NCBI GenBank assembly: GCA_028693565.1
Contig: JAQUVE010000012.1
Span: forward strand, 1-35,281
Direction: 5' to 3'
Length of the DNA: 35,281 nt
Origin: Sulfurospirillaceae bacterium
Lineage (GTDB): Bacteria > Campylobacterota > Campylobacteria > Campylobacterales > Sulfurospirillaceae
The translations under genes were made by a program, and so were the position numbers. The notes below the pieces were generated by a model. It ran no database searches and was not told where the DNA came from. It saw nothing but the letters and a program-made list of their open reading frames with translations. Positions 1 through 35,281 of this stretch are shown here, piece after piece (position 1 is the stretch's first letter; the number at the start of each line of letters is the position of its first letter).

Positions 1-1056
1 ATCTTCATCTTTTAAATCATAGCCCAAGCTTTTCAATTTATCTTTAAAAGCATGACGACCTGAATGTTTTCCTAAAACTATTGAGTTTTTATCAAGTCCT
101 ATATCTTTAGCATTCATAATTTCATAGGTCTGCGTATGCTTTAAAACACCATCTTGATGTATGCCACTCTCATGGGAAAACGCATTTTTACCTACGATGG
201 CTTTGTTAGGTTGAGGCTCAAGTCCAGTGATAGAAGATACTAATTTACTTGTTGGATAAATCTCTTTAATATTAATATTTGTATCAAACTGCGAGAAATG
301 GTCTTTTCGCGTCTTTAAGATCATCACAATCTCTTCAAGTGCTGCGTTCCCTGCGCGCTCGCCTAAACCATTAATCGTACATTCAACCTGACGTGCTCCA
401 TTTTCAATACACGCCAAAGAGTTTGCAACGGCTAATCCCAAATCGTTGAGGTTATGTACAGAAATAATGGCTCTATTGCCTACAAACTCATGTAGAGACT
501 TAATGATATCACCCATTTCATTTGGTAAACGGTATCCTACAGTATCGGGGATATTAAGCGTAGTAGCACCTGCTTGAATAACAGCGTCAAGGACTTCTTT
601 CATAAAACTCACATCGCTACGACCCGCATCTTCACAACTAAACTCAATATCATCACAAAAAGTTTTGGCATACTGAACCGCTTCAACCGCTTTTTTAATC
701 ACTTGATCGGGTGTCATTTTAAGTTTATATTGCATATGAATTTGACTGGTAGCAATAAAGGTATGAATACGTCGCATTTTTGCTTTCGCAACAGCCTCAC
801 CCGCCGCTTTTATATCTTTTTCTAAAGACCGTGCTAAAGAGCATACCGTACTTTTTGTAATCATTTCACTAATGCGTGCTATCGCATCAAAATCACCTGG
901 ACTTGCTGCAGCAAATCCTGCCTCGATGACATCTACTCCCAATTTTTGTAATTGTAAAGCAATTTGGATTTTTTCTTCAGTATTCATTGAAGCACCTGGG
1001 CTTTGCTCACCATCACGTAATGTTGTATCAAAAATTTTAATAATATTATCATTCAT
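1..1056 (-). CDS. leuA: 2-isopropylmalate synthase, 3' end outside window
   Basis: Condenses acetyl-CoA with 2-oxoisovalerate, the first committed step of leucine synthesis, in the cytoplasm. It is missing from the ORF track because the window edge removes its stop; I translated it by hand. The 352 visible codons open with [21 protein letters not shown], which holds the DTTLRDGEQ substrate/metal motif (residues 10-18), and contain the metal-binding HNHNDLG (about residues 201-207) and GLGERAGN. The usual length is about 510 residues, so the C-terminal part and any leucine-binding regulatory domain lie outside. The start is ATG at 1056 with AAGGAT about 7 nt upstream. A 31-codon leader frame ending in Leu codons lies 51 nt upstream and suggests leucine-responsive control. 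The family call is secure; regulation is inference. Confidence 0.96.
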
Positions 1057-1107
1057 AGGACTATCCTTGTATTTGTTTTGTTATTGTGTTAAAAATGTAA
1101 AAGTTGA

Positions 1108-1203
1108 TTAGAAGAGGAGTTGGAGTTGCAGGAGAGCGTTTTTTATCTCAATTTTGGGCAAAATTTTGATAGATTTGATAATACCAATGTCTACGCTGTT
1201 CAT
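1108..1203 (-). CDS. putative leucine leader peptide (31 aa) upstream of leuA
   Basis: Small reading frame too short for the ORF track. It reads MNSVDIGIIKSIKILPKIEI then KNALLQLQLLF and stops with TAA at 1110-1108. It has 7 Ile, 6 Leu and 1 Val in 31 residues. Five of the last eight codons are Leu, written CTC CTG CAA CTC CAA CTC CTC TTC; CTC and CTG should be poorly used in such an AT-rich genome, where TTA and CTT dominate. A strong ribosome binding site (AAAGGAGAAGCG) sits just before the ATG. It follows the predicted promoter and precedes leuA by 51 nt. These are the hallmarks of an amino-acid-sensing leader, as in enterobacterial leuL. I see no clear intrinsic terminator between it and leuA, so control may act on translation or through Rho. 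The mechanism is inferred. Confidence 0.72.
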   Translation of the reverse strand: MNSVDIGIIKSIKILPKIEIKNALLQLQLLF

Positions 1204-1228
1204 CGCTTCTCCTTTCGAAAATAGTCTT

Positions 1229-1250
1229 CTTGTATACACTTGTATGCAAG
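1229..1250. promoter_or_regulatory. inverted/direct repeat at the leuA promoter, candidate operator
   Basis: cttgtatac-actt-gtatgcaag is an inverted repeat of 9 bp arms with one mismatch and a 4-nt centre. The same bases also form a direct repeat (cttgtatac at 1229 and cttgtatgc at 1239) with a 10-bp period, one helical turn. It lies just downstream of the predicted -10 box, across the expected transcription start of the leuA leader, so it could be a repressor site or a 5' RNA hairpin. No regulator can be named. Confidence 0.4.
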
Positions 1251-1257
1251 AGCTAAT

Positions 1258-1287
1258 ATTATACTAAATTTTTATGTGTTTTTGCAA
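1258..1287 (-). promoter_or_regulatory. predicted sigma-70 promoter of the leader-leuA unit
   Basis: On the minus strand TTGCAA (1287-1282) and a perfect TATAAT (1263-1258) are separated by 18 bp. The promoter lies inside the last codons of pssA, so leuA can be transcribed apart from the upstream ftsH-pssA block. The -10 match is exact; the -35 match is partial, as is usual in this phylum. Confidence 0.6.
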
Positions 1288-1996
1288 TTACAAAATTATA
1301 AATACCTCTTCCTAAGCCATAGAAGAGATATGCTGTCACTAAAAAGGTACCTGCCTCAATTGGAAAAAGATAGATGATTGAAAATGAGAGTACAAGATAA
1401 ACCAAAATTTTAATCAAATTGGCTTTTTTAAAATCAATCTTTTTAAAACTAGGATAGCGAATATTGCTAACCATCAAAAATGACAAGATACCAATTCCCC
1501 CTAAAGCTGTCCATTCAAGTCCATGCATAAAAGTATGCTCTTGATAAAATAAAATCCACATTGCAACAACTACGGCGGCAGTAGGGATGGGAACACCAAT
1601 AAATACAGAAGGTTCACTAACACCTATCATCACATTAAAACGTGCTAATCGAATCGCTCCAAAAACAACATACATAGCACATAAAAGAGACCCTAATTTG
1701 CCATATGAATGTCCTATGTTAAAATAAAAAAGCATTGCAGGTGCAACGCCAAATGCAACGATATCAGCTAAGGAGTCAAACTCTGCTCCAAATTTACTAG
1801 TGGTATTTGTCATTCGAGCAACTCTGCCATCTAGCCCATCAAAAATCAATGAAAGTAAAATCAATCCTGCTGCTTTTTCAAATGCACCTGAAGCAGAAGC
1901 CAACATACTAATTACCCCTAAAAAAGCACTTGCAGCAGTAAAAAGATTAGGGAAAATATAAATTAATTGGAGTTTATTACTATTATTATTTGTCAT
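1259..1996 (-). CDS. pssA: CDP-diacylglycerol-serine O-phosphatidyltransferase
   Basis: Makes phosphatidylserine from CDP-diacylglycerol and serine in the inner membrane, the precursor of phosphatidylethanolamine. The CDP-alcohol phosphotransferase signature DGx2ARx8Gx3Dx3D is complete, seen as FDGLDGRVARMTNT and then FGAEFDSLAD. Several hydrophobic segments follow, as expected for the integral membrane type. The ORF track starts at 2053, but an internal ATG pair at codons 19-20 follows AAGGGTC and gives MTNNNSNKLQLIYIFPNLFT, a more family-like N-terminus, so I start at 1996 (245 aa). The start overlaps the end of the psd-like gene by 11 nt, which suggests translational coupling. The same order (ftsH, psd-like, pssA) is known in Campylobacter. 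Function is confident; the exact start is moderately sure. Confidence 0.93.
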   Translation of the reverse strand: MTNNNSNKLQLIYIFPNLFTAASAFLGVISMLASASGAFEKAAGLILLSLIFDGLDGRVARMTNTTSKFGAEFDSLADIVAFGVAPAMLFYFNIGHSYGKLGSLLCAMYVVFGAIRLARFNVMIGVSEPSVFIGVPIPTAAVVVAMWILFYQEHTFMHGLEWTALGGIGILSFLMVSNIRYPSFKKIDFKKANLIKILVYLVLSFSIIYLFPIEAGTFLVTAYLFYGLGRGIYNFVIAKTHKNLV

Positions 1997-2639
1997 CATG
2001 ACCCTTATAATCAAAATAGCCAAGTACTGTTGTACCTGCTTTGACATCATCATTTAAAGTGATTTTTAATCTTGCATCTAAAGGCAATAATAACGTAACA
2101 TCACCTTCATTTAAAAATGCAAAACGCTGTCCTATTTTAAGAGGCCCTATGCTTTTAAGAAGTTCCATTTTTTGACTCCACATACCACAGCGCAAAACAA
2201 GCTTAACATCACCAAATCGCCCTTTACATGTAAGGGTATTCTTTTCACTTAGCTTAAAAGATAAGGCGGAAGAACGTGGCAAAGATAGACCATTGCGCTT
2301 ATGTGTTTCAAGAATACTTAATGCCATAGGAGCTCGCAAAATGCCTACATTAAAAATTGATTTTTGAATGACAACACTCAGCTTTTGTGAGCCATCTTTG
2401 AGTGCTACTTTTTGAATTTCAATAACCCTTCCATCACATGGTGCTATAAAACTAAATTCATCTTCATCTTCGCAGACACGTTCAGGATTTCTGTACACAA
2501 AAAGTGTCACTAAAAATATAGCAAAAAAGAACCACGGCACAAACGATAACGTATAGGAAAGGATAAAGAACATTAGTGCAACAAGACTTTGGTTCCATCC
2601 CTCTTTAGCGATAATTTGCGTCGTCGTATGAGTTAACAT
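1986..2639 (-). CDS. phosphatidylserine decarboxylase-related membrane protein lacking the Gly-Ser cleavage site
   Basis: A 217-residue homologue of the short (archaeal-type) phosphatidylserine decarboxylases. Two hydrophobic stretches occupy about residues 18-50, followed by YRNPER, IAPCDGRVIEI and RAPM, the family's early motifs. In true enzymes a late GERFG..KFGSR segment supplies the Ser that becomes the pyruvoyl cofactor. Here the matching stretch reads GQRFAFLNEGDVTLLLP: the Gly remains but the Ser is absent. The DVH(V)NRAP histidine is also replaced (NVGILRAP). It is therefore probably not a self-processing decarboxylase, though automatic annotation will call it Psd. It lies between ftsH (1-nt overlap) and pssA (11-nt overlap), as does Cj1115c in C. 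jejuni, so a role tied to phosphatidylserine metabolism is plausible but unproven. Confidence 0.8.
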   Translation of the reverse strand: MLTHTTTQIIAKEGWNQSLVALMFFILSYTLSFVPWFFFAIFLVTLFVYRNPERVCEDEDEFSFIAPCDGRVIEIQKVALKDGSQKLSVVIQKSIFNVGILRAPMALSILETHKRNGLSLPRSSALSFKLSEKNTLTCKGRFGDVKLVLRCGMWSQKMELLKSIGPLKIGQRFAFLNEGDVTLLLPLDARLKITLNDDVKAGTTVLGYFDYKGHDDK

Positions 2640-4600
2640 TAAGCATTGCCCTCTTCTTTGGGAGGAGTCACTTCTTGATGACTCTCTTTTTTCTTAACTG
2701 TACGCTCTGTTGTAATACCTTTTTCATTCTCATAAGCACTAATTAGCTCACGTAAGTGTTCACCATCAATTGTTTCATGTTCATTGAGTGACGCAACTAT
2801 ACTTTCAATACAATCTCTGTATTCTTCTAATCTAATCTTTACGATTTCATAACGCTCTTGCAACATATTTTTGATATGGTCATCCAATTTTTCAGCCATT
2901 TTATCGCTATAATCTTTACTTGTTCCACCATTTAAAAACATATTACGCTGTTTTTCTAAAACCATCAATCCAGCAATTTCACTCATACCATAAATACCAG
3001 CCATCGATTTGATGATATCTGTTGCACGCTCTAAATCATTGCCAGCACCTGTTGAAATTTCACCAATAAAAACTTCCTCAGCCGCACGTCCTCCCAAAAG
3101 AACGTCAACTTCAGCGATAAGCTCATGCTTTTGCATTAAAAATTTATTCTCTTCAGGGGTGTTAAGTGTATATCCTAATGCTGCAAGTCCACGTGGAATA
3201 ATGGAAACTTTAGAGACACTTTTAGCACCTTGTGTTGTTTCTGCGATCAAAGCATGGCCACTCTCATGGTAAGCAACGATGCGTTTTTCTTCAGGGTTGA
3301 TGCGTCGGCTTTTTTTCTCTAAACCTGCGATGGCACGCTCAACGGCTTCAACCATATCTTCTTGCTCTACATAAGCCTTATTTTTACGCCCACCTAAAAG
3401 TGCCGCTTCGTTAATAATATTTGCCAAATCAGCTCCTGCCAATCCTGCTGTTAAACGTGCAATTTCTCCTAAATTGATGTCTTTACCCATTTTGATATCA
3501 GCGCTGTGCACCTTTAAAATATCTTTTCTACCTTGAAAGTCTGGTTTATCCACTAAAACTTGTCTGTCAAAACGACCAGGTCTCAACAATGCAGCATCTA
3601 ATACTTCAGGTCTATTCGTAGCAGCAAGCACAATAACGGGGGATTTGTCCGAACTAAAACCATCCATTTCCGCAAGGAGTTGATTGAGCGTTTGTTCTCT
3701 CTCATCATTGCCACCCATCATGCCGTTCGCTGCTCTACTTTTACCAATAGCGTCAATTTCGTCAATGAATACAATTGCGGGCGCCTCTTTTTTGGCATTT
3801 TCAAATAAATCACGTACTCGACTTGCACCCACGCCTACGAACATTTCAATAAAGCTTGATCCCGAAACAGAAAAAAATGGCACACTGGCTTCACCTGCAA
3901 CGGCTTTAGCAAGTAAGGTTTTACCCGTACCTGGAGGACCTACAAGTAAAACACCTTTAGGAATTTTTGCTCCTAAACTCATATAACGATCAGGATGTTT
4001 GAGAAAATCTACAATCTCTTTTACTTCTTCTTTGGCCTCTTCAACACCAGCAACATCATCAAATTTTACATTTGGCTTTTCAGAATTAACAAGCTTTTTA
4101 CTACTGCCCATTCCCAAAATACCGCCACCCATATTTTTCTGCATTTTATTCGCTAAAAACATCCAAATACCAAAGAAGACAAATACAGGTAATACCCAAG
4201 AGAACAAGATCTCTGTGAGTATATTGGTTTCATTGAATCCACCATAATTAATTTTTTTCTCATCCATAAGAGGGATCAATGAACTATCTTCACCTACTTT
4301 TTTAACGTTATAAACTGTTTTTGGAGAGGTTTCATTGGCAAAAGCTTTAATCGTTGTCTGCCCAATCGCGACATAGTTAACTTTATTATTTTTAATCAAC
4401 TCTTTTAACTCATAATAGTTAATATTTTTTACAACATTATTAGAGCCAAAATTACCACTGTCCATCCCATTATCAGAAGTAGACATAAAATTTTTAAAAA
4501 TTAAAATGATAACAATGGAGAAAATTGCAAAAACGAGAATAGGATTTTGATTAAAAAAGTTTTTTTTATCGTTATTGTCTTTATTATTGTTTGGATTCAT
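2639..4600 (-). CDS. ftsH: ATP-dependent membrane zinc metalloprotease FtsH
   Basis: Degrades misfolded membrane proteins and short-lived regulators as a hexamer in the inner membrane. Domains in order: cytoplasmic Asn-rich tip, membrane segment about 20-38, periplasmic domain to about 130, second membrane segment about 131-150, AAA+ module with Walker A GPPGTGKT (221-228), Walker B IVFIDEID (276-283) and the second region of homology (about 329-344), then the protease domain with the zinc motif HESGH (445-449) and the later acidic ligand in [10 protein letters not shown]. At 653 residues it is of normal length. AAAGGAAATAA precedes the ATG, and the stop of prmA directly abuts it. It ends in a 1-nt overlap with the psd-like gene. 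Identity is certain. Confidence 0.98.
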
Positions 4601-5428
4601 TTATTTCCTTTTAAACACAAGTGTATACCACTCTTCTTTTTTATATTTTTCAAGCAATTCTAAACGTGAAAATTTTGCTTCAACCTTATCAACATATTTA
4701 TCTAAAATACCTGAGAGGATTAAAATACCATCTATTTTCGTGGCACTGATTAAATCAGTTGAAAGCATAATGAGTACATCTGCAATAATATTGGCAATGA
4801 CCACATCATACTCTTGATTTCTCTTTTGAACAGACCCTGTCCAAAGGCGATGATATGTTTCGTGATTAAGTGCAAAATTCTCTTGCGCGCTACTCGTTGC
4901 TTGTTCATCTGTATCGCATAAATCAACCACAGCCCCTAATTTGCGAGCTGCAATTGAAAGTATACCACTACCACATCCCACATCTAAAACACTCAGTTTT
5001 GGAACAACATACTTCTGCAAGAGCATCAAACACCCATAGGTGGTTTCATGATGCCCTGAACCAAAAGCAAGTGCTGGATCAATCAAAATATTTTTTTTGC
5101 CAATTTCATCTTCAATCCAACTTGGATGCACATAAAACTCGCCTACATGTAAAGGTTGTACAGAATTTCGATACTTTGCAATCCAATCTTCATTTTCTTG
5201 AACCAAAAGTTTTGTTTCTACTGAAATTGTTTTGGATTGTAACTGTGAAAGTTTTTGCGCCAATGCTTCAACTCCAAAAAGAACCATTTCTAAGTTCTCT
5301 TCACTGCGCAAAATAATCGTTCCGTCTCTCTCTTCTATCGCATCATCACTTAAACTTAAAATAAAGTCGACAAAAATAGAGTAGGCATCACTGGGGGTTA
5401 TCTGCAATTCGTTATAGGTTTTTTCCAT
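4601..5428 (-). CDS. prmA: ribosomal protein L11 methyltransferase
   Basis: S-adenosylmethionine-dependent methyltransferase that trimethylates ribosomal protein L11. The C-terminal Rossmann domain shows motif I as VLDVGCGSGILSIAARKLG, preceded by the PrmA-typical DPALAFGSGHHETTYGCL segment, and motif IV as DVVIANIIADV, the family form of NxxPPY-like catalytic loops. The N-terminal substrate-recognition domain is shorter and diverged, as in other Campylobacterota. The gene is 275 codons, starts 5 nt after the cheY stop, and its stop codon abuts the ftsH start, so all three are likely co-transcribed. Matches prmA (Cj1117c) in position. Confidence 0.95.
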   Translation of the reverse strand: MEKTYNELQITPSDAYSIFVDFILSLSDDAIEERDGTIILRSEENLEMVLFGVEALAQKLSQLQSKTISVETKLLVQENEDWIAKYRNSVQPLHVGEFYVHPSWIEDEIGKKNILIDPALAFGSGHHETTYGCLMLLQKYVVPKLSVLDVGCGSGILSIAARKLGAVVDLCDTDEQATSSAQENFALNHETYHRLWTGSVQKRNQEYDVVIANIIADVLIMLSTDLISATKIDGILILSGILDKYVDKVEAKFSRLELLEKYKKEEWYTLVFKRK

Positions 5429-5433
5429 TCAAA

Positions 5434-5799
5434 TTAACCTAAAACATCCTCTAGTTTTTCTTTTAAGACCTGTGGTGTAAAAGGTTTAACGATGTAGTTA
5501 TTGACACCTGCTTTAAGGGCAGTAATTACTTCTGTTTTTCCACCTTCTGTAGTCACCATTATAATGGGAACATTATCATATTTACGCTCTGCGCGCACTT
5601 TTTTAACAAGCTCTAAACCGTTCATTTCTGGCATATTCCAGTCTGTTATAAGCACATTAATATCACCTGCTTTTTCCATCACTTGCCAGCCTTCTAAGCC
5701 ATGTTCAGCTTCTAAAACATCGTTAAATCCAAGTCTTGCTAATGTATTTTTTATGATACGGCGCATTGTTGAGCTGTCATCTACTACAAGCAGTTTCAA
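5434..5799 (-). CDS. cheY: chemotaxis response regulator CheY, TTG start
   Basis: Single receiver domain that carries the phosphoryl signal from CheA to the flagellar switch. The acidic pocket DD (7-8), phospho-acceptor Asp53 in LITDWNMPEMNG, Thr83 and Lys105 in IVKPF are all present, with no output domain. The ORF track starts at a GTG inside the ribosome binding site (5805). A TTG two codons later is spaced 5 nt from AAGGAG and gives MKLLVVDDSSTMRRIIKNTL, identical as far as I recall to the C. jejuni CheY start, so I use 5799 (121 aa). It heads the cheY-prmA-ftsH-psd-pssA run. Function in chemotaxis is well supported; no other chemotaxis gene is in the window. Confidence 0.95.
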   Translation of the reverse strand: MKLLVVDDSSTMRRIIKNTLARLGFNDVLEAEHGLEGWQVMEKAGDINVLITDWNMPEMNGLELVKKVRAERKYDNVPIIMVTTEGGKTEVITALKAGVNNYIVKPFTPQVLKEKLEDVLG

Positions 5800-5805
5800 T
5801 GTCAC

Positions 5806-5866
5806 TCCTTTAATTTAAAAGTATTGCTAATAGATATATTCTAGCTAATTTTACTTTGAACTTACT
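5806..5866 (-). promoter_or_regulatory. 61-bp gap upstream of cheY, possible promoter
   Basis: AT-rich spacer between hisA and cheY. On the minus strand TAGCTAGAATATATC contains a TAGAAT that could serve as a -10 box about 35 nt before the cheY start, with no convincing -35. Campylobacterota sigma-70 promoters often lack a -35, so a promoter here is plausible but weakly supported. No terminator hairpin for hisA was seen. Confidence 0.3.
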
Positions 5867-6601
5867 TTAATATTTTAAAGCACTCTTCGCTGTAGAAGCG
5901 AGCTTAAAGGCTTCAAGCAAGTCGATTCTCTCTTCATAAAATGCCTTTTCAACGATAACTCCAGCTATTTTTTGCTTTAAACTTAATGCTTTGATATCTT
6001 CAATATCTTTAAGACCCCCACTGGCAATTGTTGCAATTCCTGAAGCCTCAGCAATAGAGAGTGTAAAGTCAATGTTGACACCACTAAGCATTCCATCCCT
6101 GCCCACATCCGTACAGATAATTGCTTCCACACCAACATTAGCAAACTCTTGTGCTAAGTCAGTTGCTTTCATCGTTGATTTTTCAGCCCATCCTTCTACC
6201 GCTACAAATCCATCAATGGCATCTATACCGACAACAACTCGATATTTTTTACACATCTGTTTGACAAAAGTAGGGTTTTTAAGAGCAATTGAACCTAAGA
6301 TGACACGGTCGATCCCTAATTCACTATACTTTTGAATTGTTTTCTCATCGCGGATACCTCCGCCTAATTCCAATTTTAAATTGCAATGCTTACGAATCTT
6401 AGCAATCTGTTCAAGGTTTTTAGGCTCTCCCGCAAAAGCACCATTCAAATCGACTAAATGTAACCACTCTGAGCCCATTTCCTCAAACATTTTAGCTACT
6501 TGCCAAGGTTCATCAGAGTATACTTTAGCACTCTGCATCAGCCCTTTTGTTAATCGTACTGCCTTTCCATCTTTTAAATCAATCGCTGGTAAAATTTCCA
6601 T
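5867..6601 (-). CDS. hisA: phosphoribosylformimino-5-aminoimidazole carboxamide ribotide isomerase
   Basis: Fourth step of histidine synthesis: Amadori isomerisation of ProFAR to PRFAR. It is a (beta/alpha)8 barrel of 244 residues. The two catalytic aspartates are seen as Asp8 in [14 protein letters not shown] and Asp127 in [10 protein letters not shown]; the phosphate-binding loops are LELGGGIR and IASGGLKD. The ATG overlaps the hisH stop by 1 nt (TAATG). hisF, which forms the synthase with HisH, is not in the window, so the pathway genes are dispersed. The pairing of hisA with hisH points to real histidine synthesis and not to a role in glycan modification. Confidence 0.96.
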
Positions 6602-7212
6602 TATAGCTCCACAAAATTCTTTAAAATTTTCAACCCATTTGAATGCGATTTCTCAGGGTGAGGTTGAAACCCAAAGACATTTTCTTTTTGTACGGCACTT
6701 GTAAAAGGGTAACCGTATATACTCTCACCAATACTATATTGTGCTTCACACTGTGCATGAAAACTATGCACAAAATAGAGATAAAAAGCTTCTGGCATAC
6801 CTTTAAACAAAGGTGAATTTTGACGAATAAAAAGCTCATTCCATCCCATATGAGGAATTTTTAGCTTATGATCAAAACGTGAGGCATCAAACTTTACAAT
6901 TTCACCTTCTATTAGTCCCAACCCCTTTGTTTCACCAAACTCTGTACTACTTTCAAATAAGAGTTGCATCCCCAAACAGATGCCTAATAAGGGCTTTCCT
7001 GAGCTTGCAAAAGCTCTTATGGCATCACTCATCCCCTCGTGATGCAAACACTCCATTGCATCTTTAAAAGCTCCAACTCCTGGTAAAATTATCTTGTCAA
7101 ATTGCTGTACTTCATCCGCTTTATTGACGATTTTTATCTTCTCTCCCAATAAGTCAAATGCATTGGCAACACTTCGTAGATTGCCCATATTATAATCAAT
7201 TAACCCTATCAT
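6601..7212 (-). CDS. hisH: imidazole glycerol phosphate synthase, glutamine amidotransferase subunit
   Basis: Hydrolyses glutamine and channels ammonia to HisF. Class I amidotransferase fold of 203 residues: opening [18 protein letters not shown], nucleophile Cys79 in [11 protein letters not shown], and the His185/Glu187 of the triad in GFQPHPEKS. The oxyanion strand LPGVGAF is present near residue 43. The start ATG overlaps the stop of the upstream sensor-like gene by 4 nt (ATGA), and the stop overlaps hisA by 1 nt. Paralogues of HisH help PseA/WbpG-type enzymes in some glycan clusters, but the hisA neighbour makes histidine synthesis more likely. Confidence 0.95.
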
Positions 7213-8114
7213 AAATCTCTCTTTTGTGGTAATGATTTAAGGTAGAATGCCAAGCCAAAAAGTAGCATCGTTACCCCGCCAATAAGATAAACCGCATACA
7301 AGATATGGGCCGCGTCAATAATAGCAAATTTAAAGACCAACATCAGGGCTTCTATTGCTAAAGCAATGATGATCGAGCCCAAAAAGCGCACCATCGTTTT
7401 ATGCATTCCTGAGGTCTCATCTTTTTCATTGCGCCCCAATACTTCCTCTTCAAAAATTGTCTTCACCAAATCAAAAATCGCCAATGAAAGTGTGATCAAA
7501 ATAGTGGATTCAAACATCGCTTTGATATCCAATAAATCAAATTGCAATCCGTGCATAAAGAGGCTTCGCATACCATTAAACAACAATAACATCGCAATTG
7601 CAAGCAAAGATAATGAAAAAATCGTATAAATTATTTGCGAACTTCTACCAAAAGCTGACTGTAATGAAGAAGGGTGCGCAATTTTAAGAATATGCTCCAA
7701 AGAGACATCAATACACGCAATAAATTTCAAGCTGCCTTGATCATCATAAATGGGATACGATGCAGTCACTGTCAAATCATTGGTTAAAGAAGAAGGATAA
7801 GGATCACTCAGTACACATCGTTTTTCACGAACAGCACGATAATAGTACGATTTTGCACTGCGATTTTGCCCCATCCCACCTTTATTATGTGGATCTTCTG
7901 TAATGTTGTCTATGACTTGTTCACCTTTGTGGTTCAGTAGATACAGTGCTTCAAAGTCATCTACTTCATGAACAATCTTATCAAGGCCTATTGTAATAAC
8001 TTCAAGACTTGGTTCGGGTAAGCGATTGGGCATATTTCGTGTAAAAAGATAACACAAATATGCTCTTGCTCTTGGTCTTACTTCAGCAAACTGCTGAATT
8101 TCTCGAATTACCAT
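7209..8114 (-). CDS. PDC/Cache-type sensor domain protein with C-terminal membrane domain
   Basis: The first 150 or so residues contain the Cache/PDC pattern, with SAKSYYYRAVREKRCVLSDPY, then LTVTASYPIYDDQGSLKF and ACIDVSL. A membrane region follows with about four hydrophobic segments (roughly 163-182, 196-216, 246-265, 272-293). No kinase, chemoreceptor or cyclase output domain is present. Usual Cache domains sit outside the cell after an N-terminal membrane segment; here none precedes the domain, so it is predicted to face the cytoplasm. I start at ATG 8114 (AAAGG 6-7 nt upstream) and not the GTG at 8120. It lies between pglB and hisH, overlapping hisH by 4 nt. Relatives are sometimes labelled 'general glycosylation pathway protein', which rests on location only. 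Function unknown. Confidence 0.8.
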   Translation of the reverse strand: MVIREIQQFAEVRPRARAYLCYLFTRNMPNRLPEPSLEVITIGLDKIVHEVDDFEALYLLNHKGEQVIDNITEDPHNKGGMGQNRSAKSYYYRAVREKRCVLSDPYPSSLTNDLTVTASYPIYDDQGSLKFIACIDVSLEHILKIAHPSSLQSAFGRSSQIIYTIFSLSLLAIAMLLLFNGMRSLFMHGLQFDLLDIKAMFESTILITLSLAIFDLVKTIFEEEVLGRNEKDETSGMHKTMVRFLGSIIIALAIEALMLVFKFAIIDAAHILYAVYLIGGVTMLLFGLAFYLKSLPQKRDL

Positions 8115-8159
8115 TCTCACCCTTTAATAAACTATTTGTAGTATTTTAGCCTAGCATTC

Positions 8160-10292
8160 CTACATTTTTACTTTATACACTTTTGCATTAGGGTCTAGAA
8201 TCACTGCTTCAAAAAATCGCTTATCATAATTTTCAAGTACAAAAAGTTGAATATAGCTTGAATGAAGCATCGCTTCATCCACAACTAAAAATGTATTATA
8301 CGCTTGCATATAAATCATCGAAAATAATCCTTGTGGATTGATGAGTTTTTCCTCTTTGATAAATTTTTTCTCTTGATTATAAGCAGTTGTAATAAAGGAT
8401 TTAATAGGTATTTCTTGTGTCCCAAGCCTAATGACTCCTTTATTTTTTTCAAGCACAACACCTTGTCCAAGATCTAATGTCGTCGCAGAGTCTTTAAAGC
8501 GACTCGATTGAAAGAAAAAAGGCTGGCGAGATGTCTTGCCACTCATAACATCAATATTGCTAAATTGTGCAATTGTAGGAAGAATACTTAACATACGAAA
8601 AGGCAAATAAAAATAGATCTCGCGTGTTTTAGATGGTAATGTGATATTGGTTTCAAGCGTATCTAAAAAATCATTAGCATCTTTTAATTGATAATCTATC
8701 GTCATCTGTGCTGTATTGTTCATGACGCTTTGATTCTCTTCTGCACGTTTATAGGCTTGCTCTGTATATTCAACTTCTAAACGTGCTAACTTTGCCGCCT
8801 TTTCTTCATTATTTGTCAGCATATAACTCACAGGGAAATTAACATCTCCACTATGCTTACCACCATCTATTAATGTTTTCACATCGCTGTAGTAGCGAAT
8901 TGGATACCCATAATCCCACCACGCTACCACGTAATCTTCCCTATCAGCGACACGCTTAAGTCTCTGCAAAATATCGACTTCAGATTTTGTAAAAACGGTA
9001 GGCACACGATAATCTATGATGTGCAAAATATTGGGATATAAAATAGCAAGGCTTCCAAAAATCACAATACCTGATTTAACGACTTTACCGATGTTCTGAT
9101 TGATAAAAAGACTTTGGATATATACACTACTTGTAAAGAGTAAATACGCAATCCCAAAAGCACAAATGGGTACAGCGTAAATCGTAAAGCGAAGCCCACC
9201 AAAAAATGCTAAAAAACCAAGTCCTAGAAGAGGGAGCCCTAAAAACATCTCTTTTTTCTTCCATACCAATAAACCATAACCAAGCACAGAGACAATAAAC
9301 GTTACAGTATGCCCACTAATACGTTCAGCAAAAATAGAAAAAGGAATTTGTCCCGCTTCACGAATGGTTTGATTTACAGAGAAAAAATGCAAAGACAGAG
9401 CATCCTTACTTACCTCTATAGCGTCTTTAAAAACATACCCTTTGAGTTGACTCCAAATAGGTGCGAAACCACCTGTTGCGAAAAAAAGAACAATAGATAC
9501 CCCTAGCAAATACCACATATATTTTTTATAGAGTTCTTGTTTAAAAATAAGATACACAAGCGCAACAATCCCTAAACGAACCATACTCGGTAGTCCCATC
9601 ATAGCAAACAGCATCATTGTGAGTAATTCAAAATTAAATCTATTTTTTCGATCAAACAATAGTGCATAAACTAAGATAAGACCAAAAAACGCAAACTCTA
9701 ATGAATAGCTCTGTGGATACCACCACCGATAAGCGATAATTTCCAATGCCGTAATTAAAAGATATTTTTCTTCTTTAGTTCGCAATGCTAGTATCAGTGA
9801 CCACAATAATAATACAGGAAACACTATCGTCAGCATATCCGTATCATAGTACCCTACCATAGTACGATTGTAATAGCTAACGGCGATAGAAGCTAAAAGA
9901 GCTGCTAAAAATCCAACATCTAACATTTTAAGGTTCTGCCCAATCAAAATCATCGGTATCACAATAAGTGAACCTATAAATGCTGGCATATAAAAGATAA
10001 TTGTTTCAAATGAAAAAGGTAAGATTTTCATAAGAGCATATGTTAATACCGAAGGTGCTTCATAAAGAGGCGAGCCATCATGGAGCTGATGTAATCCTGC
10101 CCATAAATCCCTTGCTCCTTCCGCCCAATAGTATCCATCATTGGTATTGATCATGAATTGTCCAGCAAATTTAAAACCTTCATAATCACTGTATTGATAA
10201 ACCCAGATAAGACGTAGCACAAAACTAAAAGCAAAAGCACCGACAATATAGGCCAAAATTTTATACCGTGTATGTTGATTCGGTTGTGTCAT
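8160..10292 (-). CDS. pglB: undecaprenyl-diphosphooligosaccharide-protein glycotransferase (STT3/PglB family)
   Basis: Transfers a lipid-linked oligosaccharide to Asn in periplasmic D/E-X-N-X-S/T sites. Thirteen or so hydrophobic segments fill the first 420 residues, followed by a soluble periplasmic domain. Visible motifs: Asp52 in NTNDGYYWAEG, the DxD loop GYYDTDML (150-152), the external loop 5 TIxE as TIREAG (309-312), the signature WWDYGYP (458-464), and RMLSI, the MxxI motif that reads the +2 position of the sequon. The ORF track starts 16 codons early; ATG 10292 gives MTQPNQHTRY and 710 aa, against 713 in C. jejuni, and overlaps the upstream transferase gene by 4 nt (ATGA). Catalytic residues look intact, so an active enzyme is expected. 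Confidence 0.96.
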   Translation of the reverse strand: MTQPNQHTRYKILAYIVGAFAFSFVLRLIWVYQYSDYEGFKFAGQFMINTNDGYYWAEGARDLWAGLHQLHDGSPLYEAPSVLTYALMKILPFSFETIIFYMPAFIGSLIVIPMILIGQNLKMLDVGFLAALLASIAVSYYNRTMVGYYDTDMLTIVFPVLLLWSLILALRTKEEKYLLITALEIIAYRWWYPQSYSLEFAFFGLILVYALLFDRKNRFNFELLTMMLFAMMGLPSMVRLGIVALVYLIFKQELYKKYMWYLLGVSIVLFFATGGFAPIWSQLKGYVFKDAIEVSKDALSLHFFSVNQTIREAGQIPFSIFAERISGHTVTFIVSVLGYGLLVWKKKEMFLGLPLLGLGFLAFFGGLRFTIYAVPICAFGIAYLLFTSSVYIQSLFINQNIGKVVKSGIVIFGSLAILYPNILHIIDYRVPTVFTKSEVDILQRLKRVADREDYVVAWWDYGYPIRYYSDVKTLIDGGKHSGDVNFPVSYMLTNNEEKAAKLARLEVEYTEQAYKRAEENQSVMNNTAQMTIDYQLKDANDFLDTLETNITLPSKTREIYFYLPFRMLSILPTIAQFSNIDVMSGKTSRQPFFFQSSRFKDSATTLDLGQGVVLEKNKGVIRLGTQEIPIKSFITTAYNQEKKFIKEEKLINPQGLFSMIYMQAYNTFLVVDEAMLHSSYIQLFVLENYDKRFFEAVILDPNAKVYKVKM

Positions 10293-11299
10293 TGATTCTC
10301 TTTCGTAGGAGTAAGTAAAAAATAAAATATTACAAAACAAAGAAGATATAAAACAAAAATGATTATGTCGTCACGTACTTTAAAACCAAGCCCTATATAT
10401 GAAAAAAAAGCCTGAAGTAATCCAATGATCAAAACTGTTTTAACAACATTTCCTTGCTGCTGTTCTAAAATTAAATGATGCATATGGGTTCGATCTGCAC
10501 TCAGAGGATTCTTGCCTTGCAATGTTCGTCGGAGCATCACTATCAGCGTATCTAAAATAGGAATGGCTGCTAACAATAAAATCGAAATAGCAGTGATGTA
10601 CTCTTTTTGAATGGCATAAATAGCGACCATCGAAATCAAAAATCCTAAAACAAAACTACCCGAATCGCCCATAAAAATTTTTGCTGGATGCCAATTGAAA
10701 CATAAAAAACCACATAAAATGCTTATGATACTTGTGGTCATATACCATAAAAAAGCATCATTAAATTTAAAACCTATGTAAGCAAAGGCTAAGAGGATAG
10801 CGATAGAAACCACCGATGCCAACCCATCTAAACCATCTATTAAATTGACCGCATTCGAAAAGCCTGCAATAGCAAAGGCACAAAAGCACAATGCTATGTT
10901 AAAAGGAAAAACAACCTCATGCCCCAAAAAAATGCCAAATCGTTGGATATCAAATCCACACACAAATAAAATCATTCCTGCTACAAAGGTCATCGCTAAT
11001 TTTTGTTTTGAAGAAAGTGAAAACATATCATCCCATAAACCCATAACAAAGACTAAAAAAAGAGGAATTAAAAAAAGCGAACCTTGTTCTGTCGTAAATA
11101 AAAAAGAGGATAAACAAAAAGAGAAAAAAATAGCAATACCACCACTTCTAGGTGTTGCATGTAAATGGGTACTACGCCCATTGGGAATATCAAGTATAGG
11201 GATAATTTTTATAAACTTAACAAGAAGGTAATTTAAGACGAAAGAACTACTAAAAATACCGATCAATTTTAGAAACCACACTGTATCCATTAAACTCAA
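10289..11299 (-). CDS. WecA/TagO-like undecaprenyl-phosphate sugar-1-phosphate transferase
   Basis: Polytopic membrane enzyme of the MraY/WecA family that loads a HexNAc-1-phosphate onto undecaprenyl phosphate. Motifs in order: HLHATPRSGGIAIF, the catalytic GLWDD, NAVNLIDGLDGLA, FMGDSGSFVLG and the WecA-type RTHMHHLI. About ten hydrophobic segments; 336 aa if the TTG at 11299 is used. The TTG is 5 nt from AGGAT, while the first ATG (11290) is too far, so TTG is preferred. The 4-nt overlap with pglB argues that it starts the glycan used by PglB, a job done in C. jejuni by the unrelated PglC. UDP-GlcNAc is the usual donor in the family; the donor here is not known. It could instead start an O-antigen. 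Confidence 0.88.
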   Translation of the reverse strand: MSLMDTVWFLKLIGIFSSSFVLNYLLVKFIKIIPILDIPNGRSTHLHATPRSGGIAIFFSFCLSSFLFTTEQGSLFLIPLFLVFVMGLWDDMFSLSSKQKLAMTFVAGMILFVCGFDIQRFGIFLGHEVVFPFNIALCFCAFAIAGFSNAVNLIDGLDGLASVVSIAILLAFAYIGFKFNDAFLWYMTTSIISILCGFLCFNWHPAKIFMGDSGSFVLGFLISMVAIYAIQKEYITAISILLLAAIPILDTLIVMLRRTLQGKNPLSADRTHMHHLILEQQQGNVVKTVLIIGLLQAFFSYIGLGFKVRDDIIIFVLYLLCFVIFYFLLTPTKENQ

Positions 11300-11378
11300 T
11301 TTTTATCCTATCACCTATAGTTTATAAGCTATTTTAGTTAAATTTTGTTTAAATCCCTATTGTGAAAACCACACATCT
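11300..11378. other. 79-bp gap between first glycosyltransferase and WecA-like gene
   Basis: AT-rich spacer. On the minus strand it contains TATAAAC and TATAGG stretches that could act as a weak -10 for the WecA-like and pglB genes, but there is no good -35. No terminator hairpin is seen. Confidence 0.25.
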
Positions 11379-12128
11379 TTATCGCTTGAAAAGCCCTAAT
11401 AATTTTTTGGGATACCTTGATAGTAGCATCAACCAATTGGAGTAGATACCATTTTCCAAGCACGCTCTTAAAATTTCTTTATTTAAGAGGTACGTGCTCT
11501 TTAAACCACTTGTACTAACACCACCCATTCGCATCTTTACAATAGGCATTTTTAAATAATAATAACTTACATTACGATGTGCTAGAAATCGTATTAACAG
11601 TTCAAAGTCAGCGGCTATTTTATAATCCGTTTTAAAGTACCCATATTTTTCATAAATCTCTCGCTTCGCAAAAAAAGTAGGATGTGCAGGCATCCAGCCA
11701 TACGCAAATTTTTCAGGCGAAAAATGGCTACTATCATAATAGCGCACTACCTTTTCAAGGTTATTGGGCTGAATATAGACCAAATCGGCAAACACGCTCT
11801 CCACATTCTTTTCTTTAAAAAGTGCAGCAATGTTACCAATCACCTCATCCGTCATGTAAAAATCATCACTATTAAGAATCCCAACAATATCGCCACTTGC
11901 AAGTTTTAAACCCTTATTCATAGCATCATAAATACCTCGATCTGGCTCACTGATAAATCTTGCTATTTTATCACCATAATGTTGCACTATCTCAACCGTT
12001 CCATCACTACTTGCACCATCTATAACGATATATTCGATGTCTTTATAGGTTTGTGAAAGTACTGAATCAATAGCATCTTTGATCGTGTCTTTGCTGTTCC
12101 AAGCAACGGTAATAATGGAAACCTTCAT
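11379..12128 (-). CDS. glycosyltransferase family 2
   Basis: Cytoplasmic GT-A enzyme that adds a sugar to the lipid-linked glycan. The nucleotide-binding start VSIITVAWNSKDTI, the IDGASSDGT turn and the metal-binding NSDD in VGILNSDDFY (about residue 87) are typical, and EPDRGIYDAMNKGL is shared with the WfgS/WcaA-like group that often sits in O-antigen clusters. A basic, hydrophobic C-terminus (LMLLSRYPKKLLGLFKR) could touch the membrane. The start overlaps the end of the GT9-like gene by 4 nt. Sugar and linkage cannot be told from sequence. Confidence 0.88.
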   Translation of the reverse strand: MKVSIITVAWNSKDTIKDAIDSVLSQTYKDIEYIVIDGASSDGTVEIVQHYGDKIARFISEPDRGIYDAMNKGLKLASGDIVGILNSDDFYMTDEVIGNIAALFKEKNVESVFADLVYIQPNNLEKVVRYYDSSHFSPEKFAYGWMPAHPTFFAKREIYEKYGYFKTDYKIAADFELLIRFLAHRNVSYYYLKMPIVKMRMGGVSTSGLKSTYLLNKEILRACLENGIYSNWLMLLSRYPKKLLGLFKR

Positions 12129-12979
12129 TGATTCATAAGCTCGATTCTTTGAAATTTATTTCTGATTTCTTGTTGAAAATTTATACATTTATGAGCCTTG
12201 ATATAAAAATCTTCTGTAATATTAGGTGGCAAAAAATCATCATTATCTCGGTAAAAAATCATAAAGTAGTTTTTCTTAAGATAATAAGCCAAATGTATTA
12301 AGAAGGAATCTCCCCCTATATATAAATCACACTGTTGTATTAACTGTTTCATATCTTCAAGCGTTGTATTGGTTAAATAATGGTGAACTTCATTCTTGAA
12401 TTCTTTATATTTGTTCTCTCTATCAATTAAATAGATTATATAATCATTTTCGTTTAACATATCTATCATTTGTTTTAAGTGGCTATGTTTTATATTTTTT
12501 ACGGCTACTCTTGTCAATGGATTTATGACTATCATCTTCGGGTTTTCTATTTTAAGCGTATAACTATCTAGTATTATCGCTTGATGATATGTTTTTGCTA
12601 TCATCTCTTTTCTATTTTCATAAACTTTTCTATTCTGATGACTCGGGTAATAGACATTTGCTTTTGTAAAAAAGGCTATTAATGTACTTCTAAAATCTTT
12701 TTTTTCAAAAACTATATCTCTAATATTATTATCTTTAATATAGTTAACGAGCTTTAGAAAATCTTTTGTAGCCTTAAGCATTCCTTTTTTTCGTATATCG
12801 TAAAAAGCAGGAATATCCTCAAAAACAATATCAATTTCAAATCGACCTTCATTTTCCATTAAATGAGAAATTTGTTGCGTATATGAAGTTCCTAAAATTT
12901 TAACTTTTATCTCAAGTTGTTCCAATAAAGCTAAAGATATTAGGTTATCACCCAGTGCTTGCATACAAACATAGTACAT
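12125..12979 (-). CDS. glycosyltransferase family 9-like (heptosyltransferase fold)
   Basis: 284-residue protein with weak but readable GT9 features: the N-terminal acceptor loop ALGDNLISLALLEQL (family GD-hydrophobic pattern), the mid-protein strand VINPLTRVAVKNI, and the C-terminal donor site LYIGGDSFLIHLAYYL, which matches the (T/G)DSgxxHlA motif. The typical start is MKILVIRxxxLGD; here MYYVCMQALGD, so the strand is shortened. Strongly AT-rich. The 3' end overlaps the GT2 gene by 4 nt. It is probably another transferase of the same glycan; a heptose donor should not be assumed. Confidence 0.72.
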   Translation of the reverse strand: MYYVCMQALGDNLISLALLEQLEIKVKILGTSYTQQISHLMENEGRFEIDIVFEDIPAFYDIRKKGMLKATKDFLKLVNYIKDNNIRDIVFEKKDFRSTLIAFFTKANVYYPSHQNRKVYENRKEMIAKTYHQAIILDSYTLKIENPKMIVINPLTRVAVKNIKHSHLKQMIDMLNENDYIIYLIDRENKYKEFKNEVHHYLTNTTLEDMKQLIQQCDLYIGGDSFLIHLAYYLKKNYFMIFYRDNDDFLPPNITEDFYIKAHKCINFQQEIRNKFQRIELMNQ

Positions 12980-13011
12980 TTATATTAGAACCTTTATTTT
13001 CAATAATGTTT

Positions 13012-14037
13012 TCATAGATAACTTTCTATCTGCATTGTATCTTTTTTATCAATTGAAAACATATTGACTCCCGTTACTAAATGATTATATACCTCAGCAT
13101 CTATCTGTAAAATTATATTCCGTAAACTAGGGACATCAGCAGGATGAATCACATAACCATTCACACCATTTTCAATAAGTTCACTCACACCGCAATGGCG
13201 ACTTACTATAATGGGCACTCCAAAATAAAGCGCTTCTTCTACGACTAAACCCCAAGGCTCAATGATACTAGGTAAAATCAAAATATCTTCTTCTAAAAAC
13301 GTTTCTTTTAATGCACTATTGGCTATGGGGTCTCTAAAAACTATATTGCTTTTAGAGACTCTTTGTAATGCTTCTTTTTCTTCACCTTCTCCAATAATGG
13401 TTAACGTATACTCTGGCAATGTATTGAAAATCTCGATAAGAAATTTTAAATTTTTAACATACGATAATCGCCCTATATACAAAAATCTTTTTTGATATGT
13501 TCTCATACTTTTCTCAAATTCAGGTTTGTTGATAATTCCAACACCATGCGTTATTTGAATCATTCCTCGATAATGCAATGCGATTAAAAGTTTTTCATGC
13601 AAGCTTCCTGAAGCAAATACTGTAGCTATACGAGAGAGAAATATCTTTTTCAAAAATCGTTTTATCCCCTTGATATTACTTTCCAATATAGTTGATTCTA
13701 GTGCTAAACAATTTTTAGCTTTTGGGTTAAAAAAAACTAAGTACCAAAACTCTTTTAAATCCCATCCACTCACTAGGAGTTTTTGATATTGAAGTGTTTT
13801 TAGGATGTTTCTAAGTTTAAATAGCGTCTTTTTTATCTCTCTGTCTTGAAAATTTCCATCAAATAAAATATCATATTTGAAATTAGTTTCATGAAGCATT
13901 GCAAAATCTTCTGCTCTTTTTTCACGAGTGTTGGCTGCTATAAAGATAACGTATACATTCAGTTTTTTGGCTAACGCATTATAAAGATTGACCTTATAAA
14001 AGGCAGGAATATGCGTGATGATAACATAATCATACAT
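13012..14037 (-). CDS. glycosyltransferase family 4
   Basis: GT-B retaining transferase. The C-terminal half carries the donor site: RFLYIGRLSYVKNLKFLI, IIGEGEEKEAL and the EX7E motif in EPWGLVVEEALYFGVPIIV. The N-terminal half holds an acceptor Rossmann fold (YDYVIITHIPAFYKVNLYNAL). The ORF track starts at 14061, but the ATG at codon 9 (14037) has GAGGAA about 9 nt upstream and overlaps the out-of-frame acyltransferase tail by 8 nt, so I use it (341 aa). Substrate unknown. An N-terminal start like 'HIPAFYKVNLY' is common in transferases of surface glycan clusters. Confidence 0.86.
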   Translation of the reverse strand: MYDYVIITHIPAFYKVNLYNALAKKLNVYVIFIAANTREKRAEDFAMLHETNFKYDILFDGNFQDREIKKTLFKLRNILKTLQYQKLLVSGWDLKEFWYLVFFNPKAKNCLALESTILESNIKGIKRFLKKIFLSRIATVFASGSLHEKLLIALHYRGMIQITHGVGIINKPEFEKSMRTYQKRFLYIGRLSYVKNLKFLIEIFNTLPEYTLTIIGEGEEKEALQRVSKSNIVFRDPIANSALKETFLEEDILILPSIIEPWGLVVEEALYFGVPIIVSRHCGVSELIENGVNGYVIHPADVPSLRNIILQIDAEVYNHLVTGVNMFSIDKKDTMQIESYL

Positions 14038-14213
14038 ACTTAAAAATTCCTCGATTTTCAAATTTTTGCTTAATATACAGAATCCCTTGAAGTAAACATA
14101 AAGAAACTAAAAATGTTACATACCAATTTCCAAAAGGAAGCTTTCCCACAATACTATGCGCTATATTATTTGTATAAGGGTGTGCGATAAAAAGTATCAT
14201 TGTGTTGCCCCCC
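14030..14213 (-). pseudogene. out-of-frame 3' part of the membrane acyltransferase
   Basis: This stretch belongs to the acyltransferase gene at 14197-14964 but lies in another frame. Adding one G to the G6 tract (C6 on the plus strand, 14208-14213) joins the frames as ..LTLWGGNTMILFIAHPYT.., which restores the family's late (L/W)G.NTM.....H motif and a final membrane segment (WYVTFLVSLCLLQGILYI), ending at TGA 14032-14030. The whole would be about 311 residues, near the usual size. The tract may be a real mutation, a slippage switch, or a sequence error. Confidence 0.75.
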
Positions 14214-14964
14214 ATAAGGTCAATAATTGAGTTGAAAGATGAAACTGTTTCAATGTTATGATCATTGTGTAAATTAGCGAAACTGCCCATAAAATATTTA
14301 GGAACACAGAACTGTAATGTTTTGTTGCCATATCTAATAGAGGAAAACCTACGATAACATAAATTCCAAGTAAAAGTATAGGCAAAAAATAGAGTATTTT
14401 TTCATCTTGATACAACCGAAAATAGAGATTTCCTATAAATACAAATAACAACGCATTAAACGCGTTATCAAGAGCAAAAGGCACATTGATATAAAAACTT
14501 GTCTTGAAGATCAAAGAGATTACGATACATCGTAACCATAGATTTGTGATGTATCGATTGATTGTATATAACATCACTCTTGCAAAAAAGAGCGTCGGTA
14601 AAAACCATAAGACAAAGGCATACGTATGCACCAAAGAGGCCATATCCATCCCTATAAAAATACCTTGTAACTCATCCCATAAGTTCAATGCTTCTCGATG
14701 TAAAACATATCGCTTAAGGATTTCAACCAAAAGCCCTACCATTGAAAAAATAAAATAAGGCACCATCAATCTTTTGAAATTTTTGATAAAAAACACTTCA
14801 AACGACACATCAAGGTCCATGAAAAACCCAGATACTATAAAAAATAAAGGCATATGCCATGAAAAGATAAAGGTACTTAAAGGCGAAGCAATATGGCCAA
14901 GAATAACAGCAAGTATCCCTATGACTTTAAGGTATGTAACCCAATTAATCTTTTGATCGTTCAT
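14197..14964 (-). CDS. acyltransferase family 3 membrane protein, frameshifted near C-terminus
   Basis: Membrane O-acyltransferase-like protein (OafA/fucose O-acetylase group) that would acetylate a glycan sugar. The first residues show WVTYLKVIGILAVILGHIAS with the family's catalytic His in the LGH motif, then FSWHMPLFFIVSGFF, and eight or so membrane segments follow. The reading frame stops at TGA 14197 after LTLWGATQ, just after a G6 tract; a further ~53 residues of clear family sequence continue in another frame (see 14030-14213). As written the protein lacks its last membrane helix and the late NTM..H motif, so activity is doubtful. The start overlaps the next upstream GT2 by 4 nt. Confidence 0.82.
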   Translation of the reverse strand: MNDQKINWVTYLKVIGILAVILGHIASPLSTFIFSWHMPLFFIVSGFFMDLDVSFEVFFIKNFKRLMVPYFIFSMVGLLVEILKRYVLHREALNLWDELQGIFIGMDMASLVHTYAFVLWFLPTLFFARVMLYTINRYITNLWLRCIVISLIFKTSFYINVPFALDNAFNALLFVFIGNLYFRLYQDEKILYFLPILLLGIYVIVGFPLLDMATKHYSSVFLNILWAVSLIYTMIITLKQFHLSTQLLTLWGATQ

Positions 14965-15731
14965 TTCTGAATGATTCTTTTGACATAATATTTAAATAAT
15001 ATCCAATACTTAATGCAACTAAGCACAAAGGCATTGGCAACCTTGTTATCTCTTTTTATTTTATCATACTCTGTGAATATCTCTAATGTTTTTCCATTGC
15101 CAAGTCCATCAGCTCTCCACCGTGCAACGACATTATCTTTTGTAACCACTTTGGGAAAGTGCTTATAACTCCTGAGCAAATGTTCATAATCCATGCAAAA
15201 AACATTATCAACATCAAATAATCCATACTTTTGAAAATAACTTTTATGTGTAAATAGGCCTTGATGAGGAAGGGACATACGAAACAATAGTGATCTCTTA
15301 TCAAATCTGTCTTTATGTTTTGATATGTATAGCTCATGACCATTTTGATCGACTCGTTGTATTTGAGCACTGATGAAAACATCTTCTTGTGGATTGATAG
15401 TTTCAAAAACTTTTTCTAAAGCATCATCTGAAACAAAACCATCCCCATCGCCTTGAAAATTGATATACTCACCTTTTGCTACTTTTACACCTTTGTTAAA
15501 AGCATCACTGATACCCTTATCTTTTTCACTCACCCAATACTCTATCTTATCCTCATATTTTTTGATAATATCCAGCGTTCCATCTGTTGATCCACCATCA
15601 ATGATGATATACTCCATATTTTCATAGGTTTGATTGATGATACTCTGAATTGTTTGTTCTAAATGTTTTTCGCCATTGAAAACAGCCGTGATGATAGATA
15701 TCTGCGGTTTGTTGCGATGATTTGAATTCAT
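14961..15731 (-). CDS. glycosyltransferase family 2
   Basis: GT-A transferase of 256 residues: ISIITAVFNGEKHLEQTI, IIDGGSTDGTLDII, EKDKGISDAFNKG and an acidic metal-site region FQGDGDGFVSDD near residue 95. Later CMDYEHLLR and VVARWRADGLGNG resemble the acceptor half of WcaA/WfgS-like enzymes. It resembles the 11379 gene in plan but differs in sequence, so it is probably not a recent duplicate. 4-nt overlap with the acyltransferase, 15-nt gap after the aminotransferase. Sugar specificity cannot be read. Confidence 0.88.
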   Translation of the reverse strand: MNSNHRNKPQISIITAVFNGEKHLEQTIQSIINQTYENMEYIIIDGGSTDGTLDIIKKYEDKIEYWVSEKDKGISDAFNKGVKVAKGEYINFQGDGDGFVSDDALEKVFETINPQEDVFISAQIQRVDQNGHELYISKHKDRFDKRSLLFRMSLPHQGLFTHKSYFQKYGLFDVDNVFCMDYEHLLRSYKHFPKVVTKDNVVARWRADGLGNGKTLEIFTEYDKIKRDNKVANAFVLSCIKYWILFKYYVKRIIQK

Positions 15732-15746
15732 GATAAAGTTTCTTAC

Positions 15747-16826
15747 TTAAAATGCGTTCATAATTTCACATACTCTCAAGACCTCTTCCTTGGTATGGCT
15801 ATACGATATTGGCAAACTTAATGTTGTGCGGTGGATCTCTTCACTAATAGGATAACTCCCGCCTAAAATTCCTTTCATCGCTTCTTGATGATGCGGTGCG
15901 ACAGGATAGTGTATTTCTGTTTTGACACCTTGCGCCAATAAATACGCTCTTAATACATCTCTTTTGTGGTAGCGAATATTAAAGATATGGTACACATCAT
16001 AATGATGCTCATCAACAATAGGCATGATAAAGCGGCTATCAAGATTTTCAAAATAAATTTTGGCAAGTGCTCTTTTATGTGTGTTTATTTCATCCAAAAT
16101 CTCTAGTTTAAGCGATAAAAATCCAGCTTGAATCTCATCCAACCTTGAGTTGTACCCTACTTTGTCATTATAATATTTGACATTAGAGCCATAATTTCGC
16201 AAGGATTTAAACGTTTGTGCCAAATGTTCATCACTCGTTACGATTGCCCCCGCATCTCCAAGCGCTCCTAAATTTTTAGTCGGATAAAAACTAAAGCACC
16301 CTACTCCAAACGTACCTGCTTTTTGGTTTTTATACATAGCCCCATGCGCTTGTGCTGCATCTTCAATGATTTGAAGATTATAGTGATGTGCCAATTTTAA
16401 AATCGGATCCATATCACACATTTTTCCATAAAGATGAACCACAAGAATGGCTTTGGTTTTTGATGTTATTTTTTCTTCTATTCTTGAAGGGTCTATCGTA
16501 TAAGTAGCCTTATCTGGCTCAACCAATATAGGCTTAAACCCATTGCGTATAATAGCCAAGATGGTTGCGATATACGTATTGGAAGGAACCAAAATTTCAC
16601 TTTCTTTAGGAAAATCAAAAGCGCTTATGGCAAGGATTAAAGCGTCTAATCCCGAAGCAACACCGATACAATGTTTTGCGTTGCAATAGTGAGCAAATTC
16701 TTGTTCAAAGTTTTTTACATTATCACCTAAGACATACCATCCAGACTCTAAAAATGCATCAAAACTTAGTTTATACACATTGAAAAGTTTCTGATTGACT
16801 TTGTGTAAATTTTCATACTCTATCAT
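15747..16826 (-). CDS. DegT/DnrJ/EryC1/StrS sugar aminotransferase, FdtB/QdtB-like
   Basis: PLP enzyme that puts an amino group on a keto sugar nucleotide. The PLP lysine is Lys184 in [17 protein letters not shown]; the cofactor sandwich is [10 protein letters not shown] and EDAAQAHGA; substrate residues [10 protein letters not shown] are typical. It directly follows an FdtA/QdtA-like isomerase, which makes dTDP-3-keto-6-deoxyhexose, so C3 amination to dTDP-Fuc3N or dTDP-Qui3N is the best reading. The track start at 16829 is a TTG; the ATG at 16826 overlaps the isomerase stop by 1 nt (TGATG) and is preferred (359 aa). No partner N-acetyltransferase (FdtC/QdtC) is in the window. Confidence 0.9.
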
Positions 16827-17185
16827 CAATACTCTTCATCAATATAGTCATTCAAATCATAATACTCCGAAGCAAAAATCAATAAGGTAGAATTGTGTGA
16901 AAAATTATCCATTGTATGCCAATCTCTCGCATCCAATATCAAACATTGGTTGGGATGATGAAGTAAAAACGTCTCCTCATATGTTCCATTATGAACATAA
17001 ATCTCACAAGACCCACCTAAACAAATCAATGCTTGTTGATTCTTTTTATGCCGATGCCCACCTCTTTTTTCAGTTGCCCCATAGATATAATAGACTCTTT
17101 TAATCTCAAACGGTATCACTTTTTCAACAACCGTTAAGTTGCCCCTTTGATCACTAAAAGTTGGTAAATCTATCATATGTGCCAT
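16826..17185 (-). CDS. dTDP-4-keto-6-deoxyglucose 3,4-ketoisomerase, FdtA/QdtA family
   Basis: Small cupin (119 aa) that moves the keto group of dTDP-4-keto-6-deoxyglucose from C4 to C3. The family pattern is clear: [12 protein letters not shown] at the start, VYYIYGA, the active-site [18 protein letters not shown] with two histidines, and [11 protein letters not shown]. The C4 stereochemistry (FdtA gives galacto, QdtA gluco) cannot be read by eye. The start follows AGGAAAATAA and abuts the stop of the upstream GT gene. Its substrate would come from RmlA and RmlB, encoded 8-10 kb upstream on the same strand. Confidence 0.9.
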
Positions 17186-18133
17186 TTATTTTCCTAATAA
17201 TTCTTTCTGATTAAAGATATTATAGCTTCTTTTAGCCATTCTTCTAAAGTATCTAAGCGGTGTTTTCCAGTCTTTTATCTCTTTTATTGTTCCATGGTAA
17301 TCATATGTATCATTTCCCTTATGTAGACGATTTACAATAGCTTCTAAATGCTGTACATAAGGCATATAAAGTTTTTCTATCTCTTTTCTTCTCAACCTAT
17401 AAGGTCCAAGGTCTATTTTGTTATTTTCTAAAAATTTTAATCCATGAAAATGATAAAAAATCACATCAAAAGATTCATCACTAATGTTATAGCGTTGAAT
17501 GTTCCAAGGAGCGACGCCTCCACCCAAATGTTGCAACACATGAACACCTTCAAAACGGTTCGTCCAATCATCAAGGTATTTTTGATCGCCAAATTTTCCC
17601 TCTTCAAATCGAGCGTAGCACCACGCATTACAGGCATCTCGCCACCATGAAAGAGCTTTTATTCCACGTGCGTCGTTCTTAAAGGTCACGAATTGCACGC
17701 AATAAATACCGCTTGTCGCACTTTGGTCGTACATCGGCGTATAACGGTGTTCGGTAATTAAGACGGATGCGTCTTGCATTTCATCGACCAAAATTGAAGG
17801 GTCTGCAAAAAAATATAAATCGGCATCAAGATACGTGCAATGGTCTAGATCGTATTGTTCGATGCAATATTTTATCGTTGAAGGTGTACATGTCCAACAG
17901 TATTCTCCTGCACTTCGAGTACTTTTGATACTCAGCAGCGCATCATCTTCAAATGCTTCTAATGAAATAACCGTTACATTGGCCAGCTTTAATTTTTTCA
18001 AAAGAGCATCTGCTCTTGCATCAAACGCAAAAATATAAAGATGAAAATCACGACTATAAGTTTTTAATGACTCATACATCGCTAATCCACGAGTTAAATA
18101 GTTACTATCAAAAAGAGTACAATAATTATACAT
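17186..18133 (-). CDS. GT-A glycosyltransferase, GT8-like
   Basis: 315-residue cytoplasmic protein. The N-terminus YCTLFDSNYLTRGLAMYESL and the metal-binding DxD in CTYLDADLYFFADP (about residue 105) are of the GT8-like nucleotide-diphospho-sugar transferase type. Later FGDQKYLDDW and YHFHGLK match the acceptor/donor side of such proteins. The last 60 residues are basic with aromatic pairs (LRYFRRMAKRSYNIF), which suggests membrane contact. The start overlaps the methyltransferase stop by 8 nt (ATGTATAA). It most likely adds one sugar to the same glycan; donor unknown. Several bases of this gene are less AT-rich than its upstream neighbours. Confidence 0.78.
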   Translation of the reverse strand: MYNYCTLFDSNYLTRGLAMYESLKTYSRDFHLYIFAFDARADALLKKLKLANVTVISLEAFEDDALLSIKSTRSAGEYCWTCTPSTIKYCIEQYDLDHCTYLDADLYFFADPSILVDEMQDASVLITEHRYTPMYDQSATSGIYCVQFVTFKNDARGIKALSWWRDACNAWCYARFEEGKFGDQKYLDDWTNRFEGVHVLQHLGGGVAPWNIQRYNISDESFDVIFYHFHGLKFLENNKIDLGPYRLRRKEIEKLYMPYVQHLEAIVNRLHKGNDTYDYHGTIKEIKDWKTPLRYFRRMAKRSYNIFNQKELLGK

Positions 18134-18932
18134 TTTGTATCTTCTTCATTATAAAACCCTTGAATTCATAATCTTGATTTTTGCCATCAATTGCATTAAA
18201 TACTTCAATTAACTTATATTGTTTTTCAAAATAAGAAGTCAATTTATTAAAATCAAAAAACCAACAAGGGTAACTTGCATTATAAATAGAGGGTGGAACA
18301 ATTTGAAGTTTAATTGTATCATCACCCAAAACAGAAAATGGTGTTCTATCGATTATGATAATCTCAAAGGCATACTTCAAAAGTGCATCCAATACAGCAT
18401 AAGGTTTCTCCATATACTGCAAAACACTTGATAAAACAAGTATATTTGGCTTTTTGGCTTCTACACAACTTCGAATATCATCATAAAATTTGAGTCTATC
18501 ATCTTCAAACTCTTTTCTACCAATATCTACAAAGTGCGTTTGTTCGACAATATTCCATGAGACATCACTCAACCCATCTAAAAATTTCTTATTTTGAAAA
18601 TATGTGCTTCCTAAACTACCACCAAAATCCATTACGTGTAAAGCTCCATGAGATTGAGCAGCAGCATACATTAAAGCTGATAGAAGAGGCCATGAGTATT
18701 GTATAGCATCAAATAGTACACTATCTCTCTCATAAACAGCTTCGCCCTTTTTAACCATTAATAGTGAAGCTCGCACTTTTTGAAGTAATTCATCTGTACT
18801 GTATCCCGTAGAAGCATTTTGTGCTTCTTGCCAATTTTTATAATTCCCAAACCATCCGTAATGTCTCTTGCGGTATTTTTGGAAAACATGGAGCACAATT
18901 GGCGGTAGCAAAGATTTGATAAATTGCTTCAT
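18126..18932 (-). CDS. putative methyltransferase, TIGR04325 (LIC12133) family
   Basis: Class I SAM-binding fold in surface-glycan clusters; no reaction is proven for the family. The family opening is seen as GWFGNYKNWQEAQNASTGY, with the SAM loop HVMDFGGSLGSTYF (about residue 112) and later IIIIDRTPF. The ORF track start (18971) gives an unlikely hydrophobic lead; ATG 18932 has AGGAGG about 9 nt upstream and begins MKQFIKSLLPPIV, so I use it (268 aa). It may O-methylate a sugar of the glycan. Overlaps the next GT by 8 nt. Confidence 0.82.
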   Translation of the reverse strand: MKQFIKSLLPPIVLHVFQKYRKRHYGWFGNYKNWQEAQNASTGYSTDELLQKVRASLLMVKKGEAVYERDSVLFDAIQYSWPLLSALMYAAAQSHGALHVMDFGGSLGSTYFQNKKFLDGLSDVSWNIVEQTHFVDIGRKEFEDDRLKFYDDIRSCVEAKKPNILVLSSVLQYMEKPYAVLDALLKYAFEIIIIDRTPFSVLGDDTIKLQIVPPSIYNASYPCWFFDFNKLTSYFEKQYKLIEVFNAIDGKNQDYEFKGFIMKKIQNV

Positions 18933-18982
18933 ATAACGCCCTCCTAGACCTAAATATATTGACAAGTACAATCAATCTCTTG

Positions 18983-20389
18983 TTAATTTTCTAATTGCAA
19001 AACTTTAATTCTACCAATAAATAGATGCCTATTAATTTCCAACTGCTCATTATGTAACAAATCAAAATAATTTTTAAAATTCTCTTTGAACCAATCGAGA
19101 GTGTAAAAACTAGGTAATGCAGGAGTATTATTTTCACTTCCTGAATACAAACCTAAAGGCATAAATTCAACCATAATATATTTATTTGTCAATTGACTTA
19201 AAGTATTTAAAATATATTCAATAGGGATACTCTGGCTTAAAATCAAGTGATGAGTGACCGCTAAAGCCACCACAACATCACATTTTAATCTTCTATATAT
19301 AGCCTGATCCTCAATTCTTCCATTTGTCCTTATCATATCAAACAATAACGGTAAGATGCCTTTTCTTTTTTCATTATTTAAGTACATAATATCTATAGAG
19401 GTCTGATCATAATCAGTAGCAATAATATGTTTTATATGTGAATTATCATAAAGATATGAAGCAAATTTGCCATGATTGGAGGCTAATTCGAGAAGTGAAT
19501 GCGCATCTGTAAACTGATTTAGAAGTGTAGTAATTCGTAGGAACCTTTCATCTTTCGAGATATCAATGTCATTATGATATTCACTCCACATTGAAGTCTC
19601 TGCAGAATATTTTAAGTTTTTTAAGTTTTTTTCTAAATTTTCTACAGAAAATAATTTAGCAAATATTTTCTTTATTAAAAGTGCAACAAACAATTTTAGC
19701 TTATTCCTTACTTTTAGTTTAATATTTTTTTCTGAGCTTAGCGAAACTTTTTTTATTAGTGAGTAGATTTTATAAGTTAATACCAACATCCTTTTGCCAA
19801 ACAAGGATCCTAATGAATACCTACATTTAAAATACTCATTATCTGTGGGGACACTAGCCATTAAGAAAATATTTCTCGCAATTGTCGAATAACCACGAGA
19901 CCAAAAATATAACGGAATATAAAAATAATTAAAGTATTCACTAAAACCACTCCATTCGGGGTTTTGTTTGATTACAAAACTACCAAAATCAATATATTGA
20001 GGTTTATTCATATTAAACACTACATTAAAAGGATGTGGATCTTGTAATTCCAAATCAAATTGATTAGCAATTTTATTTATTTTTACAACAAATAATGCAG
20101 CCTCTTTTAACATTTCAAATGACCATTCATATGGGTAATTCCAATAAGGAATTCTTTCATGTTCCAAAACAAGAGGGAAACCATCAATTTCGATATCCGA
20201 TATCCATGTCTTTGGAAAATAACCCAGTTCTACTAACTTATTTAAGAAGTTTGAATTGATTAACTGATGAACGTGTGAAATATATTCTGGATAAATTGCT
20301 CTAAAGACTCTATTTTCATAAAAAAATATTTTTGAAACAGTATCGATACTTAAACTAACCGTTTTTAAGCTTTCTTTATTTATTTCCAT
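18983..20389 (-). CDS. two-domain protein: kinase-like N-terminus plus SAM methyltransferase (NoeA-like)
   Basis: A 468-residue protein. Residues about 60-150 resemble the core of protein-kinase-like folds: LQDPHPFNVVF looks like the catalytic loop (D-x-H-x-x-N) and QYIDFGSF like the DFG metal motif. No glycine-rich loop is evident. Residues about 295-430 form a class I methyltransferase: LLELASNHGKFASYL (motif I), IIATDYDQTSID (motif II) and CDVVVALAVTHHLI (motif IV). The plan resembles proteins labelled 'SAM-dependent methyltransferase/NoeA-like' in glycan clusters, in which the N-terminal motif is often more decayed. Very AT-rich: 8 G/C in bases 19621-19680. It overlaps the flippase end by 14 nt. 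It may phosphorylate and/or methylate a glycan; neither is proven. Confidence 0.7.
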   Translation of the reverse strand: MEINKESLKTVSLSIDTVSKIFFYENRVFRAIYPEYISHVHQLINSNFLNKLVELGYFPKTWISDIEIDGFPLVLEHERIPYWNYPYEWSFEMLKEAALFVVKINKIANQFDLELQDPHPFNVVFNMNKPQYIDFGSFVIKQNPEWSGFSEYFNYFYIPLYFWSRGYSTIARNIFLMASVPTDNEYFKCRYSLGSLFGKRMLVLTYKIYSLIKKVSLSSEKNIKLKVRNKLKLFVALLIKKIFAKLFSVENLEKNLKNLKYSAETSMWSEYHNDIDISKDERFLRITTLLNQFTDAHSLLELASNHGKFASYLYDNSHIKHIIATDYDQTSIDIMYLNNEKRKGILPLLFDMIRTNGRIEDQAIYRRLKCDVVVALAVTHHLILSQSIPIEYILNTLSQLTNKYIMVEFMPLGLYSGSENNTPALPSFYTLDWFKENFKNYFDLLHNEQLEINRHLFIGRIKVLQLEN

Positions 20390-21737
20390 TCTGCTGGCCT
20401 CTTAGATATTTAATGGGTGTACGCCATGTTTTAATATTTATAATATTGATAATTGCTTGTGTTTGTAGAAAAAAATTGAGTTTTGTTTTGTTGAAAAAAA
20501 AATTAATCAAATAACTTGATATTCCATAAGAAATTAAAGTCGCATATGCAGCCCCTACTAATCCAAAATATCTTATAAAAAATAGATTTAAAATTATATT
20601 TATAACAGCACCAAGAACCAGTCGCATGCTTGCTATTTTTTGTAAATTTTCATTAAGATAATATAACCATGAACCATTGCTAAGATAAACAAAAATAGTT
20701 GACCAAATATAAATTTCTAATATATTAGCACTTGCGGTATATTCAGTACCATAAAGTAAGAAAATAAGCTTATCGGCGCAAAAAAAGATAACGATTGATA
20801 TAAAAAAAGAAATTTTTATTAAAATATTATACATATCTTGAATTCTTGAAATATACAATATTTCATCGTGCTTTTTTGCATTTGTAATAGAAGGGGAAAA
20901 GGACTGTGTTAATGCCACTGTAACAAACAACCATATTTCACTGAGTCTTGTAGCAACACTATAAAAACCAACCGCTTCTTTATCTATCATATTACCAATC
21001 ATTACCTGATCAATTCTCATATAAATTGTTGCGGCAGCGCCACCGATAATCAACGGCCAACTATCTTTTAACAGCTCTAGTGCCACTTGTGTGCTAAATG
21101 TCCAATGAAAAAACTTTACACCACTTTGTTTGATATAAACATATATAAACCCTAAAGCCAATACACTATTATCAAACACTATAACCCATGCAAATGCAAT
21201 GAGTGGAGCTTGATAAAGTATTAGCGCTATTTTTACTAACGAGGAAGAAAAAAGACTGGCAATATTAACATATACAATATACCGACTCAACACTTTGCTT
21301 TGAAAATAAAAGTCAATGACATTAAAACTTTGAAATATTGTAGCACTTGCTATGATAAACACTAAAGTATTGGTAAAAGTATCATTAGATGTAAAGTTTA
21401 CAGCGATGCCTAAAATGATGAGCATACCTACCGCACCCATAAGTTTCAACCAAAAAGCCGTACCAATAAGTTCATCACGCCTTGCTTCATTTTTAACCAA
21501 TTCTCGAACCATAATGCCATCAAGCCCAAGTGTTGCAATCGTAGCAAACAGTCCCACAAAGCTTTGGGCATAACTAAACAAACCAAAACGTTCAGGACCC
21601 AAATAACGTGCAACCCAAACACCGACAAAAAGACCAACAACTAGGCGCAATATTTTTTCACCCAATAACCATGAGGTATTTTTAAAATACCGCATAAAGC
21701 CTGTATGATTTTTAAGTGTTTTGAGTTTATTCATCAT
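20376..21737 (-). CDS. Wzx-type polysaccharide flippase (MOP superfamily)
   Basis: Moves undecaprenyl-diphosphate-linked glycans from the cytoplasmic to the periplasmic side. Over 450 residues with about twelve to fourteen hydrophobic helices; the opening NTSWLLGEKILRLVVGLFVG and VWVARYLGPERFGLFSYAQS are the family's N-terminal signature. The track start is a GTG at 21740; I prefer the ATG at 21737, though the next ATG (21734) is equally possible because no strong ribosome site is visible. A 9-base A/T run near 20495 lies inside an intact frame. It is the only flippase in the window: PglK, the ABC flippase of C. jejuni, is absent. Confidence 0.9.
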   Translation of the reverse strand: MMNKLKTLKNHTGFMRYFKNTSWLLGEKILRLVVGLFVGVWVARYLGPERFGLFSYAQSFVGLFATIATLGLDGIMVRELVKNEARRDELIGTAFWLKLMGAVGMLIILGIAVNFTSNDTFTNTLVFIIASATIFQSFNVIDFYFQSKVLSRYIVYVNIASLFSSSLVKIALILYQAPLIAFAWVIVFDNSVLALGFIYVYIKQSGVKFFHWTFSTQVALELLKDSWPLIIGGAAATIYMRIDQVMIGNMIDKEAVGFYSVATRLSEIWLFVTVALTQSFSPSITNAKKHDEILYISRIQDMYNILIKISFFISIVIFFCADKLIFLLYGTEYTASANILEIYIWSTIFVYLSNGSWLYYLNENLQKIASMRLVLGAVINIILNLFFIRYFGLVGAAYATLISYGISSYLINFFFNKTKLNFFLQTQAIINIINIKTWRTPIKYLRGQQNGNK

Positions 21738-21739
21738 CA

Positions 21740-22786
21740 CTATTTAGAGAGATACCACTCATACTCTCTTGCAATCCCTTCTTCCAAGGCAACACGATGT
21801 TTCCATCCTAAATCACGTAATTTTGAAGGGTCGGTCAATTTGAGTAATGTGCCATCAGGCTTTTGGGTATTAAAATATATCTCGCCGCCAAAGCCTACAA
21901 TATCTTTAACGAGATATGCGAGCTCTTTGATACTAATGTCTTCGCCCGTACCAATATTGATATGCGTATTGCGAACCTCTTTAGCGTCTGGATGAAATGT
22001 ATCTTTAAAATCAATGTTTTCCATGACAAAAACACACGCATCGGCCATATCTTCAGAGTACAAAAATTCTCTCCTAGGTTTTCCACTTCCCCAAATTTCG
22101 ACCCGCTTTTCACTTACGCCAAACGTGGCAAGATAGGCCTTAGCTTCTTCAAAATTTTCCACATGTAAATCTTTTACAATGGCCTCTTTATCGCCCATTT
22201 CCAGAAGTTTAGCAAGATGCATCTTGCGTAAAAGTGCGGGCAATACATGGGAAGTTTCCAAATCAAAATTATCGTTTGGACCGTAAAGATTGGTTGGCAT
22301 CACGGAGATATAATTGGTACCGTATTGAAGATTGTAGCTTTCGCACATTTTGATGCCTGCAATTTTTGCGATAGCATAGGGCTCGTTGGTGTATTCAAGT
22401 GGGCTCGTAAGCAGATATTCCTCTTTCATAGGCTGAGGACACGCTCCTGGATAGATGCACGTGCTTCCTAAAAAAAGAAGCTTGGAAACACCATTGAGAT
22501 AACTTTGGTGAATGATATTGTTCTGAACTTGCATATTGCTGTAAATGAACTCTGCACGATAGGTATTATTGGCAATGATGCCTCCTACTCTAGCGGCGGC
22601 TAAAAAAACATATTCTGGTTTTTCTTGATTGAAAAAAGCCTCTACCGCATATTGATCTGTCAACTCCAGTTCTGAATGGGTGCGATAAACAAGGTTGTGA
22701 TAACCTTTTTGCTTCAAATTCTTCACAATTGCAGAACCCACAAGACCCAGATGACCCGCAATGTAGATTTTAGAATCTTTATTCAT
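21740..22786 (-). CDS. fcl: GDP-L-fucose synthase-like NADPH-dependent epimerase/reductase
   Basis: Short-chain dehydrogenase that converts GDP-4-keto-6-deoxymannose to GDP-fucose. NADP loop GHLGLVGSA (11-19), Ser108 in FLGSTCIYP, and Tyr137/Lys141 in [10 protein letters not shown] form the active site; [21 protein letters not shown] and [17 protein letters not shown] are GDP-fucose synthase signatures. At 348 residues it is longer than the E. coli enzyme (about 320), with an insertion near residues 195-225, as in the C. jejuni WcaG protein of heptose modification. GDP-fucose is thus likely but a GDP-6-deoxyheptose is possible. No gmd (which makes its substrate) or manC is in the window. Confidence 0.88.
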
Positions 22787-22814
22787 AGCATTCCTTGTGT
22801 TTCATTATTCACGG

Positions 22815-23981
22815 CTAATCGTTGCCAAACAAATCTCGTGTGTAAACTTTACCTTTAACATCGTCCAACTCCATGGCATGACGATTGGCGATAATCACAT
22901 CTGAAATTTGTTTAAATTCCTCCAAGTCTTTGATAACTCGTGAGCGAAAAAACATCTCCTCTTGCAAAACAGGCTCATACACAACCACTTCAATCCCTTT
23001 GGCCTTAATGCGCTTCATGACACCTTGAATCGAGGATGTTCGAAAATTATCACTTCCTGCTTTCATGATAAGACGGTAAATTCCCACAATCTTTGGATTT
23101 TGTTTCACGATTGATGTGGCTATGAAATCTTTACGTGTACTATTAGAATCGACAATAGCCTGCACCAAATTGCTAGGCACATCTTGATAATTCGCCAATA
23201 ACTGTTTCGTGTCTTTTGGCAAACAATACCCACCATATCCAAAAGAGGGATTATTGTAAAAATCACCGATTCGAGGGTCTAAACACACCCCTTCGATAAT
23301 CTCTTTGGTATTGAGATGATGCGTTTGTGCATAGGTATCAAGTTCATTAAAATACGCCACGCGCATCGCCAAATAAGTATTGGCAAAAAGTTTAATCGCC
23401 TCAGCTTCAGTAGATTCTGTAAAGACAACCCTAATATCTTTTTTAATAGCACCTTCCACCAAAAGTTTAGCAAAAAGCTCTGCACGCTCGCTTTTCTCAC
23501 CTATCACAATGCGAGAGGGGTAAAGATTGTCATAAAGGGCTTTGCCTTCTCGCAAAAATTCTGGTGCAAAAAAAAGATTTTCGCATTTCAATTTTTCTTT
23601 GATTTTTTGAGTGTATCCCACAGGGATAGTAGATTTGATCACCATAGTTGTACAAGGGTTATACGTAAGAACATCATGAATGACACTTTCGATGGAAGAG
23701 GTATCGAAATAGTTTGTCTCAGGGTCATAATCCGTAGGCGTTGCAATAATCACAAAATCTGCCTTTTCATAGGCCTCTTGTTTATTTAACGTCGCTTTAA
23801 AATTTAGAGGTTTGGTGGTTAAATATTCTTCGATTTCTTTGTCTTCAATCGGCGATATTTTTTGATTGAGCATCGCTATTTTTTCAGGCACAATATCCAA
23901 TGTTACGACTTCGTGATGCTGTGCCAATAAAATGCCATTTGAAAGGCCAACGTAACCCGTTCCTACAATGGCTATCTTCAT
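22815..23981 (-). CDS. ugd: UDP-glucose 6-dehydrogenase
   Basis: Two-step NAD oxidation of UDP-glucose to UDP-glucuronic acid. 388 residues, the length of E. coli Ugd. NAD loop [14 protein letters not shown] at the start, [20 protein letters not shown] in the middle, nucleophile Cys253 in [15 protein letters not shown], and the C-terminal UDP-binding domain [15 protein letters not shown] all match the E. coli type. It lies 1 nt from a second nucleotide-sugar dehydrogenase of another subfamily, so the glycan probably carries uronic acids. Base use is less AT-rich than the glycosyltransferase genes. Confidence 0.94.
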
Positions 23982-23982
23982 A

Positions 23983-25242
23983 TTAGAGTCTCCATGTAGG
24001 ATTTTTCACAATCCCTTTGACATCGATAATAACTCCACCCAATTTTTGATAATCACTTGGGCTCAACGCCACAAACTCTTGATGCCCCACGGCCACGATG
24101 ATGGCTTCATAGTGTTTATCGCTTTTTAAAGGGTTATCAATAAGCTCATACCCATAATACTTTTGAGCTTCCGCCTTATCCACCCATGGGTCGTAAATAT
24201 CGACGTTGCATTTAAATGCTTCAAGCTCTTGGATGATATCAACGACTTTGGTATTGCGAATATCGGGACAATTCTCTTTAAAAGTTAGCCCAAGGATTAA
24301 AACATTGGCATCTTTGATTTTGGCATCACTTTCAATCATGAGCTTTATCGTTTTATCGGCGATGTATTTGCCCATACCGTTATTGATCTGACGTGCCCCT
24401 AAGATAAGATTGGGTTTGTACCCCAACTCTTCTGATTTATACGTCAAATAATAAGGATCCACCCCGATGCAATGTCCACCGACAAGCCCCGGTTTGAGCT
24501 TGATAAAGTTCCACTTCGTAGCGGCCGCTTCAATGACTTCATGCGTATCAATGCCCATCGTATTAAAAATGAGTGCAAGCTCATTAATCAGAGCGATATT
24601 GACATCTCGTTGCGTGTTTTCAATGACTTTACTCGCTTCTGCCACTTTAATGGAAGAGGCTTTATGCGTTCCTGCAACAATGATGCTACGATAGAGCGCA
24701 TCGACTTTATCCGCAATTTCAGGCGTTGAGCCAGAGGTCACTTTTAAGATATGTTTGACCGTATGCGTTTTATCTCCAGGATTAATACGCTCAGGCGAAT
24801 AGCCCGCAAAAAAATCAACATTAAATGTTAATCCCGAAACTTTTTCTAAAACGGGTACACACACCTCTTCAGTCACGCCTGGATATACCGTACTTTCATA
24901 GATAACGATATCATTTTTTTTCAACACTTTTCCAACAGTTTCGCTCGCTTTAATTAAAGGGGTAAGATCAGGACGATTACTGCTATCAATGGGGGTTGGA
25001 ACGGTTACGATAAAGGTAGTGCACTGTTGCAAATCTTCAAGCGAGGTACTAAAACAAATACCTTTTTGAATCGCTTCATGAACCTCAGAATCACTCAGTT
25101 CCATCGTTCTATCATGCCCACTTTTAAGCTCATCAATACGTGCTTGAAAAATATCAAATCCAACCACAGGATATTGCTTGGCAAACTCAACTGCCAAAGG
25201 AAGCCCCACATATCCTAGGCCTATAATTGCTAATTTATCCAT
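23983..25242 (-). CDS. UDP-N-acetylhexosamine 6-dehydrogenase, WbpO/TviB-like
   Basis: Oxidises C6 of a UDP-HexNAc to the uronic acid. NAD loop [17 protein letters not shown], the family segment [16 protein letters not shown], nucleophile Cys258 in [14 protein letters not shown], and [16 protein letters not shown] are those of the WbpO/TviB subgroup, which acts on UDP-GalNAc or UDP-GlcNAc, while the neighbour at 22815 is of the UDP-glucose type. 419 residues, normal length. Sited between ugd and rmlB. The exact hexosamine is not readable. Confidence 0.9.
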
Positions 25243-25271
25243 TCATTACCTTTTTACCGCTTCTTGTTTAG

Positions 25272-26291
25272 TCATGCAATTAAATCTTTGTACTTGCGAA
25301 GATACCACTCAATGGTTTTTACAATCCCGCTTTCAAAATTTTCCTCCGCCTCCCAGCCAAGCTTTGTCTCAAGCTTAGTAGCATCGATGGCATAACGCCT
25401 ATCATGCCCTGCTCTATCTTCAACAAAAGTGATTAATTCTTGATAAGAATTTTCACGAGGACACATCGTATCTAAAATTTCGCATATTTTATGAGCAATA
25501 TAAAGATTATCCCGCTCATTACGCCCACCGATATTGTATACCTCACCACTGTTACCTTCATGGTAAACCAAGTCGATTCCCTTGCAGTGGTCTAGCACAT
25601 AAAGCCAATCACGGATATTTTTACCATCCCCGTAAATAGGGATGTTTTGACCGCTTAATGCTTTGCGGATGATGGTCGGGATGAGCTTTTCATCGTGTTG
25701 CTTAGGACCATAATTATTGGAACAATTAGTGATAACCGTATTCATCCCATACGTATGATGATAAGCTCGCACGATCATATCGCTCCCTGCTTTGCTCGCT
25801 GAATACGGCGAATTGGGTGCATAAGGTGTACTCTCTGTAAAAAAGCCCTCAGCTCCTAATGTACCATAAACTTCATCGGTTGAGATATGATGAAAACGAC
25901 ACTCTTCATACCCTTCACGTCTGATAAAAGGCTTTTGCATCCAATATTTATACGCCACATCAATCAGCGTAAAAGTACCATTAACATTGGTTTCTATAAA
26001 TACACTAGGGTTTTTAATCGAATTATCCACGTGTGATTCGGCAGCAAAATGAATCACTCCATGAATATCATAACGGGTGAAAAGTTCTTCAACAGTATCA
26101 CGATCGCGAATATCGCCTTGAACAAAGGTATACCTTGCATGCCCCTCAACCTCTTCAAGGTTTTCAAGATTTCCTGCATAGGTTAATAAATCAAGATTAA
26201 TGAGATGATACTCTGCATATTTTTCTAAAAAATAAGGCACAAAGTTTGAGCCGATAAATCCCGCACAGCCTGTTACTAAGATACTTTTCAT
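25272..26291 (-). CDS. rmlB: dTDP-glucose 4,6-dehydratase
   Basis: Makes dTDP-4-keto-6-deoxyglucose. 339-residue extended SDR: NAD loop VTGCAGFIGSNF, Thr-Asp-Glu (138-140) in HISTDEVYGTLG, Tyr163/Lys167 in SPYSASKAGSD, and NNYGPKQHDEKLIP plus GDGKNIRDWLYVLDHC, all characteristic of RmlB. It sits 2 nt after rmlA. rmlC and rmlD (for rhamnose) are not in the window, but an FdtA/FdtB pair is, so its product is probably used for a 3-amino-3,6-dideoxy sugar. Confidence 0.96.
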   Translation of the reverse strand: MKSILVTGCAGFIGSNFVPYFLEKYAEYHLINLDLLTYAGNLENLEEVEGHARYTFVQGDIRDRDTVEELFTRYDIHGVIHFAAESHVDNSIKNPSVFIETNVNGTFTLIDVAYKYWMQKPFIRREGYEECRFHHISTDEVYGTLGAEGFFTESTPYAPNSPYSASKAGSDMIVRAYHHTYGMNTVITNCSNNYGPKQHDEKLIPTIIRKALSGQNIPIYGDGKNIRDWLYVLDHCKGIDLVYHEGNSGEVYNIGGRNERDNLYIAHKICEILDTMCPRENSYQELITFVEDRAGHDRRYAIDATKLETKLGWEAEENFESGIVKTIEWYLRKYKDLIA

Positions 26292-26293
26292 AC

Positions 26294-27157
26294 TTACTTC
26301 ACCAAGTCTTTAAGGTACTGACCATAGTTATTTTTACTGAGAGGTTTAGCAATTTCAAGCACTTGTTCTTTACTAATCCAACCATAGTTATAAGCGATCT
26401 CTTCCAAACATGCGATTTTATAACCTTGACGTTTTTCAATGGTTTGAACAAACATTCCTGCTTCTATCAAGCTATCATGCGTTCCCGTATCAAGCCATGC
26501 AAAACCACGCCCTAAGACTTCAACTTGCAAATCGCCTCGTTTCAGATAGGCTTCATTCACCGTTGTAATCTCAAGCTCTCCACGCTCACTTGGCTTAACA
26601 TTTTTAGCAATCTCAATGACACTATTGTCGTAAAAATAAAGCCCTGTCACCGCAAAGTTCGATTTGGGCTTTTCAGGTTTTTCTTCAATACTGATCGCTT
26701 TTTGGTTCTCATCAAACTCAACCACACCAAAGCGCTGAGGATCTTTGACTTGATATCCAAAAACAACAGCACCTGATTTAAGCTTGGCTGAATTTTGAAG
26801 CAACGGGGTAAATCCTTGCCCATAGAAAATATTATCGCCCAAGATCAAGCACACACTATCATCGCCGATAAATTCTTCGCCCAATAAAAATGCCTGCGCA
26901 AGACCATCTGGGCTGGGCTGAATTTTATACGAAAGAGAGATTCCCCAACGACTCCCGTCGCCTAAAAGCTCTTCAAATTTGCCAATATCTTGCGGTGTCG
27001 AGATAATCAAAATTTCTCGAATACCCGCTAACATAAGCACAGAGAGCGGATAATAGATCATGGGCTTATCATAAATCGGTAACAACTGTTTACTAATCGA
27101 TTGGGTCACGGGATAGAGCCTTGTGCCAGAGCCTCCCGCTAAGATAATGCCTTTCAT
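26294..27157 (-). CDS. rmlA: glucose-1-phosphate thymidylyltransferase
   Basis: Makes dTDP-glucose from dTTP and glucose-1-phosphate. Nucleotide-binding start [20 protein letters not shown], then [38 protein letters not shown] and [14 protein letters not shown] are standard RmlA segments. The track start at 27187 overlaps the phosphomutase; ATG 27157, 1 nt after that gene's stop, gives the normal N-terminus and 287 aa. Together with rmlB it starts the dTDP-sugar branch. Confidence 0.96.
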
Positions 27158-27158
27158 G

Positions 27159-28529
27159 CTAGTGAAGTTCCGCTTTAGCTTGAACAATCAAATCATTAAG
27201 CTTTTGCTCATAAAGTTTGGCATGTTCAGCATTGGTCGATTCAAAACGTGTGACCAAGACAGGTGTGGTATTGCTCGCTCTTACCAAACCCCAACCATCA
27301 CTAAAAATCACCCTTACGCCATCCACATCAACAATCTCTTTGATGGCTGGAAAATCTTTAGGAGGATTTTTTAAAAGCTCTTTGACTTTTTCAACGAGAG
27401 GAAATTTTTCACTTTCATTGGTCTCAACTTTGAGCTCTTCGGTCGAGTACACAACAGGCAATTTTGCGATTTCAGCGTCCACATCCAAGCCATTTTTAAC
27501 CATCTCGATCATGCGAAGTGTGGCATAAATCGCATCATCATAACCAAAATAACGGTCATTAAAGAAAAGATGTCCACTGACTTCTGCTGCAAAATCAGCA
27601 TTGGTTTGAGCAATCATGACTTTAAGATTGCTGTGTCCCGTTTTGTACACAATTGCCTTGCCGCGCTTATTAATCTCATCGTACATCACTTGAGAGCATT
27701 TTACTTCACCAATCACGGTTGGGTTTTTCATGGCACTAGAGAACAAAATTGCCATGATGTCACCTTTGACATTGTTATGTTTCGTCAAAAAGGCAAGGCG
27801 GTCTGCATCGCCATCATATGCAAAGCCAAGCGCAAATTCGCCTTCTAACTCTTTTTTAATATCTTTGAGGTTTTTTTCTACCGTTGGATCGGGGTGGTGA
27901 TTAGGAAACGTGCCATCAGGATCAGTATACAATCCCTTACATGTAAAGCCTAGTGCTTTAAAAACATCTTGTACTACAACACCTGCAACACCGTTACCAC
28001 AGTCATAGACAAAAGGTTGATTGAAGCCTTTAAGGTGGTCAAACTCTTTAATTAAATAGGCGATATAACGCTCTTTGGCATTGATAAAAGTTGATGTTGT
28101 ATCATCTTCAACAACCATCGTAAAATTTTCAAGTATCTCACGTCCAAGCGCATAAATGTCTTCACCAAAAAATGGCTTTTTATCAATCGTGATTTTAAAG
28201 CCATTGTACTCGCTAGGATTGTGTGAGCCTGTGATCATCACTGAAGCATTTGGCGTGATACCATCGAAGGTTTGAAAATTACTAAAGTAATTGACAGGTG
28301 TTGCGACTAAACCCATCGTCAACACTTTACACCCTGCTTTATTTAAACCGCTGGTCAAATATTCACACAAAATAGGTGAATGGCTTCTGGCATCATAGCC
28401 GATAGCCACATATTCGCCTACTTTTTTCACCTGTAAGCCCAAAAAATAGCCAATCAATTTGACCATTTGTTCATTGAGTTCTTTTTCAAAAATACCTCGA
28501 ATATCATACTCTCTAAAAATTGTTTTCAA
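27159..28529 (-). CDS. manB: phosphomannomutase/phosphoglucomutase, TTG start
   Basis: Interconverts hexose-6- and hexose-1-phosphates, feeding RmlA and the UDP- and GDP-sugar routes. Phosphoserine loop with Ser102 in [13 protein letters not shown], metal loop [13 protein letters not shown]-type DGDADR, sugar loop [11 protein letters not shown] and a C-terminal phosphate site [14 protein letters not shown] are all intact, in the AlgC/ManB order. The track start (28595) runs deep into the exonuclease gene. A TTG at 28529 has AAGGAG 7 nt upstream and gives [14 protein letters not shown], the family start, with 456 aa, so it is chosen. It could equally be named algC/pgm; dual specificity is common. 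Confidence 0.93.
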
Positions 28530-28530
28530 T

Positions 28531-29316
28531 TTAATTCTCCTTGTATAATTCATCTTCAATAGCGATGCCAAAGACATCGGTATACGATTTTTCATGTTTT
28601 AAATTTTCCTGCATTGTAACCAAAGCACGCTGATAATCTTCTATAATAATATTACCCTTAAGCAGTTCATATTTTAGAAACAACCAATAAGTATTAAGCA
28701 CGTCACTCTCGCAATACTCTTTGATTTTTTCAATCTCACCCGTATAAAAAAGCTCCATCACCTGATCGCCACTGACGTCATATTTTCCAGGCAATCCAAC
28801 CATTGAACATACATGATCAAGTTTCAATCCTCGCACTGCGCCAAACTCACACAAATGGTCCATCACGTCAATATGAAAACGATCACTAAAACGAGCGCGG
28901 TAATTGTCCCATTTTGTTTTATTAAGCTCCCTGTTTTCTTGTTCAAAATAGGCGTTACATGTCAGATTATACTGCATAGCTCTAAGCATCAAAAGGGGCA
29001 TATCAAAACTACGACCATTGAAGCTTACAAGTTTGGGATTGTGTTTATTGATGAAATTTAAAAAGTTTTTAATCATCTCTTTTTCATCAGCGCCATCAAT
29101 GCTACTGACTTTACGAAAGATTCCAAAATCATCGGCAATCACTGCAGAAATTGCGACTATTTTATGAAATGATAGCGGTAAAAAACTGCTACCACTTTTG
29201 GCTTCTTGCTCCTGCATCGCCAGAAGTGAGACCTCTTTATCATCACCCTCAAGATGCAGTACATCACGAATCAATCTTGCATCAGGGATGGTTTCAATAT
29301 CAAATACACAAATCAT
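28531..29316 (-). CDS. PolB-type 3'-5' exonuclease domain protein
   Basis: DnaQ-like nuclease fold related to the proofreading domain of family B polymerases (DNA_pol_B_exo2 family). The acidic motifs are visible: FDIETIPD at the N-terminus (ExoI), SFNGRSFDMPLL (ExoII) and YCESDVLNTYWLFLKYE (ExoIII), with FHIDVMDHL between. 261 residues, no polymerase domain. It is first in the minus-strand run, 1 nt before the phosphomutase. In C. jejuni, wlaX sits at the matching edge of the pgl locus; whether it is the same family I recall only loosely. A function in DNA repair is likelier than one in glycans. Confidence 0.85.
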   Translation of the reverse strand: MICVFDIETIPDARLIRDVLHLEGDDKEVSLLAMQEQEAKSGSSFLPLSFHKIVAISAVIADDFGIFRKVSSIDGADEKEMIKNFLNFINKHNPKLVSFNGRSFDMPLLMLRAMQYNLTCNAYFEQENRELNKTKWDNYRARFSDRFHIDVMDHLCEFGAVRGLKLDHVCSMVGLPGKYDVSGDQVMELFYTGEIEKIKEYCESDVLNTYWLFLKYELLKGNIIIEDYQRALVTMQENLKHEKSYTDVFGIAIEDELYKEN

Positions 29317-29332
29317 TAAGTACCTCTTTGGC

Positions 29333-29360
29333 TTGATTTGGTTACAATTGTAACTAAAAT
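29333..29360 (+). promoter_or_regulatory. predicted promoter of the LPS core operon
   Basis: TTGATT (29333-29338) and TAAAAT (29355-29360) are separated by 16 bp, followed about 20 bp later by the lpxL-like ATG. The spacer is filled by a perfect 14-bp palindrome. It lies in the 63-bp gap between divergent genes, where a promoter is needed. A short leader of about a dozen nt is implied. Confidence 0.6.
29341..29354. promoter_or_regulatory. perfect 14-bp palindrome, candidate operator between divergent operons
   Basis: gttacaattgtaac is identical to its own reverse complement and sits exactly between the predicted -35 and -10 boxes of the plus-strand promoter. A dimeric repressor bound here would block RNA polymerase. 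The TTAC-N4-GTAA layout is like CRP/FNR-type or MarR-type half-sites but matches no site I can name. It could also affect the divergent minus-strand genes. Confidence 0.55.
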
Positions 29361-29379
29361 CAACTATGAAAGTGATAAG

Positions 29380-30270
29380 ATGAGGGAATATTTAGAGTAT
29401 GGTCTTGTAAAAAGTATCTTATTTTTAACAAACCTTTTGCCTATCTCTTTTGTCTATACGCTCTGCAAAAAACTCGCCTTATTTTTATTTGAAATTGATA
29501 AACGTCGACGAACATTGAGTTTAAGAAATCTGCAATTAGCCTATCCTGATTTAAACGAAGATGAACGCCTCAATTTAGCCAAAAAAGTCTATGAAAATGT
29601 AGCACTTAGTGTGGCTGAAATTATCTTAATGATGCAAAAACGTCTTGATATAGACTCCATGATTGAAGATTATGAACAAGCCTTGATAGATATGCGCAAC
29701 TGTTTTGAGCATCAACGTACAGGAACCCTTCTTTTAACAGCCCATTTTGGAAATTGGGAACTCCTAGCGCATTTTTTTGCCAAGCACGGTTATCCCGTTG
29801 TTGTCATCGGACGCAAAGGGAACAATGCTTTGATTGAGACAAAGCTAACAGCACCTTTTCGCACGATGTATGGCAATACTTTAGCGTACAAAGAACAAGC
29901 GATGAGCGCCATTATAAGAGCACTTAAACACAACGGCATTGCGGGTATGCTCATTGATCAAAAAGCCAGTGGAGCTAACAGCATTAAGGCTACCTTCTTT
30001 GCACATCAGGTTGATACAGTCAATTCAACGGCTATGCTTAAACTTCGTTACGATCCTGCAGTTGTCTCCTTGTTTATGGCACGTCAAAAAAGCGGAAAAT
30101 ACAAACTCATTGTTGGCTCAAGCGCCGATGTAATCTTAGATGAAAAACTGAGTGAAACTGAAAAGATTGAGCACCTCACACAGCGGTATAATGACATCAT
30201 TGAAGAAATCGTGAGGGCTTATCCTGAACAATGGTTTTGGATGCATGATCGCTGGAGAATCGCTAAGTGA
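29380..30270 (+). CDS. lipid A biosynthesis acyltransferase, LpxL/HtrB-like
   Basis: Adds a secondary acyl chain to Kdo-lipid A at the inner membrane. Active-site motif HFGNWE (122-127, HX4E), then GRKGNN, LIDQKAS and the final EQWFWMHDRWR, all in the order of the LpxL/LpxM family. One N-terminal hydrophobic segment (about 10-38). The track start is a TTG at 29338 that would put the promoter and palindrome inside the gene; ATG 29380 (296 aa, MREYLEYGLVK) is preferred. It opens the LPS core operon, as htrB does near waaC in C. jejuni. Ends with a GTGA overlap with the next gene. Confidence 0.93.
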   Translation: MREYLEYGLVKSILFLTNLLPISFVYTLCKKLALFLFEIDKRRRTLSLRNLQLAYPDLNEDERLNLAKKVYENVALSVAEIILMMQKRLDIDSMIEDYEQALIDMRNCFEHQRTGTLLLTAHFGNWELLAHFFAKHGYPVVVIGRKGNNALIETKLTAPFRTMYGNTLAYKEQAMSAIIRALKHNGIAGMLIDQKASGANSIKATFFAHQVDTVNSTAMLKLRYDPAVVSLFMARQKSGKYKLIVGSSADVILDEKLSETEKIEHLTQRYNDIIEEIVRAYPEQWFWMHDRWRIAK

Positions 30271-31160
30271 ACATCCTTATCTTAAGTGATGGAAGGATGG
30301 GACATCTCAATCAGTCTATCGCTTTGGCTAAACACCTAAAAGCCTCTTATGAGATTGTGCCTGTGCGCTTTACGTGTAAAATGTGCAAAGCACTCTCTTA
30401 TGTACTTGATTTTTTGCACCTTTATAAAACCTCTTTATTCCAACTTGAAAAAGCATTACCAAACCATTTTGATGCGGTGCTTTCGGCTGGATCAAACACC
30501 TATTATGCCACAAAAACCATCGCTAAACATTACCACGTAAAGTCAATTGTCATGATGCTACCTCAAAGTTATCGCTATGATTTTGATACAATTTTTGCCC
30601 AAAGCCATGACCATCCGCCTAAGCAAGATAATATCATTGAATTGCCTGCAAATTTTAGTTTTTGTGAACCCAAAGGATTTTTCACCCCTGCTCAAAAATC
30701 TGTTGGCATCATTATAGGTGGTAACAATGCGCACTTTACGATGCGTCGTGAACACTTAAAAAAGCAATTAGATTTGATTTTTGGGCATTTTCAAGATTAC
30801 ATTATCGCGGTTACAACCTCTCCTCGAACACCTAAAGAGATTGAAGCGTTATTGCAAAGCTATCCATTTTCGTATCGTGTCATTTTTTCACACAACCCCA
30901 TCAATCCCATCGCCGATTTTTTACACCATTGCGACGTTGTTTTTATCACGATGGACTCAACCTCGATGATCAGCGAAGCCATCAGCTATGGAACTTCTTC
31001 AATTGAAGTTTTACCGCTTGACGAGAGCCGAAACAGTAAATTTTATACCATGGCAAAGACACTTGAAAAAGAGGATTATTTGCATATTTTTGATGGAAAT
31101 ATCTGTCTTAAAAATAAAAAAATAGATTTTCAATATTACGCACACAAGGCATTTGCGTGA
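30267..31160 (+). CDS. ELM1-family (DUF1022-type) GT-B-like protein
   Basis: 297-residue protein with a GTG start in a 4-nt GTGA overlap. NILILSDGRMGHLNQSIALA at the N-terminus, SAGSNTYYAT, IIIGGNNAHFTM, TTSPRTPKEIE and the C-terminal FITMDSTSMISEAISYG are typical of the family named after mitochondrial fission ELM1 proteins, whose fold resembles GT-B glycosyltransferases. Bacterial members occur in LPS loci but their reaction is not established to my knowledge. Its place between lpxL-like and GT4 genes supports a role in core assembly. Confidence 0.82.
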   Translation: MNILILSDGRMGHLNQSIALAKHLKASYEIVPVRFTCKMCKALSYVLDFLHLYKTSLFQLEKALPNHFDAVLSAGSNTYYATKTIAKHYHVKSIVMMLPQSYRYDFDTIFAQSHDHPPKQDNIIELPANFSFCEPKGFFTPAQKSVGIIIGGNNAHFTMRREHLKKQLDLIFGHFQDYIIAVTTSPRTPKEIEALLQSYPFSYRVIFSHNPINPIADFLHHCDVVFITMDSTSMISEAISYGTSSIEVLPLDESRNSKFYTMAKTLEKEDYLHIFDGNICLKNKKIDFQYYAHKAFA

Positions 31161-32242
31161 TTATTGTCCAGCTTTTACCCGAACTGAATGAAGGGGGCGT
31201 TGAGCGAGGTGTGATTGAACTCTCACGGGAACTGGTAAAAAATGGCTTTAAAAGCATTGTCATTAGCCACGGAGGAAAACTCGTACCTCAACTTGAAGCT
31301 GATGGCGCTTGGCATGTAAAACTTGATGTTTGCTCAAAAAATATTTTCACCGCTTCTTGGCGCATCTTTCAACTCTACAAACAAATAAAGAGTCTTAAGC
31401 CAGATATATTACACGTCAGAAGTCGTGTACCTGCATGGATGGTCTTTTTTGCCAATCAATCGTTGCATGTCCCTATCGTTTCAACGGTGCATGGCTTTAA
31501 CTCAGTAAGTGGCTACAGCGCCATCATGACCAAAGCCAACCACGTCATCTGCGTCAGTAACGCCATTAAAACCTATATTCAAAAACATTACCATACACCT
31601 CAAGCCAAGATAACCGTTATCCCAAGGGGCGTGGACTTAGCCAAATTCAATCCTCAAAACCTTAACCACGCTTTTATGTCCAATTTCAAACACCAATTTA
31701 ACCTTGAGGGTAAATGGGTCATTGCAACCGTTGGACGTATCACGCAACTCAAAGATTTAGAAACTTTTATAGAAGCAATTGCTATACTCAAAAAAGATTT
31801 TCCAAATGTTATGGGATTGGCTGTGGGTGGTGTGCGAAGTGATAAACAAAAATACTTTGAAACATTGAAAAACCTCGTTTCAGCGTTGCATGTCAAAGAA
31901 CATATCTGTTTTTGCGGAAGTACTGAAAATGTGGCTGAAGTATACGCCCTAAGCGATGTTATCGTCAGTAGTTCAAAAAAACCTGAGAGTTTTGGAAGAA
32001 GTGTCGCTGAGGCGATTGCGCTTGGCACACCGGTGGTGGCAACAAATCATGGAGGCGTACTAGACATTATTCAAGAAGGTGTTCACGGATACTTTACGCA
32101 CATTGGCGACGCACAAAATTTAGCAGAAAATATTATTAAAGCCAAGGCGCTTGATTTTGATGGCTATACCTATATCAGTGAAAATTTTTCACTCAAACAG
32201 ATGGTTAAAAAGACGATTACAGTGTATAAGGGTGTGCAGTGA
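31157..32242 (+). CDS. glycosyltransferase family 4 (LPS core)
   Basis: 361 residues, GTG start in a GTGA overlap. N-terminal acceptor loop LLPELNEGGVERGVIELSRE, donor domain from about residue 180 (ATVGRITQLKDLETFIEA), then FCGSTENVAEVYALSD and the EX7E site ESFGRSVAEAIALGTPVVATN. GT-B, retaining, cytoplasmic side of the inner membrane. HVRSRVPAW and STVHGFN are shared with WaaG-like/core transferases. Its donor is unknown. Ends in another GTGA overlap. Confidence 0.9.
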   Translation: MIIVQLLPELNEGGVERGVIELSRELVKNGFKSIVISHGGKLVPQLEADGAWHVKLDVCSKNIFTASWRIFQLYKQIKSLKPDILHVRSRVPAWMVFFANQSLHVPIVSTVHGFNSVSGYSAIMTKANHVICVSNAIKTYIQKHYHTPQAKITVIPRGVDLAKFNPQNLNHAFMSNFKHQFNLEGKWVIATVGRITQLKDLETFIEAIAILKKDFPNVMGLAVGGVRSDKQKYFETLKNLVSALHVKEHICFCGSTENVAEVYALSDVIVSSSKKPESFGRSVAEAIALGTPVVATNHGGVLDIIQEGVHGYFTHIGDAQNLAENIIKAKALDFDGYTYISENFSLKQMVKKTITVYKGVQ

Positions 32243-33252
32243 GAGTTGTTCAAATAGTAGCTTCTGAAGGGCTTGGTGGGCTTGAAAAACATGTTCAAGA
32301 ATTGTGTAATAAACTTGTTGATACATGTGAAGTACATCTTATCGCACAAGAATGCGACTTCAGCAAATACGACAAGCGTATCATCTTTCACCCTTTAGAC
32401 CTTTCAAAAAGCAGGCGAAATCCTTTAATATTATGGCGCCTGATCAAATGCATCAATGCTATTTCGCCCGATATCGTTCATGCACAAGCCAACAAAGCAA
32501 CCCAAATGCTTGCCTATATTCGCACATTTTTAAAACCAACGATTAAAACCATTGCAACGTTACATAACAGTAAAAAGAACATCAAAGCATACGAAGTAAT
32601 GGATCATGTCATTGGCGTGTCACACCGCGTCTTAGAAGCAGTCAAAAATTCTTCTCAAAGCGTTATTTATAATGGTATTTCTGACATTACGTACCAAAAG
32701 GAATACCAAACACTTATTCCTTTTGGCATTCGTCCTGATGATTTTGTCATCATAGGAGTAGGCAGATTGGTTGCAACTAAAAATTTTGCCCTGCTTATTA
32801 CGGCGATTAAAGAGCTTAATGTTAAATTATTAATTGTGGGAAGTGGAGCAGAGGAGAAGATGCTTAAAGATTTGGTGAATGAACTTTCCATTCACGATAA
32901 AGTCATTTTCACAGGTGCAAGAAACGATGTACTTCATCTTCTAGCAGCATCAAAGCTGTGCGTTATCTCTTCGCACCGTGAAGGTTTTTCGTATGTCATG
33001 GCGGAAGCTTTATTGGCGCAAACGCCTGTTTTATCCACGGATGTTGCCGATATGTCTCGCATTCTGCCTTTGAATTATGTTGTACCAATTAACACTATCA
33101 CCCTACTACAAGAAAAAATAGATTATATACAGCACCATTATGAGAGTGTACGAAAAGAATTTGAGCCAAGTTTTCTGTTTGCTCAAGAGCATTTTACCAT
33201 CAACAAGATGGCTGAATATACGTATACAACGTATCAAAAAATTGTAAATTAA
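32239..33252 (+). CDS. glycosyltransferase family 4 (LPS core)
   Basis: 337 residues, GTG start overlapping the previous stop by 4 nt. VVQIVASEGLGGLEKHVQELC at the N-terminus, IIGVGRLVATKNFALLI at the donor-domain start, FTGARNDVLHLLAASKLCV, and the donor motif SHREGFSYVMAEALLAQTPVLS with the EX7E glutamates. It resembles the gene before it in architecture but the sequences differ, so they are not a recent duplication. It lacks a long C-terminal tail. Substrate unknown. Confidence 0.9.
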   Translation: MRVVQIVASEGLGGLEKHVQELCNKLVDTCEVHLIAQECDFSKYDKRIIFHPLDLSKSRRNPLILWRLIKCINAISPDIVHAQANKATQMLAYIRTFLKPTIKTIATLHNSKKNIKAYEVMDHVIGVSHRVLEAVKNSSQSVIYNGISDITYQKEYQTLIPFGIRPDDFVIIGVGRLVATKNFALLITAIKELNVKLLIVGSGAEEKMLKDLVNELSIHDKVIFTGARNDVLHLLAASKLCVISSHREGFSYVMAEALLAQTPVLSTDVADMSRILPLNYVVPINTITLLQEKIDYIQHHYESVRKEFEPSFLFAQEHFTINKMAEYTYTTYQKIVN

Positions 33253-33262
33253 CCGAAGGCTA

Positions 33263-33934
33263 ATGGCATTGAAAACTATTTTATCGCTAGGCGATTGCAA
33301 TACGCTAGGCATCAATGAAAATCATCAGAACGCATACCCTGAAAAGTTTGCGCAAGCCATCAATCACCCATGTCTTAATTGTGGCTATACGATGTCTACA
33401 ACACGAGAAGGAAAACACTTTTTTAACGCTTTTAACCATCCCAATGTTTCTATCATAACCATCCAATATGGGCTTGTTGACTCGTGGTCAACGTTCAAAT
33501 ATTCACCTTATGTCCTTTACTATCCAGAGACTTTTGGGCGGAAAATTGGACGAAAGATAGTTAAAAAATATAAAAAAATCTGTAAATCTTTAGGGCTTAA
33601 TTCACTCTTTGGCACCAAAAAAGTAGTTCCATTAGAAGAATATATCGCCAACATAGAGGCTATCATTCAAGCGTCTACGGCTACTATGATTATCCTCATC
33701 GATACGATTCCCAATAAAGAGACCTATCGAAATGAATCCATCCAACACTATAATCAAGCCTTAAGCCAGCTTGCTATGCGCTATAAACACTGTTATAAAC
33801 TGGATATTTATGAAACATTTTCTAAAAAAATGGAATTATTGTACAGCGATGACACGCATATGAATGATTTAGGACATCAACTCGTAACACAAAAATTGGT
33901 AGAACTCTATGAAAACAGCTTTTCTTCGCTTTAG
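33263..33934 (+). CDS. SGNH-hydrolase-like protein with Cys at the nucleophile position
   Basis: 223 residues. Block I of SGNH enzymes is GDSxxxG; here it reads LSLGDCNTLGIN, so the Ser is Cys12. Block III (GxND) reads QYGLVDS, with Val for Asn, and block V keeps the DxxH dyad as DDTHMNDLGH (Asp196, His199). No signal peptide is seen, so it acts in the cytoplasm. Start ATG 33263 follows GAAGG. It lies between a GT4 and a GT9 gene, overlapping the latter by 26 nt, so a glycan-linked esterase, acyltransferase or non-catalytic role is possible. The Ser-to-Cys change makes ordinary esterase activity uncertain. Confidence 0.72.
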   Translation: MALKTILSLGDCNTLGINENHQNAYPEKFAQAINHPCLNCGYTMSTTREGKHFFNAFNHPNVSIITIQYGLVDSWSTFKYSPYVLYYPETFGRKIGRKIVKKYKKICKSLGLNSLFGTKKVVPLEEYIANIEAIIQASTATMIILIDTIPNKETYRNESIQHYNQALSQLAMRYKHCYKLDIYETFSKKMELLYSDDTHMNDLGHQLVTQKLVELYENSFSSL

Positions 33935-34796
33935 TGCTTTAGGGGATATTGCAGCAAGTTTGCCTGTCTTAAGGGCGTTTAAAGAGCAACCAACCATTAT
34001 AACTACGCCCATGGGCAAAGAGCTTTTAAAAGATGAATTTGATCATTTTTTACTGCTTCAGAGTAAATCTTTTTGGCATATCACACAACTCATTGCACAA
34101 ATACGCCATGAACGATTTGCACAAATTATTGACCTACAATGCAATGATAGAAGTCGTTTAATTACCCTCTTTTCAAAAGCACATATCATCAATAATACAC
34201 ACATTAATCTTAATCAAAATGTAACGGCTATTTTTGAGGCTATCACAGCACAAAGCTCACTTCATGGCCCGCTAGATACAACCTTTCAACCGAAAGAAAA
34301 AACCTATATTGTGCTAAATTGTGGCTCAAGTCCACAATGGATTTCTAAAAGACTCCCTATCTCTAAATGGCAGGAATTTACGCAAGTCCTTTATGAAAAA
34401 TTTGGCTTGCCATTTATCTTAACGGGAGATCAGAGTGAAAAAGCCTATATTGAAGAAATTGCTCGCTTCATTGTTGGTGAAAAAGAGGTTTTAGCAGGAA
34501 AAACCACCATTCCTGAACTTAAAACTATTCTTTCCAATGCCTTTTTAACCTTATCCACGGATTCCGCATCAATGCATATTTCTGCTGCTCAAAAAACACC
34601 AACGATCGGTTTGTTTGGACCTACTAATTGGGTACGTTCTGCACCTTTTGGACCTTGGTCGACTGTTGTTTACGATACACTGTTTTATCCAAACCATGAA
34701 CCACCCTTGGTCAATTCGGTAAAGATAAGCAACTACTTTGACCATATGCGTATTGAAAATGCATTAATTCATCTTAAGGATTTTTTGGAAAAATGA
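33909..34796 (+). CDS. glycosyltransferase family 9, heptosyltransferase-like
   Basis: 295 residues with the GT9 order: AFLRFSALGDIAASLPVLRAF at the start (acceptor GD motif), IVLNCGSSPQWISKRLP at the mid-domain hinge, FILTGDQSEKAYIEEI, and the donor-side STDSASMHISAAQKTPTIGLFGPTN. It is likely to add heptose or a related sugar to the LPS core; whether it is WaaC, WaaF or another member cannot be told. It begins inside the SGNH gene (26-nt overlap) and ends in an ATGA overlap with the next gene. Confidence 0.9.
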   Translation: MKTAFLRFSALGDIAASLPVLRAFKEQPTIITTPMGKELLKDEFDHFLLLQSKSFWHITQLIAQIRHERFAQIIDLQCNDRSRLITLFSKAHIINNTHINLNQNVTAIFEAITAQSSLHGPLDTTFQPKEKTYIVLNCGSSPQWISKRLPISKWQEFTQVLYEKFGLPFILTGDQSEKAYIEEIARFIVGEKEVLAGKTTIPELKTILSNAFLTLSTDSASMHISAAQKTPTIGLFGPTNWVRSAPFGPWSTVVYDTLFYPNHEPPLVNSVKISNYFDHMRIENALIHLKDFLEK

Positions 34797-35281
34797 TAAT
34801 GATTGAACGAACAATGGCTTATTTGGTGCCTTTATTAATCTTACTCAATTATCTCGGTCGAGGCTTATACAATGTTACTTTAGTTTTAGTTGCCCTTGGA
34901 AGTTTCTATCTTTTCTATCAACAAGCGCACCTACTCAAAAAACTTTCGCACGAAAAACTTTTTCTTTTCTATTCATTATTTATCGCCACAGTGATTATAA
35001 CCATTCCTTTTTCACTCAATATTGCCTTCTCTTTGGCAAAGTTTGCCACTTTTTTTCTATCTTCCTATAGTGTATTGGTGGCTAGTCTTTATTTATATGT
35101 TTTTTCTGACAATAAACAACACCATTTTATACTTGCTCTTAAAATTCTTTTTTTTAGCTCCATTGTTATGGAAATCATCACGATATTGAGTATTGTCTAT
35201 AATTTTGACCCTTTACTCTACATCAAAACGCATGAATTAAAACCTCCAATGAATAGTTACCATCTACGAGAAATATTTACA
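34793..35281 (+). CDS. O-antigen ligase/polymerase-like membrane protein, 5' part only
   Basis: Open frame of 163 codons running off the window, so absent from the ORF track. It starts with ATG at 34793, overlapping the GT9 stop by 4 nt (MIMIERTMAYLVPLLILLNY). It has about five hydrophobic segments: LVPLLILLNYLG, VTLVLVALGSFYLFY, LFLFYSLFIATVIITIPF, FATFFLSSYSVLVASLYLY and LKILFFSSIVMEIITIL. This matches the N-terminal half of WaaL/Wzy-type proteins, but the diagnostic large periplasmic loop lies beyond the end. Position in an LPS core operon favours a ligase. Confidence 0.7.
   Translation, partial: MIMIERTMAYLVPLLILLNYLGRGLYNVTLVLVALGSFYLFYQQAHLLKKLSHEKLFLFYSLFIATVIITIPFSLNIAFSLAKFATFFLSSYSVLVASLYLYVFSDNKQHHFILALKILFFSSIVMEIITILSIVYNFDPLLYIKTHELKPPMNSYHLREIFT

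Follow-up and report, generated by a model that had tools for sequence, protein, structure and literature searches.

The usual view of amino-acid leaders is that they count codons and that the peptide itself is irrelevant, and the leu operons of enterobacteria are known to carry a Leu-codon attenuator with an intrinsic terminator. Closer to the DNA studied here, Porcelli et al. (2013, PMC3847290) name LeuL in Campylobacter jejuni and report that most Epsilonproteobacteria with leu genes have an ortholog; their survey took in three Sulfurospirillum species. They describe C. jejuni LeuL as a peptide of 28 amino acids; the five Leu codons close to its end are of the kinds CUA, CUC and CUG, which make up 10.5% of Leu codons in that genome, and its RNAs reach just past the stop codon (PMC3847290). 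Ribosome profiling has since shown start peaks enriched by retapamulin on the LeuL of C. jejuni (Froschauer et al. 2025, PMC11955535); tBLASTn in the same study generally found LeuL only in C. jejuni and related Campylobacter, a narrow range that the sequences compared here explain, as the peptides differ between clades. The leuL leader analysed here is thus a known kind of element, already predicted in the phylum, and the remark of the first-pass annotation that it was not aware of leader control of leuA in Campylobacterota gives way to this 2013 prediction and to the initiation shown in 2025. Further afield, in TnaC of Escherichia coli a ribosome that parks on the leader covers the rut site beside it (PMC10941005), and the actinobacterial LEU element combines a pseudoknot with Leu codons that pair with the Shine-Dalgarno (SD) sequence of leuA (PMC1262725).

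In the window, by which we mean the whole stretch of 35,281 nucleotides of Sulfurospirillaceae DNA that was analysed, leuL and leuA lie on the same strand (Table 1), with 5 nt between AAAGGAG and the leuL start and 51 nt between the leuL stop codon and the leuA ATG. The truncated leuA is identified by NCBIfam NF002086 (613 bits versus a cut-off of 532), and the nearest leuA, 98% identical, comes from a Sulfurospirillaceae MAG, the window itself belonging to a Sulfurospirillum genome. Searches of leuL against Pfam and NCBIfam gave no match, and a search against Rfam at a lax threshold returned sub-threshold noise only. Like C. jejuni LeuL, the window's leuL is a short frame before leuA, in the same phylum, with genome-rare Leu codons near its end, and it shows the general build of Campylobacterota LeuL: a length of 20–35 amino acids, an SD sequence, a place directly before leuA and rare Leu codons near the C-terminus. 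Translation has been shown for C. jejuni LeuL, and for the window's leuL it is predicted. C. jejuni-type relatives carry a different peptide (for example MKQIFEISNSVQQKSKDNTFNLLLQLSL) that lacks the LPKIEIKN core described below and lies about 100 nt from a leuA only about 56% identical to that of the window.

The predicted promoter of the leuL-leuA transcript is well conserved, with TTGC-AAA and TATAAT kept in 25/25 aligned Sulfurospirillum-type upstream regions. The 5'-terminal stem-loop of this transcript folds with −7.3 kcal/mol (z −1.6), and a strong hairpin is predicted directly behind the −10 box of many Sulfurospirillum leuL transcripts (L001, L004, L007, L116, L125 and others). The 5' hairpins of relatives reach z values down to −7.1 and have sequences that are quite different between species; several relatives have none. 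The palindrome CTTGCATACAAGTGTATACAAG near the promoter was considered as an operator and rejected, because its sequence varies among relatives and only some hairpin recurs.

Table 1. Features of the leuL-leuA region, in positions of the window.
Feature	Positions	Strand	Basis or remark
leuL leader frame, 31 codons, MNSVDIGIIKSIKILPKIEIKNALLQLQLLF	1108..1203	minus	ATG 1203-1201, TAA 1110-1108
Shine-Dalgarno AAAGGAG of leuL	1209..1215	minus	sequence; nearly invariant among relatives
leuA, 2-isopropylmalate synthase	1..1056	minus	start at 1056; truncated by window edge
Shine-Dalgarno AAGGA of leuA	1064..1068	minus	sequence
sigma-70-like promoter of the leuL-leuA transcript, TTGCAA-18 nt-TATAAT	1258..1287	minus	consensus scan 10/12; predicted
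5'-terminal stem-loop of the predicted transcript, TCTTG.ATAC-AAGT-GTAT.CAAGA	1228..1251	minus	sequence; fold
peptide core IGIIKSIKILPKIEIKNALL, pattern GxxKxxKxLPKIEI[K/R]NxLL	1129..1188	minus	profile search, pN/pS
predicted stall site, invariant Leu codon pair CTC CTG	1129..1134	minus	codon conservation
further Leu codons CTC. CTC CTC plus TTC, variable C-ending tail	1111..1125	minus	codon counts
proposed rut (Rho loading region), unstructured RNA rich in C and with hardly any G	1067..1140	minus	C minus G

The first-pass annotation had described a 31-codon frame with a strong ribosome site before leuA, and both its coordinates and its counts were confirmed: Ile, Leu and Val make up 14 of the 31 residues, and five of the last eight sense codons are Leu (CTC CTG. 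CTC. CTC CTC). The supposed rarity of these codons was likewise borne out: among the 1160 Leu codons of the window's genes CTC and CTG account for 11.9%, and they form five of the six Leu codons of leuL (binomial P = 1.3e-4, for a statistic picked after the sequence had been seen). Since the codon statistic was chosen post hoc, control UTRs and conservation are the better evidence. As a control set we took 86 other genes of the same genome, each with 100 nt or more of space upstream; an SD-preceded frame of 15–45 amino acids with at least four Leu among its last nine residues occurred in 0/86 of their 5' UTRs. The leuL frame is real and not a product of chance.

We then compared the regions upstream of 191 leuA loci across the class, some of which represent the same genome from two collections. 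A Leu-ended frame lies ahead of leuA at most of these loci, in several unrelated peptide types, and in the majority of the families sampled leuA is preceded by a leader whose end is rich in Leu. The position before leuA, the Leu run and the rare Leu codons are kept across Campylobacterota, which is the conservation that the first-pass annotation had proposed to look for. Its reading of the frame as a Leu-responsive leader is well supported by this conservation, and that leuL is the Leu-responsive leader of leuA we regard as very probable. The Ile and Val richness did not hold up as a regulatory codon run; these residues belong to a peptide core, IGxxKxxKxLPKIEIKN, that is kept at the amino-acid level and had been overlooked.

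This core, with the pattern G-x-x-K-x-x-K-x-L-P-K-I-E-I-[KR]-N-x-L-L, defines one LeuL type, to which the window's peptide belongs. A profile of it matched 71 of 397 genomes (E 6e-14 to 7e-10), each time on the same strand as leuA and 62–301 nt before the leuA match (median 77). Ahead of other genes in the 397 genomes no copy was found, the next match (E 0.0018) being noise. The matches fall in five families of the search (f1, f3, f9, f11 and f12), and named loci with the core include members of Sulfurospirillaceae, Campylobacteraceae and Nitratiruptoraceae. The leaders of S. cavolei and S. diekertiae, both of them cultivable, were among those compared and carry the core. In a leuA tree built by a quick method, a well-supported branch separates the core type, which is confined to one side apart from a few losses or replacements there, from the Sulfurovum-type leaders on the opposite side.

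Across 73 distinct cores, LPKIEIKN has a pS of 0.83 and a pN of 0.04 (pN/pS 0.047), and the 20-codon core within Sulfurospirillum has a pN/pS of 0.074, a ratio that alone cannot separate an arrest peptide from a small protein acting after release. Synonymous variation is seen in the Ile (ATT/ATC/ATA), Pro (CCC/CCA/CCT) and Leu (TTA/TTG/CTT) codons of the core. As judged from these substitutions, selection holds the core as a peptide and not as DNA. The conserved residues GxxKxxKxLPKIEIKN stand at a fixed spacing ahead of xLL, and the segment that follows xLL is 0 to 9 residues long across relatives. Many Campylobacterota LeuL peptides, including the C. jejuni type, have no such core, so that some Leu leaders do without it. 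A search of the available paper texts for LPKIEIKN found none that contains it; within these bounds and those of the family searches, the conserved core, the fixed CTR codon and the terminator-free, C-rich design appear to be undescribed.

Codon choice at the end of the frame is conserved as well. Among 76 distinct leaders, 75 have CTG or CTA as the second of the two invariant Leu codons, whereas in leuA these two make up 7.5% of Leu codons. The amino acids after the LL pair vary; at the third positions of Sulfurospirillum tails, C occurs in 64/90 cases and G in 0/90, against 15.5% C and 18.2% G in leuA. CTC, CTG and CTA together make up 81% of the tail Leu codons in the core class versus 16% in leuA, and 75% versus 14% where the leader has another peptide, with CTC preferred in Sulfurospirillum and CTG/CTA in Campylobacter. 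The tail of the window, LLQLQLLF, is shared with locus L001 and differs from the usual Sulfurospirillum LLQ[NHK]LL[SFC][LF]; in the tails of L111 and L001, residues are altered and the C-ending codons are retained.

The genome encodes tRNA-Leu with the anticodons UAA, UAG (on two contigs), GAG and CAA, and no CAG tRNA-Leu was found in the assembly. The decoding of CTR would hence fall to tRNA-Leu(UAG), provided that the assembly has not simply missed a CAG gene. Equating a rare codon with a rare tRNA proved only partly true, as CTC would share tRNA-Leu(GAG) with the common CTT. Because one tRNA-Leu(GAG) would read both CTC and CTT, the CTR codon appears to be the better candidate for a stall.

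The first-pass annotation had proposed no readout for such a stall. Between the Leu codons and leuA, the RNA is rich in C and nearly free of G: C minus G over 70–78 nt from the Leu codons is 18–19 in the window and 17.1 on average in Sulfurospirillum, compared with a mean of 0.5 in the 86 control 5' UTRs (99th percentile 12, maximum 12, none at 18 or above), an excess that is partly a by-product of the CTC codons and only a rough predictor of Rho loading. In 21 Sulfurospirillum species the leuL-leuA spacer averages 1.8% G and 18% C, against 16% G and 12% C in the control 5' UTRs, and the spacer of the window has no G in 39 nt. This C-rich, G-poor, unstructured RNA at and after the leader end is what is expected of a Rho-dependent leader attenuator, and the genome encodes the RNA-binding domain of Rho (E 1.2e-29). 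The stretch looks like a Rho loading site, with the proviso that an excess of C over G is no proof of Rho.

A terminator hairpin was found neither in the window nor in the Sulfurospirillum leaders that share the core; as the segment from the Leu codons to the leuA SD sequence is nearly devoid of G, no G-C hairpin can form in it. The fold from leader to leuA was no better than that of shuffled sequences (z +0.72), and by the same comparison no alternative antiterminator structure emerged. Like the enterobacterial leuL attenuators, the window's leuL has a run of Leu codons in a leader before leuA, and it differs from them in lacking detectable terminator and antiterminator hairpins, in its conserved non-Leu core and in its C-rich, G-free spacer. 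In these tests it fails as a classical attenuator with an intrinsic terminator.

Starting from what was directly seen, namely the frame, the conservation of the core and the Leu codons, the linkage to leuA, the lack of a detectable terminator and of leuA SD sequestration in this species, the excess of C over G and the rho gene, we infer that the ribosome stalls, that the nascent chain is required for the stall and that Rho reads it out. When charged Leu-tRNA is ample, the ribosome would pass the Leu codons, finish at UAA (1108) and depart, exposing the C-rich, G-free RNA; Rho would then load and end transcription before or early in leuA. When it is short, the ribosome would halt on the invariant CTC-CTG pair (1134-1129), a halt that the chain KxLPKIEIKN in the upper exit tunnel may stabilise; the parked ribosome would cover about half of the C-rich stretch, Rho would load poorly, and leuA would be transcribed. 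With CTR in the A site, LPKIEIKN would span about residues −2 to −9 counted from the P site, in the upper tunnel and constriction, where known arrest peptides act. In leuL, conserved nascent residues do stand at a fixed distance from the presumed stall codon.

A leader that stalls at Leu codons, with the nascent chain assisting and Rho as a TnaC-like readout, is in our view the best explanation overall, and we give it an even chance of being right. Its parts differ in strength: conservation suggests that the chain probably acts in the ribosome, and a readout through Rho in Sulfurospirillum is tentatively proposed from base composition, at somewhat less than an even chance. Against Rho, a ribosome at codon 24–25 would not shield the whole of the C-rich stretch, and against a uniform mechanism, Campylobacter g6 leaders build a hairpin on their Leu codons instead. 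The stronger form, in which LeuL is a true arrest peptide whose KxLPKIEIKN halts the ribosome at CTR when free or tRNA-bound leucine runs low, and so blocks Rho in a terminator-free attenuator of five Campylobacterota families, seems rather unlikely. TnaC and leuL are alike in the proposed logic, with a ribosome hiding an adjacent rut and conserved nascent-chain residues; in TnaC the signal is free Trp, sensed at a stop codon, and the operon served is catabolic, and no sequence similarity to leuL was seen. As ligand, codon and peptide differ and arrest by LeuL is putative, we do not class leuL as a relative of TnaC.

In leuL, selection on the peptide exceeds that on most of the codons, the peptide keeps a constant distance to the Leu codons that follow it, and the usual hairpin is missing. 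Should the stalling, chain-assisted leader with a Rho readout prove true, tRNA-charge sensing, nascent-chain arrest and Rho would be joined in one leader of a biosynthetic operon, which would explain leu attenuation without a terminator in AT-rich Campylobacterota as well as readouts that seem to depend on the genus.

An alternative is translational attenuation, in which the Leu-codon run pairs with the leuA SD sequence and a stalled ribosome sets it free. CTCCTC is complementary to AGGAG, and the LEU element, which like the window's leuL has a Leu-rich leader before leuA and no obvious terminator, pairs its Leu codons with the leuA SD sequence (PMC1262725). In the window, however, no stem that sequesters the leuA SD sequence was found, and the pairing probability of the Leu tail with it is 0.00; the value is below 0.2 in most relatives and at least 0.6 in 2/28 species, so that such pairing, not being conserved, was rejected as a general mechanism. 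The tail is instead predicted to pair with leuL's own SD sequence, with a probability of about 0.7 in most core-type species, which renders translational attenuation unlikely. By this modelling the window's leader does not conform to the SD pairing of the LEU element, and a leader-leuA pseudoknot is unlikely given the near absence of G from the spacer. Within the window, the predicted partners are the leuL SD region (AGGAGA.GCG, 1209-1215) and the Leu codons CGCUCUCCU (about 1131-1140). This pairing could limit re-initiation at leuL, and is partly trivial, CTC-CTN being anti-SD-like.

LeuL might also function as a small protein once released, with LeuA or some other protein as a possible binding partner; the Leu run would then be only part of its end. 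Purifying selection at the amino-acid level and a single copy that always adjoins leuA would suit such a protein; the variable length after xLL, a Leu codon identity held tighter than a protein would need and the fact that the leuA of other Campylobacterota works with unrelated LeuL peptides speak against it, and we find it quite improbable.

A further rival is a plain attenuator that counts Leu codons and has an ordinary intrinsic terminator, here hard to see. In its favour are the enterobacterial precedent and the C. jejuni LeuL RNAs that end just past the stop codon (PMC3847290). It also has the Campylobacter g6 leaders, in which the hairpin TGCTAC-TTAG-GTAGCA, with Leu codons in its 5' arm, is followed by U-rich RNA. 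In g6 species with a different peptide, the hairpin GCTGCT..AGCAGC is likewise followed by U-rich RNA. For the window and its Sulfurospirillum relatives such a terminator is nonetheless very doubtful, in view of a spacer nearly without G, in which no G-C hairpin is possible, and of a fold energy no better than that of shuffles. In the Campylobacter-type hairpins (loci L163, L166, L168, L181, L187, L190, L195, L196, L203 and L220), the loop holds the last codons, and the hairpin persists although the peptides differ. From these sequences the readout seems to differ by lineage, with a hairpin in Campylobacter g6 and the C-rich stretch in Sulfurospirillum.

Translation of the leader could alternatively shield the mRNA from ribonucleases or expose it to them, acting on stability and not on termination. 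Hairpins at the 5' end affect mRNA stability, and many relatives have one at the predicted transcript start; the spacer, moreover, is long, unstructured and U/C-rich. Yet several relatives keep leuL without a 5' hairpin, and we assign a low probability to this reading. Finally, a chance frame without function, for which it can be said that short frames are common, is already refuted by position, peptide and codon choice conserved over five families and by the lack of a similar frame in the 86 control 5' UTRs.

Beyond the core type, the Sulfurovum-type leaders (TIFTKDSxLLLLxL; L040-L079, L155, L158, L165 and L183) carry a strongly conserved, promoter-like block between leader and leuA. It reads TTAACC-N-TTTAGGTAAAATTAGACAATT, and contains an ACC/GGT inverted repeat with paired changes (ACCC/GGGT, ATCC/GGAT). 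Insertions of about 100–230 nt separate leader and leuA at L026, L027, L153 and L018; L018 and L027 have a similar hairpin in common, CGTGC..GCGAGG plus a U-run, with the look of a repeat or terminator that was inserted. In genus g14 (L235-L244 and L247), LeuL is of the C. jejuni type and ends in ..FNLLLQLSL, next to a leuA about 56% identical to that of the window, which suggests that in these genomes leuA was replaced together with its leader.
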